From: Halomarina litorea
Lineage (GTDB): Archaea > Halobacteriota > Halobacteria > Halobacteriales > Haloarculaceae
DNA: 64,000 nucleotides
Reading direction: 5' to 3'
Assembly (NCBI RefSeq): GCF_024227715.1
Contig: NZ_CP100448.1
Coordinates: forward strand, 2,315,655-2,379,654
Shown: in pieces, positions 1 through 64,000 of the stretch
How positions within the stretch are numbered: the first letter of the stretch is position 1
How the letters are laid out: each line of letters opens with the position of its first letter
The notes under the pieces: model-generated
What the model was told of the DNA's origin: nothing
The model's input: the letters and a program-made list of their open reading frames with translations, nothing else
Database searches by the model: none
Position numbers and translations under genes: made by a program

Positions 1-182
1 ACAAGACGAAGGTCGGCGGCGGGAGCCTCCTGTTGCTCCTCGGCACCGTCCTCATCGCCGTCCTCGCGTTCGTCTTGATGGCCACGGCCGCACAGGTCGT
101 CGTCGGCCTCCTCGGGACGCTCCTCATCGTCGTCGGGACGCTGTCCGTCGGCACCTCCGGCATCAACGGCCGGGCGGTCTGA
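1..182 (+). CDS. membrane protein, C-terminal part only
   Basis: This is the 3' end of a gene that begins before the window; the frame opens at base 3 and stops with TGA at 180-182, leaving 59 residues. They form two hydrophobic stretches of about 20 residues (Leu/Val/Ile/Ala/Gly-rich) separated by a short polar turn (ATAAQ), so at least two membrane helices, and end in a short polar tail. The sequence is too short and too generic to assign a family. The next gene runs toward it from the opposite strand. Confidence 0.6.
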   Translation, partial: KTKVGGGSLLLLLGTVLIAVLAFVLMATAAQVVVGLLGTLLIVVGTLSVGTSGINGRAV

Positions 183-206
183 GACCGGACGCCCGAGACA
201 CGCCGT

Positions 207-875
207 TCAGGACCAGCACGCTGGTATCGCGTCGAGCAAGTCGACGCGGTCGGTCGGCGTCGGTCCCCCCTCGAACGGGTCGCCCACGAGCACCGAGCGG
301 ACGCCGGCGCGGTTCGCGCCCGTGACGTCCGCCGCGCTGTCGCCCACGTGGGCCGCCTCGCCCGCGGCCACGGAGAGCGCCGACAGCGCCCGTTCGAACG
401 GTTCGACGGCCGGTTTGGCCGGTATCTCCCCGCCCGCACAGACGACCACCTCGAAGGCGTCCGACAGTCCGACCCCCTCGATTTTCGCCCGCTGTGCGTC
501 CGTCGGCCCGTTCGTCACCACGCCGAGTCGGTACGCTCCCTCCAACCGTTCGACCACCTCGCGCGCGCCCGGGAGTGCGACCACGTCCCGGTGGTCGCGT
601 TCGGCGGCGAACGCGCGCGCCACCGCCGCACCCGTCTCCGAGTCGTAGCCGCGTTCGGCCGCGAGCGCCCGGAAACACCGCTCGCGCAGGTCGGCCATCC
701 CGTTGGCCCGTTCGGCGAACTCGTCGAAGCGCTCGTAGTACGCCTCGACGGGGAACAGGGGGTCGACCCCGACCCGGTCGAAGGCGACGGCGAGGACCTC
801 GCCGGGGCTCCGGCAGTAGGTACAGAGCGTGCCGTCGAGGTCGAACGTGACCGCGCGGACGGGTGAGTCAGACAT
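207..875 (-). CDS. HAD superfamily hydrolase
   Basis: This 222-residue protein is probably a small-molecule phosphatase of the haloacid dehalogenase superfamily. All four motifs are visible: the nucleophile motif FDLDGTL (Asp12 and Asp14), Thr121 in VVTNG, Lys154 in IPAKP, and the acidic motif GDSAAD (Asp179, Asp183). The helical cap between motifs I and II (about residues 20-95) marks subfamily I. The substrate cannot be read from the sequence; phosphoglycolate- or nucleotide-phosphatase-like activities are common in this group. Its start overlaps the end of the upstream gene by 8 bp, so the two are co-transcribed, probably together with mch. Confidence 0.85.
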   Translation of the reverse strand: MSDSPVRAVTFDLDGTLCTYCRSPGEVLAVAFDRVGVDPLFPVEAYYERFDEFAERANGMADLRERCFRALAAERGYDSETGAAVARAFAAERDHRDVVALPGAREVVERLEGAYRLGVVTNGPTDAQRAKIEGVGLSDAFEVVVCAGGEIPAKPAVEPFERALSALSVAAGEAAHVGDSAADVTGANRAGVRSVLVGDPFEGGPTPTDRVDLLDAIPACWS

Positions 876-1371
876 CCTCGACCGGTCGGTAGTGTGCCTC
901 CTCGTCCCCGCCGACGCGTTCGGCGAGGCCGAAGGTGACCGCCCACTCCAGCACTCGTTCGACCCGTTCGCGCCACACGTCCGTCCAGTCGGTGCGCCGC
1001 GAGCGCTCCCACTGTGGGACCTCCTCGACGACGCGGTCGAACACCGCCTCGGCGTCGAGGGGGTCGTCCGCGCCGTCGAGGACGGTGAGGACCGCCTCGA
1101 CGGGGTGGACGCGTTCGCGGAACGCGCGCGCGAGGTCCACGTCCTCGGGGGCCTCGCCGGTCTGGTAGTACTGGCCGTCGGTCTCCGCGACGAGGCCGAG
1201 CGCCTGCATGAACGTTATCCACTCGCGGGCGGCGTCCCGGGAGGCGAGGTCCGTGTCCGCCACGAGGCGGGCACAGCAGTCGTCCTCGCTGCCGGGGACG
1301 AGCGGCATCGCCAGTCGTGCCCGTCCGAGGAACGACAGCGGGCGCGGTTCGGGGACGACCTTGAACCTCAT
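868..1371 (-). CDS. conserved haloarchaeal protein of unknown function
   Basis: This is a 167-residue acidic soluble protein that I do not recognise. It is Trp- and Arg-rich in its second half (WERSRRTDWTDVW) and predicted mostly helical. There is no signal peptide, membrane segment or metal-binding cluster, although two adjacent Cys occur near residue 32. It lies 10 bp behind mch and overlaps the HAD gene by 8 bp, so it is the middle gene of a three-gene operon. Length and spacing support a real gene; function is open. Confidence 0.75.
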   Translation of the reverse strand: MRFKVVPEPRPLSFLGRARLAMPLVPGSEDDCCARLVADTDLASRDAAREWITFMQALGLVAETDGQYYQTGEAPEDVDLARAFRERVHPVEAVLTVLDGADDPLDAEAVFDRVVEEVPQWERSRRTDWTDVWRERVERVLEWAVTFGLAERVGGDEEAHYRPVEDV

Positions 1372-1381
1372 CGCTCCCCCA

Positions 1382-2317
1382 CTACCGCAGGCCGAAGGAG
1401 TCGGCCAACATCTCCTCGTCTACCGCCCCGAGGGTGTAGGTGTCCCCGCCGGCCACGTCGATAGTGACCTGCGCGGGGGCGAAGACGCTCTCGGGCACGT
1501 CGTAGAAGTCCCAGTCGGCCTGCTCGAACAGGTCGGCGAACGGCGTGCCGTACTCGTCGCGTGCGGTCGAGGGCACCTCGTCGAAGCGGTCGAACTCGCT
1601 GTCGACGACGAGGTGGACCTCCCCGCCGTAGGCGAGGGCGTCGTTCGTCCGGGCCATCGCGCCCTCCTCGCTGGCGGCGACGGGCGCGACGGGCGCGGCG
1701 GCGCTCACCGAGAGGACGTCGAGGGGGTCGTAGCCCAGTTCCGAGAGGCGGAAGGCGGCGAGTTCGCCCGCGCGAGCGGCCGTCGCCACGCTCCCCGTGA
1801 TGCTCGCCGTCGAGTAGGTGGGCAGGAAGACGCTCCCCACGTCGACGCCCGCGTAGTCGGCGACGTGTTCGGCCGTCGCCTCGGTGGGCAGTTCGTCCGA
1901 CTCTAAGGCGAGGACGGCGAAGTCGAACTCGTCGGCGTAGCCGATGCGGGCGAACTCCTCCTCCTCGGCGACGAGGGCGCGCGCCGGACCGCTCCCCAGT
2001 GCCTCGTAGCCGTCGACCGACACCTCCCAGCCGGCCTTCTGGGCGCACAAAAGCGAGAGCGCGGGGTGGTCGGTCGTCACGTTCACGTAGGTCCGCGGGG
2101 TGCCCGCGAGTCGGCGGACCGAACTGGCGACGCTCGTCAGGCCCGCCGACTGGATCTCGGCGAGCAACATGCCCGCCTCGACTCCCCCCATCGCGTCGAC
2201 GCCGAAGTCGATCACCGTCGCGCCGTTGTCGAGTTCGAACGCGTCGATGGCGAGTTCGTCGAGGAAGTCGAGCGCCTCGTCGACGAGTTCCAACGACATC
2301 CGATTGAGACTCTCCAT
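1382..2317 (-). CDS. mch: methenyltetrahydromethanopterin cyclohydrolase
   Basis: The 311-residue protein matches Mch, which interconverts methenyl- and formyl-tetrahydromethanopterin; in haloarchaea, which do not make methane, the homologue acts in C1 metabolism with a pterin cofactor. Family features include the start MESLNRMSLELVDEALD, the Gly-rich stretch GVDAMGGVEAGMLLAEI, and PTYSTASITGSVATAAR. An in-frame ATG 93 bp further upstream would add a tail unlike the family, so the ATG at 2315-2317 is preferred; a CTTTAG box about 29 bp before it fits a leaderless promoter. First gene of the mch-unknown-HAD operon. Confidence 0.9.
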   Translation of the reverse strand: MESLNRMSLELVDEALDFLDELAIDAFELDNGATVIDFGVDAMGGVEAGMLLAEIQSAGLTSVASSVRRLAGTPRTYVNVTTDHPALSLLCAQKAGWEVSVDGYEALGSGPARALVAEEEEFARIGYADEFDFAVLALESDELPTEATAEHVADYAGVDVGSVFLPTYSTASITGSVATAARAGELAAFRLSELGYDPLDVLSVSAAAPVAPVAASEEGAMARTNDALAYGGEVHLVVDSEFDRFDEVPSTARDEYGTPFADLFEQADWDFYDVPESVFAPAQVTIDVAGGDTYTLGAVDEEMLADSFGLR

Positions 2318-2688
2318 GCGCGTGTCTGGGACGGTTTCGGCTAAAGGGTTTGTCAGTCGGGAGCCGCAGATTTCGGTGTTGCACGAGTAAGCCCGGTATG
2401 GAACACCCACCCTCGACGGGACGACTCGCGCGGCTCGCTGCGCGCTTCACTCGCTCCCGCACGTCACTCGCTCCAGTGCTTGCCGAGCCGTGCATCGTCC
2501 TCCCGTCACGCCCCTTCACTCCGCCAGGTTCCGCACCGCGCCTACCCGACTCCGTCGGCCGCGCACGAGGCGCGGCCAGCCGTCAGCACGGGGGTCGGGA
2601 CTCGGTCACCTTCGGAGGGAGCGGGGGAAGTGGAGTAGACGCTCTCGTCGCGTATCGCGAGTCGATAGGATGGCCCCCTACACTGGCA
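2318..2688. other. gene-free spacer with one hairpin
   Basis: These 371 bases separate the starts of mch from the end of the acyltransferase gene. I see no plausible gene. The mch-proximal end holds its promoter. The middle holds an 8-bp perfect inverted repeat with a 5-base loop (GGCCGCGC, 2557-2564, against 2570-2577). Reading frames crossing it on the plus strand lack haloarchaeal composition. Confidence 0.5.
2557..2577. other. 8-bp stem, 5-base loop hairpin
   Basis: GGCCGCGC is followed after ACGAG by its exact reverse complement. There is no T-run behind it on either strand, so it does not look like a classic terminator. It lies in the spacer behind the acyltransferase gene. Confidence 0.4.
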
Positions 2689-3165
2689 CTACAGCCAGGC
2701 GTCCAAATCCACGACCCGCTGGTTCGGCGGCGACCCGACGACCACCTTCCCCGGACCGACGTCCTCGGTCACCACCGCACCCGCCGCCACGACGCTGTCG
2801 GCCCCGAGTTCGACGCCCGGCGCGACGACCGACCCCGCCCCGACGAACGCCCCCTCGCGGAGGACGACTCGCTCGAAGACGTCGTTGCCGTGTGCCATCC
2901 CGTCCTCGTCGAGGGGATGGGTGACCCCGACGACGCTACAGTTCGGGCCGATTTGCACCTCGTCGCCGATTTTGGCGTTCTCGACGTACGTCCCCGCGTT
3001 GACGACCACGCGGTCGCCGAGGGTGCTCTTCTTCAGGGAGGTCCGTTCGTAGATGCCACAGCCGTCGCCGACCGTCGAGTCGTGGACGGTGACGAACTCG
3101 CGGACCTCCGACTCCCCGATCTCCGAGTCCACGATTCGCGCCGAGTCGTCTACCTGGTCGTTCAT
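2689..3165 (-). CDS. left-handed beta-helix acyltransferase-like protein
   Basis: The 158-residue protein is built from imperfect hexapeptide repeats ([LIV]-G-x-x) over most of its length, for example IGDEVQIG, LREGAFVGAGSVVAPGVELGADSVVAAGAVV, the fold of trimeric O- or N-acyltransferases of the WbbJ/LpxA/gamma-carbonic-anhydrase type. A C-terminal VVVGSPPNQRV resembles the VxGxPAK end of sugar O-acetyltransferases. His87-type residues lie in VTHPLDEDGMAHG. The ATG at 3163-3165 is preferred to a GTG 9 bp upstream. It is divergent from what was the HFX_2341-family gene before the element inserted. The acceptor is not predictable. Confidence 0.8.
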   Translation of the reverse strand: MNDQVDDSARIVDSEIGESEVREFVTVHDSTVGDGCGIYERTSLKKSTLGDRVVVNAGTYVENAKIGDEVQIGPNCSVVGVTHPLDEDGMAHGNDVFERVVLREGAFVGAGSVVAPGVELGADSVVAAGAVVTEDVGPGKVVVGSPPNQRVVDLDAWL

Positions 3166-3201
3166 AAGGGGCACACCCGGCGTCCCGGGTCAAGCGTATC
3201 G

Positions 3202-3238
3202 GTCGTCCGGGGTCTGGCACTTTTTATTACTACCACGA
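3202..3238 (+). promoter_or_regulatory. original (host-side) promoter of the interrupted HFX_2341 gene
   Basis: A TATA-like TTTTTATTA (3221-3229) lies about 27 bp before the ATG at 3252, the spacing of a leaderless haloarchaeal promoter. It aligns without gaps to the promoter in front of the intact gene at 7695-7731 with about 29 of 37 positions identical. The palindrome seen there is degraded here: the left arm GTCTGG is kept and the right arm is not. After integration this promoter faces the integrase gene. Confidence 0.6.
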
Positions 3239-3307
3239 CGCCATGTCACGTATGCAGACGCACATCGTCCCGGTCGGGTTCGACTACGACCGGCTCATCG
3301 CCCCGCT
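3239..3307 (+). repeat. left attachment-site direct repeat
   Basis: These 69 bases are identical to 7732-7800. They cover the start codons and the first 18-21 codons of the HFX_2341-family gene (reading MQTHIVPVGFDYDRLIAPL) and end abruptly at CCCCGCT; beyond that the two copies differ completely. Identity up to an abrupt boundary next to an integrase gene is the pattern of site-specific integration (attL). Confidence 0.85.
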
Positions 3308-3389
3308 GCGCTCCGCGCGGGTTTCGGAGTCTGCTAATGGCAAACACCGACGCAACCCTCGAACCAATCGCGCCCGACACGGCAGTTGA
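3252..3389 (+). pseudogene. 5' remnant of HFX_2341-family gene left of the element
   Basis: The frame from the ATG at 3252 encodes the first 18 or so residues of the regulator (MQTHIVPVGFDYDRLIAPL), then runs into element sequence and stops at 3387-3389 after 45 codons. An upstream ATG at 3243 is also in frame. The open frame overlaps the integrase start (3337) in another frame. It cannot give a functional regulator; the intact gene is at 7745-8653. Confidence 0.75.
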
Positions 3390-4359
3390 GCTTTACCTGA
3401 CCGACCGGCAAGCCGAACTTGCTGCGGAAACCCTCTCGTCCTACGAATACAAGCTGAGTCACTTCACCGAGTGGTGCGAGCGGGAAGACGTCGGCAACCT
3501 CAACGACCTAACCGGGAGGAAGCTGCTACAGTTCAAGCAGGACCGAGCAACCCACCTCGCACCCGTCTCTCTCAAGGGACAGATGGACACGCTACGGTCG
3601 TTCATCCGTTTCTGTGAATCCATCGACGCGGTGGTAACCGACCTGCACAACAAGGTACTCTCCCCATCGCTGAGCCAAGGGGACCGGGAACGTGACGTGC
3701 TGGTAGCCAAGGAGCAAGCAGAAGACGTCCTGACGCATCTCGGACGATTCCAGCACGCTTCCATGCACCACGCACTACTAACCGTCCTATGGCGATGTGG
3801 GGCACGCTCAGGGACAGTGCGGGCGTTCGACGTGCAGGACTACGACCCGGAAAACGCATGGCTACGTGCTGTCCACCGAGAAGGCACGCCCCTCAAGAAC
3901 AAAGAGAAGGGAGAGCGATTGATTGCGCTCAGTCCGGACACCTGCCAAGTGCTGAACGACTACGTAGACCACACGCGCAAGCAAGTTGCCGACGACCATG
4001 GTCGGCAACCGCTGTTCACCACGCAGTTCGGACGGGTGTCCAAGTCCACGATTCGAGAAACCTGCTACAAGTGGACTCACCCGTGTCAGTTCAACGGTGG
4101 CGAGTGTCCGCATGGTCGGGACATGGACAGTTGCCAAGCTCTCACCCCACCTGAGAAGGCCCCGTCCGTGTGTCCATCGTCACGTAGCCCACACGCATGG
4201 CGACGAGGAGCTATCACCCACCATCTGACCGAGGATGTGCCGGTGGAAGTGGTCAGTGACCGCATGAACGTGAGTCCCGATGTGCTGGAAGCGCACTACG
4301 ATAGACGGTCAGAGGAGGTGAAGGTGGAGCAAAGGCGGGGGTATTTGGACGGGCTGTAG
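3337..4359 (+). CDS. tyrosine recombinase / site-specific integrase
   Basis: The 340-residue protein has a SAM-like core-binding domain (about residues 12-110) and a catalytic domain with the full set of family residues: Arg157 in RCGARSG, a lysine in the KNKEKGE beta-turn (187-191), His286 and Arg289 in PHAWRRG, and the nucleophile Tyr321 in EAHYDRR. Between them lies a Cys cluster (Cys243, 250, 257, 266; PCQFNGGECPHG) resembling the zinc-binding insert of haloarchaeal virus and plasmid integrases. The gene begins 30 bp inside the element, next to the left repeat, as expected of an integrase that acts on that site. In the integrated state it lies 85 bp downstream of the host promoter at about 3225. 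Confidence 0.92.
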   Translation: MANTDATLEPIAPDTAVELYLTDRQAELAAETLSSYEYKLSHFTEWCEREDVGNLNDLTGRKLLQFKQDRATHLAPVSLKGQMDTLRSFIRFCESIDAVVTDLHNKVLSPSLSQGDRERDVLVAKEQAEDVLTHLGRFQHASMHHALLTVLWRCGARSGTVRAFDVQDYDPENAWLRAVHREGTPLKNKEKGERLIALSPDTCQVLNDYVDHTRKQVADDHGRQPLFTTQFGRVSKSTIRETCYKWTHPCQFNGGECPHGRDMDSCQALTPPEKAPSVCPSSRSPHAWRRGAITHHLTEDVPVEVVSDRMNVSPDVLEAHYDRRSEEVKVEQRRGYLDGL

Positions 4360-4432
4360 CACACTAACCTGAGCAAGACGGGCAGGGCTCATACATTCTT
4401 TTGACGACGAGTTTGCCAGCTCTGTATCTCTT

Positions 4433-4741
4433 TTACAAGCGGTGCGCTTCTAATCGTGACACGACATGTTTTCCCACGTAGAAAGACAGTACAAGTGAAA
4501 GAGAGAATATAATGCCATATGCGAAGAACATTGCAATTCCTATTCCAGAGACAGTTGCTAAACTAATGATTCCCAACAGTCCGAGGCCAATAGTGCCCAA
4601 AACCAGACTAACTGTGAACGACCCGTAGAGAATGTACTGGATATAGAGCATCCACGGTCGTTTTGAGGACGTGTACTCGCGTTCCATATCCACCTTCGAC
4701 ATTTTAGAGTAATCAGAATCGGAGTCAGACAATAGCACCAC
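4433..4741 (-). CDS. small membrane protein of the element
   Basis: A protein of up to 102 residues with a polar, acidic N-terminus and three hydrophobic segments (about residues 33-55, 56-75 and 76-93) ending in a basic tail. The frame opens with GTG at 4741; an ATG at 4702 gives an 89-residue version that keeps all membrane segments and may be the true start. No family recognised. It is AT-rich like the rest of the element and reads toward the integrase. Virus or plasmid membrane proteins of this size are common in haloarchaeal elements, but that is only context. Confidence 0.55.
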   Translation of the reverse strand: MVLLSDSDSDYSKMSKVDMEREYTSSKRPWMLYIQYILYGSFTVSLVLGTIGLGLLGIISLATVSGIGIAMFFAYGIIFSLSLVLSFYVGKHVVSRLEAHRL

Positions 4742-5089
4742 CTCGAACCGGGTGGATTGTGTCTATGGCAAGTCTGTTTACGTTCATAACTCGGATTCAT
4801 TGGTATCTGTGATAACATTAATTCATGAGAACGTACTCTTTGACAGTACATTCAAACGTCTAATATAGCAGTATATCAAACATTTCGGCATTACCGATAC
4901 CTCCGCTTATACTCTCCCACAGTCTTGCTCACCCGACTGCGTGAGCTTTCACTATACCGCCACCGCTTAGCAGCCACCCACTCTGCTCGCATTCCTGTCT
5001 TGGCCCCTACTGGTCAAAGCCACCAGCGTAGACCAGCCCTGCTGCCTGAACGTCAGTTCTGTGTGCTAACAACGTTATACGAGAAGTGC
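4742..5089. other. gene-free spacer in element
   Basis: These roughly 350 AT-rich bases lie between two minus-strand membrane-protein genes. I see no open frame worth calling, only weak inverted repeats such as CTCAC-N8-GTGAG near 4927. The part next to 4742 presumably holds the promoter of the small membrane protein. Confidence 0.4.
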
Positions 5090-5677
5090 TTATAGCCAAA
5101 TTACGACAGTCATTGATACCACGGTCCAGAGAAGGGTAGCCGCAACTACGATTGCATTACCTTTGTCCCGCGTTCGTGACTGGACCCACCGCCGTAGTTC
5201 TGTGAGTTTCAGGGTTTGGGCCGGGTCAAACGGGTGGAATGTGATTATATCGTGTTCTCGCTCTACGCTGTCTTTGTACTCAGCGAACACAATAGCATTA
5301 GGGCCAACCATTGCCCCAAGTTCCATATTTAGTTGATTCTCTATCGACTTGGGATGTCCAACTGCTACCTTGATACGCTGAACCTCGCCTGAGAGTGGAT
5401 AATACGAGTCAACCGCTTCTACTAACTCCTTGAATCCGTCCTCTCCCGTCTCGATTACGCCTACCCGTACCGACCCGGATTTGAATACGATTTCTTCCAG
5501 CGTGTCTATTCCATCTGTCGCTTGACGCCTATACCGTGAGAACCGGGGATACAATGGTGCAACAAGTCCAATTACGGCAGTGAGTCCGATTTGAAGCCCT
5601 CTCAGAATTGCCTCCCAACAGAGCCATGAAATACACTGAGAGACTACAGTACTGTTATGCGCTATGAGGAAACTCAT
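5090..5677 (-). CDS. two-helix membrane protein with a central soluble domain
   Basis: The 195-residue protein (from the ATG at 5677; a TTG at 5713 is the longer alternative) has a hydrophobic segment near residues 21-45 and a second at the very C-terminus (about 174-195). The region between, about 125 residues, is soluble and mixed alpha/beta in character (VRVGVIETGEDGFKELVEAV, VQRIKVAVGHP). With this arrangement both ends sit near the membrane and the middle domain on one side. I recognise no family. Its start overlaps the end of the zinc-ribbon gene, so the two are translated from one message. Confidence 0.6.
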   Translation of the reverse strand: MSFLIAHNSTVVSQCISWLCWEAILRGLQIGLTAVIGLVAPLYPRFSRYRRQATDGIDTLEEIVFKSGSVRVGVIETGEDGFKELVEAVDSYYPLSGEVQRIKVAVGHPKSIENQLNMELGAMVGPNAIVFAEYKDSVEREHDIITFHPFDPAQTLKLTELRRWVQSRTRDKGNAIVVAATLLWTVVSMTVVIWL

Positions 5678-5897
5678 TGTACGAGTCACAGTCAGGACAC
5701 TGAATAGTAGCAAGTATGTGAAAATTTGGAAATACTTCAGCTAAGCCGTTGTCACAGTTGTAACATGTATACTCAATATTTGATGGGTCTGTTGAGAATA
5801 CCGGAGTTTCATCGGGTATGAATAGCGGCTGCTCACCAGAGTCACTTCTTGACATGGCTTCCTGTTCGCTTATCGAGTCCATGCTAAGTTGGCGCAT
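5655..5897 (-). CDS. small zinc-ribbon protein of the element
   Basis: The 80-residue protein has an acidic Ser-rich N-terminal half and a single zinc ribbon: Cys45-x2-Cys48 and Cys67-x2-Cys70. Such modules usually bind nucleic acid or a protein partner. A TTAATA box about 31 bp before the ATG (rc of 5924-5932) is a likely promoter. It overlaps the start of the following two-helix membrane protein, which suggests the pair works together. I assign no specific role. Confidence 0.6.
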   Translation of the reverse strand: MRQLSMDSISEQEAMSRSDSGEQPLFIPDETPVFSTDPSNIEYTCYNCDNGLAEVFPNFHILATIQCPDCDSYNEFPHSA

Positions 5898-6364
5898 GGT
5901 ATGTACTATAAACTAAGATACATGTATTAAGTTGTTTGGTAAGACGCCTCGCCGTGTGCTATAGACGTGACTGGACGGACGACATCCCCACCCACCTACA
6001 CGTTCGTGCCCGTGCCTCCGGCGCTACGCGGGCTTTCGCTTTCCGCTAAGCAGCAAGTGACGCATACATCTGTTCGTGACGGGCAGGCAGACACTTGGTA
6101 CACTCTGCCGCACCAGTGACGCACACAATTTGTCAGCCTGCTTGCATGGTAAGCCGTGGCGCGTGTCGATGCTGCCTACCATGAACAACTTGCCAACATA
6201 TGAATTTTTGTGAATCATGATTTCATGAACGAATCTGTGCCAATCGTTGGGGAAATTGAACTGTCCATGGGAATGGCACCCATGTATAGAAATTTACAAA
6301 CAACATCTTTTCGTGCAGCCTGTGTGAATTAACAAATTTTTCCAGACGACTCCAGCAGCGGCTA

Positions 6365-6490
6365 CAGCACCGCACCGCACAGCACCGTACAGCACAGCAA
6401 CCACGCACGCGACCGCAACAGCACAACACCGCACAGCACCGCAACACACCGCACAGCACCGCACAACACCGCAACAGCACCGCACCGCAC
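6365..6490. repeat. low-complexity CAGCACCGCA short-repeat tract
   Basis: About 125 bases are built of irregularly alternating CACCGCA, CAGCACCG, CAACACCG and CAACAG units. On the plus strand G and T are scarce, giving strong strand asymmetry. Frames read through it give Cys/Gly/Val/Ala-rich nonsense, so it is not coding. Confidence 0.75.
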
Positions 6491-6527
6491 GAGACGCAGG
6501 TACCCGGTGCCCGTCTTACTTAGAATC

Positions 6528-6631
6528 TTACGTAAACCGTCTAAAGAAACGTCTACGTAGACTTCTGATGGAATATAGGTTACGTAAACCGTCTAAAGAA
6601 ACGTCTACGTAGACTTCTGATGGAATGTAGG
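6528..6631. repeat. 52-bp tandem direct repeat (two units) with internal palindromes
   Basis: Units 6528-6579 and 6580-6631 differ at one base (6575 A, 6627 G). Each contains two perfect palindromes, TTACGTAA at its left edge and GTCTACGTAGAC in the middle (6551-6562 and 6603-6614), with the shared core TACGTA. The arrangement is like iterons or a tandem operator for a dimeric DNA-binding protein. No spacer separates the units, so this is not a CRISPR. Confidence 0.85.
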
Positions 6632-7704
6632 GAATCGTCACGACCATGGCGTTAGTTCTACAACCAACATGGGCAGAACTGAGGCATTCCTGAAATCGCT
6701 GAGGATTCCTCAGTTTAGCCGCTATTGTATTTCTTACTTAGGTTAGTACCAAACATCATATTTTGACTACTAATTGCTCAAAACGGCTCTCAAGGAATCA
6801 CTGAACCAGTAGTTGCCAGCGATACGGAAATTTTACCTTCAAATAAAATTTTCTCGACATGGGTTACAATCCACCATTACACTTTTGGTCTGTACCCTGC
6901 CCGTCTATAATAACACACAACAAGAGATGCGCTCAAGCGACTTCGCCACCGTCACCACAATAGTACGTCGCTCACTCCTTTCTCACATTCCAGCTACCGT
7001 ACTGCCACCGCAGATTTGAGCAGCAGTTATCTACCCCCCAACTTCTCGTCAACATTCTCAAAATCATGAGCGTGTTACTGGTAGCTGAAACTGGAAATTT
7101 TGTCTCGGAGTCACCTACTACAGAGCACGCACGCATCCGCTTCGTGTCAAAAGGGGGTGGGGAGGCTTTATCATCATCTGAGTACATCAATGCTCAGTTA
7201 CGTACGTTCCAATAGCCAGCCTCCCTCATACAGGGGTTCGCTGGGGGTGGACATGTGGCCATTGTTGTATGAGTCGATGACTAGTAGAGGTTCATAAATG
7301 CCAAGGTAAGAGATGGTGTGCTAGAGGAATACATAAATATAGTCTGTAGGACTAATGGCCGGTGTCGGATTTTCGAGGGCCAATTAATAGTTCCGCGCGC
7401 AGGGAAGGCCAAGGGTCAATCCCCGGCCCCACTGTCATCGTAGGCCGGTGGCCCGACCATGTGCTGAAGAGTGTGACCGGGGGTGCCCGTCTTGTTCAAA
7501 TGGGTTATCAAACGAGCTAACCAACTGGTACGCCCGCCAGTTGCTCACCACGTTTGACAAGCTTGTCGCGGTGCGATAACGGTCAAATGGTGTGGGGGCA
7601 GGTCGTCTCAGCCAAAAAACTAAGCTACCAGCCTACATCGATTCCTCAGAAGCCCGCGACGGCGCGGGGGCAAACATCGGTAATGTGTGGTTGAGTGGTC
7701 CGGC

Positions 7705-7731
7705 GTCTGGTACTTTTTATAAGTACCAGAC
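7705..7731 (+). promoter_or_regulatory. perfect palindrome over the TATA box of the HFX_2341-family gene
   Basis: Arms of 11 bases (GTCTGGTACTT and its exact complement AAGTACCAGAC) flank TTTAT, so the operator covers the TATA element itself. The TATA centre lies about 27 bp before the ATG at 7745. A protein bound here would block TBP; the winged-helix protein encoded just downstream is the obvious candidate. This copy is element-derived, and is more symmetrical than the host copy at 3212-3238. Confidence 0.75.
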
Positions 7732-7800
7732 CGCCATGTCACGTATGCAGACGCACATCGTCCCGGTCGGGTTCGACTACGACCGGCTCATCGCCCCGCT
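7732..7800 (+). repeat. right attachment-site direct repeat
   Basis: Exact 69-base copy of 3239-3307, here continuing into the intact gene. Together with the left copy it bounds the integrated element (attR). Confidence 0.85.
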
Positions 7801-8653
7801 CGTCCGGGACCAACTCGACGTGGACCGCGTCATCCTGTTGGAGGGCGCGGTGGGCAGCGAGGCCAACGTCGAGTACTCGCGGAACCTCGCGACGAAACTG
7901 GAGAAGGACTTCCGGAACCTCCTCGGTGCCGAGACGGAGCGGTTCGTCATCGAGGACGTCTACGACTACGACACGGCCTTCGAGCAGGCGTACGACCTCG
8001 TCAACGCCGAACTGGACCGCGAGGGGCGCGAGGAGGGGGAAGTGTGGGTGAACGTCTCCTCGATGCCCCGCACCGTCTCCTTCGCGTTCGCTACTGCCGC
8101 CCACTCCATCATGGTCGAGCGACAGAGCGACCGGGACCGCCTGCACACCTACTACACCGTCCCCGAGAAGTACCTCGAGACGGAACTCGCCGAGGAGTTG
8201 CGGGAGGGACTGGACCTGCTGGCGGAGGTGCGCGATTCGAGCGTCGACTCGGAGCGCGTCGACGAGTGGCTGGAGGGCGCACGTGACCTGCTCTCGGAGT
8301 TCGACGAGCGCGGGACGACCATCGGCGCGAAGGAGATAGCGGGGGGTCACGTCGTCGAACTCCCCGTCGCCTCCTTCTCGAACGTCAAGCCCTTCGAGGA
8401 ACTCATCCTGTTCACCCTCGGGGAGCACGGCGTCTTCGAGTCCGTCTCCGAGTTGGCCCAGACGCTCGCCCGCGATCTGGGCGAGGAGTACACCGACTCC
8501 TTCCGGTCGAAGGTTATCTACAACGTCGACCGACTGGGCCCGGGCGGGAAGGGGTACATCGAACAGGAAGAGCATGGAAAGTCCTACCGGACGCGCCTGT
8601 CGCGAATCGGAAGCCTGTGGGTGCGCTCGCACGCGGACGGCGACGAGCGCTGA
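7745..8653 (+). CDS. HFX_2341-family regulator: CARF-like sensor plus winged helix
   Basis: The 302-residue protein has an N-terminal Rossmann-like domain resembling CARF domains of Csa3-type regulators: PVGFDYD at residues 7-13, then VDRVILLEG, and a second ligand-loop-like motif VNVSSMPRTVS at about 102-112. The C-terminal part (about 214-296) is a winged helix (LFTLGEHGVFESVSELAQTL). Family knowledge suggests ligand-controlled transcription; a nucleotide ligand is an inference. The ATG at 7745 is chosen over one at 7736 because it gives a leaderless start 27 bp from the TATA box. A palindrome covers that box. The first 18 codons double as the attachment site of the element. Confidence 0.8.
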   Translation: MQTHIVPVGFDYDRLIAPLVRDQLDVDRVILLEGAVGSEANVEYSRNLATKLEKDFRNLLGAETERFVIEDVYDYDTAFEQAYDLVNAELDREGREEGEVWVNVSSMPRTVSFAFATAAHSIMVERQSDRDRLHTYYTVPEKYLETELAEELREGLDLLAEVRDSSVDSERVDEWLEGARDLLSEFDERGTTIGAKEIAGGHVVELPVASFSNVKPFEELILFTLGEHGVFESVSELAQTLARDLGEEYTDSFRSKVIYNVDRLGPGGKGYIEQEEHGKSYRTRLSRIGSLWVRSHADGDER

Positions 8654-8680
8654 GTCCCCCGCATCCCCGCACCACCTTCG

Positions 8681-9439
8681 CTACTGGCCCGTCGACCGGT
8701 TCTCCAGTTTCTTCACGCGCGTCGCGAGGGCGAGGAACGTCGCCAGCAGGGTGAGGACCACGGCACCGGCGGCGGCAAGTTCGTGGGCCGGGAGGGTGTG
8801 GTCGAAGCCCGACCCGGTCCACTCGGTGGGGATACCGGTGTGGTGGAGACCGGCGACGGGGACGAAGTAGTCCACGAGGTCGTTCAGCCCGTACCAGAAC
8901 AGGGCGACGGCGACGGCCCAGACGGGGAAGTCGCTGTAGCGATGGATCAGGAAGGCCTCGACGATCATCGCGAGGTGGCTCGTAAAGAGGAAGGCGTAGA
9001 GCCACAGTTCGGTGGTGGCGAGGAAGTCGGCGCTGAAGACGGTGAGGACGTACGGCGTCCACGCGCCGAGCTTGATACAACCATAGAAGGCGAGTGCGTC
9101 CAACCACGGGGCGTCCCAGCCGAGTCGCCAGCCCAGCAACGAGAGACCGATGAACAGCGTGGCGACGGGGCTGTCGGGGACGAACGGCCACATGTAGGTG
9201 GGGGTGCGGGCGAACTGCCCGGCGACGACGGGGTCTGAGAACGGGTGGATGCCGTAGTACCAGAAACCGAACGCGGTGCCGACGATGTTGACGCCCGCGA
9301 TGAGGTACGCGAGGCGGAGGCCGAAGTCCTCCAGCGCGTCCGGGAGGGGGGCGACGTACCACGGGAGGGACTCGCGCGGGGGGAGCGGCCCGTCGAGCAG
9401 GGCGGCGAGGCGGCCCCCCGGCGCGCCGTCTGATGCCAT
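8681..9439 (-). CDS. DUF1405-type integral membrane protein
   Basis: The 252-residue protein has about six to seven hydrophobic segments and the features of the DUF1405 family, such as NIVGTAFGFWYYG near the N-terminus, and YGCIKLGAWTPYVL and HLAMIVEAFL in the centre. Function of the family is unknown. The ATG at 9439 gives a start just before the first membrane segment; upstream in-frame starts would add an unrelated tail. It is divergent from pdxS across about 115 bp. Confidence 0.8.
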   Translation of the reverse strand: MASDGAPGGRLAALLDGPLPPRESLPWYVAPLPDALEDFGLRLAYLIAGVNIVGTAFGFWYYGIHPFSDPVVAGQFARTPTYMWPFVPDSPVATLFIGLSLLGWRLGWDAPWLDALAFYGCIKLGAWTPYVLTVFSADFLATTELWLYAFLFTSHLAMIVEAFLIHRYSDFPVWAVAVALFWYGLNDLVDYFVPVAGLHHTGIPTEWTGSGFDHTLPAHELAAAGAVVLTLLATFLALATRVKKLENRSTGQ

Positions 9440-9556
9440 GAGGGAGCGTCGGAAGACGGCGGCAAAACCCTGCTGGTCGGAGCGGAGGGTTCCGGTCGCG
9501 AACCGGACGACGACGGAAGGACACGCGTTAAGTGCGTTCCGTCCTGACGAGGGGAT

Positions 9557-10465
9557 ATGAGCGACGAGACGGACATCGAGGAACTGAAGCGCGGGACGGA
9601 CCTCGTCAAGCGAGGCTTCGCGAAGATGCAGAAGGGCGGCGTCATCATGGACGTCGTCACGCGCGAACAGGCCCGCATCGCAGAGGACACGGGCGCAGTG
9701 GCGGTCATGTCCCTCGAGGCGGTCCCCGCGGACATCCGCAAGCGCGGCGGCGTCGCCCGGATGGCCGACCCGGCGGCCCTGAGCGAGATCATCGACGAGG
9801 TGTCCATCCCCGTGATGGGCAAGTGCCGCATCGGGCACACCACCGAGGCCCAGATTCTGGAGGCGACGGGCGCGGACATGTTAGACGAGAGCGAGGTGCT
9901 CACCCCGGCGGACAACGAGTACCACATCGACAAGCGCGAGTTCACCGCCCCGTTCGTCTGTGGCGCGCGCAACCTCCCCGAGGCCCTCCGTCGCATCGAC
10001 GAGGGCGCGGCGATGATTCGGACGAAGGGCGAGGCCGGCACCGGCGACGTCAACCAGGCGGTCACCCACCAGCGGGCCATCAAGTCGGCCATCCGCGAAC
10101 TGGTCGGCAAGACCTTCGAGGAGCGCGAGAAGTGGGCGCGCGAACACGAGGCACCCGCGGATCTCGTCCACGAGACGGCCGAGATGGAGCGTCTGCCGGT
10201 CGTCAACTTCGCGGCCGGTGGCATCGCGACGCCCGCCGACGCCGCCCTGATGATGCACCACGGCTGTGACGGTATCTTCGTCGGGTCCGGCATCTTCGGC
10301 GCGGAGGACCCCGAGGCGATGGGGTCGGCCATCGTCGAGGCGGTCAACAACTGGGACGACCCCGAGCGACTCGCGGAGATCGCGACCGGTATCGGCCGCG
10401 GCATGAAGGGTCAGTCGAACACCGGGATGCCCGAGGAGGAGAAACTCCAGGGCCGCGGCGTCTGA
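9557..10465 (+). CDS. pdxS: pyridoxal 5'-phosphate synthase, lyase subunit PdxS
   Basis: PdxS condenses ribose 5-phosphate, glyceraldehyde 3-phosphate and ammonia to PLP; the ammonia comes from the glutaminase PdxT, which is not in this window. The 302-residue protein is full length. Visible are Asp32 (IMDVV), the Schiff-base Lys89 in [10 protein letters not shown], and the second lysine Lys157 in [11 protein letters not shown], plus the phosphate loops [13 protein letters not shown] and [16 protein letters not shown] box about 28 bp before the ATG is a likely promoter. Confidence 0.97.
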
Positions 10466-10571
10466 TCGGACAGTTCGACACCGTTTCGACCGTTTCGCGA
10501 CCGTTCCGTCTATCTCCCGAGCTTTTCGGTCGGCTAACTAAGGTCGGTGAGTCCGTCCTCGTGACCAGCTC

Positions 10572-11171
10572 ATGCAGAGAGACGACCTCGGATTTCTCGC
10601 AGTCGTCCTGCTCGGCGTCGCACTGGTCGTCGTCCCCGGCGGCTACTTCGCGCTCACCGGGCTCGGCGACGTGCTGGCCGGCACCGACGCCCCCGCCGGG
10701 CCGCCGGGCAACAACTCCACCGACCTGACCAACGCGACGGAGACGACGTCCGCCGAGACCACCGACGCGACGGAGACGGCCGCGCCGTCGACCACGGAGC
10801 GGGCGACGACGGAACCGGACACCGAGACGCCGGAACCCACGCCGGAGCCGACGGCGACGCCCACAGCGACGCCCGAACCGACGGCGACACCGGAGCCGAC
10901 GCCGGACCCCACGGCGACGGCGACACCCACCGAGACGCCCACGGCGACACCAGAGCCGACTCCCACGCCCACGCCGGAGCCGACGCCGACGGCGACGGCG
11001 ACGGCGACACCCACCGAGACGGAGACGCCCCGTGACGGGAACATCAGCGGGAGCGACAACAGCGGACGGGGAAACAGCGACGACCCGGCCTCGGAGCGTG
11101 AGGACCACGACGACGAAGCGGAGGGAGAGGAAGAAGAGAACGACAGCCTGCTGACGGTCAGTCTTCCGTAG
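10572..11171 (+). CDS. N-terminally anchored Pro/Thr-rich surface protein
   Basis: The 199-residue protein has one hydrophobic helix near its N-terminus (about residues 8-33) without an obvious cleavage site, so it is probably an uncleaved anchor with the rest outside. Residues 45-150 are almost only Thr, Pro, Glu, Ala (repeats of TPEPT, TATPT), with many possible O-glycosylation sites and N-x-T/S sequons (NNST, NATE). The tail is very acidic with Asn/Ser. It is a paralogue of the protein at 13674: the anchors share VVL-GV-L-VVPG-YFA and the GD-LAG that follows. It overlaps the oppositely oriented Gfo/Idh/MocA gene by 14 bp. Confidence 0.75.
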   Translation: MQRDDLGFLAVVLLGVALVVVPGGYFALTGLGDVLAGTDAPAGPPGNNSTDLTNATETTSAETTDATETAAPSTTERATTEPDTETPEPTPEPTATPTATPEPTATPEPTPDPTATATPTETPTATPEPTPTPTPEPTPTATATATPTETETPRDGNISGSDNSGRGNSDDPASEREDHDDEAEGEEEENDSLLTVSLP

Positions 11172-12321
11172 CGACCGTCTCCGCCTCGCCCTCCGAGTCG
11201 TCCTCGTCACCGAACAGCGTGTCCAGCGGGTTGTCCTCGATGTCGAGCGGGAGGTCGACGCGCCCGCGGCGGCGCGCGGACTCCCAGGACGCATAGGTCA
11301 GCTCGGTCCCGGCGAGGGCGTTGCGCCCCGAGATTTCGGGTTCGCGGTCCTCGCGGAGGGCGGCGACGACCTCCTCGATGGCCCGCTCGTAGAACGACGG
11401 GCGGGCCATGGTGCGGTCCGAGACGAACGGCGCCTTCTTCACGACCTTCCGGAGCCCCGCCTGGAACAGCGAGTAGTCGGGCGCGTGGATGGTGTCCTTC
11501 GTCGAGACGGTCTTCCACTTGCTCCCGTCGGTGCGGTAGCGCAGGGCGGGGCCGTCCTCGACGCCGAGTTCGATGACGCCGTCCTCGCCGATGAGGCGCA
11601 TGTAACAGCCGATCATGCCCATGCCGTCGCCGGTGGCGGCGAGACAGTAGACGCCGTTGGTGTACTTGATCTGCGAGAGGCCGTGGTTCTCGTTTCGCGA
11701 CCCGAACCAGACGTTCTCCTCGCTGGTGTCGACGCCCGCGAGTACCCACTCGGCGTGGGCGTCGTCGGTGTAGTACCGACAGAGGTCGAACTCGTGGACG
11801 CCGGCGTCGAAGAGGTTGTCCTCCGCCCACTCGATTCGCACGAGGTCGCCGACGGTGCCGTCGTCGAGCAGGTCCTTCGCCTCGCGGAAGGGCGCGCCGA
11901 AGCGGCGCTGGTTGTCGATGGTAAGCTGGACGTCGTTCCGTTCGCAGGCTTCGACCATCCGCTTGCAGTCGGCCCACGTCGTCGCCATGGGTTTCTCGCA
12001 GTGGACGGCCTTCGGGATGCCGCTCTCGGCACAGCCGACCGTGATGTCGGCGTGGAACTTCGGGGGCACGCAGATGCTCACGATGTCGGGGCGCGCCTCG
12101 CGGAGCATCGCCTCGTAGTCCTCGAAGACGTGCTCCTCGGGGATGTCGAAGCGGTCGGCGAACGCCTCGGCGTTCTCGCGGACGATGTCCGCGCAGGCGA
12201 CCAGTTCGCAGTCGTCGAGTCGGAGGTAGCCCGGTGCGTGTCGGTACGCCATCGCGTAGCCACTGCGGTCTTTCTTCTCGGGGTCCGCCCCAGTGCCGAT
12301 GATAGCAACGGTGTATCCCAT
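11158..12321 (-). CDS. Gfo/Idh/MocA family NAD(P)-dependent oxidoreductase
   Basis: The 387-residue protein has an N-terminal Rossmann domain (VAIIGTGADP at 5-14) and the family signature VHCEKPMA with Glu-Lys-Pro at 109-111, which precedes the catalytic domain. These enzymes oxidise, reduce or epimerise sugars and inositols. The glycosyltransferase gene lies 41 bp upstream on the same strand, so a role in making or modifying a sugar nucleotide or glycan is a reasonable inference. The last 50 residues are acidic and probably disordered. Confidence 0.88.
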   Translation of the reverse strand: MGYTVAIIGTGADPEKKDRSGYAMAYRHAPGYLRLDDCELVACADIVRENAEAFADRFDIPEEHVFEDYEAMLREARPDIVSICVPPKFHADITVGCAESGIPKAVHCEKPMATTWADCKRMVEACERNDVQLTIDNQRRFGAPFREAKDLLDDGTVGDLVRIEWAEDNLFDAGVHEFDLCRYYTDDAHAEWVLAGVDTSEENVWFGSRNENHGLSQIKYTNGVYCLAATGDGMGMIGCYMRLIGEDGVIELGVEDGPALRYRTDGSKWKTVSTKDTIHAPDYSLFQAGLRKVVKKAPFVSDRTMARPSFYERAIEEVVAALREDREPEISGRNALAGTELTYASWESARRRGRVDLPLDIEDNPLDTLFGDEDDSEGEAETVATED

Positions 12322-12362
12322 CGTCCCGACGAGGGAGTGGAACGGGTAAGAATATGCGGTTA

Positions 12363-13487
12363 CTAACGCGGCGCCGTCGGGGTTACCGACTCGTTGCGCT
12401 CACAGCCGGCGCGCTGGTAGGTGCGGTCGGTCTTGCGTGCGACGGTCCCCCAGTCGAAGCGGTCGACCTTCTCGCGGTTGTGCCGGCCCATCCCCTCGAG
12501 GTCGGCCTCGAGGGCGGCCACGAGCGCCTCTCGGAGGCCGTTCGGGTCCGCGCTGTCGTACGCGAATCCGCCCACGTCGTCGATGAGTTCGCCGACGCAG
12601 CCCTCTCGCGGGGCGACGACGGGCCGCCCGAAGGACATCCCCAGCATCGTCGTCCCCGAGGTGAGCACCTCGGAGAAGGGGAAGACGGTCACGTCCGCGG
12701 CGTTCATGTACAGCTGGATGTCGTCGTCGGGGACGAACTCCAGCACCGGGTGGACGCGGTCGTCGGCCGCACACAGGTCGCGAATCTCCGCCTCGAGGTC
12801 GTCGGTCCACGGGTTGCCGACGACGAGCAGTCGGGCGTCCTCGTCGTCGATGGTCGAGAAGGTCCGGACGAGCTCCGGGACGTTCTTGTACGACCGGATG
12901 AGGCCGAAGTAGAGGAAGACGGTCTCGTCGTCGAACTCGAGTTGGTCGCGGGCGGTGGCGCGCGAGACGTCGTTGGTGTAGCTCCCGACGTAGTGCCCGT
13001 GCGGGACGACGTCGATGCGCTCCTCGACGGACTGCGGGAGGCGGTAGGAACGGCATACCGCCTCGCGGGCGGCCCGACAGTGGACGATGATGCGGTCACA
13101 GAGACGAGAGGCGACGTGCCGGACGGCGCGTTCGGTGCGGGGCGACCGGCCCTCGTGGTCGGTGAGGTTGTGGACCGTCCAGACGACGTTGACGCCGAGC
13201 GCCCGGAGGACGGCCATCTCGAGGAGGAGGCGGACTCCGAGCAGGAAGGTCAACACCGAGGAGTCGGTGACGAACGAGCGGTGGAGCCAGTGGACGTGGA
13301 ACACGTCCGGGCGCCCGTGTGCCACGACGGCACCGAGCAGGGGAAGGGGGTTTCGTTGTCGGCACAGCTGGACGTCGTACCCGCGGTCGGTCAGCCCGTC
13401 TCGGAGCTTCTGCTGGTAGGTGTTGCTGTCCGAGTAGTCCGGGTACATCAACACCGTACACGGCTCGTTGGGGGACGTTCGGGACAC
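12363..13487 (-). CDS. glycosyltransferase, GT4/GT-B type
   Basis: The 374-residue protein shows the two-domain GT-B layout: an N-terminal acceptor domain with VFHVHWLH and VVWTVHNL, and a C-terminal nucleotide-sugar domain with VFLYFGLIRSYKN, LLVVGNPW and FPFSEVLTSGTTMLGMSFG, the last matching the E-x7-E region of retaining GT4 enzymes. No membrane segment, so it acts in the cytoplasm or at the inner membrane face. It stands first in a pair with the Gfo/Idh/MocA gene and between two Pro/Thr-rich surface proteins; these are possible acceptors by context only. Confidence 0.85.
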   Translation of the reverse strand: MSRTSPNEPCTVLMYPDYSDSNTYQQKLRDGLTDRGYDVQLCRQRNPLPLLGAVVAHGRPDVFHVHWLHRSFVTDSSVLTFLLGVRLLLEMAVLRALGVNVVWTVHNLTDHEGRSPRTERAVRHVASRLCDRIIVHCRAAREAVCRSYRLPQSVEERIDVVPHGHYVGSYTNDVSRATARDQLEFDDETVFLYFGLIRSYKNVPELVRTFSTIDDEDARLLVVGNPWTDDLEAEIRDLCAADDRVHPVLEFVPDDDIQLYMNAADVTVFPFSEVLTSGTTMLGMSFGRPVVAPREGCVGELIDDVGGFAYDSADPNGLREALVAALEADLEGMGRHNREKVDRFDWGTVARKTDRTYQRAGCERNESVTPTAPR

Positions 13488-13673
13488 TCAGTGCATCAAT
13501 CTGGGTGACGGACAATAACGCTTGTCCAGTCCAGCGGGCCCCGCACCCGCGGTCGGGACGCCTCCGTGGACGTCTCGTCGTGGGAAAATCACGAATTTGA
13601 GGCCGTTGGGTCGGGTATAAGGGGAGCCCCGGTCTGTGTGGGAACGTGAACGAGACGCGGAGGCACCTCGACG

Positions 13674-14435
13674 ATGGACTCTGACGACTACGCGTTCGTG
13701 GCGGTCGTGCTGGTCGGCGTGTTGCTCGTCGTCGTCCCCGGGGTCTACTTCGCCTACAGCGCGGTCGGCGACCTGCTGGCCGGCCCCGGCGACCCCGGCC
13801 CGACCAACGGGACCGACACCGTCGCCGACACCCCGGTGGCGACCGACCCGCCCGCGTCCGACCCGCCCGACACCGATCCGGACGGGACCACCTCCACCCC
13901 GACGACGGTAGAGACCGGGTCGCCGCCCGCGACGTCCCCGGACTCGCCGGCGACGGACCCGACAGCGGAGCCTGAACCGACATCTGAACCGACGCCCGAG
14001 CCCACATCTGAACCGACGCCCGAGCCAACCCCGGAGCCGACACCCGAACCAACTCCAGAGCCGACGCCCGAGCCAACCCCAGAGCCGACACCTGCCCCAA
14101 CGCCTGAACCCACCCCGGAGCCGACTCCGACGTCCACGCCGGAGCCGACGCCGACACCAACTCCCACGCCGACGCCAGCGCCGACACCAACACCGACACC
14201 GGAGCCCACCCCAACGCCGACCCCGACTCCCACTACGACGCCGACGCCAACTCCGGAGCCGACACCCACCCCAACGCCTGAACCGACCCCGACACCGACT
14301 CCGACCGCTACACCTACGCCGACACCGACACCAACGGCCACTGCGACACCAACTGCAACGCCAACGCCGACTCCCACACCGACACCGACTGCAACGCCGA
14401 CGCCCGAACCTACGGAGACCCCGGACTCAGGGTGA
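13674..14435 (+). CDS. N-terminally anchored long Pro/Thr/Glu repeat surface protein
   Basis: The 253-residue protein has one N-terminal hydrophobic helix (about residues 7-32) and then about 170 residues of nearly pure TPEP, TPTP and TPTA repeats up to the stop. The array is codon-varied but internally repetitive and likely to vary in length between strains. The anchor is a clear paralogue of the protein at 10572. Extended, probably glycosylated stalk outside the cell is the likely form; no sortase, PGF-CTERM or catalytic domain is present, so its partner is unknown. Confidence 0.75.
13947..14424 (+). repeat. degenerate CCGAC-rich tandem repeats coding TPEP/TPTP
   Basis: About 480 bases are made of 6- and 12-bp units (ACGCCCGAGCCA-like) inside the anchored surface protein gene. 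Third positions vary freely while the Pro/Thr/Glu pattern is kept, so selection acts on the protein. Confidence 0.7.
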
Positions 14436-14493
14436 TGGCGCGGTCACTCGACGATGAGGTGAATCGGGGAGCGCCGGGCGCGCGGCGGGACGG

Positions 14494-14916
14494 TCAGTAG
14501 GCGTAGTCGCTGTCGACGGTGGCGGCGAGGTCGACCAGTCGCGCCGCGGCGTCGCTGAACCGGAGGACCTTCTGCATGTCACCTCCGAGTTCAAAGACGC
14601 CGCTCATCAGGCCGTCGATGGCACCGACCTCGCCGCTGGTCATGCGGACCCAGTCGGTGTAGGTGCCCCGGAGGACGAAGCCGTAGTCGACCGCCTCGGG
14701 GTCCTCGACCGCGTGGCAGTCGTGGGCCGCGCCGTCCTCCAGTCCGACGAAGAAGTAGCGGTCCTCGGGCAGTCGGTCGTCGGCCTGCAGATGAAAGAGC
14801 ATGTCCCCGTCGAAGTCGACGCCCCACCCCGCGGCCCTCTCGCCGTACACCTCGTCGTCGTTGACGGCCTCCTGCCACGCCTGAATCCACTCCTCGCTCG
14901 GAAATCGGTGTGCCAT
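14494..14916 (-). CDS. SCP2-like sterol-carrier domain protein
   Basis: The 140-residue protein resembles single-domain SCP2-fold proteins: an amphipathic start (FPSEEWIQAWQEAVNDDE), a beta-sheet region (YFFVGLEDGAAHDC, YGFVLRGTYTDWVRMTSGE) and a helical end with the typical GVFELGGDMQKVLRFSDAAARLV. Such proteins bind lipids or serve as partners of CoA enzymes; the ligand here is unknown. The ATG at 14916 is chosen because the domain starts there; 38 upstream residues in frame lack coding character. Divergent from the next gene. Confidence 0.75.
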   Translation of the reverse strand: MAHRFPSEEWIQAWQEAVNDDEVYGERAAGWGVDFDGDMLFHLQADDRLPEDRYFFVGLEDGAAHDCHAVEDPEAVDYGFVLRGTYTDWVRMTSGEVGAIDGLMSGVFELGGDMQKVLRFSDAAARLVDLAATVDSDYAY

Positions 14917-15023
14917 ACGGTGTCCCGTTCCGATGTGCGTCCCTCGCTTAAGCGTTCGGCCACTCGTGGAACGTTCACCATCGTTTGACAAGGTTAATCC
15001 ACCTCGCAGTGGAGTGGCAGCAC

Positions 15024-15503
15024 ATGACACGACCAGAGCGGCGGGAGGTGGCGGCGGCAGTCGCGGCGGGTGCGGTCGCGGGGTTCGTCTCGGGGGCGCT
15101 CATCTACGTCCTCGGGGGGCCGGTGCGTCTGCGGTCGGTGGGCGCGCTCGTCGGGGCCGAGGCGTTGTCGGTCGGCTGGGCGGTCTGGCTGGCGCTCGCG
15201 CTCGGTCTGGGTGCGGGGTTCGCGGCCGTCGCCGCCCGGAGCATCAACGACTTCGTGGCGACGGCCATCCAGTTGACGTCGCGCAACGACCACCTGCGGG
15301 CCGCCCTGCAACCGATGATGGAACGCTCCGCGCTCGCCACCGTCGGCGTCGGCCTCGGGGCAGCCTACGGACTGCTCGCGGTGTTCGTGTACGTCCTCGC
15401 GCTGGCCGTCGGTGGCGGACCGTTCGTCGAGTTCGGCGTGGTCGGCGCGATGACCTACGGGCCGATCCTCGGCGGCGCGTACGGCGTACTCCTGACGGCG
15501 TAG
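15024..15503 (+). CDS. small integral membrane protein, unknown
   Basis: The 159-residue protein has four hydrophobic segments (about residues 8-31, 40-65, 95-125 and 132-155), rich in Ala, Gly, Val, with a charged loop after the second helix (RSINDFVATAIQLTSRNDHLR). Start ATG at 15024 puts the basic TRPERRE directly before the first helix. I recognise no family. It ends 42 bp before the convergent thrB. Confidence 0.7.
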   Translation: MTRPERREVAAAVAAGAVAGFVSGALIYVLGGPVRLRSVGALVGAEALSVGWAVWLALALGLGAGFAAVAARSINDFVATAIQLTSRNDHLRAALQPMMERSALATVGVGLGAAYGLLAVFVYVLALAVGGGPFVEFGVVGAMTYGPILGGAYGVLLTA

Positions 15504-15545
15504 TCCGCGAATCGTTCGAGCGTCGTACGTTCTGGAGTCGTACGT

Positions 15546-16427
15546 TCAGGAGTCGTAGAGCGTCGCGCCCGCGCCGACGCGCGTCTGGTAGGCGTGGGCG
15601 TCGACGCCCTCCGCGACGAACGCGTCGACCATCGTCTCGGCGACAGTCCGCCGGGTGCGGTCCCGGCAGACGGCGAGGACGGCGGGACCGGCACCGCTGA
15701 TGGTGACGCCGGTCGCCCCGGCGTCGAGGGCCGCCTCCCTGACTGCCTCGTAGCCGTCGATGAGGCGAGCGCGGGCGGGCGTCACGAGAGGGTCGTCCAT
15801 CCCGCTGCCGACGAGGTCCGGGTCCCCGCGACACATCCCCGCGACGAGGGTGGCCGCGTGGCCGACGGTGTCGACGACCTGGTCCATCGTGGCCGTCTCG
15901 GGGACGACCTTCCGGGCGTCGCGCGTCGAGACGACGATGTCGGGCAGGCAGGCGACCAGCGAGAGGTCCGAGTCGACCCGCGTGACGCCCTCGGGCGTCG
16001 CGATGGTGAACCCGCCGAGGATGGAGGGGGCGACGTTGTCGTCGTGGGCGGTGCCGGAGGCGACGGCCTCCCCTTTCGCCGCGATGGGGACGAGTTCCTC
16101 GCGCGTGTACCCGCGGTCGTACAGTTCGTTGAGGGCGACGGCGGCGCCCGCTGCACTCGCGGCGGACGACCCGAGGCCCGAGGCGGGTCTGACGCCCTTG
16201 TCGACCTCGATGTGGGCGGGGGCGTCGAGGGCGCGTGCGACCGCACCCACCGTGTTTCGCTCCGGGTCCTCGGGGATGTAGCGTGCGCCGACGCCCGTGA
16301 CCTCGATGGTCGTCTCCTCGGCGCGTTCGACGCTGACGATATCCGCCGGGCGGTCGAGGGCGACGCCGAAGACGTCGAACCCGCTACCCAGGTTCGCACT
16401 CGTCGCCGGCGCCCGGACGGTAACCAT
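15546..16427 (-). CDS. thrB: homoserine kinase
   Basis: Homoserine kinase phosphorylates L-homoserine in threonine synthesis. The 293-residue protein is a full-length GHMP kinase: N-terminal VRAPATSANLGSGFDVFGVAL, the ATP loop PASGLGSSAASAAGA at 81-95, and the C-terminal GVTISGAGPAVLAV. The ATG at 16427 begins exactly at the conserved start; the frame stays open for over 1 kb upstream but without family similarity. No other threonine gene is next to it; it is divergent from an FAD oxidoreductase. Confidence 0.95.
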   Translation of the reverse strand: MVTVRAPATSANLGSGFDVFGVALDRPADIVSVERAEETTIEVTGVGARYIPEDPERNTVGAVARALDAPAHIEVDKGVRPASGLGSSAASAAGAAVALNELYDRGYTREELVPIAAKGEAVASGTAHDDNVAPSILGGFTIATPEGVTRVDSDLSLVACLPDIVVSTRDARKVVPETATMDQVVDTVGHAATLVAGMCRGDPDLVGSGMDDPLVTPARARLIDGYEAVREAALDAGATGVTISGAGPAVLAVCRDRTRRTVAETMVDAFVAEGVDAHAYQTRVGAGATLYDS

Positions 16428-16541
16428 TGCCCCCGCTTTCGAGAGAACCCGGAAAAAGCTAGCGACTGGAACTTCAGCGCCGCGCCCCAGCGACCGCCGG
16501 AGAGCGGAAGGCACATCCGGGCGGTCGCTGAACGGAAGACG

Positions 16542-17879
16542 ATGATCGGTATCGTCGGCGGCGGCGTCGCGGGACTGGCGGCGGCCTACCGCCTCCAGCG
16601 TGCGGGTCACGAGGTGCGAGTGTTCGAGGCCGGAAGCGAGGTGGGCGGCCTCGCGGCCACCTACCCCACGCGCGGCGACCCCATCGAGCAGTTCTACCAC
16701 CACCTCTCGAAGAACGAACGGACCATCGTCGACCTCGCCGAGGACGTCGGCGTCGGCGACCGGGTGGAGTGGCGCGTCGGCAAGAACGCCTACTACGTCG
16801 ACGGCGTCGTCCACCCCCTCGACACCCCGTGGCAGATTCTCGCCTACCCACACCTCTCGCTGTACGACAAGTTCCGCCTCGCTATGCTGATGTTCGAAGT
16901 CGACGTGCGCGGGGGGCGACCCCGCCTCAACGCCTACGAGGACATCGAGGACTTCGAACACGTTCCCATCAGGGAGTTCCTGCTCTCCCACACCACTCGC
17001 GGCGTCTACGAGAACTTCTGGGAACCACTGCTGGACGCGAAGTTCGGCTCCCGGAAAGAGGACGTCAGCGCGGCGTGGCTCCTCGGCCGGGTGAAGTTCC
17101 GGGGCGAACGCGACCTGACGAAGGGGGAGATACTGGGCTACTTCGAGGGCGGGTTCGCTACCTTCGTCGACGCCCTCGCGGACGCGGTGGGTCGCGAGAA
17201 CGTCGTCACAGACGCTCGCGTCACCGACGTCGCCTTCGGGGAGCGCGTCGAGTCGATGACTGTCGAGACGCCCGGGGGGACCGAGCGCCACGACGTGGAC
17301 GCCTGCGTCGTCGCCGCGATGCCGGACGTCCTCGAGGGTCTGACGGGCTACGACTGCGACATCGACTTTCAGGGGTCGGTCTGTGCCGTCGTCACGATGG
17401 ACGACTCCTTGACGGACACCTACTGGCTCAACGTGGCCGACGACGCCCCCTTCGGGGCGCTCATCGAGCACACGAACTTCGTGCCGCCCGAGCGATACGG
17501 CGGCGACCACCTGCTGTACGTCGCGAGTTACGTCCAGTCGCTGGACGAGGACCTCTGGCAGATGGACGACGAGGCGGTCGAAGAACTGTGGCTGGACGGC
17601 ATCGCCGACCTCTTTCCCGACTTCGACCGCTCGTCGGTCGAGGAGGTCAGAATCGCCCGCAACCCCCGGACCGCACCGGTGTACGAACGCGGCTACCTCG
17701 ACATGGTCGTGCCCTACGACCTGAGCGAGGCGGTCGCGGATGGACTGTACTACGCGGGAATGGCCTCGCGGGCGCAGTACCCCGAACGGTCGCTCAACGG
17801 CGCCGTCGAGGCGGGGTTCGAAGTCGCGGACGGCATCGTCGACGACCGGCCTCGGCAGTCGGTCGAGGCTGAGGACTGA
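16542..17879 (+). CDS. FAD-dependent oxidoreductase, amine-oxidase/protoporphyrinogen-oxidase-like
   Basis: The 445-residue protein starts with the dinucleotide-binding motif GIVGGGVAGLAAAYRL and continues RVFEAGSEVGGLAAT, the pattern of the amine oxidase, phytoene desaturase and HemG-like superfamily. The C-terminal FAD contact is in GLYYAGMASR. Residues PIEQFYHHL and the W-rich middle are found in haloarchaeal and bacterial paralogues often linked to UDP-galactopyranose-mutase-like or carotenoid reactions; substrate unknown. No membrane segment. The ATG at 16542 lies directly before the FAD motif. Confidence 0.85.
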   Translation: MIGIVGGGVAGLAAAYRLQRAGHEVRVFEAGSEVGGLAATYPTRGDPIEQFYHHLSKNERTIVDLAEDVGVGDRVEWRVGKNAYYVDGVVHPLDTPWQILAYPHLSLYDKFRLAMLMFEVDVRGGRPRLNAYEDIEDFEHVPIREFLLSHTTRGVYENFWEPLLDAKFGSRKEDVSAAWLLGRVKFRGERDLTKGEILGYFEGGFATFVDALADAVGRENVVTDARVTDVAFGERVESMTVETPGGTERHDVDACVVAAMPDVLEGLTGYDCDIDFQGSVCAVVTMDDSLTDTYWLNVADDAPFGALIEHTNFVPPERYGGDHLLYVASYVQSLDEDLWQMDDEAVEELWLDGIADLFPDFDRSSVEEVRIARNPRTAPVYERGYLDMVVPYDLSEAVADGLYYAGMASRAQYPERSLNGAVEAGFEVADGIVDDRPRQSVEAED

Positions 17880-17885
17880 CCCGCC

Positions 17886-18182
17886 TCAGGCGGCCCCGCT
17901 GAGTCGATACTCGGGGTAGGCGAACAGGACGACGCCGAGTGCGAGGGCCGCGAGCGGATGTATCAGTGACTCGGAGAGACGTCCGCCCGTCTGGGCGGCG
18001 AAGACCAGCAACAGGGACCCACCCACCGCGGTGGTCAAGTGACGCTCCCACGCGGGTACCTGCTCGACGCCGCCGTGGCGCATCGCGTGGTACGCCCTGG
18101 CCGGCAGACCGACGACGAGACCCCAGACGACGGCACCCCAGAGGAGGGACGCGAGCGCCGAGGGCAGCCACCCCGTAGCCAT
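17886..18182 (-). CDS. small membrane protein, unknown
   Basis: The 98-residue protein has three or four hydrophobic helices (about residues 5-26, 49-64 and 75-92) with a central basic/polar loop (RAYHAMRHGGVEQVPAWERHLT). No family recognised. Convergent with the FAD oxidoreductase, with 6 bp between stops. Confidence 0.6.
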   Translation of the reverse strand: MATGWLPSALASLLWGAVVWGLVVGLPARAYHAMRHGGVEQVPAWERHLTTAVGGSLLLVFAAQTGGRLSESLIHPLAALALGVVLFAYPEYRLSGAA

Positions 18183-18251
18183 CGCTGTGCACGGTCGAAC
18201 GGTCGGCGGTGCGATAACGTTTCGGGACTGTCCCCCGTGGAGGAACGATAC

Positions 18252-18863
18252 TCAGTCGTCCGCGTTCGCGCCCTCATCGTCGTCGTACTCGCCCATGCCG
18301 GGGGCGTCGCGTACGTCCACGTCGGGTTCCTCGGTGTCTCCGCCGACGGACATCTGGCCCGCCGCGTCCTCGACGTACACGTCGTCCGCGAAGCCGGCGA
18401 CAGCGTTCTCGAACTCGCCTTCCTCCAGTTTCTCGGGGGTGGTGGGTGCCTCGGGGACCCCGCTGACGGGCGCGAACGCGCCGAGTGGGTCGTCGATGGT
18501 CACGTCGTAGTGCTTGAAGAACTCCTCGTAGCGGCGGTAGTGGTCCTCCAGTTCCCCGGCGGGAATCTCCATCATCTCCGTCCAGCCGTGGTTGAAGAAG
18601 TCGAAGTTGGCCTGGATGTGAGTCACCTCGCGGGCCTGCGCCTCGGTGTAGCCGGCTTCGAGGGCGGCCACGTAGGCATCCATCGTGGCGTCGAAGAACG
18701 CGTCGAGGTGCTCTCGGCGCTCTTCCTGCCGGGCCTCGTCGGCCTTCCCGAGGAATATCCTGGTGTGGAGGTCGACGAGTTTGCGGTTGGCGAACTCGCC
18801 CACGACCGGCGTGGTCAGCGCCTTCTTCGCGGCCCAGTGGCGCACGTTCTGGCGGATTTTCAT
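18252..18863 (-). CDS. DUF6149-like haloarchaeal protein
   Basis: The 203-residue protein has a conserved helical core (MKIRQNVRHWAAKKAL, THIQANFDFFNHGWTEMMEIP, DHYRRYEEFFKHYD) and an acidic, probably disordered C-terminus from about residue 145. It looks like the haloarchaea-only DUF6149 group, whose function is unknown. Assignment by memory of the core pattern is tentative. Divergent from the flavoprotein at 18986. Confidence 0.7.
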   Translation of the reverse strand: MKIRQNVRHWAAKKALTTPVVGEFANRKLVDLHTRIFLGKADEARQEERREHLDAFFDATMDAYVAALEAGYTEAQAREVTHIQANFDFFNHGWTEMMEIPAGELEDHYRRYEEFFKHYDVTIDDPLGAFAPVSGVPEAPTTPEKLEEGEFENAVAGFADDVYVEDAAGQMSVGGDTEEPDVDVRDAPGMGEYDDDEGANADD

Positions 18864-18985
18864 CGGCAGAGCGTTGGGGAGGAACGGCCTTCAATGTTGG
18901 TAGCGGGCGGTCAGAACGCCCCCCGCGGGGTGTCGTGTTCGCCAGATAGCAACCCACATTAAGGGGGGAATCCAACCCTCGGAAC

Positions 18986-20245
18986 ATGAGCGCGTCGCAC
19001 GTGATTATCGGCGACGGCATCGCCGGGAGTTCGGCCGCGGAGACCATCCGCGAGGCCGACGCCGAAGCCGAGGTCACCGTCATCACCGACGAGGGCGAGG
19101 CCCTCTACAACCGCATCCTCATCAAGGAGTTCGCCAAGGGCAAGATGCCCGCCGGTCCCATCTCCATCCACGAGGAGGACTGGTACGAGGAGCGCGACAT
19201 CACCCTCAAGCTGAACACCCACGTCAACCGCGTGGACACGGACGCCCACGAGATTCACACCCACGAGGGCGAGACCATCGAGTACGACACGCTCCTCATC
19301 GCGACGGGCGGGACGCCGACACAACTCCCCGTCCCCGGCAGCGACGCGCGAGGCATCCACCATTTCTGGACGTTTCAGGACGCGCGGGGCATCCGCGAAC
19401 ACGCCGAAGCCGCCGACACGGGCGCGGTCATCGGTGCCGGTCTGCTCGGTATCGACCTCGCGGCCATCTGCGGCGCGCAGGACGTCGAGGCCAACTACCT
19501 CATGCGGGGCAACGCCTGGTGGCGCTACGCGCTCAGCGAGGAGGGCGCCGAAATCATCCACGACGCGCTCCGGGAGAACGGCGTCACGCCCGTCTTCGAG
19601 AGCGGCGTCGACCACTTCGACGTAAAGGACGGCAGGGTCGTCGGCGTCGAGGACCCCAACGCCGACTACTACGACGCGGACTTCGTCGGCGTCGCCATCG
19701 GCCTCAACTACAACACCGAGTTCCTGCAGGGTTCGGGCATCGAACGCACCGACGACGGCTCCATTGTCGTCGACGAACACATGCGAACCAACACCGAGGA
19801 CGTGTACGCCGCGGGCGACCTCACCTACTTCTACGACGTCATCCTCGGCGACCAGGCCCAGAACGGCGCGTGGGGGTCCGCGAAGGAACAGGGCTCCATC
19901 GCCGGGCGCAACATGGTCGGAGACATGGGTGCTGACGTCGAGGAGGCCACCTTCGAGTGGGTCTCCTCGTACTCCATCACGCACTTCGACTTCCCGTTCC
20001 TCTCCTTTGGCCACCCCACCCTCGGCGACGACTCCGTCGAGCAGAAGTACTCCGACACCGAGTGGCGCCGCGTCGCCATCAAGGACGGCAAGGTCGTCGG
20101 TGGCGTCCTCATCGGCGACCTCGCCCCGCAGTCGAAGCTCAAGAAGCTCGCGCGCAACCAGGTCGACGTGAGCGACAAGAAGGAGTTCCTGCTGGAGGAG
20201 ACCATCGACCTCGAGAAGTTCGAACCGATCGAAGCCGAACAGTAA
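18986..20245 (+). CDS. NAD(P)/FAD-dependent oxidoreductase
   Basis: The 419-residue protein has the layout of NADH:acceptor reductases of the NirB-N/rubredoxin-reductase/NADH-oxidase type: FAD motif VIIGDGIAGSSAAETI (note Asp in place of the second Gly of GxGxxG), LLIATGGTP, a second NAD(P) motif AVIGAGLLGIDLA near residue 153, and DVYAAGDL with the FAD-binding Asp. A C-terminal domain of about 100 residues completes it. No redox-active CxxC pair is visible, so it is not a thioredoxin-type reductase. Electron acceptor unknown. Confidence 0.85.
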   Translation: MSASHVIIGDGIAGSSAAETIREADAEAEVTVITDEGEALYNRILIKEFAKGKMPAGPISIHEEDWYEERDITLKLNTHVNRVDTDAHEIHTHEGETIEYDTLLIATGGTPTQLPVPGSDARGIHHFWTFQDARGIREHAEAADTGAVIGAGLLGIDLAAICGAQDVEANYLMRGNAWWRYALSEEGAEIIHDALRENGVTPVFESGVDHFDVKDGRVVGVEDPNADYYDADFVGVAIGLNYNTEFLQGSGIERTDDGSIVVDEHMRTNTEDVYAAGDLTYFYDVILGDQAQNGAWGSAKEQGSIAGRNMVGDMGADVEEATFEWVSSYSITHFDFPFLSFGHPTLGDDSVEQKYSDTEWRRVAIKDGKVVGGVLIGDLAPQSKLKKLARNQVDVSDKKEFLLEETIDLEKFEPIEAEQ

Positions 20246-20485
20246 CCGGCGTCCGTTCTCCCGTCTTCCGTCTCTCGTTCTCGCACGCCCGCCAGCGCCC
20301 GCCCCGACCCGAGCGGTTCGAGGACGAGTGGCAGAGCGGTCGTGGTCCGCGCGTGCGTGTCGGATTCGGTCGTAGTGGGTCAGTGTGACACGGCCGTCAG
20401 ACGCGTGCGGCGTGTGCATCGCTCGTCACAGGACGGCGGGCGCGGAGGTGTTATCCCCTCAGAGCGCCATTACTGTCTGATTACT

Positions 20486-20767
20486 ATGGAAAAGAACGTC
20501 GGCGGGTACGACCGTATCGCTCGCCTCGTGATCGGTCCGGTCCTCGGTACTGTCTCCCTGGCCGCCCTCGCAGGCTACCTCAGTCTGGCGGTCGGCCCCC
20601 TGTCGACGGGCATCGTCGCCGCGCTGTTCGGTCTCGTCAGCCTCGTGCTCATCGTCACCGGCGCCACCCAACAGTGCCCCCTCAACCGTGCGCTCGGCAT
20701 CAACACCTACGAGTCCGAGCGTCCGACTGACGCAGAGGAGACCTCCCGGTCGCGTAAGGCGGCCTGA
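20486..20767 (+). CDS. DUF2892 / YgaP-like inner membrane protein
   Basis: The 93-residue protein has the DUF2892 pattern: N-terminal MEKNVGGYDRIARLVIG, two membrane helices, and a CPLNRALGINT segment after the second. The family occurs alone or fused to rhodanese domains, with suggested links to sulfur handling; here it is alone. The ATG at 20486 matches the family start; upstream codons do not. Confidence 0.85.
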   Translation: MEKNVGGYDRIARLVIGPVLGTVSLAALAGYLSLAVGPLSTGIVAALFGLVSLVLIVTGATQQCPLNRALGINTYESERPTDAEETSRSRKAA

Positions 20768-20983
20768 TATCGGGTCCCCCGTTCCCGGACCGTCGAGTAC
20801 TGCTAACAGCACGCACGCCATCTACTACTGAACTCCACGAGCTAGTGCGGTGCCGCGAGCGACCCCACCGCGGGGAAAGCGAGTTCGCGGGCCGACGAGC
20901 GATAGCGAGGCGTGTCGCCCGCGCGCGAACGCAGTAAACGGTGGGACCGAAGCGGTTTAGCGGCGGGCGTATAAGGAACGACC

Positions 20984-21397
20984 ATGCAAAGTGGCGGCTC
21001 CAGCGACATGACCCTCGCCTTCGAGTTGGAGGCGTTGAAGCGACTGGCCGAACCCGATTCGGTGTTCTCGGACGCGCGACAGTGGAGCAAGTACGTCGGC
21101 GTCGTCAGCGAGAAGCCCACCTACGTGGTGACGAACTTCACGCGCAAACAGCGCATCCGTCAGGACTTCTTCTCCGGGCCGCGGGGCAAACGCGAGAGCC
21201 TGGAGAACGTCAAGCGCCAGTTCGACACCGACCGGCACGTCTTCGTCGGGACGACCGAGGAGGACGCGGAACTGGCCGACGAGGTCGGCTGGGAGTTCCT
21301 CGGCATCGAGGACGCGGCCGAGGCGGCCGACTGGACGCTCGGCGAACCGGACACCCCCACCACGGCCAGCGGCGAGGAGCGCGACGACTGGCCGTGA
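20984..21397 (+). CDS. conserved haloarchaeal protein (DUF7124-like)
   Basis: The 137-residue soluble protein begins MQSGGSSDMTLAFELEALKRL and contains YVGVVSEKPTYVVTNFTRKQRIRQDFF, a pattern I associate with a haloarchaea-only family of unknown function (DUF7124, tentative). The C-terminus is acidic. Its stop (TGA 21395-21397) overlaps the GTG of the following membrane gene (21394), so the two are translationally coupled. Confidence 0.75.
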   Translation: MQSGGSSDMTLAFELEALKRLAEPDSVFSDARQWSKYVGVVSEKPTYVVTNFTRKQRIRQDFFSGPRGKRESLENVKRQFDTDRHVFVGTTEEDAELADEVGWEFLGIEDAAEAADWTLGEPDTPTTASGEERDDWP

Positions 21398-22197
21398 GTC
21401 TGGACGTCGGCGCGGCTCTCCGCCGGGGGGCCGAGCGGGCGGCGACCCCGAGCGGCCTCCTCTTGCTCGTCCCCTTCGCCGCCCTCAGCGTCCTGAACGC
21501 GGCAGCGACGGCTCGGCTCGCGCTCTCGCTGGCCGACAGCGCGTTCGTCGACGGCGTCGTGACCACGCTCCGCGAGGCGGGCCGGCCCGACCTCGCGGAG
21601 GCGATGCTCGCCACGGTGTCGACCCAGCCCCTCGCGCTGCCGGTGTCGCCCGCCGTCGCCGGCGGGGTCATCGTCGCCGTCGCCGTCTCGCTAGAGGCGA
21701 CGCGAATCGTCGCGGACCGGACGTTCGTCGCCGAGGCGGCGACGGGGCTCCACGAGCCGACGCGACGGCTCGGGCGAGCGACGCTCACCGGGGTCCTCGC
21801 CAGTCTGGTCGTCGGCCTCCTGTTGGTGCTCGGGGCGGCGCTCGTCCTGCCGGCGCTGCTGGTCGCGGTGGTGTTCTTCTTCACCCGGCAGTTCGTCGCC
21901 TGGGAGGACGAGTCGGTGGTCGGGGCGCTCCGGTCGAGCGTCTCGCTCGCGCTCGACGCCCCGCTGTCCGTACTCGGCCTCGCGGCGGGGCTGTTCGTCG
22001 TCGACCTCTTCGTGGGGTCGCTCGTCGGCGGGGTCGCGGGGCTGTTCGCGCCGGTGACCACCCGCGTCGTCGAACTGGTCGCCGGGGCGGCCGTCTCCGT
22101 GTACGCGAGCGCGGTTGCTGCGGACGCCTTCCGGCAGTTGCGGGGCCTCGGCCGGGAGGAGGCGGAGCGCGAGGAGTGGGAGGAACTGCTCCCCTGA
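21394..22197 (+). CDS. multi-pass membrane protein (DUF7847-like)
   Basis: The 267-residue protein (GTG start overlapping the upstream stop in GTGA) has about six hydrophobic segments, two paired long ones in the middle (TLTGVLASLVVGLLLVLGAAL and LVLPALLVAVVFFF) and two later. The FTRQFVAWEDESVVGALRSS loop resembles haloarchaeal glycerophosphoryl-diester-like/DUF7847 membrane proteins of unknown function. Ends with an Arg/Glu-rich cytoplasmic tail. The frame is open far upstream of the GTG, but that part overlaps the previous gene. Confidence 0.75.
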   Translation: MSLDVGAALRRGAERAATPSGLLLLVPFAALSVLNAAATARLALSLADSAFVDGVVTTLREAGRPDLAEAMLATVSTQPLALPVSPAVAGGVIVAVAVSLEATRIVADRTFVAEAATGLHEPTRRLGRATLTGVLASLVVGLLLVLGAALVLPALLVAVVFFFTRQFVAWEDESVVGALRSSVSLALDAPLSVLGLAAGLFVVDLFVGSLVGGVAGLFAPVTTRVVELVAGAAVSVYASAVAADAFRQLRGLGREEAEREEWEELLP

Positions 22198-22248
22198 CGG
22201 GCGTCCCAGAGCGGACGACTTAACCGCGCGACGACGCAACTCCCGTGT

Positions 22249-22779
22249 ATGGCAGAGCCGCGCGTGCCGGGCGGGTCGCCCCGCGAACTGTCGCTCCCGT
22301 GCGGTCGGACCGTCGACCTCCACGACCTCGACATGGGGATGCGCGACTACGAGTGTCCCTGCGGGGAGCGCCACGCCGTCGTGATGGACATGCACCCGCT
22401 GTCGCGGTGGGTGCCCGAGGACCTCGTGGCGGTGCTCCGCGAGGCGGTCGACACCACCACGGAGTCGGAGTTCGACACGATGCACGTCATGGGGATGGTA
22501 CTGGAGGAGTTCCCCGAACAGGTCGTCAGCGTGGACGCGAGCGAGGACGGGCACGTCGGGTTCGCCCTCGTCTGGGCGGCCGACTTCGACTCCCGACGGC
22601 TCCACGAGGTGGTCGTCGAGTTGCTCGTCGAACTGATGGAACACGCCGTGAGCCACGCGAGCGACGACGGCGCGATGACCGAGTTCGAAGAGCAGATGCT
22701 GCAGTTCGACGTGCGCGAGTTCGTCGACCAGTACCGCGACCAGCGGGACTTCGCAGACGAGTTCGACCGGCCGGTGTAG
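22249..22779 (+). CDS. DUF5815-like haloarchaeal protein
   Basis: The 176-residue acidic protein contains DMGMRDYECPCGERHAVVMDMHPLSRWVPEDLV, with a single CPC pair and several His and Met, then two helical regions ending EEQMLQFDVREFVDQYRDQRDF. I associate this with haloarchaeal DUF5815 (tentative); function unknown. It lies about 50 bp behind the membrane gene and may belong to the same transcript. Confidence 0.75.
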   Translation: MAEPRVPGGSPRELSLPCGRTVDLHDLDMGMRDYECPCGERHAVVMDMHPLSRWVPEDLVAVLREAVDTTTESEFDTMHVMGMVLEEFPEQVVSVDASEDGHVGFALVWAADFDSRRLHEVVVELLVELMEHAVSHASDDGAMTEFEEQMLQFDVREFVDQYRDQRDFADEFDRPV

Positions 22780-22816
22780 TCGGCCAGCCGATTCGAACCC
22801 CTGAGCTATTTCCTTA

Positions 22817-22864
22817 CGAACCAGTAGTGGGCGAACCAGTGGTACGGAACCCGACTATTTTATT
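22817..22864 (+). promoter_or_regulatory. promoter of the ABC operon with upstream direct repeats
   Basis: TTTATTA (22858-22864) lies about 28 bp before the ATG at 22889, fitting a leaderless transcript. Two direct repeats CGAACCAGT (22817-22825 and 22832-22840, 15-bp period, extended imperfectly by AGTGGG/GGTACG) lie 49-72 bp before the start, a position for an activator or repressor. Confidence 0.6.
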
Positions 22865-22888
22865 AGGCTCGCTGGGGGATGACGTGAC

Positions 22889-24616
22889 ATGGCAGACGAC
22901 GAATTCGACAGGCGGTCGTTCCTCCGACTCGCGGGCGGTGCCGCCGCGGCAGCGTCGCTCGCGGGTTGTGCCGGCGACGGTGACGGCAACGGGTCCGGGA
23001 ACGGCAACGGGTCCGGGAACGGCAACGGGTCCGGGAACGGTAACGGGTCCGGCGATGGCGAGGGGACCGACCGCCCCGAACCGCAGACGCGCGAGGAGTA
23101 CCTCCAGCGGGCGAACCTCCTCCTCCACGAGGAGGCCCCGTGGGTGTTCCTCAACCGGCAGTACAGCGTCTACGGCGTCAGCACCGACGTCCAGTGGGAG
23201 GCACGGCGCGACGAGCGAATCGACGCCTACACTATCGTCCCACAGGGGAACAAGACCTCCGTGACCATCACGCAGAGCCAGATGGACTCCGGGCTCGACC
23301 CACACGACCACCGCGAGACGCCGACCGACAACATCGTCCTCCAGTCGTACGAGGGGCTCCTGAGCAGGAACAAGGAAGGCGCCATCCAGCAGCAACTCGC
23401 GACGGGCTACGAGCGCGTCGAGCCGGGTCGGGTTCGATTTACCATCCGCGATGGCGTGACCTTCCACAGCGGGGAGACGCTCACCCCGGAGGACGTCGCC
23501 TTCTCCATCAACCGCATCGTCAAGGACGACGTCGGTGGCCTCACGAGCCCACAGCGCGACCAGCTCGCGGGCGTCACGGGTGCGACCCCCGTCGACGGCG
23601 AGCGGGCAGTCGAGGTCACCTCCGACGGTATCAACCCCATCGTCTTCCAGCAGTTCGCCACGTACTGTGACATCGTCCAGCGTCAGTGGATTCAGGACCA
23701 CGACTCGGGGTACATCAACACCCACATGAACGGGACGGGGCCGTTCATGCTCGCGAACTATCAGCAGGACGTCAGCGTTCAGTACACCCGCTACGAAGAC
23801 TACTGGAAGGAGCCGGCACCGGCCCAGTCGCTCACAATCACGGCCGCGGGCGAGTCGAGTACGCGTGTCAACCAGCTCCTCGGCGGCGAGACCGATCTCA
23901 TCGTCAACGTCCCACCACAGGACGCCCAACGCGTCCAGGGAGCCGACAGCGCCTCGCTGAGTGCGAAGCCGAGTACGCGCATCATCTACAACGCGATGGT
24001 GTACAACCGCGAGCCGTTCGACTCGGTCGCGTTCCGACAGGCGATGAACTACGCGATCGACCTGGAGAGCATCGTCCAGAACGTCCTCGCGACGTTTGCG
24101 GCACCGACCGGTCAGCCGACGCTCGAGGGGTTCGTCGGCTACAACCCCGAGGTCGAACCGTACCCCTACGATCCCGAACGCGCCCAGCAGCTGGTCGAGG
24201 AGAGCGGCTACGCGGGTGCGAGTATCACGCTACACACCCCTGTCGGACGCTACCTGAAGGACCTCGAAATCGCACAGGCGGTGGCGAATCAGATCGACGA
24301 ACTGGAGAACGTCTCCTGTAGCGTCCAGCAGCGCGACTTCCAGACGCTGGCCGGGGAACTGACCGACGGCGACATCTCGACCGGTCCCGCCTTCTACCTC
24401 ATCGGGTGGGGGAACGCGACGTTCGACGCCAGCCAGACCATCCTCCCGCTGTTGACGACTGACGGGGTACTGACGTCTTACAGCAACGAGCGCGTCGACG
24501 AGCTGATGCGTCAGGCACAGAGCATGGCCGGGACCACGCCCGGCGATGGGGGTAGCGGGTCGAACTCGACTAGCACGGACAGCGCCAACGCCAGCGGCAA
24601 CACGAGCGGCGAGTGA
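22889..24616 (+). CDS. ABC transporter solute-binding lipoprotein, family 5, apparently circularly permuted
   Basis: This 575-residue binding protein of a peptide/nickel-type importer starts with a Tat lipoprotein signal (Arg8-Arg9 in RRSFLRL, lipobox LAGC with Cys27) and a GNGSG repeat linker (to about 57). Residues about 66-116 (EEYLQRANLLLHEEAPWVFL, then YGV-DV-W-R-DERIDAY) match what is normally the C-terminal segment of SBP_bac_5 proteins. The usual mature N-terminus follows at about 123 (SVTITQSQMDSGLDPHD), and the protein ends after YSNERVDELMRQAQ, just where that segment would normally continue, with a Ser/Asn/Thr tail. This is the order expected of a circular permutation. First gene of the five-gene operon. 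Confidence 0.9.
   Translation: MADDEFDRRSFLRLAGGAAAAASLAGCAGDGDGNGSGNGNGSGNGNGSGNGNGSGDGEGTDRPEPQTREEYLQRANLLLHEEAPWVFLNRQYSVYGVSTDVQWEARRDERIDAYTIVPQGNKTSVTITQSQMDSGLDPHDHRETPTDNIVLQSYEGLLSRNKEGAIQQQLATGYERVEPGRVRFTIRDGVTFHSGETLTPEDVAFSINRIVKDDVGGLTSPQRDQLAGVTGATPVDGERAVEVTSDGINPIVFQQFATYCDIVQRQWIQDHDSGYINTHMNGTGPFMLANYQQDVSVQYTRYEDYWKEPAPAQSLTITAAGESSTRVNQLLGGETDLIVNVPPQDAQRVQGADSASLSAKPSTRIIYNAMVYNREPFDSVAFRQAMNYAIDLESIVQNVLATFAAPTGQPTLEGFVGYNPEVEPYPYDPERAQQLVEESGYAGASITLHTPVGRYLKDLEIAQAVANQIDELENVSCSVQQRDFQTLAGELTDGDISTGPAFYLIGWGNATFDASQTILPLLTTDGVLTSYSNERVDELMRQAQSMAGTTPGDGGSGSNSTSTDSANASGNTSGE
22985..23056 (+). repeat. 18-bp tandem repeat, four units
   Basis: Three identical units of GGCAACGGGTCCGGGAAC (22985, 23003, 23021) and a fourth with three changes encode the GNGSGN linker after the lipobox of the binding protein. 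The identity at DNA level suggests slippage and length variation. Confidence 0.85.
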
Positions 24617-24626
24617 TGGACCGCTC

Positions 24627-24632
24627 GGAGGA
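24627..24632 (+). promoter_or_regulatory. Shine-Dalgarno site of the first permease gene
   Basis: GGAGGA ends 7 bp before the ATG at 24640. It is worth noting because the first gene of the operon looks leaderless; internal genes use SD-led initiation. Confidence 0.6.
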
Positions 24633-24639
24633 CCAGTAG

Positions 24640-25623
24640 ATGTCGTTCGGCCGGTTCCTCCTGAAGCGACTCCTCCAGGGAGTCGTGGTCGTCTGGGGGG
24701 TCATCACCGTGGTGTTCCTGTTGCGGTTCATCACGCCCGGCAGCCCCGTGGATGTCGTCGCACCGCTCGATGCGAGCGCCGAGCTTCGCAGACAGATTGC
24801 CCGCGAACTGGGCGTCAACCAGCCGCTGTACGTCCAGTACACCGAGTACCTGCTCGGCGTCGTCCAGGGCGACTGGGGATACTCGTACATCTCGCGGACG
24901 GAGGCGAGCGCACGCGTCTTCGCCCGACTCCCAGCGACGGTCGAACTCGCCGCGAGCGCGACCGTCGTCGCGGTAGTGCTATCGATACCACTCGGCGTCG
25001 TCAGCGCGACGCGGCGCAACCAGCCCGCAGACTACGGCGCGACGACGTTCTCGCTGCTCGGTATCTCGACGCCGAACTTCTGGCTCGGCATCATGCTCAT
25101 CCTCCTGTTGGGGGTGCAGTTCGAAGTGTTCCCGGTCGGAGGACGCGGCGTCGGGTTCCTGCCGGCGCTGGGTATGCTCCTCGTCGGAAACCCGGGTGGG
25201 ATAGTCAACTGGCTCGCACACATCACGCTCCCGGCGATCACCCTCGGGACGTACTTCACGGCGCTCATCACCCGCCTGACGCGCAGCGGGATGCTCGACC
25301 AACTGGGCCGGTCGTACGTCCGGGCCACACGCGCGAAGGGGCTCCCCGAGACGCTCGTCCGGTACCGCCACGTCCTGCGGAACACGCTCATCCCGGTCGT
25401 CACGGTCGTGGGCCTCCAGATGGGGACGCTCATCGGCGGGGCGGTCATCACGGAGGCCGTCTTCGACTGGCCCGGCCTCGGAACGACGGTCATCAATTCC
25501 ATCAACCAACGCGACTGGCCCGTCCTCCAGGGGGCACTCATCGTCATCGGGGTCGGCTTCGTCGTCGTGAACATCGCCGTGGACGCGCTGTACGCGTATC
25601 TCAACCCCCGGGTGGTCGAATGA
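24640..25623 (+). CDS. ABC transporter permease, DppB/OppB type
   Basis: The 327-residue inner-membrane protein has six helices and the family start (RFLLKRLLQGVVVVWGVITVVFLL), the OppB_DppB N-terminal region with PLYVQYTEYLLGVVQGDWGYSY, and the cytoplasmic EAA-type loop YVRATRAKGLPETLVRYRHVLRN that docks to the ATPases. It ends in ATGA, overlapping the start of the second permease by 4 bp. Confidence 0.95.
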   Translation: MSFGRFLLKRLLQGVVVVWGVITVVFLLRFITPGSPVDVVAPLDASAELRRQIARELGVNQPLYVQYTEYLLGVVQGDWGYSYISRTEASARVFARLPATVELAASATVVAVVLSIPLGVVSATRRNQPADYGATTFSLLGISTPNFWLGIMLILLLGVQFEVFPVGGRGVGFLPALGMLLVGNPGGIVNWLAHITLPAITLGTYFTALITRLTRSGMLDQLGRSYVRATRAKGLPETLVRYRHVLRNTLIPVVTVVGLQMGTLIGGAVITEAVFDWPGLGTTVINSINQRDWPVLQGALIVIGVGFVVVNIAVDALYAYLNPRVVE

Positions 25624-26636
25624 TCTCCCCGCGGACGCTCAGAAACCTGAAACGCGAACTCCGCCGGAGTGCGCTGGCGAAGACCGGCATCGTCCTCGTC
25701 CTCGCCGTCGTGCTCGTGGCGACGTTCGCGCCGCTGCTCGCGCCGCACAACCCGCGAACACAGGACCTGGACGAGAAGCGCCTGCCACCGCTCGGCTTCA
25801 GCGGCACGGAGAACCAGACGACGACGGAGTTCGTCAACGGCTCCGTACAGGTCGTCACGGAGAACGTCACCGTCAACGCGACGCTGGAACACCCCCTCGG
25901 GACGAACGCGCTCGGCCAGGACATGCTCTCGCGGGTCATCTACGGCGCGCGGACCTCGTTGCTGGTGGGACTGCTGGGGACGACGCTCGCGATGCTCATC
26001 GGCGTCCCCATCGGTCTCGTCGCGGGGTACTACCGCGGGCGAATCGACGACGCGCTGATGCGAAGTGCGGACGTCATGCTCGCGTTCCCGTCGCTCGTCC
26101 TCGCCATCGCCCTCGTGGGGCTGTGGGGGCGGGCGGCGGTTCCCATCCCGGACCCGTTCGTCATCTTCGGCCTCGCGCCGGAGATGCCCGCGACGTTCAC
26201 GCTCCCGGGGACGGTCATCGTCGTCGTCGGCCTCGTCACGTGGGTGTGGTTCGCGCGCGTCGCACGGGGGGAGGCCCTCTCGGTGCGCGAGGAGGAGTAC
26301 GTCAAAGCCGCCCGCAGTCTGGGCGCGAAAGACCGCTTCGTCATCCGAAAACACATCCTTCCGAACAGTGCAACGCCAATCCTCGTCCTCGCGACCATCC
26401 AGGTGGCGGCCATCATCCTCCTGGAGAGCGCGCTGTCGTTCCTCGGGTTCTCGGGCACCACGCTCTCGTGGGGCTTCGACATCTCCCAGGGGCGTGATTA
26501 CCTCGCCACGGCGTGGTGGATCGCCACGATGCCAGGTATCGCCATCGTCCTCACCGTCATCGGCATCAACCTCATCGGTGACTGGTTGCGCGACGCCCTC
26601 GACCCCGGCATCCAGGGGGAGGGAGGTGGCGCATGA
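25620..26636 (+). CDS. ABC transporter permease, DppC/OppC type
   Basis: The 338-residue partner permease has an N-terminal helix (GIVLVLAVVLVATFAPLLA), a periplasm-facing loop of about 60 residues with N-x-T/S sites, then LGTNALGQDMLSRVIYGARTSL, the DppC signature, and the EAA loop EYVKAARSLGAKDRFVIRKHILPN. The ATG at 25620 overlaps the preceding stop; the longer open frame upstream lies inside the previous gene and is not used. It overlaps the next gene by 4 bp. Confidence 0.95.
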   Translation: MISPRTLRNLKRELRRSALAKTGIVLVLAVVLVATFAPLLAPHNPRTQDLDEKRLPPLGFSGTENQTTTEFVNGSVQVVTENVTVNATLEHPLGTNALGQDMLSRVIYGARTSLLVGLLGTTLAMLIGVPIGLVAGYYRGRIDDALMRSADVMLAFPSLVLAIALVGLWGRAAVPIPDPFVIFGLAPEMPATFTLPGTVIVVVGLVTWVWFARVARGEALSVREEEYVKAARSLGAKDRFVIRKHILPNSATPILVLATIQVAAIILLESALSFLGFSGTTLSWGFDISQGRDYLATAWWIATMPGIAIVLTVIGINLIGDWLRDALDPGIQGEGGGA

Positions 26637-27853
26637 CCGGCGGTGGCCCGCGGGACCTCCTGCGCGTCGAGGGGCTCTCGACGTCCTTCTTCACCGAGGA
26701 GGGACAGGTCAACGCGGTGGAGTCCGTGAGCTTCGACGTGCGCGACGGCGAAATCCTCGGCATCGTCGGCGAGTCGGGGTCCGGCAAGTCGGTGACGGCG
26801 CTGTCGCTCATCGACCTCGTCGAGTCGCCCGGGCGCATCAGGGACGGGGAGGTGTGGTACCGCAACCCCGACCTCGCGGGCGAGTTCCCCGACGCCGCCG
26901 ACGGCGACTTCGTGGACCTCCGGCAGGTCCCGAAGGGGGTCCGACGCGCCCTCAGAGGCCCGTCGTTCAGCATGGTGTTTCAGGACCCGATGAGCAGTTT
27001 CAACCCCTCCATCACGGTCGGCGAGCAGATCGCCGAGGCCGTGGAGGTCCAGCGCCGGGCGCGGTCGAACCCCCGGTCGACCCGGTCGCGGACGCAGGGC
27101 TACGGACTGGGACGTCTCGTCCTCGACAGCGTCGTCCCCGGGCGCGGGTACACCGACGAGGCGAGCCACGCCCGCGCGGTGGAGTTGCTCGAACAGGTGG
27201 GCATCCCGGACCCGGCCGACCGGGCCGACGAGTACCCCCACCAGTTCTCGGGGGGGATGCTCCAGCGCGCGATGATCGCGCAGGCGCTGGCCGGCGAACC
27301 GGACCTGCTCATCGCGGACGAACCGACGACGGCGCTGGACGTGACGATTCAGGCCCAGATTCTGAACCTCCTGTCCGACCTGCAGGAGGAACGCGGGATG
27401 AGCGTCGTCCTCATCACGCACGACCTCGGCGTCATCGCCCGGATGTGCGACCGAGTCTGCGTGATGTACGCCGGTGAAGTGGTCGAGCGGGGGACGCTGG
27501 AGGACGTCTTCGACGACCCGGTCCACCCCTACACGCAGGGGCTCCTCGGGTCCATTCCGGACCTCGACGACCCGTCGCCGCGCCTCCAGCCCATCGAGGG
27601 GAACGTCCCCTCGCTGCTGGCGAGCGAGATGGGCGACCGCTGTTACTTCGCGGACCGCTGTCCGAAGGCGATGTACGAGTGTCTCGACAAGCCGCCGGAG
27701 TTCCCGGCGGGCGGGGAGGAACACCGGGCGAAGTGCGTCCTCGCGGACCACAAGTTCGACCCGAGCGAGGCGCTCCCCGAGGACTACTTCGAGGCCGGCG
27801 CGCCCGCCGACCGTGAGGGCGGGCGCGCCGAGGGGGTGAGCGACGATGACTGA
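26633..27853 (+). CDS. ABC transporter ATP-binding protein, DppD/OppD type
   Basis: The 406-residue ATPase has Walker [10 protein letters not shown]-loop, signature [10 protein letters not shown], Walker B LLIADEPT and the switch His in LITHDLG. It is longer than usual through an insert of about 35 residues (Arg-rich, [15 protein letters not shown]) before the signature and a C-terminal oligopeptide-transporter extension with a Cys cluster ([14 protein letters not shown] and a later Cys) that in related proteins holds an Fe-S cluster. The last seven bases overlap the next gene. Confidence 0.95.
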
Positions 27854-28916
27854 CCCGCTCGTGCGCGTCGAGGACCTCAAGAAGTACTACTTCGAACGGG
27901 ACACGCTCATCGACCGCATGCTCGGGCGGGAGCCGCGGAGCGTGAAGGCCGTCGACGGCGTGAGCTTCGAACTCGAACCCGGTGAGACGCTGGGGCTCGT
28001 CGGCGAGTCCGGCTGTGGGAAGTCCACGACCGGCGAGACGCTCCTCGCTCTGCGCGAGGCGACCGAGGGTCGGGTGCTGTTCGACGGCGAGGACGTCTTC
28101 GCCATGTCCGACGGCGAGCGCCGCGAGTTCCGCAAGCGGGCGCAGGTGGTCTTCCAGGACCCCTTCTCCAGTCTCGACCCGCGCCAGACGGTCGGCGAGA
28201 TCATCACCGAACCGCTGGTCATCCACGGCATCGCGGACCGACAGGAGCGTCGCGAGCGCGCGAAGGACCTGCTCGAACGCGTGGGGCTCTCGGCGGGACA
28301 GATCGACCGCTACCCCCACGAGTTCTCGGGCGGCCAGCGTCAGCGGGTCGGCATCGCCCGCGCGCTGGCGCTCGAACCGGAGTTCGTCGTGCTCGACGAA
28401 CCCGTCTCCGCGCTGGACGTGAGCGTGCAGGCCCAGATCCTCAATCTGCTCGAGGACCTGCAGGACCAGCTCGGTCTCACCTACCTGTTCATCGCCCACG
28501 ACCTCTCGGTGGTCCGGCACATCTCCGACCGCGTGGCCGTGATGTACCTCGGGGAGATCGTCGAGACCGGCGAGGTGGACGACATCTTCGAGGACCCCCA
28601 GCACCCCTACACGCAGGCGTTGCTGGAGAGCGTCCCGCGGGCGAGCACCGCCGAACACGGCCGTCGGGTGGACGCCCTCGCGGGCGACGTCCCCTCCCCG
28701 CGGAACCCGCCGTCGGGGTGTCACTTCCACACCCGCTGTCCGTACGCGCGCGAGACGTGCCGCGAGCGGGAACCGGACGCGTACGACGCGGGGGATGGTC
28801 AGCAGGCGGCCTGTTTCCGCCTCGTCGAGGACCACCCCTACTGGGAGTCCGAACCCATCGAGCAGGCCGCGACGGACGGACCCGCGGGCGAGTCGGCGAC
28901 CGGCGAGGCGGACTAA
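27846..28916 (+). CDS. ABC transporter ATP-binding protein, DppF/OppF type
   Basis: The 356-residue second ATPase shows Walker A GESGCGKST, signature FSGGQRQRV, Walker B VVLDEPVSAL, His in FIAHDLS, and the C-terminal CHFHTRCPYARETC cluster. It heterodimerises with the preceding ATPase to drive uptake of the ligand held by the lipoprotein. Last gene of the operon; its stop overlaps the stop of the convergent VOC gene by 4 bp. Confidence 0.95.
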   Translation: MTDPLVRVEDLKKYYFERDTLIDRMLGREPRSVKAVDGVSFELEPGETLGLVGESGCGKSTTGETLLALREATEGRVLFDGEDVFAMSDGERREFRKRAQVVFQDPFSSLDPRQTVGEIITEPLVIHGIADRQERRERAKDLLERVGLSAGQIDRYPHEFSGGQRQRVGIARALALEPEFVVLDEPVSALDVSVQAQILNLLEDLQDQLGLTYLFIAHDLSVVRHISDRVAVMYLGEIVETGEVDDIFEDPQHPYTQALLESVPRASTAEHGRRVDALAGDVPSPRNPPSGCHFHTRCPYARETCREREPDAYDAGDGQQAACFRLVEDHPYWESEPIEQAATDGPAGESATGEAD

Positions 28917-29245
28917 CCGACGAGGTCGAACCCCGGGTTCCACGCGACCTCCCACAGGTGGCCGTCGGGGTCCGCGAAGTACCCCGAGTAACCGCCCCAG
29001 AACACCTCCTGTCCGGCTTTGACGACCTCGCCACCGGCGGCCGCCGCCTCGGCGGGGACGGTGGCGTCGTCCGCCAGCAGGTCCCGGGGGTACAGCGAGA
29101 GCCACGCCCCCGCGAGGTCGAAGAACGCCACGTCCGCGTCGGGGTCACGCTCGCGCATCGGGAGACCCAGCCCCTCGCGATAGAAGCGAATCGCGCGTTC
29201 GAGGTCCGTCACGCCGAGGGTGACGAGGCTGATGTGCGGGTCCAT
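28913..29245 (-). CDS. VOC family (glyoxalase/bleomycin-resistance fold) protein
   Basis: The 110-residue protein shows the typical two beta-alpha-beta-beta-beta halves: ISLVTLGVTDLERAIRFYREGLGLP at the start and YSGYFADPDGHLWEVAWNPGF at the end, with the metal ligands His4-type and Glu in LWEVAW. Members include glyoxalases, dioxygenases and antibiotic-binding proteins; the substrate is not predictable. It probably forms a dimer. Confidence 0.88.
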   Translation of the reverse strand: MDPHISLVTLGVTDLERAIRFYREGLGLPMRERDPDADVAFFDLAGAWLSLYPRDLLADDATVPAEAAAAGGEVVKAGQEVFWGGYSGYFADPDGHLWEVAWNPGFDLVG

Positions 29246-29324
29246 GCGCCCCGGAGGTCTTCGGGTGAGAAAGCGTATCCGCCGGTACGGGCCGACAGCG
29301 GCCCGGAGGCGGGCCGCGGCAATA

Positions 29325-29379
29325 GTTACGAATATCGAAACCAGTCTGCGAGATTCGCAGGAATCCGCCGTGCTTATTA
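29325..29379 (+). promoter_or_regulatory. carB promoter with Lrp-like operator
   Basis: CTTATTA (29373-29379) lies about 28 bp before the ATG, so carB is probably leaderless. Just upstream is a perfect 15-bp palindrome CTGCGA-GAT-TCGCAG (29346-29360), and before that GTTACGAAT (29325-29333), a 9-base exact match to a site beside carA (36412-36420). The palindrome shares the core CGA-N-ATTCG with the perfect palindrome before carA. Confidence 0.65.
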
Positions 29380-29403
29380 CGATGTGCCCACTCGTCGCGT
29401 GTA

Positions 29404-32400
29404 ATGAGCGACGAGGACCGGACGATTCTGCTCATCGGGAGTGGACCAATCCAGATCGGTCAGGCGGCCGAGTTCGACTACTCCGGCGCGCAGGCGTGTC
29501 GCGCCCTGCAAGAAGAGGGGGCGCGAGTCGTCCTCGTCAACTCCAATCCGGCGACCATCATGACCGACCCGGAGATGGCCGACGAGGTGTACATCGAACC
29601 CATCACCCCCGAGGCCATCTCGGAGATCATTCGCCAGGAGGAACCCGACGGGGTCATCGCGGGCCTCGGCGGGCAGACAGGGCTGAACGTCACCGCCGAA
29701 CTCGCCGAACAGGGCATCCTCGAGGAGTACGACGTCGACATCATGGGGACGCCGCTGGACACCATCTACGCGACGGAGGACCGCGACCTCTTCCGCAGGC
29801 GCATGGAGGACATCGGCCAACCCGTCCCCCGGTCGACCACCATCACCCTCGACGAGGGCGAGTCGGTGACGAACCTCGACGAGGCGGCCCTCCGTGACCA
29901 GGTCGACGACGCCGTCGACGCCGTCGGGGGCCTCCCGGTCATCTCGCGGACGACCTACACCCTCGGCGGGAGCGGTTCGGGTGTCGTCGCTGACATCGAG
30001 GAACTGTACGAGCGCGTGCGCAAGGGGCTTCGCCTCTCGCGCAACACCGAGGTGCTCATCACCGAGTCCATCGCGGGGTGGGTCGAACTGGAGTACGAGG
30101 TGATGCGCGACGCCGACGACTCCTGTATCATCATCTGCAACATGGAGAACCTCGACCCGATGGGCATCCACACGGGCGAGTCGGTCGTCGTGACCCCCTC
30201 GCAGGTCATCCCCGACGACGGCCACCAGGAGATGCGCACGGCGGCGCTGGACGTCATCAGGGAGTTGGGGATTCAGGGCGGCTGTAACATCCAGTTCGCG
30301 TGGCGCGACGACGGCACCCCCGGCGGGGAGTACCGGGTCGTGGAGGTCAACCCGCGCGTCTCGCGCTCGTCGGCGCTGGCGTCGAAGGCGACGGGCTACC
30401 CCATCGCCCGCGTCACCGCGAAGGTGGCCCTCGGCAAGCGCCTCCACGAGATAGAAAACGAGATCACCGGCGAGACGACCGCCGCCTTCGAACCCGCCAT
30501 CGACTACGTCGTCACGAAGGTCCCCCGCTGGCCCAAGGACAAGTTCACCGACGTGGACTTCACCCTCGGGACGGCGATGAAGTCTACGGGCGAGGCGATG
30601 GCCATCGGCCGCACCTTCGAGGAGTCGCTCCTGAAGGCCCTCAGGTCGAGCGAGTACGACCCCGCCGTCGACTGGGCGGACGTGAGCGACGAGGAACTGG
30701 AGGCGGACTACCTGGAGACGCCGACGCCCGACCGCCCGTACGCCATGTTCGAGGCGTTCGAGCGCGGCTACACCGTCGAGCAGGTGACCGAGATGACGGG
30801 CATCGAGTCGTGGTACGTTGAGCGCTACGAGAACGTGACGGCGGCCGTGGCCGCCGCCGCGGAGGGCGATTTCACCGCCGCCGCCACCGCCGGCCACACG
30901 AACGCCTCCATCGCCACCGCGACGGGGACGGACGTGGGCGAGGTCGAACAGTCGGTCCCGGGTCGCACCTACAAGCAGGTCGACACCTGCGCCGGGGAGT
31001 TCGCCGCCCAGACGCCGTACTACTACTCCTCGCGCAAGCCCGAGTTCTTCAAGGGACCCTACGAGGGAGACGCCGCCGCGGGCGAACTGCGCGTCGACCG
31101 CGACGTCGAGAGCGTCGTCGTGGTCGGGGGCGGCCCCATCCGCATCGGACAGGGCGTCGAGTTCGACTACTGTGCGGTCCACGCCGTCCGCGCCCTGCGC
31201 GAGATGGGCATCGACGCCCACGTGGTGAACAACAACCCGGAAACCGTCTCCACCGACTACGACACCTCCGACGGCCTGTTCTTCGAACCCGTCACGGCCG
31301 AGGAGGTGGCCGACGTGGTAGAGGCCATCGACGCCGACGGCGTGATGGTCCAGTTCGGCGGGCAGACCTCCGTGAACATCGGCCACCCCCTCGAGGCGGA
31401 ACTGCAGCGCCGCGGCGTGGACTGCGATATTCTGGGGACCACCGTCGACGCGATGGACCTCGCGGAGGACCGCGACCGGTTCAACCGCCTGATGGACGAA
31501 CTCGGCATCCTCCAGCCGGAGGGCGGCTCCGCCACCAGCGAGGCGGAGGCGCTCGACCTCGCCAACGGCATCGGCTACCCGGTCCTCGTCCGCCCGAGCT
31601 ACGTCCTCGGTGGCCGCGCGATGGACGTGGTCCACTCCGACGCCGAACTGAAGGAGTACATCGAGGAGGCGGTTCGCGTCTCGCCGGACAAGCCCATCCT
31701 CGTCGACCAGTTCCTCGCCGACGCGGTGGAACTCGACGTGGACGCCGTCGCGGACGGCGAGGACGTCCTCATCGGCGGCATCATGGAGCACGTCGAGAGC
31801 GCGGGCGTCCACTCCGGGGACTCCGCGTGCATGATTCCCCCGCGCTCGCTCTCGGAGGACGTCCTCGGGCGGGTCCGTGAGGTGGTCGAGGACATCGCCC
31901 GCGCGCTGGACACGAACGGCCTGCTGAACGTCCAGCTAGCCGTGAAGGACGGGCAGGTGTACGTTCTGGAGGCCAACCCGCGGTCCTCGCGCACTGTCCC
32001 GTTCGTCTCGAAGGCGACGGGCGTCCCCATCGCGAAACTCGCAGCGCAGGTGATGGCGGGCGCCTCGCTCGCGGACCTCGACACCGAGGAGCGCATCCCC
32101 GAACACACCAGCGTCAAGGAGGTCGTCCTGCCGTTCGACCGCCTGCCCGGCAGCGACCCGCGCCTCGGCCCGGAGATGAAGTCCACGGGCGAGGTGATGG
32201 GCACCGCCCGGACCTTCGGGAAGGCCTACGACAAGGCGCAGGACTCGACGGGCAAGCCCGTCCCGAGCGAGGGGACGGCCGTCGTCGACCTGCCCGTCGA
32301 GGGCTTCGAGGAGTACTTCAACCTCGTCGAGTTTGAGGACACGGACGCCTTCGCGGACGCCATCCGCGCCGGTGAGGTCGACCTCATCGTCTCACGCGAG

Positions 32401-32565
32401 CGCCGCCCGCTGGAGGTCGCCGTCGAGGAGGAGGTGACGTACTTCTCGACGGAGGCGTCGGCGCGCGCCGCCCTGGAGGCCATCGAGGCGAAGGACGACC
32501 CCATCGACGTCCAACCCATCGACCGCCGCCCGTCGGGCGTGGCGCGGTGGGGGAGCGGGGAGTAA
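29404..32565 (+). CDS. carB: carbamoyl-phosphate synthase large subunit
   Basis: CarB makes carbamoyl phosphate from bicarbonate, ammonia (from CarA) and two ATP, for arginine and pyrimidine synthesis. The 1053-residue protein has the duplicated architecture: ILLIGSGPIQIGQAAEFDYSG near the start and its second copy VVVGGGPIRIGQGVEFDYCAVHA near residue 573, each followed by an ATP-grasp domain (TYTLGGSGSGVV; PSYVLGGRAM), and a C-terminal allosteric MGS-like domain from about 930. CarA is encoded 3 kb away on the other strand rather than in an operon. Confidence 0.98.
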   Translation: MSDEDRTILLIGSGPIQIGQAAEFDYSGAQACRALQEEGARVVLVNSNPATIMTDPEMADEVYIEPITPEAISEIIRQEEPDGVIAGLGGQTGLNVTAELAEQGILEEYDVDIMGTPLDTIYATEDRDLFRRRMEDIGQPVPRSTTITLDEGESVTNLDEAALRDQVDDAVDAVGGLPVISRTTYTLGGSGSGVVADIEELYERVRKGLRLSRNTEVLITESIAGWVELEYEVMRDADDSCIIICNMENLDPMGIHTGESVVVTPSQVIPDDGHQEMRTAALDVIRELGIQGGCNIQFAWRDDGTPGGEYRVVEVNPRVSRSSALASKATGYPIARVTAKVALGKRLHEIENEITGETTAAFEPAIDYVVTKVPRWPKDKFTDVDFTLGTAMKSTGEAMAIGRTFEESLLKALRSSEYDPAVDWADVSDEELEADYLETPTPDRPYAMFEAFERGYTVEQVTEMTGIESWYVERYENVTAAVAAAAEGDFTAAATAGHTNASIATATGTDVGEVEQSVPGRTYKQVDTCAGEFAAQTPYYYSSRKPEFFKGPYEGDAAAGELRVDRDVESVVVVGGGPIRIGQGVEFDYCAVHAVRALREMGIDAHVVNNNPETVSTDYDTSDGLFFEPVTAEEVADVVEAIDADGVMVQFGGQTSVNIGHPLEAELQRRGVDCDILGTTVDAMDLAEDRDRFNRLMDELGILQPEGGSATSEAEALDLANGIGYPVLVRPSYVLGGRAMDVVHSDAELKEYIEEAVRVSPDKPILVDQFLADAVELDVDAVADGEDVLIGGIMEHVESAGVHSGDSACMIPPRSLSEDVLGRVREVVEDIARALDTNGLLNVQLAVKDGQVYVLEANPRSSRTVPFVSKATGVPIAKLAAQVMAGASLADLDTEERIPEHTSVKEVVLPFDRLPGSDPRLGPEMKSTGEVMGTARTFGKAYDKAQDSTGKPVPSEGTAVVDLPVEGFEEYFNLVEFEDTDAFADAIRAGEVDLIVSRERRPLEVAVEEEVTYFSTEASARAALEAIEAKDDPIDVQPIDRRPSGVARWGSGE

Positions 32566-32695
32566 CGGCGCGGAGAACGCGAAGCGCGCGAGGGAATCGA
32601 CGTAGCACCCGAAACCCGTCCGCAGTCGAGTGGTCTCTCCTGCCGGGCACGCCGGGTCGGGGTAGCTTCTTGCCGACCCCCGGAGAGGGACGGGC

Positions 32696-33262
32696 ATGGA
32701 CTCCGACGACGACCGGGAACGTGCGGTCGAGGCGGCCTTCCCCGAACTGGCCGCAATCGAGGACGACGCCCTGCGGGCGGGCGTGCGGCGCGCGTGGACG
32801 ACGGCGATGGCCGACACCGGCTGTTCGGACCTGACGTCGGTGCCGTGGTTCCCGCCCGCCCAGCGGCGACTGGGCATCGACGACGAGTTCCTCGTCGACC
32901 ACGTCCGGGACGTGACCCGCCTCGCGGTGGCGATGGCGGAGACGCTCCACGACTGCCGGACCGTCGACTGTGACCTCGATACGGTCCTCGTGGGGGCGCT
33001 CGTCCACGACGTCTCGAAACTGTACGAGTTCGACGGGATGGACGAGACGCCGGTGGGTGACCTGCTCGGCCACCCCCACTACGGCGTCCACGTCGTCTCG
33101 CGGGCGGGCCTGCCCGTCGAGTACGCCCACGTCGTCCTCTCGCACACGGGCCGGACGACGGTCGACCCGGCGACGCTGGAGGCCGAGATAATCAAACGGG
33201 CCGACGAGGTGGCCGCGAGCGCCATCCGACTGCGCGCCCTCGACGACCTGCGCGACGCGTAG
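32696..33262 (+). CDS. HD domain phosphohydrolase
   Basis: The 188-residue protein has the HD motif HDVSKLYEF near residues 103-111, preceded by a helix with His (HVRDVTRLAVAMAETLH) and followed by HPHYGVHVVSRAGLP and the distal Asp region (IIKRADEVAA), the H...HD...D metal set of this superfamily. Substrate unknown; small nucleotides are typical. It lies 130 bp behind carB. Confidence 0.85.
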   Translation: MDSDDDRERAVEAAFPELAAIEDDALRAGVRRAWTTAMADTGCSDLTSVPWFPPAQRRLGIDDEFLVDHVRDVTRLAVAMAETLHDCRTVDCDLDTVLVGALVHDVSKLYEFDGMDETPVGDLLGHPHYGVHVVSRAGLPVEYAHVVLSHTGRTTVDPATLEAEIIKRADEVAASAIRLRALDDLRDA

Positions 33263-33267
33263 CTCAA

Positions 33268-33332
33268 CACGTGCTCTCGACGGCCTGCGCGGGGCAGTGG
33301 CCGTCACGTGCTCTCGACGGCCTGCGCGGGGC
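33268..33332. repeat. 28-bp direct repeat, 37-bp period
   Basis: The 28 bases beginning CACGTGCTCTCGACGGCC occur at 33268-33295 and again, unchanged, at 33305-33332, separated by nine bases, in the spacer between the HD gene and the NmrA-like gene. Each copy starts with the palindrome CACGTG. Confidence 0.8.
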
Positions 33333-33383
33333 GTCGGGCGGGACGCCGAAACGCCGATACCCCTCCCGCGTGTCGGTCCGTCG

Positions 33384-34106
33384 ATGACGCTGACCTCCGA
33401 CGACCCGACGGTGCTGGTGGCGGGAGCGAGTGGCCGGACCGGCCGCGAGATACTGGACGTACTGCTCGACGCGGACATCCGCGTCCGGGCGCTCACGAAC
33501 ACCCCCGAGAACGTGGAGACGCTGGAACTGCAGGGCGCCGAGGAGGTGCTCGTGGGGGACCTGCTGGTCCCCGAAGACGCTCGCCGGGCCGTCGAGGGTG
33601 TCGACGCCGTCGTCTGCGCCGTCGGGTCGAAACCCGGCCCCGGCCTGCTGGTCGGCCCCCTCGTGGACGGCGAGGGGACCGTGAACCTCGTGCGGGCCGC
33701 CGAGGAAGCCGGCGTCGAACACTTCGCGCTCGTCACCTCCATCGGCGTCGGCGACTCCCGCGGGGGGATGCCCGCGCTGTTCCGGCGCTTCCTCAACCTC
33801 TTCGGCATCGTCGACGCGAAGGGGGAGGCGGAGGCCGCGCTGCGGGCCTCCGACCTCGCGTACACCGTCGTCCGACCCGGCGGCCTCACGGGTGGACGCG
33901 CGACGGACGACCTGCTGGTGGGCGAGGGCGGCGACACCGTCTCGGGGTCCGTCCCGCGTGCGGACGTGGCCCGGCTACTGGTGGCCGCGCTGTTCACCCC
34001 CGAGAGCGAGGGCCGCACCTTCGAGGTGGTGTCCCGCGAGGGCCTCCGCGGGGACGCAGAGGGCGTCGTCGAGGTGGACTGGCAGTACCCGGAGTCGAAG
34101 TACTGA
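33384..34106 (+). CDS. NAD(P)-binding SDR, NmrA/YwnB-like
   Basis: The 240-residue protein is an atypical short-chain dehydrogenase: VLVAGASGRTGREILDVLL at the start, VDAVVCAVGSKPGPG, LVTSIGVGDS and YTVVRPGGLTGG later. No Tyr-x3-Lys catalytic pair is evident, as in NmrA-type redox sensors and in proteins that only bind NADP. The ATG at 33384 begins the fold; upstream codons in frame cover the tandem repeat. Function unknown. Confidence 0.85.
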   Translation: MTLTSDDPTVLVAGASGRTGREILDVLLDADIRVRALTNTPENVETLELQGAEEVLVGDLLVPEDARRAVEGVDAVVCAVGSKPGPGLLVGPLVDGEGTVNLVRAAEEAGVEHFALVTSIGVGDSRGGMPALFRRFLNLFGIVDAKGEAEAALRASDLAYTVVRPGGLTGGRATDDLLVGEGGDTVSGSVPRADVARLLVAALFTPESEGRTFEVVSREGLRGDAEGVVEVDWQYPESKY

Positions 34107-34160
34107 CCGCTGCCGACCACTCCGCGAACGCTTTTGCACCGTGCCCGCACATCGCAGGGC

Positions 34161-35285
34161 ATGGCTCGTCAGTCCCGAGAGACGCCGGAACCGAAAGAGA
34201 CGTTCACGCTGGCCGCCGCGCAGGTCGAACCCGAGTACCACGACAAGGAGGGTACCCTCGACATCACCTGCGAGTGGATAGAACGCGCCGGAGCGGCGGG
34301 CGCGGACCTCGTCGTCTTCCCGGAGACGTTCTTCCCGGGGTACCCCTACTGGCGCGGGAGTGTCCCCATCCCGCGCTGGACGGACCTGATGGTCGACCTC
34401 CAGAAGAACAGCCTCCACGTCGAGGACGACGCCGTGACGGTCATCGAGGAGTGCGTGGCCGAGGCGGACGTCCACGTCGCCCTCGGGACGAACGAACTCA
34501 GCGACCGCCGCGGGAGCGAGACGCTCTACAACTCCATCTTCTACTTCGAGCGCTCGGGCGAACTGGTGGGCCGACACCGCAAACTCATGCCGACCCACGA
34601 GGAGCGTGCCATCTGGGGGCGGGGTGACCCCGCCCACCTTCGCACCTACGACACGGACATCGGGTCGCTCGGGGGTCTCGTCTGCTACGAGAACCACATG
34701 ACGCTCTCGAAGGCGGCGCTGTGCGCGCAGGGCGAGGAGGTCCACGCCGCCGTCTGGCCGGGCTTCTGGGACGTCGACACCCACCCCGGTCGGAAGTCCC
34801 GCGCCGAGTCGCCGGACGCGATGGACACCTGCGACATCTACCCCGCGATGCGCGAGTACGCCTTCGAGACGCAGTCGTTCGTCGCCGCCTGTTCGGCGTA
34901 CATGAGCGAGGACGTCACGGAGGAGTGGGGCGACGAACTCGGGTTCAACGTCGCGGCGGGCGGGAGCATGCTCGTCAACCCCGCGGGCATCGTGAAGGCC
35001 GGCCCCGTCGTCGGCGAGGAGGCACTCCTCACCGCGGAGTTCGACCGCGACGAGCGCCGGGCGACGAAGGCGTACTTCGACGCGATGGGCCACTACACCC
35101 GGTGGGACGCAGTCAACCTCGAACTGCGCGACGCCGTCGCGGAACCGGTCCACGACCACGGACACGACGGGGGCCGGGCGCGGAGTCGCGAGGGCCTCTC
35201 GGCGGCCCGGGCGGAGGAACTCGCCGCCGAGTACGACGTCCCCGTCGAGGCGGTGGAGGGAATCGCGTCCGAACTGGAGGGGTAG
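34161..35285 (+). CDS. nitrilase
   Basis: The 374-residue protein belongs to branch 1 of the carbon-nitrogen hydrolases, which turn nitriles into carboxylic acids and ammonia. The Glu-Lys-Cys triad is complete: Glu55 in VVFPETFFPG, Lys141 in RHRKLMPTHEER, Cys175 in GGLVCYENHM (most nitrilases have CWEN). Family-specific stretches such as YPYWRG and AVWPGFWD support nitrilase rather than amidase. The C-terminal 60 residues add a His/Asp-rich tail (HDHGHDGG) and a helix. The ATG at 34161 is preferred to one 27 bp upstream. Confidence 0.88.
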   Translation: MARQSRETPEPKETFTLAAAQVEPEYHDKEGTLDITCEWIERAGAAGADLVVFPETFFPGYPYWRGSVPIPRWTDLMVDLQKNSLHVEDDAVTVIEECVAEADVHVALGTNELSDRRGSETLYNSIFYFERSGELVGRHRKLMPTHEERAIWGRGDPAHLRTYDTDIGSLGGLVCYENHMTLSKAALCAQGEEVHAAVWPGFWDVDTHPGRKSRAESPDAMDTCDIYPAMREYAFETQSFVAACSAYMSEDVTEEWGDELGFNVAAGGSMLVNPAGIVKAGPVVGEEALLTAEFDRDERRATKAYFDAMGHYTRWDAVNLELRDAVAEPVHDHGHDGGRARSREGLSAARAEELAAEYDVPVEAVEGIASELEG

Positions 35286-35339
35286 CCGTCGCTCCTCGGT
35301 CGGGTGGTGGGGTACGAGAATCGACGTCCGCGTCCGCGG

Positions 35340-36410
35340 CTAGTCGGCGAGCGCGGGTTTCTTGCTCCCGTCTCCGGCCATCGCCAGCACGTCGTCGAAG
35401 AAGCCGAGCGTGTCGTGCGGGCCGGGGTTGGCCTCGGGGTGGTACTGGCGCGTGAGGATCTCGAGTTCGTCGCTCTCGAGGCCCTCGGGGGTGTCGTCGT
35501 TGACGTTGATCTGCGTTACCTCCAACTGGTCGCCGGGGTCGGCGACGGTGTAGCCGTGGTTCTGCGTGGTCATGACGACCTGCCCGGTGCGGAGGTCCTT
35601 GACGGGTTGGTTGACGCCGCGGTGGCCGAAGGTCATCTTCTCCGTCTCGCCGCCGAGGGCGCCCGCGATGACCTGCTGGCCAAGACAGATGCCGGCGAGC
35701 GGAAGGTCGCCGACGAACTCGTCGACGAGGTCGGCGGCCGCCTCGAAGTTCTTCGGGTCGCCGGGGCCGTTCGAGATGAACAGTACGTCGGCGTCCAGTT
35801 CGCGGACCTCCTCGGCGGTCACGTCGTAGGGGAGGCGGTGGACGGTGGCGTCGCGGTCAACCAGCGACTCCACGATGGAGCCCTTCGCGCCGCAGTCGAC
35901 GAGGGCCACCTCGGGGCCGTCGCCCTCGGCGTTGTAGGTGACGGACTCGGAGACCGACACCTGCTTGCCGATGTCGACGTGTTCGCTCATGCCCTTGCAC
36001 TTCGCCAGTTCGTCCAGCGCGTCCTCGGGGGTCACGTCGGGGCCGACGGCGATGCCGCACTTCATCGCCCCCTCCTCGCGGACGTTCGTGACCACGTCGC
36101 GCGTGTCGATGTGGTCGACGGCGGGGACGTCCTCGCTCGTCAGCCACTCGGCGACGTCCTCGGTGAGTTCGCGAGCGAGCACCGCGCGCGGGTGGATGCG
36201 CTCGGACTCGAAGCGCTCGTCTCGGACACCGTAGTTGCCGATGAGGGGGTACGAGAACGTGAGGACCTGCTCCTCGTAGGAGGGGTCCGTCAGGGACTCC
36301 TCGTATCCGGTGTATGCGGTCGTGAAAACCAGTTCGCCGCGTGTCCGGCCGGGAGCGCGACCGCGCGCCGGGATGACGCGCTCGCCCTCCAGTGCCACGT
36401 AGGCGTCCAT
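35340..36410 (-). CDS. carA: carbamoyl-phosphate synthase small subunit
   Basis: CarA is the glutaminase that feeds ammonia to CarB. The 356-residue protein has the N-terminal CPSase_sm domain (MDAYVALEGERVIPARG, FTTAYTGYEESLTDPSY) and a class I amidotransferase domain with the nucleophile Cys in LAGICLGQQVIAGALGG and the His-Glu of QYHPEANPGPHD. It is divergent from the Lrp-type regulator, with operator-like palindromes between them, and opposite in strand to carB. Confidence 0.97.
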   Translation of the reverse strand: MDAYVALEGERVIPARGRAPGRTRGELVFTTAYTGYEESLTDPSYEEQVLTFSYPLIGNYGVRDERFESERIHPRAVLARELTEDVAEWLTSEDVPAVDHIDTRDVVTNVREEGAMKCGIAVGPDVTPEDALDELAKCKGMSEHVDIGKQVSVSESVTYNAEGDGPEVALVDCGAKGSIVESLVDRDATVHRLPYDVTAEEVRELDADVLFISNGPGDPKNFEAAADLVDEFVGDLPLAGICLGQQVIAGALGGETEKMTFGHRGVNQPVKDLRTGQVVMTTQNHGYTVADPGDQLEVTQINVNDDTPEGLESDELEILTRQYHPEANPGPHDTLGFFDDVLAMAGDGSKKPALAD

Positions 36411-36411
36411 C

Positions 36412-36478
36412 GTTACGAATCACATAGGAACACGCCCCTATAGTCGTTGTGTTCGTAACAGAGTTACGAAATTCGTAA
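36412..36478. promoter_or_regulatory. carA/lrp intergenic operator cluster
   Basis: The 104-bp divergent spacer holds four TTACGAA-type half-sites: GTTACGAAT (36412-36420), TTCGTAAC (36452-36459), GTTACGAA (36463-36470) and TTCGTAA (36472-36478). The last two make a perfect palindrome TTACGAA-A-TTCGTAA, and the middle two a perfect inverted repeat around AGA. A carA TATA box (CTATAG, minus strand, about 36438-36443) lies between the first and the other sites. The adjacent Lrp protein is the likely ligand. Confidence 0.7.
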
Positions 36479-36514
36479 TCGGTAAGTGCGGATGGTGTCT
36501 ACCCTCGTATCTCG

Positions 36515-36928
36515 ATGGACAGTCTGGACCGCGACATCCTCGACATCCTCCGGCGGGACGCGCGCACGCCCTACACGGAGATCGCGGAGCAGGTCGGCAC
36601 GAGCGAGGGGACGGTGCGAAACCGGGTGGACCGCCTCGTGAGCGAGGACGTCATCGAACGGTTCACCGTCGCCACCCGGACGGGCAACGTGAAGGCGATG
36701 GTCGAGGTGGGCGTCGACGTGAACGTCGACACCACCGGCATCGCAGCGCGGATGGCCGACTGGGAGGACGTCGACTTCGTCTGGCAGGTCAGCGGCGAGG
36801 AGGACCTCGTGCTCGTCGTCGACGCCGCCGACACCCGACGGGTGAACGGCCTCATCACCCGCGCGCGCGAACAGGAGGAGGTCATCTCGACGAAGACGCG
36901 ACTCATCCTCGACGAACGCCTCGGGTAG
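36515..36928 (+). CDS. Lrp/AsnC family transcriptional regulator
   Basis: The 137-residue protein has an N-terminal winged HTH (LDRDILDILRRDARTPYTEIAEQVGTS..TVRNRVDRL, residues about 3-45) and a C-terminal RAM/AsnC ligand domain (about 62-132, with VWQVSGEEDLVLVVDA). Such proteins sense amino acids and act as dimers or octamers. It is divergent from carA, and a cluster of palindromic sites lies between; control of carA, and by shared motif of carB, is inferred. Two bases separate its stop from the convergent PHP gene. Confidence 0.92.
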   Translation: MDSLDRDILDILRRDARTPYTEIAEQVGTSEGTVRNRVDRLVSEDVIERFTVATRTGNVKAMVEVGVDVNVDTTGIAARMADWEDVDFVWQVSGEEDLVLVVDAADTRRVNGLITRAREQEEVISTKTRLILDERLG

Positions 36929-36930
36929 CC

Positions 36931-37641
36931 CTACTCCTCCCGCCCCGGGGGGGCGCCGACCCCCGGCGTCCCGTCGGCCCACTCCGGCGTCTGGAGCTGT
37001 CGTTTCCCCGCGTGTATCCGTCGGTAGGTCCGCCTGAACAGTCGGTCCGCCCCGCTCGTCCGGACGACTGGCTCAACGCGACCGTCGCGGATGGCCGCGA
37101 CGACACTCTCGGGGGACGGGTCGTCGGCGTCGACGCGGGTGTACGCCCGCCCCACCTCGAAGGGGTAGTGGGCGTCGCTCCCGCCGACCAGCGGCAAGTC
37201 GCGGTCCGCGGCGAGATGCTCGACCCACTCGCGCGTGCGCGGGTGCTTCCCGTTGACCTCGATGGCGTCGACCTCGGCGTCGCTGTCTCTGACCGTCGAG
37301 TTCCGGTAGGGGTGGGCGAGGATGGCCGCACAGCTGTGGTCGTGCGCGGCGTCGACCACCTCCCCGGGGGTGAGTTCGCCCGCACGGGTCACGCGCGGCG
37401 GGTCCGGCCCGACGACGAGGACGTGACCGAGCGTGGTCGTGACCTCGATACCCGAGAGTGAGACGGTCGACCCGGTGTCGAACGGTTCGTAGTAGTCGTG
37501 GTTCGTGAGAGCGACGCCGTCCAGCCCCCGCCAGCGAGCCATCGCTCCGAGCAGTCGGGCGCCGACCGGGTCGTAGGGGGTGGGTCGGCCGGGGAACCCG
37601 TGGAAGAAGCGCGTGTGTGTGTGCAGGTCGAGCGAGAGCAC
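36931..37641 (-). CDS. PHP domain metallo-phosphoesterase
   Basis: The 236-residue protein has the PHP metal-binding motifs: DLHTHTRFFHG at the start (His7, His9), ALTNHDYYEPF with His-Asp, a Glu in LSGIEVTT, AAILAHPYRN, and GGSDAHYP near the end. These proteins hydrolyse phosphoesters, from histidinol phosphate to pAp and nucleic acid ends; the substrate is open. The C-terminus is basic (FRRTYRRIHAGKRQLQ). Confidence 0.88.
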   Translation of the reverse strand: MLSLDLHTHTRFFHGFPGRPTPYDPVGARLLGAMARWRGLDGVALTNHDYYEPFDTGSTVSLSGIEVTTTLGHVLVVGPDPPRVTRAGELTPGEVVDAAHDHSCAAILAHPYRNSTVRDSDAEVDAIEVNGKHPRTREWVEHLAADRDLPLVGGSDAHYPFEVGRAYTRVDADDPSPESVVAAIRDGRVEPVVRTSGADRLFRRTYRRIHAGKRQLQTPEWADGTPGVGAPPGREE

Positions 37642-37693
37642 ACCGATAGTAGCAGGCTACACGCCTTTGTCCTTCGGATTGCTAGGGGAAGGG

Positions 37694-38611
37694 ATGACAG
37701 ATCCGGAGACGGTCCTCGTGTTGAACCCGGTCAGCGGGCGCGCCAACCACGCCGCTCGCGTCCGGGAACTCGCCGCGGAACACGGCTTCTCCGTCCGCGA
37801 GACCGAGCGGTCGGGCGACGCGGTAGGGTTCGCCCGCGACGCGGCCGAGGACGGTGCCGACCGAGTCGTCGCCTGCGGGGGCGACGGCACCCTCAACGAG
37901 GTGGTCCGGGGGCTCTGGCTGGCGGACGCCCTCCCCGAGGTGGAGTTCGGCGTCGTCCCCGGCGGGACGGGCAACGACTTCGCGGACAACATCGGCATCA
38001 CGAGCGTCGAACTGGCGTTCGCGGCCATCGCGAGCGGCGAGCGTCGAACCATCGACCTCGGAGTGGTCCGGGCCGACGGCGGCGACCCGTTGCCCTTTCT
38101 CAACTCCTGTATCTGCGGACTGACGGCCAACGCCAGCGCGAACACCGCCCCGGAACAGAAAGAGCGCCTCGGCGTCCTCGCGTACGTCCTCAGCAGCCTC
38201 CGGGAGATGGCGACGTTCGACGGCCTCGAACTGTCGGTGACGCCCCGCGGCGAGGGCGACCCGTGGCACGGGCCGGCGGCGATGGTGCTCGTGGGCAACG
38301 CCCGGCGGTTCCCGGGCGAGCGGGCGACGCAGGCGAACGTGGAGGACGGCCTGCTCGACGTGACCATCGTCGAGCGTCAACCGACCGTCGACCTCGCGAG
38401 CGGGGCCGCGCTCGTCCAGTTGCTCGGTCGGGACCCCGAGTGGGTGACGCGACTGGTGACGCCCCACCTGGAGATCGCCGTCCGTGACGACGACCCCGTC
38501 ACGTTCAGCCTCGACGGCGAGATGGTCACTACCCACCGACTGGACGTCTCGGTCGCCGAGGCTCGCCTGTGCCTCCCGGTGGGCGGGGCCTACGACCCCA
38601 ACCCCGTGTGA
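37694..38611 (+). CDS. diacylglycerol/lipid kinase family protein (copy 1)
   Basis: The 305-residue protein has the catalytic motif VVACGGDGTLNEVVRG and the second motif VVPGGTGNDFADNIG of the DAGK/YegS/BmrU superfamily, with a C-terminal beta-rich domain (VTFSLDGEMV). These kinases phosphorylate lipids such as diacylglycerol, or in archaea possibly ether lipids; the substrate is inferred. The neighbouring gene at 38667 is a tandem paralogue. Start ATG at 37694 precedes the conserved VLVLNPVSG. Confidence 0.9.
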   Translation: MTDPETVLVLNPVSGRANHAARVRELAAEHGFSVRETERSGDAVGFARDAAEDGADRVVACGGDGTLNEVVRGLWLADALPEVEFGVVPGGTGNDFADNIGITSVELAFAAIASGERRTIDLGVVRADGGDPLPFLNSCICGLTANASANTAPEQKERLGVLAYVLSSLREMATFDGLELSVTPRGEGDPWHGPAAMVLVGNARRFPGERATQANVEDGLLDVTIVERQPTVDLASGAALVQLLGRDPEWVTRLVTPHLEIAVRDDDPVTFSLDGEMVTTHRLDVSVAEARLCLPVGGAYDPNPV

Positions 38612-38666
38612 CCGACCGAAAGGCCCGACTGCAGTGTCTTTGCCGGCGGCCGCGAACCGGTGGACG

Positions 38667-39614
38667 ATGAACGACCGCGTCCTCGTCTACAACCCGGCGA
38701 GCGGGAACCGACGCGCCGGTCGTCGAGCCGTCCGTCTCGCGACCGACCGGGGGTTCGCCGTCCGCGAGAGCGCGGGCCGCGGCGAGACGCGGACGCTCGC
38801 ACGCGAGGCAGCGACGGGCGGGGCGGAACTGGTCGTCGCCTGCGGGGGCGACGGCACCCTCAACGAGGTGGTCCGAGGGGTGTACGAGGCGGACGCGCTG
38901 GCCCGGACGCGACTCGGCGTCGTCCCCGGCGGGACGGGCAACGACTTCGCGGACAACATCGGCATCACGTCGGTCGGGGCGGCGTTCGACGCCCTCGACG
39001 GCCCGGCGCGGCGACTCGACCTCGGGACCGTCGAGGAGCGAGGCGGCGAGGACGGCCCGGTCCGACCGTTCTGTAACTCCTGCGTCGGCGGGCTGACGGC
39101 GAACGCCAGCGCCCGGGCGACGCCCGACCGGAAGCGCCGACTGGGGGTGCTCGCGTACGTCCTGACGACGTTCGCGGAGTCCCGGAGCTTCGAGGGGCTG
39201 GAACTCGATGTGCGCGCGGGCCCGCGCGAGGACCCGCTCTGGTCGGGCCGGGCGCTGATGGTCCTCGTCGGGAACGCCCGGCGGTTTCCGGGCGAACGGC
39301 GTCGCCCGGCGAACGTGGAGGACGGCCTGCTGAACGTCGTCATCATCGAGCGGGCGCCCGCCCTCGACTACCTCGCGCAGGGGGCCGCGGACCGACTCCT
39401 CCGGCGCGGCGCGTCGCACCTGACGCGGGTGCGCGTGCCGCAACTGTCCGTCCGGCACGCGGGTGGGCCGGTGACGTTCAGCCTCGACGGCGAACTCGTC
39501 AGCCACGAACACGTCGTCGCGCGCTGTCTCCCGGGGGCCATGCGCTTCCACGTCGGGGCGAACTACCGCCCGCACCCGCCCGAGGACCCGTCCGACGACC
39601 CGAAGAGGCCTTAA
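38667..39614 (+). CDS. diacylglycerol/lipid kinase family protein (copy 2)
   Basis: The 315-residue protein repeats the whole layout of the preceding gene (VLVYNPASGN, VVACGGDGTLNEVVRG, GVVPGGTGNDFADNIGITSV, MVLVGNARRFPGER) and shares long nearly identical DNA stretches around the two catalytic motifs, for example from 38837 on, while the ends have diverged. It is a tandem duplicate, 55 bp behind copy 1 and 23 bp before the NUDIX isomerase gene, so the three may be one operon. Lipid substrate unknown. Confidence 0.9.
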   Translation: MNDRVLVYNPASGNRRAGRRAVRLATDRGFAVRESAGRGETRTLAREAATGGAELVVACGGDGTLNEVVRGVYEADALARTRLGVVPGGTGNDFADNIGITSVGAAFDALDGPARRLDLGTVEERGGEDGPVRPFCNSCVGGLTANASARATPDRKRRLGVLAYVLTTFAESRSFEGLELDVRAGPREDPLWSGRALMVLVGNARRFPGERRRPANVEDGLLNVVIIERAPALDYLAQGAADRLLRRGASHLTRVRVPQLSVRHAGGPVTFSLDGELVSHEHVVARCLPGAMRFHVGANYRPHPPEDPSDDPKRP

Positions 39615-39637
39615 GAGACGTCTCCGACTGTGCTGGT

Positions 39638-40249
39638 ATGAGCACGGACGACGCCGCCCGACGGGAGTCGGGAGCGGACGCGGAGACGGACGGGAGCACC
39701 GACGGGACGGTCGAACACAAGAACGCGAGACAGCAGGTCGTCGCGGTGGACGAGGACGACAACGAGGAGGAACTGGTCAACCGACTGGACGCCCACACGG
39801 GCGACGGGCGGCGACACCGCGCGTTCACGGTGCTGGTCTTCGACGAGGAGGACCGAGTCCTGCTTGCCCAGCGCAGCCCCGACAAGCGCCTCTGGGACAC
39901 CTACTGGGACGGCACCGTCGCCTCCCACCCCGTGCAGGGGCAGAGTCAGGAGGACGCCACCCAGCAGCGACTGGAGGAGGAACTCGGCATCACGCCCGAC
40001 CAGTACGAGAACCTCCGCGTGACGGACAAGTTCGAGTACAAGCGCTACTACATGAACGAGGGGCTGGAGTGGGAGGTCTGCGCCGTCCTCAAGTGTACGC
40101 TCACCGATATCTCGATGGACCCCGACCCCGAGGAGGTCGGCGGCCACCTGTGGGTGGACTACGAACACCTCCACGACCACCCGAAGCTCTACCGACAACT
40201 CCGCCTCTGCCCGTGGTTCGAAATCGCCATGCGCCGGGACTTCGAGTGA
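39638..40249 (+). CDS. isopentenyl-diphosphate delta-isomerase type 1 homologue lacking the catalytic Cys
   Basis: The 203-residue NUDIX protein aligns well with type 1 IDI, which interconverts IPP and DMAPP for archaeal ether lipids: HRAFTVLVFDEEDRVLLAQRS, a variant Nudix box (QEDATQQRLEEELGI), the metal/acid pair Glu144-Glu146 (LEWEVCAV) and a conserved Trp in CPWFE. But where E. coli IDI has Cys67 in VCGHP, this has Ala95-Ser96-His97 (VASHP). The long acidic N-terminus (about 35 residues) is a haloarchaeal addition. Lipid-kinase neighbours fit a lipid role. Activity as an isomerase is uncertain. Confidence 0.8.
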   Translation: MSTDDAARRESGADAETDGSTDGTVEHKNARQQVVAVDEDDNEEELVNRLDAHTGDGRRHRAFTVLVFDEEDRVLLAQRSPDKRLWDTYWDGTVASHPVQGQSQEDATQQRLEEELGITPDQYENLRVTDKFEYKRYYMNEGLEWEVCAVLKCTLTDISMDPDPEEVGGHLWVDYEHLHDHPKLYRQLRLCPWFEIAMRRDFE

Positions 40250-40300
40250 CCGGGTAGCCCGGACGGACGCTTTTTGCGCGGTCCGCCCCTCCTCCCGGGC

Positions 40301-41008
40301 ATGGACACAGACCCGGACACCGTCGAACTGTTCGACTCGCTCGACGGCCAGGTCGCGCTCGTGACGGGCGCGAACCGCGGCATCGGGAAGCGAATCGCCG
40401 CGGAACTCGTCGGCCACGGCGCGACGGTGTACGCCGGGGTGCGCGACCCCGAGTCGTTCGACCCGCCGGAGGACCAGCGGGTGCTCAGACTGGACGTGAC
40501 CGACCCGACGCACGCCGAGGCGGCGCTCGACCGAATCGAGGACGAGCAGGGTCGCCTCGACGTTCTGGTCAATAATGCGGGCGTGATGGACACCCGTGAA
40601 CCCCTCCACGAGATGCCCGTCGACGTCATCGAGCGGACGCTGACGACGAACGTACAGGGGCCGATGGTCCTCACGAAGTACGCGTTGCCCCTCCTGTTGC
40701 AGACGGACGCCCCGCGCGTCGTCAACCTCTCGTCCGGCATGGGCGCACTGGAGGGGATGGACGGCGGCGCGGCGGCCTACCGCGTCTCGAAGGCGGGCAT
40801 CAACGGTCTCACGGCCTACCTCCACGGCGAGTACGGCCCCAAACTCGTCGCCAACTCCGTCTGTCCGGGGTGGGTCCGCACCGACATGGGCGGCGAGTCC
40901 GCCTCCCGGTCGGTCGAGAAGGGCGCGGAGACGCCCGTCTGGCTGGCGCGGTTCCGCGACGGGCCGGGCGGGAAGTTCTGGCGGGACGGGGAGATAATCA
41001 GCTGGTAG
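40301..41008 (+). CDS. short-chain dehydrogenase/reductase
   Basis: The 235-residue classical SDR has the cofactor motif TGANRGIG, NNAGV, the catalytic Ser in NLSSGMG, Tyr-x3-Lys in AYRVSKAG, and CPGWVRTDMGG. Substrate unknown. Its last codons (GGKFWRDGEIISW) are duplicated 195 bp downstream, see the repeat entries. Confidence 0.9.
   Translation: MDTDPDTVELFDSLDGQVALVTGANRGIGKRIAAELVGHGATVYAGVRDPESFDPPEDQRVLRLDVTDPTHAEAALDRIEDEQGRLDVLVNNAGVMDTREPLHEMPVDVIERTLTTNVQGPMVLTKYALPLLLQTDAPRVVNLSSGMGALEGMDGGAAAYRVSKAGINGLTAYLHGEYGPKLVANSVCPGWVRTDMGGESASRSVEKGAETPVWLARFRDGPGGKFWRDGEIISW
40966..40999 (+). repeat. SDR 3'-end repeat, copy in gene
   Basis: Thirty-four bases beginning GGGCGGGAAGTTCTGGCG at the end of the SDR gene recur at 41161-41194 with two substitutions. 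Confidence 0.8.
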
Positions 41009-41160
41009 CACCGCGGTCCCGGAGCCCGGCTGCGAACGAACGACGCGAACGGCGAAGCCGTGAACGTCGGAAGCGAGCGGCGGTTTTTGCTCCAGCTTTT
41101 TGCAAGCGGGGGTGGGCGACCGAGCGCCGCGAGGGAGCACACCCCTCGCAGTAAAAAGGT

Positions 41161-41194
41161 GGGCGGGAAGTTCTGGCGGGACAGGGAGGTAATC
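41161..41194 (+). repeat. SDR 3'-end repeat, displaced copy
   Basis: This copy encodes in frame a tail GKFWRD-REVID followed by a TAG at once, the kind of C-terminus the SDR itself has. No SDR body precedes it. It looks like the original gene end pushed downstream when the intervening 160 bp (41000-41160, with the T-rich runs GGTTTTTGCTCC and CTTTTTGC) arrived. Confidence 0.7.
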
Positions 41195-41264
41195 GACTAG
41201 TAGGCTTCCACACCAGTCCACCGCGGGCCGAACGACTAACCGCCCGCCGCCCGTCTCCCGACGC

Positions 41265-42641
41265 ATGGAGCGCACCAACCCGGCCACGGAGGAGTCACTC
41301 GAACCGGTCGAGGAGGACGGCGAGTCGGACGTCGAGGACGCCCTCGCACTCGCCGACGAGGTGTTCCCCGAGTGGAGCGACCGTCGCATGGAGGAGCGTC
41401 GCCAGTTGATGGACGACGCCGCGGACGTCCTCCGGGAGAACCAGGAGGAGTACGCCCGGATAATCACGAAGGAGATGGGGAAACCCATCGAGGGCGCTCG
41501 TTCCGAGATAGAGAAGTGCGCGTGGGTCTGCGAGCACTACGCCGAGTACGCGGGCCACTATCTGGAGGACGACCACCGACAGAGTTCCCCCGAGGCGGAG
41601 GCGTTCGTCTCCTACGAACCGCTGGGGCCGGTCCTCGCCGTGATGCCGTGGAATTACCCCTTCTGGCAGGTGTTCCGTTTCGCCGCGCCGAACCTCACGG
41701 CGGGCAACACGGGGCTCCTCAAGCACGCCTCGAACGTCCCCGAGACGGCCCGCGCCATCGAGGAGGTGTTCCTCGAAGCCGGGTTCCCCGAGGGCGTCTT
41801 CCAGACGCTCGTGGTGGGGTCGGACAAGATAGACGGTATCATCGAGGACGAGCGAGTCCAGGCGGCGACGCTCACCGGGAGCGAACCCGCGGGCCGGGCC
41901 GTCGCGGAGACGGCGGGCAAGGAACTCAAACCCACTGTTCTCGAACTCGGCGGCTCCGACCCGTTCATCGTCATGGACGACGCGGACCTGGAGACGGCGG
42001 CGGAGGTGGGGACGCAGGCGCGGACGCTCAGTTCCGGGCAGTCCTGCATCGCCGCCAAACGGTTCATCGTCCACGACGACGTGTACGACGAGTTCCTGGA
42101 CGCGTTCGTCGCGGAGATGGAGTCCCTCGAAATCGGCGACCCGACCGACGAGGACACCGACATCGGCCCGCAGGCCCGCGAGGACCTCATGGAGGACCTG
42201 CACGAGCAGGTACAGGACACGCTCGACGCGGGCGCGACCCTGCAGACCGGAGGGGAACCGCTGGACCGCGAGGGCTTCTTCTACCCGCCGACGGTCGTGA
42301 CCGACGTCCCCCGGGACTCGACGATGGCGACCGAGGAGGTGTTCGGCCCCGCGGCGGCCGTCTTCCGCGTCGAGAGCGAGGACGAGGCAATCGAGGTGGC
42401 CAACGACTCGGACTTCGGTCTGGGCGGGTCCGTCTGGACCGAGGACCTGGACCGGGGCCGGGAGATGGCCCGGCGGGTCGAATCCGGGTGCGTGTTCGTC
42501 AACGAACTCACGAAGTCGGACCCGCGAATCCCCTTCGGCGGCGTGAAGAACTCCGGGTACGGCCGCGAACTGAGCGAGAACGGCATCAAGGAGTTCGTCA
42601 ACGAGAAGACGGTGTGGGTGCAGTCGGCGGCCGACCAGTGA
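41265..42641 (+). CDS. NAD(P)-dependent aldehyde dehydrogenase, succinate-semialdehyde type
   Basis: The 458-residue enzyme has the short form typical of GabD1-like succinate-semialdehyde dehydrogenases. Visible are the cofactor and active-site motifs VMPWNYPFWQ, LTGSEPAGR, the general base Glu in LELGGSDPF, the nucleophile Cys in SSGQSCIAAKRF, and EVFGPAAAVFR. Substrate preference is inferred from length and N-terminal sequence (MERTNPATEE). It is followed by a zinc-ribbon gene on the other strand and a ThDP enzyme. Confidence 0.93.
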   Translation: MERTNPATEESLEPVEEDGESDVEDALALADEVFPEWSDRRMEERRQLMDDAADVLRENQEEYARIITKEMGKPIEGARSEIEKCAWVCEHYAEYAGHYLEDDHRQSSPEAEAFVSYEPLGPVLAVMPWNYPFWQVFRFAAPNLTAGNTGLLKHASNVPETARAIEEVFLEAGFPEGVFQTLVVGSDKIDGIIEDERVQAATLTGSEPAGRAVAETAGKELKPTVLELGGSDPFIVMDDADLETAAEVGTQARTLSSGQSCIAAKRFIVHDDVYDEFLDAFVAEMESLEIGDPTDEDTDIGPQAREDLMEDLHEQVQDTLDAGATLQTGGEPLDREGFFYPPTVVTDVPRDSTMATEEVFGPAAAVFRVESEDEAIEVANDSDFGLGGSVWTEDLDRGREMARRVESGCVFVNELTKSDPRIPFGGVKNSGYGRELSENGIKEFVNEKTVWVQSAADQ

Positions 42642-42709
42642 ACGGGGGCGGGGAGAACGGCCGGGAGCGTCCGCTCACGGGACTGGACGCCGCCGACCCA
42701 CTCTCTCGG

Positions 42710-42820
42710 TCACGCGTGGACGAGCGTGAGGTCGCGGAGTCGCCCGCCGCAGTGCACGCAGGTCATCCCCCCCGCACTGATGAACCGTCGGCGACAGGAG
42801 GTACACTCGTAGTACGCCAT
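42710..42820 (-). CDS. small rubrerythrin-like zinc-ribbon protein
   Basis: A 36-residue protein consists of little more than a zinc ribbon: Cys6-x2-Cys9 (YECTSCRRRF) and Cys21-x2-Cys24 (MTCVHCGG). Haloarchaea carry many such mini zinc fingers; some affect biofilm and swarming. An ATG five codons upstream (42835) is an alternative start (MPICDMAYYEC). It lies between two plus-strand genes. Confidence 0.7.
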   Translation of the reverse strand: MAYYECTSCRRRFISAGGMTCVHCGGRLRDLTLVHA

Positions 42821-42940
42821 GTCACAGATAGGCATGGAGTGTATTTGAGCGTCGCGGCGTAACCAGAGAGATACTGACACGATTCGGGAGTAGGCAGGGG
42901 CGCGCCGGGGTTTGATGTGTCTCCCACGAGTCCCCCTGGT

Positions 42941-44530
42941 ATGCAAGCCTCTGACCTGCTGGTGTCCTGTCTCGAAGCCGAGGGCGTGGAGTACGTCTTC
43001 GGCCTCCCCGGCGAGGAACTCGAGGACCTCCTCTTCTCGATTCGCGACTCCGAGGTGCAGTTCATCCCGGTGCGCCACGAACAGGGCGCGGCGTTCATGG
43101 CCGACGTCCACGGTCGTCTCACGGGCGAGGCAGGCGTCTGTCTCTCCACGCTCGGTCCCGGCGCGACGAACCTGCTGACGGGCGTCGCGGACGCCCACCT
43201 CGACAAGTCCCCGCTGGTGGCCATCACGGGGCAGGGCGGGCGCGAACGCCTCCACCAGGAGAGCCACCAGATGCTCGACGTCGTGGACATGTTCGAACCC
43301 ATCACGAAGTGGAACACGCGGATGGACTACCCCGATGCCATCCACGAGTCGGTCCGCAAGGCGTTCAAACTCGCCGAACACGAGAAACCCGGCGCGACGC
43401 ACCTCGAGATCCCCGAAGACGTGGCGGGGGAGGAGACGGACTCCCGACCCCTCGACCCCGGTGAACGAGAGATTCGCCGGCCCAGTCCAGACGGCGAGGC
43501 CATCGACCGCGCCGTCGAGGTCCTGCGCGAGGCGGACCGCCCCCTCGTGCTGGCGGGCAACGGCGCAGTGCGGACCCGCGCCGCCGAGCAACTGCGCTCG
43601 CTCGTCGAGATGACCGACATCCCGGCCGTCGCCACCTACATGGGCAAGGGGGCGGTGTCGGACGCCGACGACCACTCGCTGATGACCCTCGACTCCGGGT
43701 CGGAAGACCAGGCCGAACGCGTCATCGACCGGGCGGACACCATCCTCGCCGTCGGCTACGACATCGCCGAACACGACCCGGAGAACTGGAACCCCGACGG
43801 CGAGAAGCGCGTCGTCCACCTCGACTTCGAACCCGCCGAGGTGTACGAACACTACGTCCCGGACGTGGAGGTGGTCTGTGACATCGCCCACGGCATCGAA
43901 GCCCTCTGCGGGGCCGACATCGGGGGGACGGACACGGACTGGTACGCCGACCTCCGCGAGGACCTCGTCGAGGAGGTGACGGGCGCGCCGACCGAGGACG
44001 ACGACGTGACCGTCAAGAACGCCCTGCCCCTCCTGCGCGAGGCGATGGCCGACGAGGACGTGCTGATTTCGGACGTCGGGAGCCACAAGATGGCCATCGC
44101 GAAGCACTTCCCGACGTACGACCCGAACACCTGCATCATCTCGAACGGCCTCGCGACGATGGGCATCGCGGTGCCCGGCGCGGTGGCCGCCGACATCGCC
44201 GTCGAGGAGGACGTCGTCGCCGTCACGGGCGACGGGGGGTTCCTGATGAACGCCGCGGAACTGGAGACGGCGACCCGCCTCGACTGCTCGTTCACCGTCG
44301 TCGTCTTCCGGGACGACGACTACGGCCTCATCAGCGAGAAACAGCGAGACCACCGGGACGAGGCGTTCGGGACGGGCCTCGGCAACCCGGACTTCGTGAC
44401 GTTCGCCGAGAGCTTCGGCATCGACGCCCACCGCCCCGAGACGTGGGACGAACTGGGCGAGGTGCTGGACGACGCGGTCGGCGGGGACGGCGTCACGCTG
44501 GTGGAGGTCCCGCTCGAACCCGTCCGGTAG
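42941..44530 (+). CDS. ThDP-dependent enzyme, acetolactate synthase large-subunit type
   Basis: The 529-residue protein has the three domains of the pyruvate-decarboxylating ThDP family: Pyr domain with the catalytic Glu in RHEQGAAFMADVHGR, a central domain, and a PP domain with GDGGFLMNAAEL. The usual Asn-Asn end of the ThDP motif reads FRDDDYGLI here. STLGPGATNLLTGVADAHLD and QESHQMLDVVDMFEPITKW match catabolic AlsS-type enzymes more than biosynthetic IlvB, and no regulatory subunit follows. Acetolactate or another 2-oxoacid ligation is likely. The ATG at 42941 is preferred to one 24 bp upstream. Confidence 0.88.
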   Translation: MQASDLLVSCLEAEGVEYVFGLPGEELEDLLFSIRDSEVQFIPVRHEQGAAFMADVHGRLTGEAGVCLSTLGPGATNLLTGVADAHLDKSPLVAITGQGGRERLHQESHQMLDVVDMFEPITKWNTRMDYPDAIHESVRKAFKLAEHEKPGATHLEIPEDVAGEETDSRPLDPGEREIRRPSPDGEAIDRAVEVLREADRPLVLAGNGAVRTRAAEQLRSLVEMTDIPAVATYMGKGAVSDADDHSLMTLDSGSEDQAERVIDRADTILAVGYDIAEHDPENWNPDGEKRVVHLDFEPAEVYEHYVPDVEVVCDIAHGIEALCGADIGGTDTDWYADLREDLVEEVTGAPTEDDDVTVKNALPLLREAMADEDVLISDVGSHKMAIAKHFPTYDPNTCIISNGLATMGIAVPGAVAADIAVEEDVVAVTGDGGFLMNAAELETATRLDCSFTVVVFRDDDYGLISEKQRDHRDEAFGTGLGNPDFVTFAESFGIDAHRPETWDELGEVLDDAVGGDGVTLVEVPLEPVR

Positions 44531-44535
44531 GCGCC

Positions 44536-45042
44536 TTACTGGATGCTGAGTTCGTCGTCCTCGGGGACGTCGTCGGCGTTCCAGTGCAGGCGGAACTCGA
44601 CGACCTCCCCCTTCCCGCCGCCCATCAGCGAGGAGTCCCGTCCGACCTCCACGCCGAACAGGACGCGCTCGGGCGGGTTCACCGTCGCGCTGTCGTTGCC
44701 GACGAGGAGCGTTATCTTGCCGTTGTTGGGGCGGACGCGGTCGGTCGTCCGCTCGTCTGACTCGTGTGAGCCGCGCGTGTCGTCCGCCGTCCCGTGGGCC
44801 GCGCTGTCGGCAGCGTGGGACGACGTGGTGTTCGCAGCGTCGGTCCCACTCCCGGTCGTATCGTCGAACTCGTCGCGACGACCCGGTGCCCGAACCCCCT
44901 CGGGACCCCCGTTCGAGCCGTCCGCGTCGCGGTTCACACGACCCTCCCCCCGGCGGTCGTCGGCGAGTTTGTCGGCGAACTCCCGGAGGTAGTCGGCGAC
45001 TTCCTGTCGGGTCAACTCCCGTTCGATTTCGAGTTCGGACAT
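44536..45042 (-). CDS. amphi-Trp domain protein with a large disordered insert
   Basis: The 168-residue protein splits a known small domain in two: residues 1-28 (MSELEIERELTRQEVADYLREFADKL) and about 109-155 (KITLLVGNDSATVNPPERVLF..VEV) match amphi-Trp domain proteins, which are usually about 90-110 residues long. Between them sit about 75 residues of Asp, Ser, Thr, Gly, His and Arg that look disordered. The function of the domain is unknown. Convergent with the ThDP gene, with 5 bp between stops. Confidence 0.75.
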   Translation of the reverse strand: MSELEIERELTRQEVADYLREFADKLADDRRGEGRVNRDADGSNGGPEGVRAPGRRDEFDDTTGSGTDAANTTSSHAADSAAHGTADDTRGSHESDERTTDRVRPNNGKITLLVGNDSATVNPPERVLFGVEVGRDSSLMGGGKGEVVEFRLHWNADDVPEDDELSIQ

Positions 45043-45113
45043 GACCTTCAGGAGCGGTCGGAAAGGAATCCGTACGATGCCTGCGCCTGCAGGGACCAGT
45101 CGCGGGACGGTCT

Positions 45114-45494
45114 CTACCGCGAGAGGCTCCCGACGGCCACCCAGACGGCCAGCGCGCCGAGGCCGAGCGCCGGCAGCAGCGGGAGGACGAGGTAGGCGTC
45201 CCGGTAGGTCAGACCGAGCGACGCGATGACGTCCCCCGAGTACGGGATGTAGAGGATGGTCGCCGGGACGGCGACGAACGCGACGAGGAGGGCGGCGACG
45301 AGGCCCCACCCGCGCGCGCCGAACTCGTTGTTCGCGGTGTCGCGGGCCGCGTCGTCGTGGACGTACGCCCGTGTCGTCCGCGGGCCGTCGCTATCGCGGT
45401 CGCTGTCCGACTTCTCGCGCCTGCGGAACCGTTCGGGGTCGTGGACGTAGCCCTCCGACCCCTCTGTGTGTTCGTTCCCGCCGTTTTCACCCAT
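45114..45494 (-). CDS. two-helix membrane protein, unknown
   Basis: The 126-residue protein has a long, highly charged N-terminal half (YVHDPERFRRREKSDSDRDSDG, and a second YVHDDAAR) and two hydrophobic helices (about residues 62-84 and 98-122). The repeated YVHD may mark two copies of a short motif. It overlaps the dehydrogenase gene by 8 bp and is its downstream partner. Confidence 0.65.
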   Translation of the reverse strand: MGENGGNEHTEGSEGYVHDPERFRRREKSDSDRDSDGPRTTRAYVHDDAARDTANNEFGARGWGLVAALLVAFVAVPATILYIPYSGDVIASLGLTYRDAYLVLPLLPALGLGALAVWVAVGSLSR

Positions 45495-46533
45495 CGTACT
45501 CGCTGTCGGGCACGACGACGACCTTGCCGAATCCCTCGCGCTCCTCCAGCATCTCGTGGGCGCGCTGTGCCTCGCTCATGGGGAGGACGTCGCGGACGTG
45601 GACCTCGAAGGTGCCGTCCCAGACGAGGGGGAGCACGTCGTCTATCTCGCCGGGCGTCGCCATCGTGGAACCGAGAATCTCCAGCTGGTTCCAGAAGACG
45701 CGGTTGATGTTCGTCTCGGCCTTCGGGCCGGTGGTCGCCCCGCAGGTGACGATGCGTCCGCCCTTCGCGAGGGCCTTCTGGGAGTCTTCCCACGTCGCGG
45801 GGCCGATGTGATCGACGACGACGTCGACGCCCCGTCCGTCGGTCAGGTCGCGAATCTCGTCTTTGAACGAGGACTCCTCGTAGTTGATGACGTGGTCCGC
45901 GCCGCACTCGCGGGCGTACTCGAGTTTCTCGTCGGTGCTCGCGGTGGCGTACACCTCGGCGCCGAGGTAGTCGGCGATCTGGACGGCGGCGTGGCCGACG
46001 CCACCGGACGCACCGAGGACCAGCACCTTCTCGCTCGGGCCGAGTTCCGCGCGGGTGACGAGCATCCGCCACGCCGTCTGGAAGACCAGCGAGGAGGCGG
46101 CGGCGGTGTGCCAGTCGACGTCGTCCGGCACCGGGACGAGGTTCTCCTCGGGGACGGCGGCCTGTTCGGCGTGGACCCCCCGGACGTGTTCGCCCATGAT
46201 GTGGTAGCTCTCACACTCCGACTCCTGCCCGTCGCGGCAGAACTCGCACTTGCCGCAGTAGCGCCCGGCGCAGACGGCGACGTGGTCGCCCTCCTCGAAG
46301 CGCGTCACGTCCGCGCCCACCTCGCTGACGACGCCCGCCGCGTCGCTGCCGGGGATGTGCGGCATATCGAGTTCCACGCCGGGCAGCCCCCGGCGAGTCC
46401 AGACGTCGAGGTGGTTGAGTGCGCCCGCCTTCACGTCGACGAGCACCTCGTCGTCCGCGATGTCGGGGTCCTCGAATTCGTCGTACTCCAGCACGCTCGA
46501 ATCGCCGTGCTCCTCGAACTGGACTGCTTTCAT
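45487..46533 (-). CDS. zinc-binding medium-chain dehydrogenase (quinone-oxidoreductase-like)
   Basis: The 348-residue MDR protein has the GroES-like domain (MKAVQFEEHGDSSVLEYDEF, HIPGSDAAGVVSEVG) and a Rossmann domain with VLVLGASGGVGHAAVQIA. A Cys set in CAGRYCGKCEFCRDGQESEC gives the structural zinc site; the usual first ligand of the catalytic zinc is replaced in ALNHLDVWTRR, so only the structural zinc is likely. Substrate unknown. Start ATG at 46533; the open frame further upstream is not family-like. Divergent from moaB. Confidence 0.88.
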   Translation of the reverse strand: MKAVQFEEHGDSSVLEYDEFEDPDIADDEVLVDVKAGALNHLDVWTRRGLPGVELDMPHIPGSDAAGVVSEVGADVTRFEEGDHVAVCAGRYCGKCEFCRDGQESECESYHIMGEHVRGVHAEQAAVPEENLVPVPDDVDWHTAAASSLVFQTAWRMLVTRAELGPSEKVLVLGASGGVGHAAVQIADYLGAEVYATASTDEKLEYARECGADHVINYEESSFKDEIRDLTDGRGVDVVVDHIGPATWEDSQKALAKGGRIVTCGATTGPKAETNINRVFWNQLEILGSTMATPGEIDDVLPLVWDGTFEVHVRDVLPMSEAQRAHEMLEEREGFGKVVVVPDSEYDG

Positions 46534-46635
46534 GGCATGGGCTGAGAGGGCATGGCGCAAAACCCTGCCGATGACTGCAAGACGGGCCCCCTCCGGCGGC
46601 CCGAATTTATCAACCGGGCCGCCGAAGCCGCGACC

Positions 46636-47247
46636 ATGACCGACGGCGACGAACCCCTTCGCGGCCGGGACGAGCACGAACTGGGCGCGGACCACGACCA
46701 CGACCACGGGCACGAACACGGCGAGGCGGGCACGCACGACCACCACCACCACGACATCGACCGCCTCGGGTTCGCGGTGTTCACCGTCTCCTCCTCGCGC
46801 ACGCTGGACGAGGACGCCGCGGGCGACGCCATCGAATCACTCGTGACCGACGCGGACCACACCGTCGAGGTGCGCGAGGTCGTCCCCGACGACTTCGAGG
46901 CCGTCCACGCGGCCGTCGCCGACGCCGTGGCGGACGACGCCGTGGACGCCGTCGTCACCACCGGCGGGACGGGCGTCACCCCCGACGACGTGACCATCGA
47001 GGCCGTCGAGGGGCTGTTCGTGAAGGACCTGCCCGGCTTCGGCGAACTGTTCCGTCAGCTCTCGCGCGACGAGGTCGGCACCCGCGTCGTCGGCACGCGC
47101 GCCACCGCTGGCATCGTCCGTCCGCCCGAGAGCGGGGACGGCGTCCCCGTCTTCTGTCTCCCCGGGAGCGAGAACGCCGCCCGCCTCGGCGTACGCGAGA
47201 TAATCGTCGAGGAGGCCCCGCACCTCGCGGGACTGGCGCGGCGGTGA
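46636..47247 (+). CDS. moaB: molybdenum cofactor biosynthesis protein MoaB/MogA family, His-rich N-terminus
   Basis: MoaB/MogA proteins adenylylate molybdopterin before metal insertion. In the 203-residue protein the family domain starts near residue 40 (IDRLGFAVFTVSSSRTLDEDAAG) and shows VVTTGGTGVTPDDVT and PVFCLPGSENAARLG. The first 40 residues are unusual: a run of His and Asp (DHDHDHGHEHGEAGTHDHHHH) that could bind a metal. The ATG at 46636 is chosen since upstream codons lack this composition. The epimerase gene follows after 4 bp. Confidence 0.9.
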   Translation: MTDGDEPLRGRDEHELGADHDHDHGHEHGEAGTHDHHHHDIDRLGFAVFTVSSSRTLDEDAAGDAIESLVTDADHTVEVREVVPDDFEAVHAAVADAVADDAVDAVVTTGGTGVTPDDVTIEAVEGLFVKDLPGFGELFRQLSRDEVGTRVVGTRATAGIVRPPESGDGVPVFCLPGSENAARLGVREIIVEEAPHLAGLARR

Positions 47248-47251
47248 GAGG

Positions 47252-48088
47252 GTGAGCGTCCTCGTCGTCGGGGCGAGCGGCTTCCTCGGGCGGAGCGTCG
47301 TGGACCGACTCCGCAGCCACGGCCACGGGACCCGCGGGACCTACCACGCCACCCCGCGCGAGGGCGCTCGCGTGCCGTTCGACCTCTTCGCGGACGACCC
47401 CGCCGACCTCCCGTTCGAGGAGTGTGGGACGGTGGTGTTCGCCGCCCACGTCGAACGCACCGACCATTCCCGAGAGCGGTTCGAGGCGGCCGCGGGGCGG
47501 TTCGTCGACGCCTGCGACGACGCGGGAGCGCGACTCCTGTACGTCTCCAGCGCGGGCGTCTTCGACGGAGCGTCGGGAGGGTACGTCGAGTCCGACGACC
47601 CCTCGCCCAAATCGCGCTACGGCGAGCGCCTCCGTGCGTTCGAGCGTCGGATCGGGGGACTCCGGGATTCGGGTATTCTCCGCACGGACTACCTCTACGG
47701 CCGGTCGCGCGGGGACCTGGACCCCCGCCTCGCCGAGACGGCGATACGACTCCGCGCGGGCGAGCGGGTCGGCTACTACGGGGACATGTACAAGAGTCCG
47801 GTCGCGGTGGGCGACGCGGCGCGGGCCGTGGCGCGACTCGTCGAGGGGGGAGCGCGGGGCGTCGTCCACGTCCCGACGCCGCGGACGAGCGTCGCCGCCT
47901 TCCACCGCGCGGCCGCCGCCGCGATGGGCCTCCCGTACCGGCGAATCGCGGCCGAACCGATGCCCGAGGACCCGTCGCTCCACCGGGACACCTCGCTCGA
48001 CTCGGAGCGCTTCGGGGCGCTGGTGGGGTTCAGGCCGCGGTCCGTGGCCCGCGCTATGCGGGCGACGGCCGACCCCGACGCCGCCTGA
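47252..48088 (+). CDS. NAD-dependent epimerase/dehydratase, RmlD-like SDR
   Basis: The 278-residue extended SDR starts with GTG and the motif VLVVGASGFLGRSVVD. YVSSAGVFDG and the Tyr-x3-(Lys/Arg) region of SRYGERLR, with RTDYLYGRSRGDL, resemble dTDP-4-dehydrorhamnose reductases; the Lys of Tyr-x3-Lys appears replaced by Arg, which may mean a different reaction. It stands 4 bp behind moaB. The end overlaps the convergent membrane gene by 35 bp. Confidence 0.82.
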   Translation: MSVLVVGASGFLGRSVVDRLRSHGHGTRGTYHATPREGARVPFDLFADDPADLPFEECGTVVFAAHVERTDHSRERFEAAAGRFVDACDDAGARLLYVSSAGVFDGASGGYVESDDPSPKSRYGERLRAFERRIGGLRDSGILRTDYLYGRSRGDLDPRLAETAIRLRAGERVGYYGDMYKSPVAVGDAARAVARLVEGGARGVVHVPTPRTSVAAFHRAAAAAMGLPYRRIAAEPMPEDPSLHRDTSLDSERFGALVGFRPRSVARAMRATADPDAA

Positions 48089-48464
48089 ACAGGTACTCGA
48101 GTCCCCCGGAGAGCGCGAGGACGGGCACGACCAGCGGCGAGTAGAGCGCGGCCACGAACGGCCAACCCGCCGCGCCGACGCTGACGCCGAGGACGGCGAA
48201 GTACCCGAGGTAGAGGGCGAGAACCGCGAGCGGTGCGACGAGCCGCCACCGACGATAGGAGGCCACACAGCCGACGACGAGGCCGAACGTCACCGCGGTG
48301 GTGACGACGAACGAGACCAGGTCGTCCGAGTCGGTCAGCGGGGCGACGTCCGCGAGCGACCACGTCCCGAGCGCCAGTTCGACGCTCAGGACCGACAGGG
48401 CGAGTGCCGCCCAGACGACGACACCGTCGGCTATCGACCGGACGAGCGAGCGGGGAGGGCTCAT
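48054..48464 (-). CDS. four-helix membrane protein, unknown
   Basis: The 136-residue protein has four hydrophobic segments (about residues 14-34, 50-68, 73-95 and 100-124) and a short basic C-terminus (FRRRRGRPSPA). No family recognised. The 35-bp overlap with the convergent epimerase gene is at its 3' end. Confidence 0.65.
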   Translation of the reverse strand: MSPPRSLVRSIADGVVVWAALALSVLSVELALGTWSLADVAPLTDSDDLVSFVVTTAVTFGLVVGCVASYRRWRLVAPLAVLALYLGYFAVLGVSVGAAGWPFVAALYSPLVVPVLALSGGLEYLFRRRRGRPSPA

Positions 48465-48530
48465 ACGGGTGGGTTCGTCCCGCTCCCGGATGAGCGTTGA
48501 CGCGAATCCGTGCGGTCGTTTATGTCCCCG

Positions 48531-48845
48531 TCACGACGGGAGTGGACACAGCGAGGCGGTGAACACGGCCACCTCGTCGGTGTCGTTGCGCGCGCCGTGG
48601 GGGACGCCGCGTTCGTGGAGAACGACGCCCGGAGCCTCTACGGACTCCTCCTCCTCGCCCTGAATCACGGTCACGGTGCCCTGGAGGACGTGGAAGACGT
48701 TCGTCGCGTCGTCGTGTTCGTGCGCGGGCAGTTCCGCGTCGGGGCCGAGCGCGAAGCACTTCACGAGGACGTCGTCGGTGACGACGAGTTCGCCGCTGGT
48801 GCGTTCGCCCTCTCCCGGTTCCTCGAAGTCGAAGCGGTCGAGCAT
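48531..48845 (-). CDS. cupin domain protein
   Basis: The 104-residue protein is a single cupin: motif 1 in FALGPDAELPAHEHDDATNVFHVLQG (His-x-His and a Glu position filled by Asn/Val) and motif 2 around PGVVLHERGVPHGARN with His. It likely binds a metal and may be an enzyme or ligand sensor. Divergent from the aldo/keto reductase gene across about 90 bp. Confidence 0.85.
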   Translation of the reverse strand: MLDRFDFEEPGEGERTSGELVVTDDVLVKCFALGPDAELPAHEHDDATNVFHVLQGTVTVIQGEEEESVEAPGVVLHERGVPHGARNDTDEVAVFTASLCPLPS

Positions 48846-48935
48846 GGGGGAGGATCGCCACGAGGGGGTTTAGTCCCTGTGCCGACTCGCGCCGAGGCGA
48901 CAAGCTATTCCCCCGCGCCCGTCGTCGGGTCGCGT

Positions 48936-49754
48936 ATGGAGTACGTCAGCGTGCAGGGCGAGTCGGTGCCCGCCGTCGGCCTCGGGACGTGGCGACTGAC
49001 CGGTGACGCCTGCTTCGAGGCGGTCTCGACCGCACTCGACGCCGGGTATCGCCACCTCGACACCGCGCAGGCCTACGGGAACGAGCGACAGGTCGGCGAG
49101 GCCGTCCGGGCGAGCGACGTCGACCGCGAAGACGTCTTCCTGACGACGAAGCTCTCGGGGGGGAACCGCGCGTACGACGACGTGATGCGCTCGGTGCAGG
49201 GCAGCCTCGCGAAACTCGGAACGAGCTATCTGGACCTCCTGTTGATACACAACCCGAATCGGCGCGTGCCACTCGCGGAGACGCTGGACGCGATGGACGA
49301 ACTCGTCGAGGACGGGACGGTGCGCCACGTCGGGGTGAGCAACTTCGGCGTCGACAGGCTAGACGAGGCGCGCTCGCTCGCCGACGCGCCCATCTTCACC
49401 GACCAGGTGCAGTTCCACCCCTTCTGGGACCAGACCGACCTCCTCGACTACTGTGCCATCCACGACGTCCTGCTGACCGCCTACAGCCCCCTCGGACACG
49501 GCGGCGTCCTCACCGATACCGTCGTCCGGGAGGTGGCAGACGCCCACGGGAAGTCGCCCGCGCAGGTCGCCCTGCGGTGGGCACTCCAACACGAGAACGT
49601 CGTCGCCATCCCCAAGGCGACGAGTCGCGAGCACATCGAAGCCAACCTCGACGTCTTCGACTTCGAACTCACCGACGAGGAGGTAGCGCGCATCCGCCGC
49701 CCCTCGAAGGTGCGGACCGTCGCGGGACTCGTCCGCTCGCGCCTCCCGTTCTGA
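48936..49754 (+). CDS. aldo/keto reductase
   Basis: The 272-residue NADPH-dependent reductase has the catalytic tetrad Asp42, Tyr47 (HLDTAQAYGNE), Lys72 (TTKLSG) and His105 (LLLIHNPN), and the cofactor-binding end IPKATSREHIEANL. It resembles AKR5-type 2,5-diketo-gluconate reductase-like proteins in length and motifs; the real substrate is unknown. Confidence 0.93.
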   Translation: MEYVSVQGESVPAVGLGTWRLTGDACFEAVSTALDAGYRHLDTAQAYGNERQVGEAVRASDVDREDVFLTTKLSGGNRAYDDVMRSVQGSLAKLGTSYLDLLLIHNPNRRVPLAETLDAMDELVEDGTVRHVGVSNFGVDRLDEARSLADAPIFTDQVQFHPFWDQTDLLDYCAIHDVLLTAYSPLGHGGVLTDTVVREVADAHGKSPAQVALRWALQHENVVAIPKATSREHIEANLDVFDFELTDEEVARIRRPSKVRTVAGLVRSRLPF

Positions 49755-49815
49755 ACCGCGACCCTCTCCCGTTGGGTGGTTGGTATTTTTCCCCACCCCC
49801 GCCCTACTGTCACCC

Positions 49816-50532
49816 ATGCCGACCCGACTCACCGACCGCTGCTGGCTGGTGGAACTGCGCGGGGTGAACGCCTACCTCGTAGCCGACCTGCCCGACGGGG
49901 TCGACGACCCCCACGAGGCCGACCCGGAGGAGTACGTCCTGACGCTCGTGGACGCCGGGACGCCCCTCGACGCGGGCCGCCTGAAGCGGGCGGTAGCGGA
50001 GACGGGCCACTCGCTCTCGGAAATCGAGCGCGTGCTGGTCACCCACTACGACGTGGACCACGTCGGGGCCCTCTCGCGTCTCGCCCTGGACGCGACGGTG
50101 TACATGGGCGGACCCGACGCGGACTACCTCACCGGGCGGAAGCGCCCCCCGACCCGCGCCCACAAGGGAGCGCTCCAGCGGGCGTTCGCCCCGCTCCTCG
50201 ACGCACCGGGACTCACCATCGAGACCGTCCGCGACGACGACCGGGTGGGCAGTTTCACCGTCTACCACACCCCCGGCCACACGCAGGGCCACATGGCCTA
50301 CGTCAGCGACACGCTCTCGCTGGCGTTCGTCGGCGACCTCGTGATGGAGAAGGACGGCGACCTCCACCCCTCGCCGTGGGTGCTGAGCTACGACACCGAG
50401 GCGGTCCGCGAGAGCATCCACGACCTCGCCGACCGCGAACCCGCCGTCGAGGTACTCGGAATGGGCCACGGCGTCCCGTTCCTCCGCGACGGGAGCGTCC
50501 GCCTCGCTCGCCTCGGACAGACAATCGAGTAA
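49816..50532 (+). CDS. MBL-fold metallo-hydrolase with a variant metal motif
   Basis: The 238-residue protein has the metallo-beta-lactamase fold, but the HxHxDH motif reads THYDVDHVG (His77, Asp79, Asp81, His82), so the second His is Asp. The other ligands are present: His in TPGHTQGHMAY, Asp in FVGDLVMEKDGD and His in MGHGVPF near the end. Hydrolase of unknown substrate. The ATG at 49816 is preferred to one 36 bp upstream. Confidence 0.88.
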   Translation: MPTRLTDRCWLVELRGVNAYLVADLPDGVDDPHEADPEEYVLTLVDAGTPLDAGRLKRAVAETGHSLSEIERVLVTHYDVDHVGALSRLALDATVYMGGPDADYLTGRKRPPTRAHKGALQRAFAPLLDAPGLTIETVRDDDRVGSFTVYHTPGHTQGHMAYVSDTLSLAFVGDLVMEKDGDLHPSPWVLSYDTEAVRESIHDLADREPAVEVLGMGHGVPFLRDGSVRLARLGQTIE

Positions 50533-50611
50533 CCGACCGGTCGGGAGCCGTGAAGGGGGTGATTCCCTCCGCCTCCCGTCCCTTTTCTCCCGTGGCGCAC
50601 GTACCTCGCCC

Positions 50612-50962
50612 ATGAGCGACAGCGAGTCACCGCCGACCGGGTGGAGCGAGGCCGACGACGACCCGCACGTCGGGGACAAGTACGACCCCCGCCGGCCGGT
50701 CACCTACGAGTCCGGCGACGTACAGGTGTCCGTCCACCCCGCCCCGGGAAACGACCCGGAGGACGATTCGGCGCGCTGGCAGGTCGACGCGACCGACCGG
50801 TCGGTGACCGACCCGGACCCGAACGAGGGGATCGACTCGCTGACGGCGGAGGGGCGGGAGGCGGCGCTCTCGCTGGCCCGCGAGTTCATGGCGGCGTACA
50901 ACCGTGAGAAGGACGTCGAGGAGGCCATCCGGCGCGTCGAGGAAGGAGGGGACGCGGAGTAG
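50612..50962 (+). CDS. small acidic haloarchaeal protein, unknown
   Basis: The 116-residue, highly acidic soluble protein begins with a disordered-looking stretch (SDSESPPTGWSEADDDPHVGDKYDP) and ends in a helix (GREAALSLAREFMAAYNREKDVEEAIRRVEE). No family recognised with confidence. Convergent with the HTH regulator, 6 bp between stops. Confidence 0.7.
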   Translation: MSDSESPPTGWSEADDDPHVGDKYDPRRPVTYESGDVQVSVHPAPGNDPEDDSARWQVDATDRSVTDPDPNEGIDSLTAEGREAALSLAREFMAAYNREKDVEEAIRRVEEGGDAE

Positions 50963-50968
50963 GGCCCG

Positions 50969-51640
50969 TCAGTCCGCCTCCTGTTCCCGCATGGGCGTAT
51001 CGTCCACCCGGATGGTGTGGCGGACGAGGACGTCGACGGCACGCCTGACGCGTTCCGAGGCCGCCTGGTGTGAGATGTCCAGTTCTTCGGCGATGGTGCC
51101 GAGGTCGGACCCGCGGGGGACCTCGAAGTACCCCATCTCGCAGGCCAGCGAGAGCGCGTGGCGCTGCTTCTCGGTCAGTCCGAAGTCGCCGCTCGACCCC
51201 TTCCCGCCCGACTGCTCGTACTTCTGGACGAGTCGGAAGTCGAGGTCGAACTCCTCACAGACCGAGTGGAAGTGTTTGAGAGCGTCCTGGTCCGGAAACT
51301 CGACTTCGAGGGACCACCTGCCGTCGGTCCCGACGCACTCGTGGATGATACCGCCGACGGCGACCAGTTCCGTGTGAATCCGGCGCGCCCGTCCCTCGCC
51401 GGTCTGTTCGATCTGGTAGAGCCGTCGGTCGCCGAGTTCCGTCAGACACCGGGGGGCGGTCACCGTCGGGTCGGCGTGCGTGGCCTCCTCGAACGCCTCG
51501 AAGTCCTCGGACTCCACCCACAGCAACAGGAGCATCTCGCCGTTGTCGGTCCTGTCCGATTCCTCCCAGACGATTCGCGTCGAGGGAACTGCGGTGAGCG
51601 TCTCCCGGAGCGTCGGGTGGTCGAGCGTGAACCGCACCAT
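50969..51640 (-). CDS. bacterio-opsin-activator-type HTH regulator
   Basis: The 223-residue protein has a C-terminal HTH_10 domain (FGLTEKQRHALSLACEMGYFEVPRGSDLGTIAEEL.., about residues 153-210), and a preceding ligand/scaffold domain, the layout of the many Bat-like haloarchaeal regulators. The ATG at 51640 is preferred to a GTG 12 bp upstream. Target genes are unknown; it stands alone. Confidence 0.85.
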   Translation of the reverse strand: MVRFTLDHPTLRETLTAVPSTRIVWEESDRTDNGEMLLLLWVESEDFEAFEEATHADPTVTAPRCLTELGDRRLYQIEQTGEGRARRIHTELVAVGGIIHECVGTDGRWSLEVEFPDQDALKHFHSVCEEFDLDFRLVQKYEQSGGKGSSGDFGLTEKQRHALSLACEMGYFEVPRGSDLGTIAEELDISHQAASERVRRAVDVLVRHTIRVDDTPMREQEAD

Positions 51641-51794
51641 CACGGCGACCACCAGTCAGGGACCCTCGCCTTCATATGGGAACGTATCTGTCGGCGCTAA
51701 TAACTGTTACTGAAGTCAAAACAGCGGGTTCGAGGAGTGGCGACCCGCACGGCCGCCCTGTCGGTCGCTCCACGCGTCCCGTGCGGCCCTCGCC

Positions 51795-52121
51795 TCAAGC
51801 CAGTTCCTCGGCGACCGTCTCGGGGTCCATCAACTCGGGGTCGAGGATGAGTTCGGCGCTCGTGCGGGCGAACTCCGGGATGGAGTCCCGCGAGTAGACC
51901 ACCACGCGGATGTCCCCGTTGTCCTCGCGGGCCACGGGGATAGAGGTGGCGAGGCCGACGTCCGTCACGATCAACAGGTCCGCGTCGACCACGCCCGCGT
52001 CCGTCAGGGCGTCGCGGTTGCCGGTGCCCGTCGCGTGGGTGACCTCCACGCCGTGGTCTTCGAGTGCGTCTCCGACGCCGTCCGGATCGTCGCCGACGAT
52101 AATCGCGCGCATCGTGCTCAT
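51795..52121 (-). CDS. small Rossmann-like protein behind guaA (DUF7126-like)
   Basis: The 108-residue protein begins [21 protein letters not shown] and continues [32 protein letters not shown], a fold similar to TrkA-N/NAD-binding domains but without a full GxGxxG. I associate it with haloarchaeal DUF7126 (tentative). Its ATG overlaps the guaA stop in ATGA, so it is the last gene of the pyrG-guaA operon and may serve nucleotide metabolism. Confidence 0.75.
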
Positions 52122-53035
52122 TCGTACTCGATTGTCGCCGGGGGTTTATGAGTGACGTCGTAGAGGACGCGCGCCACATTCGGCAGTTCGCCCGTGATGC
52201 GCGACTGGATGCGCTGGAGGGTCGACCAGTCGAGTTCCTGTGCGCGGGCGGTCATTCCGTCGCGCGACTCGACCGACCGGATGGCCACGACGTGGCCGTG
52301 GACGCGGTTGTCGCCCTTCACGCCCGTCGCCTTCCCGAGGACGGCGGCGAACGCCTGCCACGGGTCGTACTCCTCTAGCTCCTCCTCGACGACGTAGGTG
52401 GCCTCGCGGGCCACCTCCAACTTCTCCTCGGTCACCTCGCCGACGATGCGCACCGCGAGGCCGGGACCGGGGAACGGCATCCGTTCGGCGACGAGTTCGT
52501 CCAGTCCCAGTTCGCGGGCCACGTCGCGCACCTCGTCCTTGTAGAGGTCGCGGACGGGTTCGACGATGCCCTCGAAGTCCACGACGTCCGGCAGGCCGCC
52601 GACGTTGTGGTGGGACTTGATGTTGCCCTCGCTCTCGATGCGGTCGGGGTAGATGGTCCCCTGCACGAGGTAGTCGGCGTCCGTCTCCTTCGCCTCGCGT
52701 TCGAACTCGCGGATGAACTGCTCGCCGATGGCGTGACGCTTCGCCTCGGGGTCGGTGATACCGTCGAGTGCGTCGAGGAACCGGTCTTTCGCCTCGACGA
52801 CCCGCAGCGAGTGCATGTAGTCGAACGTCTCGCGAATCTGGTCGGTCTCGCCCTTTCGCATCAGGCCGGTGTCGACGTAGACGGGCGTGAGGCGGTCGCC
52901 CAGCGCCTCGTAGGCGAGGGCGGCCGCGACGGAGGAGTCCACCCCGCCCGAGAGGGCGATGACGGCGTTCGCGCCGCCCACCTCCTCGTGAATCTCCTCG
53001 ATCGCCTCCTGGATGAACCGGTCGGCGTCGACCAT
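52118..53035 (-). CDS. guaA: GMP synthase, ATP-pyrophosphatase subunit
   Basis: The 305-residue protein is the archaeal stand-alone ATP-PPase subunit (GuaAb) of GMP synthase: PP-loop [12 protein letters not shown] near residue 30, [10 protein letters not shown], and the C-terminal dimerisation domain ending [19 protein letters not shown]. The glutaminase subunit must be encoded elsewhere. It starts at the stop of pyrG (53035) and overlaps the next gene by 4 bp; the long open frame upstream runs antisense-like through pyrG and is not used. Confidence 0.95.
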
Positions 53036-54678
53036 CAGGCGTCCACCTCCGGGGACCGCACCTCGGCGTCGAGGGCGGCGTCGAGCAGGCCGAGGAACGG
53101 CGGACTCGCGCGGCCGGGCCGCGAGCGGAACTCGGGGTGGAACTGCGTTCCGACGAAGTACGGGTGGTCGGGTAGTTCGAGTATCTCCATGCGGTTGTTG
53201 ACCTTCCCGGAGAAGACGAGGCCCGCGTCCTCCAGTCTGTCGATGTACTCGGGGTTGACCTCGTAGCGGTGGCGGTGGCGCTCGGTACAGGAGGTGCCGC
53301 CGTACAGTTCGGCGGCGAGGCTGTCCGGTTCGATGTCCGTCTCGTAGGCGCCGAGGCGCATCGTCCCGCCCATGTCCTCCACCTCGTACTGTTCGGGCAG
53401 GAGCGCGACGACGGGGTGGTCGGCGGCCTCGTCGAACTCGCTGGAGTACGCGCCCTCGAGTCCCGCGACGTTCCGTGCGAACTCCACGACGGCGAGCTGG
53501 AAGCCCAGACAGAGCCCGAGGAAGGGGGTGCCCTCTTCGCGGGCGTAGCGGATGGCGTCTATCTTGCCCTGCGTGCCGCGCACGCCGAACCCGCCCGGGA
53601 CGATGACGGCGTCCGCGCCCTTCAGGCGACCCCGGTCGTCGGCGGTCATCTCCTCCGCGTCCACCCACAGGACGTTCACGTCCACGCCGCGTTCGAGGCC
53701 GGCGTGCTTCAGCGCCTCGTGGACCGAGAGGTAGGCATCCTCCAGCGCGTACTTCCCGACGAGGGCGACGTCGAGCGACCCGCTCGTCTCCTGGGTCACG
53801 AGTTCGCGCCAGCGGTTGTCGCGTTCGTCGGCCGGGAGCGCCCGGTCCGAGAGGTTCAACTGCTCCATAACGTACTGGTCGAGGCCCTCCTCCTCGACGG
53901 TCAGCGGGACGTGGTAGATGTCCTCGACGTCCGGGTTCGAGAACACGGCGTCCGTGGGGACGTCACAGAACAGCGCGATCTTGCGCTTGGTCTCCGGGTC
54001 GAGTTCGTCGTCGGCGCGCCCGACGAGGATGTCGGGCTGGAGGCCGATGGAGCGCAGTTCCTTCACGCTGTGCTGGGTGGGTTTCGTCTTCTGTTCGCCG
54101 TTCTTCGAGTAGGGGACGAGCGTGACGTGGGTCAGCAGGAAGTCCCCCTCGTCCTGTTCGTGGACGAACTGGCGGAGCGCTTCGAGGAACGGCATCCCCT
54201 CGATGTCGCCCACCGTGCCGCCCACCTCGACGATGCAGACGTCGTGGCCCTGTGCGGCCTCGCGGATGCGCCGCTTGATGTCGTCGGTGATGTGCGGGAT
54301 GATCTGGACCGTCTTCCCGAGGTAGTCGCCCGCGCGTTCCTTCTCGATGACGTGCTGGTAGGTCTTCCCCGTCGTGACGTTGTGGTCAGACGTCATGTCG
54401 ATGTCGAGGAAGCGCTCGTAGTTCCCGAGATCGAGGTCGACCTCACCGCCGTCCTTGAGGACGTACACCTCGCCGTGCTGGAACGGGTTCATCGTCCCCG
54501 CGTCCACGTTGAGGTAGGGGTCGATCTTCACCGCCGTCACGTCGAACCCGGCGTTGGACAGCAGGCGGCCCGTCGACGCCGCCGTGATGCCCTTTCCGAG
54601 GCCGCTCATGACCCCGCCGGTGACGAAAATGAACTTCTCCCCGAGGCTCGGGTCGTACCCCGTAGGCGCTGTCGGCAT
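53035..54678 (-). CDS. pyrG: CTP synthase
   Basis: The 547-residue enzyme converts UTP to CTP with glutamine as ammonia donor. The synthase domain starts with [20 protein letters not shown] and includes [15 protein letters not shown]; the class I amidotransferase domain has the nucleophile Cys in [18 protein letters not shown] and His-Glu in [10 protein letters not shown]. First gene of the pyrG-guaA-DUF7126 operon, three nucleotide-linked genes in close overlap. Confidence 0.98.
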
Positions 54679-54822
54679 ACTGTGGGTGTGGAGGTGCGGG
54701 GGAAAACGGTTTCGGGAGCGGCAGGCGTTCGAGAGCGGCTAGCACGCCCGCATTCGGCGTGAACGCCGTCCACACTCGCTGACAGCTCCGTTCGGGACCG
54801 TCCCCCGACGCACCCGTGGCAG

Positions 54823-55416
54823 TCAGCGGTGCTCGCGCAGGAACGCCGCGACCCGTTCGCCCACCTTCCCGGTCTGCCCGACGAAGAAGTGGTCGGCGGG
54901 CATCGCCTCCACCCGGTGACCGAGTTCGCGTGCGCGGGAGACGACCGGTTCCCACTCCGCCGTAGTGTCGCGTTCGCCGTAGACGACCTGCACCGGACAG
55001 TCGACGTCGTCGAGGGCGGCGGCCGCGTCGAGGTCACCGAGTCGCGAGGCGGGTGCGAGCGCGCTCACGCACGCGGGCGTCGTCTCCGCCGCCGCAAGCA
55101 GGGCGACCCCGCCGCCGAAGCTGAACCCGAACAGTCCCACCCGGTCGAAGCGCTCGCCGGCCCACGCGAGGGCGTTCGTCGCGTCGGTTCGCTCGCCGCG
55201 CCCCTCGTCCCACGGGCCGTAGTCGAACCGCAGGCAGGCCACGTCCGGTGCGAGGGACGCGCTGACGGCGGTGAGTCGGCCGTCCGTCCGCCGCCCACCC
55301 ATCTGCGGGTGGGGCGGGCAGGCGACGACGCAGGCGTCGGCGTCGGGCGCGTCGAGGGTCGCCCGCACGTCCCGTGCGCCGGGGACGACGACCTGTTCGG
55401 AGTCGCTATCGCTCAT
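54823..55416 (-). CDS. alpha/beta hydrolase, dienelactone-hydrolase-like
   Basis: The 197-residue protein has the nucleophile elbow GFSFGGGVAL (Ser near residue 99), HPQMGG after the first strand (oxyanion region, CPPHPQMGG), and late Asp and His (VYGERDTTAEWEP, PADHFFVG). This matches small KANL3/Tex30-like or dienelactone-type hydrolases. Substrate unknown. Confidence 0.85.
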   Translation of the reverse strand: MSDSDSEQVVVPGARDVRATLDAPDADACVVACPPHPQMGGRRTDGRLTAVSASLAPDVACLRFDYGPWDEGRGERTDATNALAWAGERFDRVGLFGFSFGGGVALLAAAETTPACVSALAPASRLGDLDAAAALDDVDCPVQVVYGERDTTAEWEPVVSRARELGHRVEAMPADHFFVGQTGKVGERVAAFLREHR

Positions 55417-55461
55417 GGGCGTGGATGCGGACCCGGCGGCCTATGCCTGCCGGTCGAGGCG

Positions 55462-55989
55462 TCAGTCGGCGGCGGGACCGTCCCCGGCGGCCACGCCCGG
55501 CGCGACGGGGACGCGCGTGATGTCGTCGGGTTCGTCGCGACCCGCCTCCAGTGCCGCGACGCGGTCCGCGACGGCGGTGTGACACTCCGGCCCCTCGCAG
55601 GGGGCGACGTGGCGCAACTCCCCGTCGACGTACTCCGCGAGGGCGATGCGCGGGAGCGTCGTCGCGGTGTACGCCTCCTCGGTGATGGCGGAAGCGCGGT
55701 CCGTCGTCGTCACCGCGGGGAGCGAGAGGTCGTTGTCGCGCGCCCACTGCCGGAAGGCCGCGAGGCGGTCGGCGACGAACCGGCCCGTCTCGCTGCGCGC
55801 CGCCGCCGAATCGTGCGGGAGTTCGCGGCCCCACACGTGCAGGTCGAACCCGTCGAGGCGACCGGACGCCGCCAGCGCCGACAGCCGTTCGACGACCTCT
55901 TGCTGGATGCCGTGTGCCGACCCCCCCGTCAGCGACCGCACGAACAGTTCGGCGTGCACCGCCTCGCCGTCCGCTCTCAGCGTGCTCAT
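55462..55989 (-). CDS. haloarchaeal HTH-family protein (paralogue A)
   Basis: The 175-residue protein shares its layout with the one at 60133: VHAELFVRSL, then a helical region, FDLHVWGRELP, a long helix with FRQWARDN, IALAEYVDGELRHVAPC and a C-terminal helix. These proteins are annotated in haloarchaea as HTH domain proteins of unknown target. There is no membrane or metal motif apart from two Cys near residue 131. Divergent from pspA. Confidence 0.75.
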   Translation of the reverse strand: MSTLRADGEAVHAELFVRSLTGGSAHGIQQEVVERLSALAASGRLDGFDLHVWGRELPHDSAAARSETGRFVADRLAAFRQWARDNDLSLPAVTTTDRASAITEEAYTATTLPRIALAEYVDGELRHVAPCEGPECHTAVADRVAALEAGRDEPDDITRVPVAPGVAAGDGPAAD

Positions 55990-56153
55990 ACTCGACCCTC
56001 GGGATTCGACGTGCGTAGCATCGAAGGTTGACTGCTCATGCAGTATTTAGCCGTCGAGGGGTCGACCGGCGGGCCGACGAGTGCCATCGACGGGACACCC
56101 CTCCCCGTGTCAACGTCCTGTGCGTTTAAGAGTCCGGCCCCGTAACTGGGGCT

Positions 56154-56990
56154 ATGGGAATCCTCTCGCGCACCTCCTACGTCATCCGGTCGAAGATCAA
56201 CGCCATTCTGGGCCGGATGGAGGACCCGAACGAGACGCTCGATTACTCCTACGAGCAACTGCGCGACCAACTACAGGACGTCAAACGCGGCATCGCCGAC
56301 CTCACCACCCAGAAGAAGCGCCTCGAGATTCAGAAGCGCCGACTGGAGGAGAACATCTCCAAGCACAACGAGCAGGCGCGCGAGGCCGTCCGACAGGACC
56401 GCGAGGACCTCGCCCGGAAGGCCCTGGAGAAGAAGAAACAGAAGATGACCCAGATCGAGGAACTGGAGGCGCAGATCGCCGACCTCCAGAACACGCAGGA
56501 CTCGCTGGTCGAGAAGAAGGACACCCTCGAGAGCCGCATCGAGGAGTTCCGCACGAAAAAGGAGTCGATGAAGGCCCGCTACGAGGCCGCCGAGGCCAGC
56601 GCCCGCGTCAGCGAGGCGATGACCGGCGCTGGCGACGACATGGCCGACCTCAACCGCTCCATCGAACGCGCCGAGGAGCGCACCGAGGACATGGAGGCGC
56701 GCGCCGCCGCCCTCGACGAACTGCAGGAGACGGGCGCGTTCGAGGACGCCCTCTCGGACAAGGACTCGCTGGACCGCGAACTGGAACAGCTCTCCTCGGA
56801 CAGCGAAATCGAGGCCGAACTCGACACGCTCCGCTCGGAGATGGGCAAGGGGAAACCCGAACCGGAGGCCGAGGCGGAGTCCGTCAGCGAGGAGGACGTC
56901 GACGCCGCCGTCGAGGAGATGGAGACGGACGTGGACGACGAGGCCGTCGAGCAGGAACTCGAGGAACTGCAAGACGAGGAGTCGAACTGA
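56154..56990 (+). CDS. PspA/IM30 family membrane-protecting protein
   Basis: The 278-residue protein starts MGILSRTSYVIRSKINAILGRMEDPNETLDYSYEQLRDQL, the PspA/Vipp1 signature with an amphipathic first helix, followed by about 180 residues of coiled coil. Proteins of this family form rings or rods on the membrane under envelope stress. The last 50 residues are acidic and specific to this version. The following membrane protein gene, 52 bp on, is a likely partner. Confidence 0.9.
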   Translation: MGILSRTSYVIRSKINAILGRMEDPNETLDYSYEQLRDQLQDVKRGIADLTTQKKRLEIQKRRLEENISKHNEQAREAVRQDREDLARKALEKKKQKMTQIEELEAQIADLQNTQDSLVEKKDTLESRIEEFRTKKESMKARYEAAEASARVSEAMTGAGDDMADLNRSIERAEERTEDMEARAAALDELQETGAFEDALSDKDSLDRELEQLSSDSEIEAELDTLRSEMGKGKPEPEAEAESVSEEDVDAAVEEMETDVDDEAVEQELEELQDEESN

Positions 56991-57042
56991 CCGGCTGCCG
57001 AGTCCCGGGGGTATTTTCGCCCGGGGGTGAGTAGCTACGACG

Positions 57043-58095
57043 ATGAGTAACGGGAGCGGGTCGAACGCCGGGGAGGGCGACCAGCCCGAGGACAAGATGC
57101 GCCAGCGCTCCGAACGGAGCACGTTCGTCCTCCGACTGCTACTGGAGACGGACCGTCGGACGTTCGCCGCCGGACTCTTCGCCCTCATCCTCCTCTCGCT
57201 CGTCGTCGTCGGCATCGCCTTCCCCGCGACGGCCAGCGTACTCAGGGAGGGCGACACCGTCGAGACGCTGTTCAACGCCCTCATCTCCGCGACCATCACG
57301 GGCGTGACCATCGTGCTGACGCTCAACCAGCTCGTCCTCTCGCAGGAACTCGGAGCGGTGGGCGACCAGCGCGAACGGATGGCGGAGGCGATGGACTTCC
57401 GCGAGGAGGTCGAGGACGTCCTCGAAGCCCCCGTCAGCCCCGCCGACCCCTCGGCGTTCCTCCGGGCGCTGGTCGACGTCGCCGGTGACCGGGCCGAGCG
57501 ACTCGGCGAGGTCCTCGACACGAACGACGACGAACTCAGAGAGTACGTCGACTCGCTGGTCGCGTCGACGACGGGTAACGCGAATCAGGTCTCGGAGAGC
57601 CTCGAAGGCGAGAAGTTCGGCCAGTACAGCGTCCTCTCGGCGGCGCTCAACTTCAACTACTCGTGGAAGCTCTACGCCGCGCGCCGCATCCACAACGACT
57701 TCGCCGACGAACTGAACGACGAGGCCGACGAGGCGCTCGACGGACTCGAGGAGGTACTCAGGCTGTTCGGCCCCGCCCGCGAGCACTTCAAGACGCTGTA
57801 CTTCCAGTGGGAACTCATCGACCTCTCGCGGGGCATCATCTTCACCGCCATCCCCGCGCTCGTCATCTCCATCGCCACGCTCGTCTACTACGACGCCTCC
57901 GTACTGGGTGGAAACTTCTTCGGCGTCAACCTGCTGGGCGTCCTCGTCGCCGTCACCTCCGCCATCGCGGTCATGCCGTTCGTCGTCCTCCTGTCGTACG
58001 TCCTGCGAATCGCGACGGTGACCAAACGCACGCTCTCCATCGGGCCGTTCATCCTGCGGGACACCGACCGCGACGACGACATCGACTGGGGATAG
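57043..58095 (+). CDS. four-helix membrane protein next to pspA, unknown
   Basis: The 350-residue protein has two membrane helices near the N-terminus (about residues 47-67 and 82-100), a soluble, mostly helical middle of about 150 residues (TLNQLVLSQELGAVGDQRERM.., FYSWKLYAARRIHNDFADEL) and two helices near the C-terminus (about 260-285 and 292-318). It resembles haloarchaeal membrane proteins of unknown function. Same strand as pspA with 52 bp between, so probably co-regulated. Confidence 0.8.
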   Translation: MSNGSGSNAGEGDQPEDKMRQRSERSTFVLRLLLETDRRTFAAGLFALILLSLVVVGIAFPATASVLREGDTVETLFNALISATITGVTIVLTLNQLVLSQELGAVGDQRERMAEAMDFREEVEDVLEAPVSPADPSAFLRALVDVAGDRAERLGEVLDTNDDELREYVDSLVASTTGNANQVSESLEGEKFGQYSVLSAALNFNYSWKLYAARRIHNDFADELNDEADEALDGLEEVLRLFGPAREHFKTLYFQWELIDLSRGIIFTAIPALVISIATLVYYDASVLGGNFFGVNLLGVLVAVTSAIAVMPFVVLLSYVLRIATVTKRTLSIGPFILRDTDRDDDIDWG

Positions 58096-58122
58096 GGTCG
58101 CCGCTGAACGAGGGAAGACCGA

Positions 58123-60057
58123 CTACTCCTCGTCTGCGAGGAAGTTCGCCTCGACGCGTTTCTCGTCGCGTTCGCGTTCCAGGTGGTCGCGGAACGCCTC
58201 GACGGGGACGTCCTGTCGCTCGCGCTCCATCCGGTCGCGCACCGAGACGGTGCCCGACTCCTCCTCGTTGTCGCCGACGACGAGCATGTACGGCACCCGG
58301 TCGTCGTGTGCCTGCTGAATCTTCCGGCCGACGGTCCACGACCGGTCCTCGACTTCAACTCTGAACTCGCCGAGTTCGGCGGCGACGCTCTCGGCGTACG
58401 CCACGTTGTCGTCCGTGATGGGGAGGACGCGGACCTGTTCGGGTGCGAGCCACAGGGGGAACCTCCCGTTGAAGTGCTCGATCATGACGCCCATGAACCG
58501 CTCGAACGTCCCGAGGAGGGCGCGGTGGACCATCACCGGGCGGTGTTCCTCGTTGTCCCGCCCGATGTAGGTGAGGTCGAGGCGCTCGGGGATGTTGAAG
58601 TCCAGTTGGACCGTCCCGATGGTCCACTCCCGGCCGATGGCGTCGACGGCGTTGATACCGATTTTCGGCCCGTAGAAGGCGGCCTCGCCCTCGTGGACCT
58701 CGTACTCCAGCCCCTCGGATTCGAGGGCGTCGCGCAGGGCGCCCGTCGCCTCCTCCCAGATGTCGTCGCTGCCGACGGCGTTGTCGCCCTGCGTCTCGAG
58801 GACGTACACCATGTCGAACTCGAAGTGCCCGAGGATGTCCTCGATGGCGTCGAGGACGTCGACGATTTCGCCCTGAATCTGGTCCTTCCGGATGAACGCG
58901 TGACCGTCGTCCTGCGTCATCCCGCGGACGCGGAGCAACCCGGAGAGTTCGCCGGACTGCTCGTTGCGGTACACCGTGCCGAACTCGGAGAAGCGAATCG
59001 GGAGGTCACGATACGAACGCTTCTCGCGCCCGTAGATGTACGCGTGGTTCGCGCAGTTCATGGGCTTCAGGCCGTACTCGGTGTCGTCCTGTTCCCAGTT
59101 GAACATCTCCCCCTCGGCGGTGAAGTTGTCGTAGTGGCCCGTCGGCTTCCAGAGGTCGGCCTTGTTGAGTTCGGGCGTCCAGACCTCCTCGTAGCCGAGG
59201 CGGTCGTTTTGCGTCCGGATGTAGTCTTCCAGTTCCCGGCGGATGGTCATCCCGTTGGGGTGGTAGTGGGGACACCCCGGCGAGTGGGCGGGGATAGAGA
59301 AGAGGTCCATCTCGCGGCCGATCTTCCGGTGGTCGCGCTCTTTTGCCTCCTGACGGCGTTCGAGGAACTCCTCCAGTTCTGACTCGCTGGCGAAGGCCGT
59401 CCCGTACACCCGCGTGAGGGACTCGTTGGCCTCGTCGCCGCGCCAGTAGGCGGCGGAGATGTCGAGCAGTTTGAACGCGCCGACGTCGCCCGTCGACTCG
59501 ACGTGCGGGCCCTTACAGAGGTCCTCGAACTCGCCCTGCCGGTAGAAGGAGACGGGGTCCTCGCCCGCGGCCTCGGTCTCGAGGATGTCGCGCTTGAAGG
59601 GGTTGTCCGCGTACTTCTCCATGGCCTCCTCGCGGGACAGTTCGAACCGTTCGATGTCGAGGTCCTCCTCGACGACGGCGGCCATCTCCGACTCTATCTC
59701 GCGGAGGTCCCCCTGGTCGAGGTCGACGCCCGTCACGTCGTAGTAGAAGCCCTCGTCCGTCCACGGGCCGATGGTGAGTTTCGCCTCGGGGTGGAGTCGC
59801 TGGAGTGCCTGCGCGAAGACGTGGGCCGCGGAGTGCCGGAGAACGTCGACGTACTCGTCACTCCCATCGGTGACGATCTCGATGCGCACCCCGTCGTAGA
59901 CGGGGGTGGCCTTGTCGACGAGGTCGCCGTCGAGGACGCCCGCCACCGTGTCCCGACCGAGACCGGGACCGATGGCGAAGGCGACGTCCTCGACGGTCGC
60001 CCCCTCCTCGACGGAGAGTTCGGAGCCGTCCGGTAGCGTAACGGAGATATCGCCCAT
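58123..60057 (-). CDS. thrS: threonyl-tRNA synthetase
   Basis: The 644-residue class II synthetase has the bacterial-type layout: N-terminal TGS domain ([23 protein letters not shown]), an editing domain ([12 protein letters not shown] with the HxxxH zinc/editing motif), the catalytic core with [54 protein letters not shown] (motif 2) and a motif 3 region, and the anticodon-binding domain ([15 protein letters not shown]). The archaeal-type editing domain is absent, which agrees with haloarchaeal thrS. Confidence 0.98.
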
Positions 60058-60132
60058 ACCCGGACAAGCCGAGGGCGCGAGATAAGTTTGTTGAGAGCGT
60101 GCGAAGCCGTCGAGCGGTCGTGTGGAACCGAC

Positions 60133-60615
60133 TCAGTCGTCCGCGCGGACGGCGAGTTCCTCGCGGGCGGCGGGTTCCCCCTCGCGTTCGAGGGTGTCGA
60201 CGTAGTCGGAGACGGTGTGGACCGAGTCGCCGTCGGTGCAGGGGGCGACCCACGTGACCTCGTCGTCGACCTTCTCGCAGATGGCCATCGTCGGGACCGA
60301 GAGGTTGCGGTGGGTGCGACCCGTCATCGCGGAGTGGGTCGTCTCCGTCTCGAACCCGGAGAGGTCGCGGCCGGTCTCGTGGGCCCACTCGCGGAACGCC
60401 GCGGCGGTCTCACGGATGAACGACCCGGCTTCGGTGCCCGTGATCTCGGGATCGAGGCTGACGCCCTCGCCCCAGACGTGGACCTCGTAGCCCTCGATGA
60501 CGTCCTCCGCGGAGAGGTCGGCGAGTCGGGACAGGGTGTCGCTGATGCGCGCCTGGTTGTCGCCAGCGGCCAGCGACCGGACGTAGACTTCGACGGTAGG
60601 GGTGGGGTGGGACAT
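60133..60615 (-). CDS. haloarchaeal HTH-family protein (paralogue B)
   Basis: The 160-residue protein is a paralogue of the one at 55462: VEVYVRSLAAG, YEVHVWGEGVSLD, FREWAHETGRDLSGFE, TMAICEKVDDEVTWVAPC. Function unknown, with HTH-type annotation in related genomes. TTTAGTA on the minus strand (60645-60651) is a likely TATA box, giving a very short or no leader. Two copies of GTTGCTTGGG (60616-60625 and 60654-60663) flank it. Confidence 0.75.
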   Translation of the reverse strand: MSHPTPTVEVYVRSLAAGDNQARISDTLSRLADLSAEDVIEGYEVHVWGEGVSLDPEITGTEAGSFIRETAAAFREWAHETGRDLSGFETETTHSAMTGRTHRNLSVPTMAICEKVDDEVTWVAPCTDGDSVHTVSDYVDTLEREGEPAAREELAVRADD

Positions 60616-60663
60616 GTTGCTTGGGTGAGGACAAGGAGTTCATGTACTAAAGCGTTGCTTGGG
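60616..60663 (-). promoter_or_regulatory. promoter of paralogue B with direct repeats
   Basis: The TATA-like TTTAGTA lies between two identical 10-mers GTTGCTTGGG (plus-strand spelling), one touching the start codon. Repressor binding is possible. This is read from sequence alone. Confidence 0.45.
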
Positions 60664-60706
60664 GAGTGTCATTATGACCACGTAGGCATATGTTGACCTT
60701 AATTGT

Positions 60707-60720
60707 GTGCTAGCTAGCAC
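60707..60720. other. 14-bp perfect palindrome in spacer
   Basis: GTGCTAG and its complement CTAGCAC meet with no gap. It lies about 90 bp upstream of paralogue B's start and 120 bp behind the epimerase gene's end, so it may be a distal operator for the former. Confidence 0.5.
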
Positions 60721-60842
60721 GAACCACGAACACCGAATCGCGCCTCAGGGGCTCTCGCGAATGGGTTCGGCGCTTCGCGTGGGTGTGACTGTCAGGAGAC
60801 TCGTCCAGAGACGGGAGCGTACCGGGGGTGGGACGGACCCGA

Positions 60843-61892
60843 TCAGCGTCCGGTCGGGCGTGCGCCCGTGCCCGGTCGGTCGACGTCCGAGAGGTCCACC
60901 TCGCCCGCGGGGAGGGGGACGCCGTCGTAGGGGTCCTCGGCGAGGAGGAGCGACCCGTCGAGGTCGGCGTAGTCGAGGAGGGGCGCGAGGTGGCAGGCGG
61001 CCGCGATGGCGGCGTTCGTCTCGACCATGCACCCGAGCATGACGTCGAGGCCGTGCGCGCGCGCGGCGTGGACCATCTCGACGGCCTGCCGGGGGCCGCC
61101 GCACTTCATCAGTTTCAGGTTCGCGATGTCGCACGCGTCGGCGATTCGGGGCACGTCTTCGAGGGTGACACACGACTCGTCGGCGGCGATGGGGAGGGGC
61201 GCGCGCTCGTAGACGTAGCGCAGGCCCTCCGGGTGTTCGGCCGGGACGGGTTGCTCGCAGAACTCCACGTCGTGGTCGGCGAGCACCTCGCACATCTCGA
61301 CGGCCTCGCGTGGCGACCACGCCTCGTTGGCGTCGACGCGGATGCGCGCGTCGGGGGCCTCCTCGCGGACCGCGCGGACGATTTCGGCGTCGCGGTCGGT
61401 GCCGAGTTTCGTCTTCAACACCGGATACCCCGCCTCGACGGCCTCGCGGGTCTTCTCGCGCATCGTGGGGGTGTCGTCGAGGCCGATGGTAAACGAGGAG
61501 GTGACCGTCCGGGCGGGGTCGAGACCGAGCAGTCGGTAGAGGGGCACGTCGAGTCGCTTCGCGGCGAGGTCGTGGAGCGCGATTCTGACGGCGGCCTTCG
61601 CGGCCGGGTTGTCGTTGACGACCCGGTCGAGGCGGGCGTCGACGGCGTCGAACGCGAGGGGGTCGCCCACCGCCTCGACTTCCGCGAGGAGGTCCGGCAG
61701 GACGGCCTCGACCGTCGCGGGCGTCTCGCCGTAGTGGCCGGACGGGGCGGCGGCCCCGACGCCCGTGTGCTCGCCGTCCTCGATTCGGACGACGACGTTC
61801 TCGGCCGTCTCCTGTGTCCCCCGGGCGATGGTGAAGGCGTGTTCGAGGGGGAGGGAGACGCGTTCGAACTCGGTGGCGAGGGGCGAACTCAT
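60843..61892 (-). CDS. dipeptide epimerase / enolase-superfamily protein (DgcA-like)
   Basis: The 349-residue enolase-superfamily enzyme shows the MLE-subgroup residues: Lys pair in PVLKTKLGTD, metal ligands in RVDANEAW, EFCEQPV and ADESC, and the second catalytic Lys in NLKLMKCGG. It matches L-Ala-D/L-Glu epimerases. The partner gene upstream encodes a DUF1611 protein; such pairs have been described as DgcN-DgcA, where the epimerase racemises N-acetylated D-glutamate. The choice between the two roles is inference. The ATG overlaps the stop of the DUF1611 gene by 4 bp. Confidence 0.88.
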   Translation of the reverse strand: MSSPLATEFERVSLPLEHAFTIARGTQETAENVVVRIEDGEHTGVGAAAPSGHYGETPATVEAVLPDLLAEVEAVGDPLAFDAVDARLDRVVNDNPAAKAAVRIALHDLAAKRLDVPLYRLLGLDPARTVTSSFTIGLDDTPTMREKTREAVEAGYPVLKTKLGTDRDAEIVRAVREEAPDARIRVDANEAWSPREAVEMCEVLADHDVEFCEQPVPAEHPEGLRYVYERAPLPIAADESCVTLEDVPRIADACDIANLKLMKCGGPRQAVEMVHAARAHGLDVMLGCMVETNAAIAAACHLAPLLDYADLDGSLLLAEDPYDGVPLPAGEVDLSDVDRPGTGARPTGR

Positions 61893-62914
61893 GGGTCGCG
61901 TTCGAGGTCGAGTTCGTCGAGAATCTCGTCACAGTCGAAGCGCACGACGTCCGTCGCGGGGATGCCCAGTTCCGCGCCGAACTCGTCGACTGCCTCGCGC
62001 GCCGCCTCCTCGTCCAGATGGGCGGTGTTGAGCGACCCGGCGACGACGTCGGTCGGGGCGACCGAACTCCCGAGGTCCTCGTAGAGGCTCCGCATATCGC
62101 CGAGGTCCGGGATGTCGAACGACTCGTAGCCGTGTATCTGCTCGCGGCCCGCGACGTGACAGAACACGAGGTGGTCGGGCATCGCGCCGTGGAGGATGCC
62201 GCAGGTGACCCCCGAGTACGCCGGATGGACGATGGAACCCTGTCCCTCCACGAACAGCACGTCGTACTCCTCGCTCCGTTCGACCAGCATCCGTTCGACC
62301 GCGCCCGCGGTGAAATCGGAGATGGTGCGGTCGATGGGGACGCCCCACCCCTCGATCATGATACCCGTCTGCCCGGTCGGGATGAACCCGGCGTCGATGC
62401 CCCGGTCGCGGGCGGCCTCCATCAGTTCGTAGGAGGCCGTCATCTTGCCCGTCGAGCAGTCCGACCCGACGGTGAGGACGATTTCGGCGTCCAAGTCGCG
62501 GGCGACGCCCTCGCTCACCGTGAGGTCCCCGGGGGGCTTTCGCACGTCCCAGAGGTCGGCGTCGTGTTCCTCGGCGAGGCGGACGAACTCGTCGTCCTCG
62601 GTGAGGAAGTAGTGGAGTCCCGACCACACCTCGACGCCCCGGCCGAGTGCGCCCCGAACGTCGGGTCGCCACGACTCGTCGAACCCGCCGCCGATGGGGG
62701 CGATGCCGATGACGAACGCGTCGATGTCGGGCACCTCGTCGATCCCTTCGACGATCGGCGCGTCGCGCACGTCCGGGATGTGGTCGTTGACCCGGTCGCC
62801 GGCGGTGTCTCTATCCAGTACCGCGACGACCTCGTGGGGGCCGTATCTGAGCAGTCCGACCGCGGTCTTGGCCTCGTCGGGGAACTTCCCGTGTGCGAGT
62901 ACGGCGATGCGCAT
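61889..62914 (-). CDS. DUF1611 P-loop protein (DgcN-like)
   Basis: The 341-residue protein has the DUF1611 layout: an N-terminal Rossmann-like domain (MRIAVLAHGKFPDEAKTAVGLLRYG) and a C-terminal P-loop domain with GSDCSTGKMTASYEL near residue 150 and DVLFVEGQGSIVHPAYSG later. In bacteria DUF1611 proteins (DgcN) were reported to N-acetylate D-glutamate for the partner epimerase. Overlap with the epimerase gene supports a joint pathway for D-amino acids or peptides. Confidence 0.88.
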   Translation of the reverse strand: MRIAVLAHGKFPDEAKTAVGLLRYGPHEVVAVLDRDTAGDRVNDHIPDVRDAPIVEGIDEVPDIDAFVIGIAPIGGGFDESWRPDVRGALGRGVEVWSGLHYFLTEDDEFVRLAEEHDADLWDVRKPPGDLTVSEGVARDLDAEIVLTVGSDCSTGKMTASYELMEAARDRGIDAGFIPTGQTGIMIEGWGVPIDRTISDFTAGAVERMLVERSEEYDVLFVEGQGSIVHPAYSGVTCGILHGAMPDHLVFCHVAGREQIHGYESFDIPDLGDMRSLYEDLGSSVAPTDVVAGSLNTAHLDEEAAREAVDEFGAELGIPATDVVRFDCDEILDELDLERDP

Positions 62915-62952
62915 ACCCGCCTACGGGATGGGGACCGTCTTAATCCCCCTCC

Positions 62953-63423
62953 CTATTCCTCGACCGCGCCGGGGTCGTCCATCTTCACCGTCAGGACGGG
63001 CACCGACGAGGACCGGACGACCTTCTCGGCGACGCTGCCCATCAGCAGGCGGTCGAACCCGCGACGGCCGTGGGTCCCCATCACGACGAGGTCGACGTCG
63101 TTCTCGTCGACGTACTCGAGGATGGCGCGGTGGGGCGGCCCGCCGGTCACCACGTCGGTGACGCAGTCAACGTCGTGGTCGGCCGCCGCGGTCGCCGCCT
63201 CCTCGACGATGCCCGTCCCGCGCTTCTCGAGGTTCTCCTGTATCGCGCCCACGTCGACGCCGGACATGCCCCCCTCGTCGCCGACCATCGTCCAGCGGGC
63301 GTCCGAGACGACGTTGAGAACGTGGAGCGTCGCGTCGTGGCGGTCCGCGAGGTCGAGTGCGTGGTCGAGCGCCGCCCGCGCGCCGTCGCTGCCGTCCGTG
63401 GGAAAGAGGATTCGTCGGTACAC
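62953..63423 (-). CDS. universal stress protein, UspA family
   Basis: The 156-residue protein uses a GTG start (63421-63423) directly before RRILFPTDGSDGAR. It has the ATP-binding pattern G-x2-G-x9-G-S in GTHGRRGFDRLLMGSVAEKV, so it is the ATP-binding type. Longer frames upstream contain no Usp sequence. Forms dimers in related proteins; role in stress response, details unknown. Confidence 0.9.
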   Translation of the reverse strand: MYRRILFPTDGSDGARAALDHALDLADRHDATLHVLNVVSDARWTMVGDEGGMSGVDVGAIQENLEKRGTGIVEEAATAAADHDVDCVTDVVTGGPPHRAILEYVDENDVDLVVMGTHGRRGFDRLLMGSVAEKVVRSSSVPVLTVKMDDPGAVEE

Positions 63424-63467
63424 GGGAGCAGGTTGGTCGGGCGGCACCAAAAGCCGTCCCCCGAGGC

Positions 63468-64000
63468 TCAGAGCGCGACGAGTCGCGTCGTCCAGAACTC
63501 CCGGTGGGCGTCCGCGAGGGCGTCCTCCGGCGACCCGGTGGCGTCGACGGTCCGCGTCAGGTCCGCCCGGTCTGCCACCCGGTCGAGGACGGCCCGCTCC
63601 CCGACGAGGTAGAGGGGAACCTCGATGCCCGCGAGCGACCGGCGACACCGGTCGAGGTGGGCGTCTATCTGCCCGTCGCGGATGCGTTCGAAGCGTCCCT
63701 GCGAGAACCCGCCCTTCGAGTGCTGTTCTTTCACGTCGCTCCGGAAGCCCGAGTAGTCCACGCGCTCGTCGCCCTCGTATCGGCCCATAGCGAACGTGTC
63801 CGCGCGCACGAGCGCGAGGACGTACTCCTCCTCGGACCCCGGGCGGAACCACGACCGGTCGAGGCGGAACCCCTCGCCCCACTCGCAGAAGGGGTCGGGC
63901 GCGCGCGGCGGCGAGAGCGCCACGCTCACCACTCCGGCGTCGTCGGCGTAGACGAGACAGGGCGCGGCCCGGCCCACGAGGCCGGCGTGGTCGCCCAGCA
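63468..64000 (-). CDS. Vms1/Ankzf1-type peptidyl-tRNA hydrolase, C-terminal part
   Basis: The gene starts beyond the window; 177 or so codons are visible. The segment VKEQHSKGGFSQGRFER resembles the catalytic loop of Vms1/VLRF1 release factors, eRF1 relatives with GGxS-Q in place of GGQ, which free peptides from stalled 60S-type ribosomes. YVLALVRADTFAMGRYEG before it and LYLVGERAVLDRVADRADL after it fit the family. The N-terminal part cannot be checked. Confidence 0.75.
   Translation of the reverse strand, partial: LGDHAGLVGRAAPCLVYADDAGVVSVALSPPRAPDPFCEWGEGFRLDRSWFRPGSEEEYVLALVRADTFAMGRYEGDERVDYSGFRSDVKEQHSKGGFSQGRFERIRDGQIDAHLDRCRRSLAGIEVPLYLVGERAVLDRVADRADLTRTVDATGSPEDALADAHREFWTTRLVAL

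Follow-up and report, generated by a model that had tools for sequence, protein, structure and literature searches.

According to our analysis, positions 3239-7800 of the window, a stretch of 64,000 nucleotides from Halomarina litorea, very probably hold an integrated element that targets the 5' end of crr, the gene of an HFX_2341-family transcriptional regulator. From sequence comparison, integration appears to rebuild crr under a promoter of the element and to leave the host promoter to the integrase.

The element and its target gene

The features of the locus are the following.

2689-3165, minus strand: hexapeptide-repeat acyltransferase (Pfam Hexapep), the chromosomal gene to the left of the element, running divergently from the left promoter.
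3202-3238, plus strand: left promoter region, presumed host promoter, now before the integrase; TATA-like box at 3221-3229, 29/37 match to the right end, motif CTGGCACTTTTTATTACTACC.
3239-3307, plus strand: left copy of the 69-bp att core; from the ATG at 3252 onward it covers 56 bp at the beginning of the regulator coding sequence.
3252-3389, plus strand: truncated regulator frame, stop at +138, overlapping the integrase start out of frame.
3316-3325, plus strand: CGCGGGTTTC, candidate integrase arm site, an inverted 9/10 match to GAAGCCCGCG at 7649-7658.
3326-3329, plus strand: Shine-Dalgarno-like GGAG, 7 nt ahead of the integrase ATG; also present in many relatives.
3337-4359, plus strand: tyrosine recombinase (integrase) by family matches, of a clade targeting the HFX_2341-family regulator gene.
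4433-4741, minus strand: small element ORF, no family match.
5090-5713, minus strand: element ORF (207 aa) sharing 66% identity with one in the Halomarina rubra element, no family.
5655-5897, minus strand: element ORF (80 aa) sharing 58% identity with another in the H. rubra element.
7645-7714, plus strand: right-end block of the element, found by profile search and located ahead of the intact regulator in related elements; holds the dyad ACATCGGTAATGT (7674-7686).
7705-7731, plus strand: putative element promoter, now before the regulator; the TATA box is at the centre of a perfect 11-bp inverted repeat, GTCTGGTACTT-TTTAT-AAGTACCAGAC.
7732-7800, plus strand: right copy of the 69-bp att core, from the repeat comparison.
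7745-8653, plus strand: intact HFX_2341-family transcriptional regulator (crr), start ATGCAG; NF051475, PF19810 and PF24989.

The two ends of the element are a direct repeat, 3202-3307 and 7695-7800, with a spacing of 4493 and 98 of 106 positions matched (92% over 106 nt). All eight mismatches are within the first 37 bp, and the remaining 69 bp are identical (3239-3307 and 7732-7800). This core consists of 13 bp before the regulator ATG (3252 and 7745) and 56 bp from the ATG onward. The first-pass annotation had described an identical core with an imperfect homology continuing upstream, and the comparison bears it out. The repeat pair is found once in the 3.9-Mb genome, together with a single 25-bp partial match, and a chance origin of the 69-bp exact repeat is ruled out.

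The att repeats enclose a low-GC element of 4.5 kb, with a GC content of 0.51 in the insert and 0.67 in the flanks. The elements in related loci also have a lower GC content than their flanks. Three observations point to a site-specific integrative element: the integrase ATG is located 29 bp past the left core, the flanking direct repeats are the target site itself, i.e. the 5' coding sequence of the regulator, and two relatives (G003 and G006) have empty sites with one intact regulator copy and no adjoining integrase. Among the relatives compared, none has an empty site matching the left flank of the H. litorea element.

The target belongs to the HFX_2341 (crr) family, with 578 bits for NF051475 against a curated cut-off of 500. 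Its start, ATGCAG, is conserved across haloarchaea, and the start pattern is recognised in 346 of 392 genomes; an earlier ATG at 7736 is not conserved. The crr repressor is global and is also present in species that are free of CRISPR. On the other side of the element, we found no acyltransferase-family relative adjoining the regulator in any other genome. The H. rubra counterpart of the 80-aa ORF has a weak zinc-ribbon match, below the cutoff, and no relative of the integrase was found among viral contigs.

In the first-pass annotation, integration leaves the host promoter in front of the integrase. No internal integrase promoter is visible: the stretch 3308-3336 is GC-rich and contains no TATA-like box. 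The GGAG ahead of the integrase start is consistent with a leadered message. In some elements the stop of the truncated regulator is before the integrase start and in others it is past it; translational coupling between the two frames was dropped, as there is no common geometry across elements.

The arm-site pair CGCGGGTTTC/GAAGCCCGCG has a shuffle frequency of 0.05 at the H. litorea locus, and several related loci show a GGGCTT(T)C / GAA(A)GCCC pair. We infer that inverted sequences of the CGGGTTTC/GAAGCCCG type, together with the ACATC-N3-GATGT dyad, are candidate arm sites of the recombinase.

Host and element promoters

At the H. litorea locus, the left and right copies are each preceded by a TATA-like box, TTTTTATTA at 3221-3229 and TTTTTATAA at 7714-7722. 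Each box precedes the conserved start ATGCAG by about 27 bp, the spacing expected for a leaderless haloarchaeal transcript, and the two are equally A/T-rich at the TATA position (9 and 9). Compared with congener promoters, the left promoter obtains values of 56 and 53, and the right 58 and 53, so that the left is no closer to them than the right. That the left promoter is the native one here is suggested by the arrangement in other loci. As both promoters share one motif type, their exchange may be close to neutral at this locus.

To compare promoters across genomes, we used the 100 bp before the left (integrase-side) copy and before the right (intact-regulator) copy, together with congeners without a second copy. 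In 12 of the 14 testable loci, the left upstream sequence is 66-100% identical to the native promoter of the congener, while the right upstream sequence in the same loci obtains only 48-62 against that promoter. Random pairs have a mean of 53 and a maximum of 61 (n=300). For example, the left and right values are 100 and 55 in G016, 98 and 53 in G058, and 88 and 52 in Haloglomus. For the H. litorea locus no orthologous empty site matches the left promoter, and G008 likewise could not be assigned. The promoter exchange upon integration that the first-pass annotation proposed is observed by comparison in most testable related loci, and the anatomy of the present one, with a presumed native promoter on the left, agrees with it.

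The right upstream blocks resemble each other. Identity is 84-93% among six loci of families f1 and f7 and 79% for the pair G058/G086. In a profile search of 841 kb, hits with E < 1e-6 end 30-33 bp before the ATG of the intact regulator, usually 31, except for two partial matches (L121 and L010/L023), and no match was found at a left copy. As right ends went into the profile, independent support comes only from single-copy hits such as L154. At L154 the right block is found before the regulator with no second copy recognised, and such single-copy loci may be scars of lost elements. By sequence comparison, the element gives its target a new 5' end and a putative promoter, as in gene-restoring 5'-end islands.

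The homology over the first 37 bp of the repeat falls outside the att core of this element family. Judged by its distribution, CTGGTNNTTTTTATAANNACC is a promoter motif of the crr gene, found in host and element copies. It is centred on the TATA box. With up to 4 mismatches, it is found at position -38, give or take one base, in 27 of 116 distinct non-right-hand upstream sequences and in 0 of 2320 shuffles; these 116 include G365, some species that are close relatives of each other, and a few possible element scars among the single-copy sequences. With up to 2 mismatches it is present in 13 of 16 right-hand promoters. In the H. litorea genome, the promoter motif occurs twice at up to 2 mismatches, in the two att promoters, and it is exact in the element promoter. 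A wider regulon was dropped, as at this threshold the genome matches are limited to the two att sites. The motif is possibly an autoregulatory operator.

The 29/37 homology is best explained by this regulator-promoter motif, common to both copies over the TATA box. The first-pass annotation had instead built the promoter homology into the att site. The relatives do not bear this out: exact identity in the other two-copy element loci ends 0-10 bp before the ATG, and the promoter is therefore outside the att core. The dyad symmetry is higher in right-hand promoters than in native ones (p=0.0002), the right-hand ones being related by descent. In many hosts the element promoter is also more A/T-rich than the native one at the TATA position (paired test, p=0.004, n=15), and the rows are related by descent, so that the test overstates.

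In the mechanism that we propose, the tyrosine integrase would recombine at the first ~56 bp of the HFX_2341/crr coding sequence. The attP would hold these codons and an upstream block of ~100 bp with its own TATA promoter and dyads. Due to the crossover inside the shared codons, an intact regulator would be rebuilt under the element promoter, and the host promoter and the truncated 5' stub would end up ahead of the integrase. Excision would bring the host promoter back to the regulator and the element promoter to the integrase. The integrase would be translated from a message beginning at the former regulator start. One point against this is that translation from the 3252 transcript must cope with the out-of-frame truncated frame. 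Most likely the promoter block mainly keeps the target gene expressed and holds integrase-binding sites, with state-dependent expression of the integrase or the repressor as a possible consequence. The arrangement would primarily preserve the target gene, and rewiring would follow from it.

Related elements and alternative explanations

The closest host relatives are other Halomarina, and the integrase of the congener H. rubra ZS-47-S is 84% identical. Integrases with 72-84% identity are found in H. rubra, Haloglomus halophilum, Haloferax profundi and Halobacterium sp. CBA1126, and in each of the four the opening 15-21 codons of this regulator directly precede the integrase. In close relatives where both starts can be placed, the distance from the regulator start to the integrase start is 85-97 bp.

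The gene start was sought in 392 genomes of the order and recognised in 346. Two tandem same-strand copies, 1.6-21 kb apart, are present in 15 of these 346, and 14 were taken as elements, with G365 left out. Adding G054 (Haloglomus), which is outside the order-scan sample, gives 15 two-copy element loci; the two-copy carriers span four haloarchaeal families. With a half-element contig of Haloferax profundi the number is 16. Nine of the 16 loci, H. litorea and the half-element contig included, have a full-length integrase (at least 72% identity), and in the others it is degenerate or none was detected. G044 and G369 were called elements by the right-end block, and G407 by a degenerate integrase start and a right end resembling G403. 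Set against 27 other haloarchaeal integrases, the nine intact ones group in a single clade (100/100 support).

A tandem duplication, an assembly artefact or a chance repeat in place of an att pair is hardly credible at the H. litorea locus. G365 does resemble a plain duplication, with 41 bp of promoter in common, no integrase and no right block, and for this reason it was not counted as an element. However, at the H. litorea locus an integrase adjoins the left copy, the insert has a low GC content and the conserved right block is present, and the same layout is found in 14 other two-copy element loci from independent assemblies.

Given an integrated element, the question is what its promoter block is for. 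On balance we consider it probable that the block is a by-product of the attP anatomy, with no regulatory effect selected, which is the null form of our best explanation. Integration restores the frame of the regulator and supplies a promoter, the candidate inverted arm sites are located in the block and beside the integrase, and dusA islands act alike (PMC4482086). The dyad symmetry of the element promoters, higher than that of the native ones, fits this less well and could mean more than bare promoter function. It is possible, though we regard it as the weaker bet, that selection has produced a true integration-state switch, where integrase and repressor levels differ between the integrated and the excised state. 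The exchange of promoters in related loci agrees with a switch, as do the A/T-richness and palindromic character of the element promoter and its overlap with the gene-specific motif, a candidate autoregulatory operator. The loci are related by descent, however, so that the tests overstate, and the switch is weakest at the H. litorea locus because its two promoters, of the same motif type, are equally A/T-rich. The native promoter is less TATA-like in hosts such as Haloglomus or several f7 genomes, and a greater effect of the exchange is to be expected there. A broader proposal is that this haloarchaeal clade of elements imposes a standardised, autoregulated crr promoter on its hosts, making the levels of the repressor (and thereby defence or metabolism) and of the integrase dependent on integration. 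We consider this unlikely.

It is quite improbable that the element captures the promoter of a cas repressor to damp CRISPR immunity against itself. The idea comes from Haloferax mediterranei, where HFX_2341 owes its name crr to the repression, on overexpression, of all cas genes tested, and where the strongest self-spacer hotspot is a locus in which HFX_2341 occurs together with a putative transposable element (PMC11434293). Repression of cas and transport genes by this family is known for H. mediterranei only. Against the idea, no cas1 match was obtained in the H. litorea genome, the repressor is a global one that species free of CRISPR also have, and cas1 is present in 8 of 16 two-copy genomes compared with 53 of 145 for the order, a difference that is not convincing. 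The published H. mediterranei primer has no match in 15 genomes of the genus of G369, assumed to be Haloferax. We treat the link of the element to crr and CRISPR as a lead only.

Known systems and significance

The nearest precedents are the bacterial dusA and mutL islands. As here, dusA islands give their target a new 5' end and the original 5' end becomes the far boundary; putative promoters are present before and after integration, and type I restriction-modification cargo occurs (PMC4482086). They differ in being bacterial, in targeting a tRNA-modification enzyme and in that promoter replacement is only predicted (PMC4482086). The Halomarina-type elements are archaeal and target a global repressor, their promoter block is common across families, and the native promoters can be traced in congeners. 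With an HFX_2341-family regulator as target, the present integrase falls outside the dusA-associated family and works alike.

The SpyCI islands also insert at the 5' end of a host gene, mutL of Streptococcus pyogenes, whose expression is set by the integration state or by a promoter of the element (PMC3430984). Unlike the present elements, SpyCI as a rule blocks mutL, and rescue comes from a cryptic promoter within an int pseudogene (PMC3430984); in the crr-targeting elements the right end itself includes the replacement promoter as a fixed component. Archaeal integrases of the pTN3 type insert into the 5' half of tRNA genes; afterwards the integrase promoter serves the target, and the host promoter could transcribe part of int (PMC8371274). 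That integrase is suicidal, as integration splits it, and the target is a tRNA gene (PMC8371274); the present elements keep an intact integrase and insert into a protein-coding gene.

The crr gene of H. mediterranei is of the same family as our target, and the available sections of the study describe no integration at the gene start or promoter replacement (PMC11434293). In the open-access papers searched, we found no earlier description of integration at a crr gene. What sets the present family apart is that it is archaeal, targets a global repressor and has a portable promoter block.

The elements offer a candidate, hypothetical explanation for the spacer-acquisition hotspot linked to crr in H. 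mediterranei. They are a well-replicated natural case, in archaea, of mobile DNA replacing the promoter of a global repressor. The native and the replacement promoter can both be read in each genome, which makes this a testable system for the rewiring of a regulator by an element.

Right-end blocks and regulator copies in relatives

The element-type right-end block, with the replacement promoter, precedes the regulator at three loci of relatives where no second copy of the regulator 5' end was recognised, L154 (G085), L023 (G004) and L121 (G206), and is only partial in the latter two. This arrangement suggests that the replacement promoter persists once the element has decayed. In G007 (L022), a partial, degenerate copy of the regulator 5' end is located at 4845-4896, about 100 bp 5' of the intact gene. 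At the G365 locus (L140), where no integrase was detected, the regulator promoter and 5' end are present twice, separated by 1.6 kb; this double start looks like a plain duplication.

Repeats and cargo genes

In the window element, a 52-bp unit with GTCTACGTAGAC occurs twice in tandem at 6528-6631 (98%); the pair may represent iterons of the element or repeats linked to its replication. The element also contains a low-complexity tract of CAGCACCGCA-type repeats at 6346-6490. Among related elements, the Haloglomus halophilum one carries a type I restriction-modification system (hsdR, hsdS, hsdM; L083 5895-12184), and that of G364 a DNA methyltransferase gene (L141 10409-11326). Elsewhere in the window, two mutually similar ORFs with long TP-rich repeats (10572-11171 and 13674-14435) likely encode secreted or surface proteins.

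The Haloferax mediterranei spacer hotspot

In Haloferax mediterranei, the top hotspot of self-spacer acquisition lies at HFX_2341, beside a putative transposable element (PMC11434293), which may be of the same type as the regulator-targeting element described here.

Follow-up and report, generated by a model that had tools for sequence, protein, structure and literature searches.

The closest described relatives of the locus analysed here are the SNJ2-type (IntSNJ2) integrative elements and the betapleolipoviruses of haloarchaea, with direct-repeat att sites and a restored target; SNJ2 itself targets a tRNA gene. Iteron-type plasmid origins are a further point of comparison, iteron arrays being made of several short repeats, typically about 20 bp long and three or more in number. 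An element belongs to the SNJ2 family, according to PMC8371274, when its integrase shares 30% identity or more with family members over 60% or more of the length. The SNJ2/Rep-Arvir origin is described in PMC13107129 as a conserved hairpin and an inverted repeat directly downstream of the Rep-Arvir gene, and PMC3528665 describes haloarchaeal orc/cdc6 origins as inverted ORBs with a G-string adjoining an orc/cdc6 gene. HFX_2341 of Haloferax mediterranei, named crr, is presented in PMC11434293 as a global regulator whose over-expression strongly lowers cas transcripts, an effect that could be indirect according to its authors. The same paper reports a putative transposable element at the HFX_2341 locus and nowhere uses the term "integrase" (PMC11434293).

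The window, by which we mean the whole 64,000-nucleotide stretch from Halomarina litorea, contains an integrated mobile element of 4.49 kb flanked by 106-bp direct repeats at 3202-3307 and 7695-7800 (Table 1). Its integrase is similar over the full length to those of SNJ2 (45.9% identity over 100% of the query), HHPV4 (44.0%) and Halfgib1 (43.1%), which places it within the SNJ2 family. It matched a PHROG integrase profile at E=2.2e-24, and the Pfam matches to the Phage_integrase domain PF00589 (E=2.3e-4) and the SAM-like N-terminal domain PF02899 (E=0.0015) were each weaker than the curated cut-off. As in SNJ2-type elements, the att sites are direct repeats, with a 69-bp identical core, and the target is restored: the insertion lies exactly at the crr start codon, and crr is left intact at the right end. 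Unlike SNJ2, the window element targets the start of a protein-coding gene, and no tRNA target was found in the window. It also differs from SNJ2-type elements in its size of 4.5 kb, in having no recognised Rep or virion gene, and in carrying a pair of 52-bp repeats. The mobile-element setting suggested in the preliminary description is thus supported by the direct repeats, the SNJ2-type integrase and the same-site relatives described below.

Four genes were recognised in the element, and ORF translations, PHROG and Pfam identified no replication or partition gene among them, which agrees with the earlier remark that no Rep-like gene lies near the repeats. Homologues of orfB at E<=0.001 were found in 16 of 391 haloarchaeal genomes, the own genome counted. 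In the region 5090-5897, orfC encodes a small protein with two CxxC pairs and orfB a protein whose ends are hydrophobic; both are conserved in the sister element, and together they form a candidate cargo module. An Rfam search of positions 1-12000 at E<=1 found no known RNA, and considered as an RNA the segment 7345-7640 was not unusually stable (z -1.2).

Table 1. Features of the integrated element and its target, in window coordinates
Feature	Position	Strand	Remarks
attL, left direct repeat	3202..3307	+	98/106 bases in common with 7695-7800; identical core 3239-3307, 69 bp
SNJ2-type tyrosine integrase, 340 aa	3337..4359	+	45.9% identity to SNJ2 integrase, 100% of 329-aa query
orfA, 102 aa, hydrophobic	4433..4741	-	without family match; no counterpart found in the compared relatives
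orfB, 207 aa	5090..5713	-	no family above cut-off; 66% identical in Halomarina rubra sister
orfC, 80 aa, two CxxC pairs	5655..5897	-	58% identical in Halomarina rubra sister
Non-coding right part holding the array	5898..7731	.	about 1.8 kb; no credible gene, no Rfam match
CAGCACCGCA-type low-complexity tract	6364..6490	.	left of the array, ending 37 bp from it
Repeat unit 1	6528..6579	.	palindromes TTACGTAA 6528-6535 and GTCTACGTAGAC 6551-6562; A at 6575
Repeat unit 2	6580..6631	.	palindromes TTACGTAA 6580-6587 and GTCTACGTAGAC 6603-6614; G at 6627
Conserved right-end block of element	7649..7687	+	GAAGCCC...GGCAAACATCGG...ATGTG
attR, right direct repeat	7695..7800	+	identical core 7732-7800
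Element-borne crr promoter	7705..7731	+	11-bp perfect inverted repeat around TTTAT: GTCTGGTACTT-TTTAT-AAGTACCAGAC
Target gene, HFX_2341/crr family regulator	7736..8653	+	PF19810 E=5.9e-25; PF24989 E=1.9e-33

The repeats at 6528-6631 form a head-to-tail tandem pair of two 52-bp units that are identical at 51 of 52 positions, and TRF returned 2.0 copies with 98% matches. The structure first described, with a single differing base and nested TACGTA palindromes, was confirmed. Each unit contains two exact dyads, both with a TACGTA core, and the cores follow one another across the array at 25, 27 and 25 bp. For the palindrome TTACGTAA, 0.13 occurrences would be expected in the window and two are present; none of 100 shuffles reached two. 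The inner period of about 26 bp is weak, since 29 of 1000 shuffles of the unit scored equally well. With a GC content of 39%, against 50% in the non-coding part of the element and 69-70% in the flanks, the array area is AT-richer than the window. Tracts resembling the low-complexity tract to its left are present in many haloarchaeal genomes. Another imperfect tandem repeat of the window, at 33239-33334 (period 37, 2.6 copies), apparently lies at a gene end.

In its own genome the unit is found at one place, so a dispersed chromosomal repeat, the outcome that would have refuted the preliminary description, was rejected. The comparison with plasmids and viruses that it had proposed gave no plasmid match and three phage records, at E=4. 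In the family search, matches at E<=1 were obtained in 10 of 146 genomes, all but the own one being 16-28 bp long with E of at least 0.06. The spaced paired motif was found in two of the 391 genomes of the class search, with three hits in the own genome and a single unrelated pair in the other; a reversed control pattern gave two hits, in G277. A match at the crr locus of genome G009 (L133; 14 bp exact, 82% over 28 bp, 0.8 kb upstream of crr) was taken as chance because it lies inside a 267-aa sulfatase-like frame (named by eye). The pattern TACGTARAC-N14-20-TACGTARAC matched 33 IMG/VR stretches. The 26-bp tandem repeats ATTTACGTAAACGTTTGCGTACAACC of IMG/VR contigs L056 and L073 were rejected as lookalikes: they share tandem TTACGTAAAC motifs with the array, but differ from it in unit length and sequence, and the contigs have 39-40% GC. 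As far as searched, in 146 genomes of the family and 391 of the class, the unit appears to be private to this element. Its absence elsewhere is judged from these two dedicated searches, as another scan scored no more than two candidates per genome.

Within the 3.88-Mb genome, exact copies of GTCTACGTAGAC are confined to the array (two), while up to one mismatch gave 12 places. The GTTTACGTAAAC pattern with two mismatches was found at 27 places, the four in the array included, against 15 for its reversed control. On these counts, a host regulon was rejected as not clearly discernible.

Relatives of the integrase were found at 14 loci in the named-genome scan, five of them at 72-84% identity: Halomarina rubra (locus L032), Haloarchaeobius sp. 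FL176, Haloferax profundi, Haloglomus halophilum and Halobacterium sp. CBA1126. At all five, a short duplicate of the crr start lies next to the integrase, and a crr match covering the whole or almost the whole gene is found elsewhere. Element sizes could be read from one contig in four of the five (about 5.2 kb at L032, 12.1 kb at L091, 15.3 kb at L092 and 9.3 kb at L093); the two ends of the Haloferax profundi element lie on different contigs. Further crr sites are occupied, for example at L127 (integrase 76% identical) and at L128 (truncated integrase). The latter, in genome G001, is a degenerate crr-site element of about 2.6 kb whose integrase matches the first 138 residues only. A tandem-array scan of 19 related loci (237,560 bases) returned seven arrays above the cut-offs, all seven within open frames of at least 370 codons, and at none of the 19 was an array comparable to the window pair found outside a long open frame.

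Some of the same-site elements carry restriction-modification cargo. Pfam and PADLOC assigned a DpnII-type endonuclease and a D12 methyltransferase to L091, while type I restriction-modification-like frames at L092 and a large fused restriction-methylase frame at L093 were recognised by eye. Given this cargo at the three loci, the start of crr resembles a hot spot for defence islands.

The Halomarina rubra element (L032 7861-13145) has the same target gene as the window element. The two share the integrase at 83-84% identity as well as orfB and orfC (Table 1), and their right ends are 63% identical over 255 bp. Neither the 52-bp unit nor orfA was found in L032, which is set apart from the window element by an HTH gene, a Rep-like gene and a palindromic triple repeat of its own. 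These three palindromic repeats, of the TCGCARAAGTGCGA type and spaced by 32 and 30 bp, lie at 12429-12509, directly upstream of the HTH and Rep-like genes. The Rep-like protein (278 aa), which is encoded between the parts shared with the window element, gave weak tblastn matches at 25-27% identity to pNB101 (E=0.01), a 2.5-kb plasmid on which the match is annotated as replication-related, and to pSN (E=0.002), a 2.3-kb plasmid. The protein had no Pfam and no phage match, so "Rep-like" is a weak label, and tblastn of it against the window element gave no match. Given the position of the TCGCARAAGTGCGA-type repeats beside the HTH and Rep-like genes, the element family does carry module-specific palindromic repeats. 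They differ in sequence from the 52-bp unit and, by analogy, may express the same idea, namely the association of palindromic repeats with a module for regulation or replication.

Among the functions proposed in the preliminary description, an operator is the favoured one, as a putative role argued by analogy with the L032 repeats. Tentatively, and at somewhat less than even chances, the array may be an operator or an initiator-binding site specific to this element, which lacks the corresponding protein. Two dyads per unit would suit dimeric DNA-binding proteins, and sites centred on TACGTA and spaced by 25-27 bp, the pair recurring after 52 bp (about five helical turns), could allow cooperative binding. 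The binder would be a protein of the element family, either a repressor like the L032 HTH protein or a replication initiator, and once bound would control a neighbouring module. As the gene for the binder is absent here, the array would be an operator or set of binding sites left without its protein, or else a site served in trans. Exact dyads are present, but no binding protein was recognised in the element and the nearest credible gene start, that of orfC (5897), is 630 bp off; on the other side no credible start precedes crr, and L032 lacks the unit. Near-perfect copies are, moreover, equally expected from a recent neutral tandem duplication, in which slippage copied 52 bp of non-coding DNA and the palindromes are idle or one copy is active. 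We regard such a duplication as quite possible: there are just two copies, their unit is not known elsewhere from the family and class searches, the low-complexity tract ends nearby, and the weak inner period, which speaks against an operator, is in keeping with it. It accounts less readily for two exact dyads with the same core in every unit, and for the confinement of the 12-bp dyad to the array in the entire genome. We infer that a protein-binding role is to be favoured, with neutral duplication close behind; most safely, the array can be described as DNA specific to the element that arose by tandem duplication of a two-dyad unit.

The replication origin and the partition site also proposed for the pair were not supported. 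The array resembles iteron-type plasmid origins in its head-to-tail direct repeats, which lie in the most AT-rich, non-coding part of the element, but it has two long units and no adjoining initiator gene. An iteron origin of the excised circle, for which the host or a related element would provide the initiator in trans, is therefore improbable, even though L032 encodes a distant relative of the pNB101 and pSN proteins: the window element has no recognised Rep and no counterpart of that protein, and no repeat of the 52-bp type stands beside the L032 gene. By gene content, the Rep-adjacent hairpin and inverted repeat of the SNJ2 rolling-circle origin (PMC13107129) have no equivalent here, as no replication gene was recognised in the element. 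Likewise, judged by eye, the units lack a G-string, and neither an ORB-like array nor an orc/cdc6 gene was seen in the element. Neither in the window element nor in L032 does the non-coding DNA contain the nick heptamer of rolling-circle replication in small haloarchaeal plasmids. Tandem palindromes within a mobile element would also suit a centromere-like partition site or an accessory arm site for integrase or excisionase. This is more doubtful still, because the element has no recognised partition gene, the array lies 1.1 kb from the att core, and the right-end block conserved among the relatives differs from the array and adjoins the core. Least probable is a short gene or a non-coding RNA. 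The description of the area as gene-free holds: the single ORF of at least 25 codons over the array has 39 codons and lies on the minus strand at 6528-6647. Since 52 is not a multiple of 3, the two copies fall in different reading frames, and the array is thus not coding in any ordinary sense. Folded as single-stranded DNA it gives a z-score of -2.5, but this score arises from the palindromes pairing with each other, and Rfam offers no match.

The target of the element is near-universal: of 242 haloarchaeal genomes, 233 have a crr-family match. Directly left of the attL core is the host-side crr promoter, which has no perfect repeat of the kind found in the element-borne promoter. As read from the sequence, the inserted element gives crr a new promoter and puts the old one ahead of the integrase. 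Inside their right ends the related elements are alike, with GAAGCCC...GGCAAACA...ATGTG ahead of a promoter that contains a TATA element, after which crr starts. The block at 7649-7687 may be integrase arm or upstream control DNA, and together with the TATA-centred dyad (7649-7731) it is a candidate integrase arm site and/or regulated promoter. Block-consensus scores were 16-38 at 10 of 11 element-related loci and 6 at L132, the scoring being descriptive because three of the elements scored are similar to the consensus. Of 30 crr loci, 27 scored at most 14, and the other three (the own locus, L032 and L133) are also among the 11 element-related loci. No SNJ2-type integrase was seen on the stretch examined at L129, L130, L132 or L133. 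Perfect TATA-centred repeats with arms of at least 7 bp occur at four of the 11. Bare crr promoters in many cases have a CTGGT..TTTTTATAA..ACC core in common with the element promoter, which may mean that the element does no more than imitate the native promoter and so keeps crr working.

A more speculative proposal, to which we give a modest chance, is that this SNJ2-type family attaches at the crr start codon and swaps the promoter of the regulator for its own, so that integration would couple integrase expression to host defence control, the 52-bp pair being an added, element-specific control site of the switch. In the part of the full-text literature that was searched, we found no account of elements attaching to crr. 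Taken alone, the repeat is a modest find, and its setting at crr carries more weight: a mobile haloarchaeal family sits at the first codons of a near-universal regulator linked to CRISPR-Cas repression, restoring the gene and replacing its promoter. Through possession of the crr promoter, such elements might adjust host defence.

Follow-up and report, generated by a model that had tools for sequence, protein, structure and literature searches.

The window, i.e., the whole 64-kb stretch of DNA that was analyzed, contains a 4.5-kb integrative element inserted into the 5′ end of crr, a regulator gene of the HFX_2341 family whose name stands for “CRISPR-related repressor” (Table 1). A 56-nt att direct repeat brackets the segment that bears the integrase gene, and the target gene is intact at attR. 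The integrase scores 60.6 bits with the XerC profile and 51.8 bits with the XerD profile, both under the equivalog cut-offs, and matches Phage_integrase with an E-value of 2.6e-4, under the gathering score; the R..HxxR..Y signature of tyrosine recombinases is visible as HAWRR and HYD. The crr product matches the curated family NF051475 with 578.1 bits (cut-off 500) over residues 1–298 of 299 positions, and the match begins at the ATG at 7745. On the basis of the TATA spacing and of orthologues that start at the same codon, crr is probably leaderless from this ATG; an in-frame ATG also lies further 5′, at 7736. The two tandem 52-bp repeats of the element sit in a long stretch without clear genes.

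Table 1. Features of the element and its target gene (positions in the window)
Feature	Positions	Strand	Remarks
Promoter on host side of attL, with degraded palindrome (3212–3238)	3199–3251	+	now 5′ of integrase
attL: 5′ fragment of crr, 5′ of integrase	3252–3307	+	56 nt identical to 7745–7800
attL core	3279–3295	+	same sequence as attR core
XerC/D-like tyrosine recombinase	3337–4359	+	member of crr-targeting clade (100/100)
Element ORF, 102 aa	4433–4741	-	no family match
Element ORF, 207 aa	5090–5713	-	also in Halomarina rubra element L145
Element ORF, 80 aa, cysteine pairs (CxxC)	5655–5897	-	also in L145
Two tandem 52-bp repeats (98%)	6528–6631	.	possible replication iterons/origin
Conserved element end just inside attR, AAGCCC..GGGCAAACATCGGTAATGTG	7650–7700	+	alignment of 13 element ends; possible integrase arm sites
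Dyad, proposed operator over TATA box	7705–7731	.	axis 7718; kept with compensatory changes in element promoters
TATA box TTTTTATAA inside dyad	7714–7722	+	sequence; column shared by most ATG-anchored orthologue promoters
crr, regulator gene of the HFX_2341 family, restored at attR	7745–8653	+	NF051475 578 bits; Pfam HFX_2341_N, DUF7776; orthologues share start codon
attR core TTCGACTACGACCGGCT, codons 10–15	7772–7788	+	attL and attR agree there in nearly all pairs; flanks CCGGTCG / CGACCGG

The HFX_2341 family is present in 371 of 392 genomes of the order, i.e., in nearly every possible host. Its studied member, from Haloferax mediterranei, belongs to the same protein family as the window gene by the profile match above and, according to PMC11434293, is a global regulator whose over-expression represses cas genes. 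The same source describes a putative transposable element adjoining the gene and a hotspot of self-spacer acquisition; the part of it consulted mentions neither an att site nor promoter replacement, both of which are read in the window family. A sequence search of the PDB returned no relative. Paralogues of crr with about 40% identity occur in other genomes (L245–L264), several with an internal stop codon.

The window element belongs to a family aimed at crr. All recombinases at least 72% identical to that of the window have a crr fragment beside them, while none at or below 58% does, and the crr-targeting recombinases form one clade (support 100/100). Whole-genome searches of the genomes with multiple matches yielded 13 in which an attL comprising the first 15–21 codons of crr lies 1.6–21 kb 5′ of an intact crr; these carriers appear to include Halomarina rubra, Halomicrobium katesii, and Haloferax sulfurifontis. 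Because the identity common to all attL/attR pairs, where these have diverged, narrows to TTCGACTACGACCGG at codons 10–15, the exchange is placed inside the coding sequence, so that the element would supply the promoter and the first codons of the gene. The core is surrounded by the symmetry CCGGTCG-N10-CGACCGG, which answers, for one protein-coding target, the question raised in a review (PMC8371274) of whether such genes present the recombinase with dyad symmetry.

Comparison of both ends of the elements indicates that integration swaps promoters. In eight class A elements besides that of the window (L143–L148, L150, and L151), attL carries unrelated host-type promoters with 0–4 of 7 outer arm pairs matched, while attR carries the element promoter with 4–6 of 7 and the conserved element end upstream. 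The consensus of this attR promoter, found in most of the eight, is CTGGTGCTTTATATAAACACCAG, and the window attR promoter has all 7 outer arm pairs. Each element has one dyad, located at attR, and joining the flanks on paper into an excised circle places the dyad promoter 5′ of the att core and the integrase gene. From this arrangement, the element promoter is predicted to drive crr at attR, with the displaced host promoter kept at attL, facing the integrase. The first-pass annotation had suggested that integration alters the control of both genes; this part stands, in that their promoters are exchanged, while tighter self-control of the regulator through the palindrome is not supported. The attL of L150 carries a promoter type, CTTGAGGGGATT.., that is met again in other genera. 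A second recurring crr promoter, CTTGAGGGGATTAATAAACGTCCCC, nearly identical across genera, is seen in L031, L058, L064, L071, L078, L081, L183, and the attL of L150; it probably stems from a different lineage of insertions into crr.

The palindrome itself, GTCTGGTACTT-TTTAT-AAGTACCAGAC, proved exact: it has perfect 11-bp arms and a 5-bp spacer, and, as had been described, its axis falls inside the TATA box of the regulator, 27 bp 5′ of the ATG (−27). It is the sole perfect inverted repeat in the 64-kb window with arms of at least 11 bp and a spacer of at most 8 bp. Taken alone, the palindrome is not beyond chance because base composition alone yields a mean of 0.7 such repeats per 64 kb, with at least one in 16 of 40 simulations. 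Chance does not account for its placement on the TATA box, nor for the way in which related element promoters conserve it through compensatory changes.

This conservation is a trait of the elements. On average, 5.67 of 7 outer arm pairs are matched in element copies (n = 9), 3.79 in promoters with an element-type left arm and no detected element (n = 42), and 2.08 in all other, native orthologue promoters (n = 128), against 2.15 expected from random pairing; the element-type class was chosen by its left arm and the sequences are related, which limits these arm-pair figures. Elements differ from element-less promoters with a Mann-Whitney p of 1e-4, a value that is only indicative for related sequences, and “no detected element” covers only 1–6 kb upstream at some loci. 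Among 16 element or closely similar promoters, 10 double changes are seen vs 3.0 after shuffling (a count of 10 was reached in 0 of 500 shuffles), and 81% of cells are paired in register vs 28–45% when the arms are slid. Up to 51 of 179 distinct crr promoters may be element-derived, a count based on a loose motif that perhaps takes in some native promoters. The comparison of element promoters upholds the view that the palindrome arrives with the element, and the maintenance of its symmetry by compensatory change makes a symmetric DNA-binding protein likely. The check on orthologue promoters proposed in the first-pass annotation went against autorepression, with native promoters at background.

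The dyad is not essential, since L153 (with an integrase of the same clade) and L154 use the same target with an attR promoter devoid of a −27 dyad, and the dyads of L152 and L155 are weak. The attR promoter of L153 and L154 belongs to a third type, GATCAACACCATTAC, whose AT-rich, dyad-like segment lies near −53 rather than −27.

These observations are probably best explained by an element-borne operator-promoter that would serve the integrase gene as long as the element is a circle and crr once it has integrated. On this reading, the palindrome belongs to the promoter of the 4.5-kb element, which in the excised circle would be followed directly by the attP core and the integrase gene and serve the latter. 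The integrase would recombine attP with codons 10–15 of crr, after which the element promoter and first codons would drive the restored crr, and the host promoter would face the integrase. The parts of this explanation differ in strength. An element-borne promoter, its swap on integration, and a dyad that is kept in elements and weaker in element-less promoters are all read directly from the alignments. That the dyad over the TATA box is an operator, most likely for a symmetric (dimeric) repressor whose targets would be the integrase gene in the circle and crr in the integrated state, is proposed with moderate confidence. The integrase, a host factor, or Crr are possible binders. Against the explanation stand the elements with a weak dyad or none at −27, and a mini-ORF that begins at the att ATG and in several elements runs across the integrase start in another frame, which makes translation of the integrase from this promoter harder to account for.

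No real gene family other than the integrase was found in nearly all crr-targeting elements, and the dyad could conceivably be an accessory site of the integrase or an operator for its autoregulation, a doubtful reading. The arm variants track integrase clades (GGTAC in the window and L145; GGTGC in L147, L148, and L150), and the arm-spacer geometry resembles that of a core-type site. However, L153, whose integrase is 73% identical to that of the window, has no dyad, while L151, with an equally similar integrase, has one. Nor is the dyad the exchange site, since attB lacks it and the true core lies at a distance of 61 bp. The integrase promoters of the 50–58% identical relatives showed no comparable TATA dyad.

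Autorepression by a winged-helix regulator, put forward in the first-pass annotation, would have a Crr dimer bind the dyad and thereby repress crr itself, as well as the integrase gene when the element is a circle. A CARF-wHTH regulator is encoded right behind a symmetric site that sits on the TATA box, the crr family represses genes (PMC11434293), and its near-universal presence would make it available in almost any host. Against these points, the dyad is missing from native crr promoters, from the host promoters displaced to attL in class A pairs, and from the ~40%-identical paralogues. No further site occurs in the 3.9-Mb genome at up to 3 mismatches, though the family is described as a global regulator; a regulon search of the same genome for the dyad with a TATA box gave nothing besides attR and attL, and without the TATA box it gave 3 sites vs 2 for the control. 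In addition, the DNA-binding region of Crr hardly varies between hosts in which the arms do change, with compensation. Autorepression is thus unlikely, and Crr is a weak candidate for the dyad binder. A repressor encoded by the element was also considered and rejected: only the integrase is common to class A elements, and small HTH-type genes are present in some, with none recognized in the window element.

Improbable, too, is a divergent promoter in which a recognition sequence, the TATA box, and a mirror recognition sequence yield divergent transcripts with no operator. The TATA box is itself palindromic in several elements (TTTATATAAA), and L144, L147, and L150 have a reverse ATG at the mirrored spacing, but none is found in the window, L143, L145, or L151, and the dyad arms do not resemble the known haloarchaeal BRE. 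A functionless chance palindrome, to which the expected 0.7 repeats per 64 kb lend some color, is very improbable given the same register in nine elements, the compensatory changes, and a dyad that weakens in element-less promoters and is absent from native ones.

The degraded copy at 3212–3238 has 3 mismatches to the motif. It had been called the host copy, and it does lie on the host side of attL; the label fits its sequence less well because the window attL promoter is of the element type with a decayed dyad, while the promoters of sister Halomarina genomes are of other types. On the simplest reading, an earlier insertion into this site most likely left it behind as a scar.

Two known systems resemble this arrangement. 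pTN3-like archaeal integrases use an attB in the 5′ half of tRNA genes; there, too, the element restores the 5′ part of the target gene, and the integrase promoter then drives expression of the recombinant gene (PMC8371274). The layout for such promoter capture is present in the window family, where it is known from sequence. pTN3-like elements have a tRNA target and a split integrase gene, whereas the element of the window targets a protein-coding regulator, keeps its integrase ORF whole, and has a dyad over the TATA box. Archaeal integration into protein genes is already known (PMC8371274, section 19). SpyCI chromosomal islands insert into the 5′ end of mutL (PMC3430984), likewise altering the expression of a conserved protein gene, and in a decayed island an internal promoter drives mutL. 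SpyCI, however, normally silences mutL, and the rescuing promoter is cryptic and lies in an int pseudogene, whereas crr elements would bring a matched promoter and first codons. The literature searched held no report of crr as an integration target.

Thus, a universally conserved haloarchaeal regulator able to repress cas genes appears as a repeated insertion target whose promoter the elements replace, which offers a plausible reason for the transposable element that PMC11434293 places beside the H. mediterranei crr locus. Whether mobile elements steer crr to their own benefit is now a testable question. More speculatively, a family of haloarchaeal elements might be specialized in taking over the transcription of a conserved repressor of the CARF type that acts on cas and metabolic genes; each would insert at the start of its coding sequence and equip it with a promoter bearing an element-tuned operator. 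If so, one switch site would govern integration in the circle and host defense and metabolism in the provirus, and many present-day crr promoters would be remnants of takeovers. A hijack of CRISPR is not favored by co-occurrence: Csh2 (type I-B) is encoded in 120 of 392 genomes but in only 2 of 13 carriers, and in 0 of 5 Halomarina genomes, so carriers show no type I-B enrichment, and the genome of the window has no type I-B Csh2 gene.

Neither the integrase nor the dyad nor the att fragment had a match in scans of IMG/VR, and ARAGORN found no whole tRNA beside the 50–58% identical integrase relatives. In L152 (G272), the promoter and 5′ end of crr form a 1.6-kb duplication with no recognized integrase, in which the upstream copy reads ATA instead of ATG. 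The larger elements L143, L148, and L151 carry big ORFs that resemble restriction-modification or other cargo.

Follow-up and report, generated by a model that had tools for sequence, protein, structure and literature searches.

A family 5 solute-binding protein gene and its operon

The window (the whole stretch of 64,000 nucleotides of Halomarina litorea DNA that was analysed) contains a gene for a family 5 solute-binding protein, followed on the same strand by permease and ATPase genes. The features are given below; HMM positions refer to a model of relatives with ordinary chain order.

22889..24616, + strand: gene of the solute-binding protein (SBP_bac_5), read here as permuted; 575 amino acids plus stop
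22889..22969, + strand: signal carrying an RR motif and a lipobox-like LAGC whose last residue is Cys27 (residues 1-27), read from the sequence
22970..23068, + strand: linker rich in Gly, Asn, Ser and Asp (residues 28-60), read from the sequence
23069..23236, + strand: relocated segment, residues 61-116 (REEYLQRANLLLHEEAPWVFLNRQYSVYG...DERI); HMM 423-478 of 481, 66.7 bits
23237..23251, + strand: joint between the old C- and N-termini, residues 117-121; no linker of ordinary length
23252..24529, + strand: core, residues 122-547, beginning with the ordinary N-terminus and running to the helix VDELMRQAQS; HMM 2-425 of 481, 690.5 bits
24530..24613, + strand: low-complexity tail past the new C-terminus, residues 548-575, read from the sequence
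24640..25623, + strand: DppB/OppB-like permease; NF045470, 310.3 bits, under the cut-off of 350
25620..26636, + strand: DppC/OppC-like permease (start approximate); NF045476, 252.4 bits, under the cut-off of 350
26633..27853, + strand: DppD/OppD-like ATPase; NF008246, 318.3 bits, under the cut-off of 541
27846..28916, + strand: DppF/OppF-like ATPase; NF008453, 418.5 bits, over the cut-off of 408

The window protein matched PF00496 (SBP_bac_5) over residues 166-525 with 219.6 bits (cut-off 32.4), and none of the NCBIfam models for solute-binding proteins reached its cut-off on it. The match of PF10518 to the signal region (E 0.0014, 18.9 bits) remained under the cut-off of 22.7; from the sequence, we infer a signal of the Tat lipoprotein type. 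Near-identical repeats (aacgggtccgggaacggc) encode the linker at window positions 22980-23050, and it is possible that they are a site of slippage or recombination.

With two permeases and two ATPases encoded downstream, the gene has the setting of an SBP_bac_5 operon; the preliminary description of this DNA had spoken of an intact ABC operon. An alignment to E. coli DppA showed that Arg383 is kept in the window protein and that the position equivalent to Asp436 is not Asp. In the available part of PMC12136057, Arg383 of DppA binds the ligand carboxylate, and Arg383 and Asp436 are the salt-bridge partners of the bound dipeptide. We can only guess that the ligand of the window protein bears a carboxylate and is perhaps peptide-like.

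Chain order in the window protein and its relatives

The canonical HMM (481 positions) was built solely from 61 ordinary-order relatives. The window protein covers the ordinary fold once, with the order swapped: the two matches listed above abut at HMM 423-425, and the joint comes right after the ordinary last residues with almost no loss and no doubling. The segment that normally ends family 5 proteins had previously been placed at about residues 66-116, with the ordinary N-terminus coming next; both statements held, the limits of the segment being refined to 61-116. In BLAST searches the segment mapped to the C-terminus of ordinary relatives, with 54-69% identity where core identity was 60-72%. 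The chain had also been said to stop exactly where this segment should come. The core does end there, at residue 547, but 28 unmatched residues follow YSNERVDELMRQAQ; neither a family match nor a second copy of the segment was found in this tail by BLAST or the ordinary-order HMM. The two outcomes that would have refuted the earlier proposal, an N-terminal location of the segment in ordinary members and a whole copy of it at the real chain end, were absent.

When the segment alone was compared with the canonical HMM, it scored 54.1-78.3 bits in all 52 proteins classed as permuted, whereas 172 of 5000 shuffled sequences of the same composition scored above 0, with a maximum of 7.4 bits. A domain-order filter returned a separate N-terminal piece in 50 of these 52 proteins. 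When the permuted and the ordinary alignment were compared profile to profile, the core paired and the N-terminal segment remained unpaired, as expected of a sequential aligner. Ten residues of the segment were invariant in 42 permuted sequences (P26, L30, Q33, S35, Y37, G38, W45, R48, D50 and E51, model numbering), and a phmmer comparison with 3m8u added a third, weak match (query 68-91 to chain 456-479). PF00496 cannot reveal the permutation in the window protein, since the model ends ahead of the tail segment. The window protein lacks the ordinary chain order of SBP_bac_5, its tail segment not being C-terminal, and is therefore filed as a permuted variant and not as an ordinary member of this family.

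The census comprised 125 distinct relatives kept from 185 loci, which were classed by the position of the segment (residues 62-121 of P0001 and a group B copy) relative to the core. In 52 of them the segment preceded the core and in 61 it followed the core; the other 12 were bacterial rows without a segment match and remained unclassified. ORFs with a core match of fewer than 380 residues or ending before core position 410 were left out (L115, L119, L121 and L131 were among those dropped on these grounds), as were duplicates with the same core. One of these, the ordinary-order relative L119 (7686-9345), is spread across two overlapping frames, which reflects a frameshift or a sequencing error. 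Named isolates whose chromosomes are complete (Halorarius halobius, Halosimplex aquaticum and Halosimplex pelagicum) are among the sources of the 52 distinct proteins with the same permuted order as the window protein, and the nearest ordinary-order relatives are about 72% identical to the window protein over the core. In a profile search of the whole phylum (392 genomes, E <= 1e-60), full-length permuted matches were confined to the same taxonomic order, and none of the 115 plasmid records that matched at E <= 1e-40 spanned over 80% of the query.

Permuted and ordinary genes both precede the same kind of B, C, D and F genes, and the permease B directly downstream of the ordinary relatives L026, L076 and L088 is 71-76% identical to that of the window. 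On this basis, one orthologous operon carries either chain order. No permease B match was found at L020, L111 and L112; in this comparison some genes were out of reach at loci that were short or near a contig end.

History of the chain order and a second cut site

Core trees divided the permuted proteins between two groups: A, the larger one (Halomarina, Halosimplex, Halorarius, Halobaculum, Halorubrum and others), and B, which has fewer members and a core identity of 42-46% to the window protein; each was mixed with or placed beside ordinary members. We had expected beforehand that all permuted rows share a single origin, in which case one ancient permutation would have been followed by reversals to the ordinary order inside the group. 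Placing all permuted rows in one clade was rejected (p-AU 3.6e-56, 29 of 57 rows), and the core tree would require many such reversals. The permease B tree (69 rows, a quick tree) also speaks against a single event, as it unites the permuted and ordinary B operons with a support of 99, apart from A, and the segments of permuted B proteins are on average closer to those of ordinary B members (55-61% identity) than to those of permuted A proteins (46-49%). On the other hand, a single clade of the permuted A rows could not be rejected (p-AU 0.41, 15 of 49 rows); the ordinary trio L028/L031/L032 nests only weakly inside this group. In addition, the permuted B proteins have a common leader (E/T-Y/F-D-G/E-EL-P/A-E/D-DP) that was not seen in ordinary B members, which suggests one event in B followed by one or two returns. 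A single clade of the permuted B rows was rejected more weakly (p-AU 0.0055, 5 of 49 rows), in a test for which the group was defined after the first tree had been seen. The shared leader and this test disagree, and the number of events within B is therefore left open.

Separate trees of the two core halves kept the B clade intact (support 100 and 74), with 4 and 6 order changes, and the tree of the 47-residue segment had little resolution; the tree of 76 rows was a quick tree. Our reading is that two independent events occurred at the same loop, one in A and one in B, with one or two possible returns in B. A single ancient event is unlikely, yet cannot be strictly ruled out.

Another loop, lying some 80-90 residues before the cut of the window protein, was found to be opened in haloarchaea and also in one class of Bacillota. 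A family 5 protein from a Symbiobacterium MAG (L121:7644-9242, + strand) is permuted at this other loop: it has a lipoprotein-like signal, begins with what is C-terminal in the ordinary chain and ends in ...REAGYRTE. Against 5u4o, its residues 200-531 aligned to 41-360 (9.5e-44) and residues 48-185 to 368-507 (7.1e-15). It lies in its own B, C, D, F-like operon (gene names read by eye), and at least 30 of the 154 genomes in its class have a relative whose match begins at or before query position 39 and reaches 530 or beyond. All nine relatives that were fetched (L198-L206) had the swapped order by HMM, L202 being scored over a frame shortened by a stop.

Among 26 fetched haloarchaeal stretches with an early-ending Pfam match (L238-L263), 16 were flagged as permuted at the second site; L261 and L262 had the ordinary order in the stretch examined. 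Four candidates for further cut types (L264-L267) turned out to be ordinary. The window genome also contains a gene flagged as permuted at the second site (L208), the reverse-strand frame with the solute-binding protein match of G000:C1:3082980-3084605, which is the first gene of an operon containing permease and ATPase genes. A further gene of this genome, L003 (736-2514), lies beside a gene for a PAP2-like membrane protein (named by eye). A set of 13 N-terminal regions that includes L003 matched ordinary C-terminal halves by hhalign (probability 98.6, E 8e-16), whereas the same regions reached 64.1 over 25 columns against ordinary N-terminal halves; L253 was left out of this test. On this weaker, profile-level evidence, L003 is probably permuted at the second cut as well. 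Thus, four family 5 genes were found in the window genome: one ordinary (L001), the window gene with the first cut, L208 with the second, and L003. The permutation is no isolated case, being both conserved and recurrent, and a second cut site exists.

As for the origin of the swapped order, permutation by duplication has been described (PMC3320104, of which a part was available) and predicts fused tandem copies. The window gene most likely arose in this way from a tandem fused gene pair, in which the first copy would have lost its core behind the signal and linker and the second copy its last segment. In a related genome, a 1582-codon open frame (L268; G046:C1, ~2362113-2366858, minus strand) has a single RR signal and two consecutive SBP_bac_5 domains, the second without a signal of its own. 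As judged from its sequence, this frame is an instance of such a fusion among the family 5 proteins of haloarchaea; it belongs to a distant subfamily and is therefore not shown to be an ancestor. None of the 125 distinct relatives carries both segment copies in one protein or ORF, and a direct intermediate within the window subfamily is therefore lacking.

Predicted fold, interpretation and known systems

An AlphaFold model of residues 59-552 of the window protein (42 sequences) had a pLDDT of 89.3 and a pTM of 0.87, the blocks of the segment reaching 90-95; the ordinary relative L026 (46 sequences) gave 94.4 and 0.89. The relocated segment corresponds to the helix and strands that close ordinary family members and that lie at 10-40 of the permuted model (residues 68-98): elements 10-24, 27-29 and 31-40 correspond to 440-457 and 460-473 of the L026 model. 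VIA-align, an alignment that keeps sequence order, matched 65..492 of the permuted model to 1..453 of 1dpp (507 residues; Z 28.2, rmsd 3.4, 421 aligned), and 16..494 of the ordinary model to 1..507 (Z 41.7, rmsd 3.2, 473 aligned). The comparison with 1uqw (Z 29.8) likewise extended over the core, the segment not being superposed. The best Foldseek matches of the permuted model were family 5 solute-binding proteins, and over the core it has the DppA/OppA fold. The window chain is thus predicted to fold as an ordinary two-lobe protein, with the position of the segment in space resting on prediction only.

The domain limits of OppA are 1-44, 169-270 and 487-517 for domain I and 271-486 for domain III, and in OppA and DppA the old chain ends are adjacent, both in domain I; the preliminary description had laid stress on this meeting of the ends in lobe I. 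The cut of the window protein falls near OppA residue 460 and mature DppA residue 453, which by these limits we take to be in domain III, in the other lobe. We infer that the lipid anchor would move with the new ends to domain III of that lobe. Among proteins with a lipobox-like motif, the median linker length was 36 residues in the 50 permuted and likewise in the 50 ordinary ones, so a change in tether length is unsupported.

It is also conceivable that the order is indeed permuted and that the N-terminal segment complements the fold of an adjacent molecule in place of its own, giving a domain-swapped oligomer. A flexible linker precedes the segment, the joint is short, and nothing excludes such a swap; however, the single-chain model is confident across both segment and joint, and cluster C proteins usually act as monomers, which makes this arrangement very improbable. 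A frameshift, an assembly error or a chance likeness of the N-terminal extension was rejected by BLAST, the shuffle control and the census of 52 distinct proteins in many genomes, complete chromosomes of named isolates included, and with nothing found in its favour we consider such an artefact negligible.

We conclude, with a probability of roughly 0.9, that the product of the window gene is a solute-binding lipoprotein of family 5 (cluster C, DppA/OppA-like) that has been circularly permuted in nature, and whose fold and function have not been measured. Both parts are homologous to the ordinary protein, in swapped order and with single coverage, which is what a circular permutant should show. 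Circular permutation, as first suggested in the preliminary description, was the sole reading found for a complete fold in swapped order that is conserved across 52 distinct proteins and has orthologues of ordinary order within the same operon. Most likely this is a working lipoprotein with its new ends in the C-terminal lobe, its function being inferred. The last 55-60 residues of the ordinary chain stand after the signal and linker and are fused directly to the ordinary N-terminus, with the old ends presumably meeting in lobe I, and the new chain end is the point where the ordinary chain goes into the relocated segment. Ligand binding by the usual flytrap closure and delivery to the adjacent DppBCDF-like permease are inferred as well; expression, export, binding and transport are untested.

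On a broader scale, we somewhat favor the view that family 5 proteins were permuted at least three times (twice at the loop of the window protein, in A and B, and at least once at the second loop), each event opening the C-terminal lobe. In this scenario the membrane anchor would leave lobe I for the other lobe with no change in binding site or permease, making tether position evolvable. The permuted and ordinary orthologues, up to ~72% identical over the core, occur in the same operon and the same archaeal order, and the change was seemingly repeated; such matched natural pairs allow one to ask whether chain order affects folding in high salt, export, tethering or permease docking. A profile that ends before the tail, such as PF00496, hides permutations: three of the four family 5 genes found in the window genome appear permuted, one of them on the weaker evidence.

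The form had been called rarely described. This stands for family 5, as no permuted member was found described in the literature searched (most subscription journals were outside its coverage), but permuted solute-binding proteins are already known in other clusters. Compared with family 5/cluster C proteins (DppA, OppA, NikA, GsiB; PF00496), the window protein is alike in Pfam match, fold match, Arg383 and operon make-up, and differs in that the last segment comes first and the new ends lie at about DppA residue 453. The two earlier cases are remote pairs, as far as the available parts of their sources indicate. Circular permutation among SBP-fold proteins links the glycine betaine-binding, molybdate-binding and CysB proteins (PMC2395249), which share <24% identity and belong to clusters other than that of the window protein. 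TpMglB-2 (Tp0684) of Treponema pallidum, a circularly permuted protein that binds glucose and changes conformation, is, like the window protein, a natural tethered solute-binding protein of permuted topology in an ABC operon (PMC4990184). However, its permuted part is only 13% identical to the ordinary counterpart, whereas the window protein has ordinary orthologues with up to 72% identity over the core, and it belongs to cluster B, whereas the window family belongs to cluster C, with more than one event and two cut sites.
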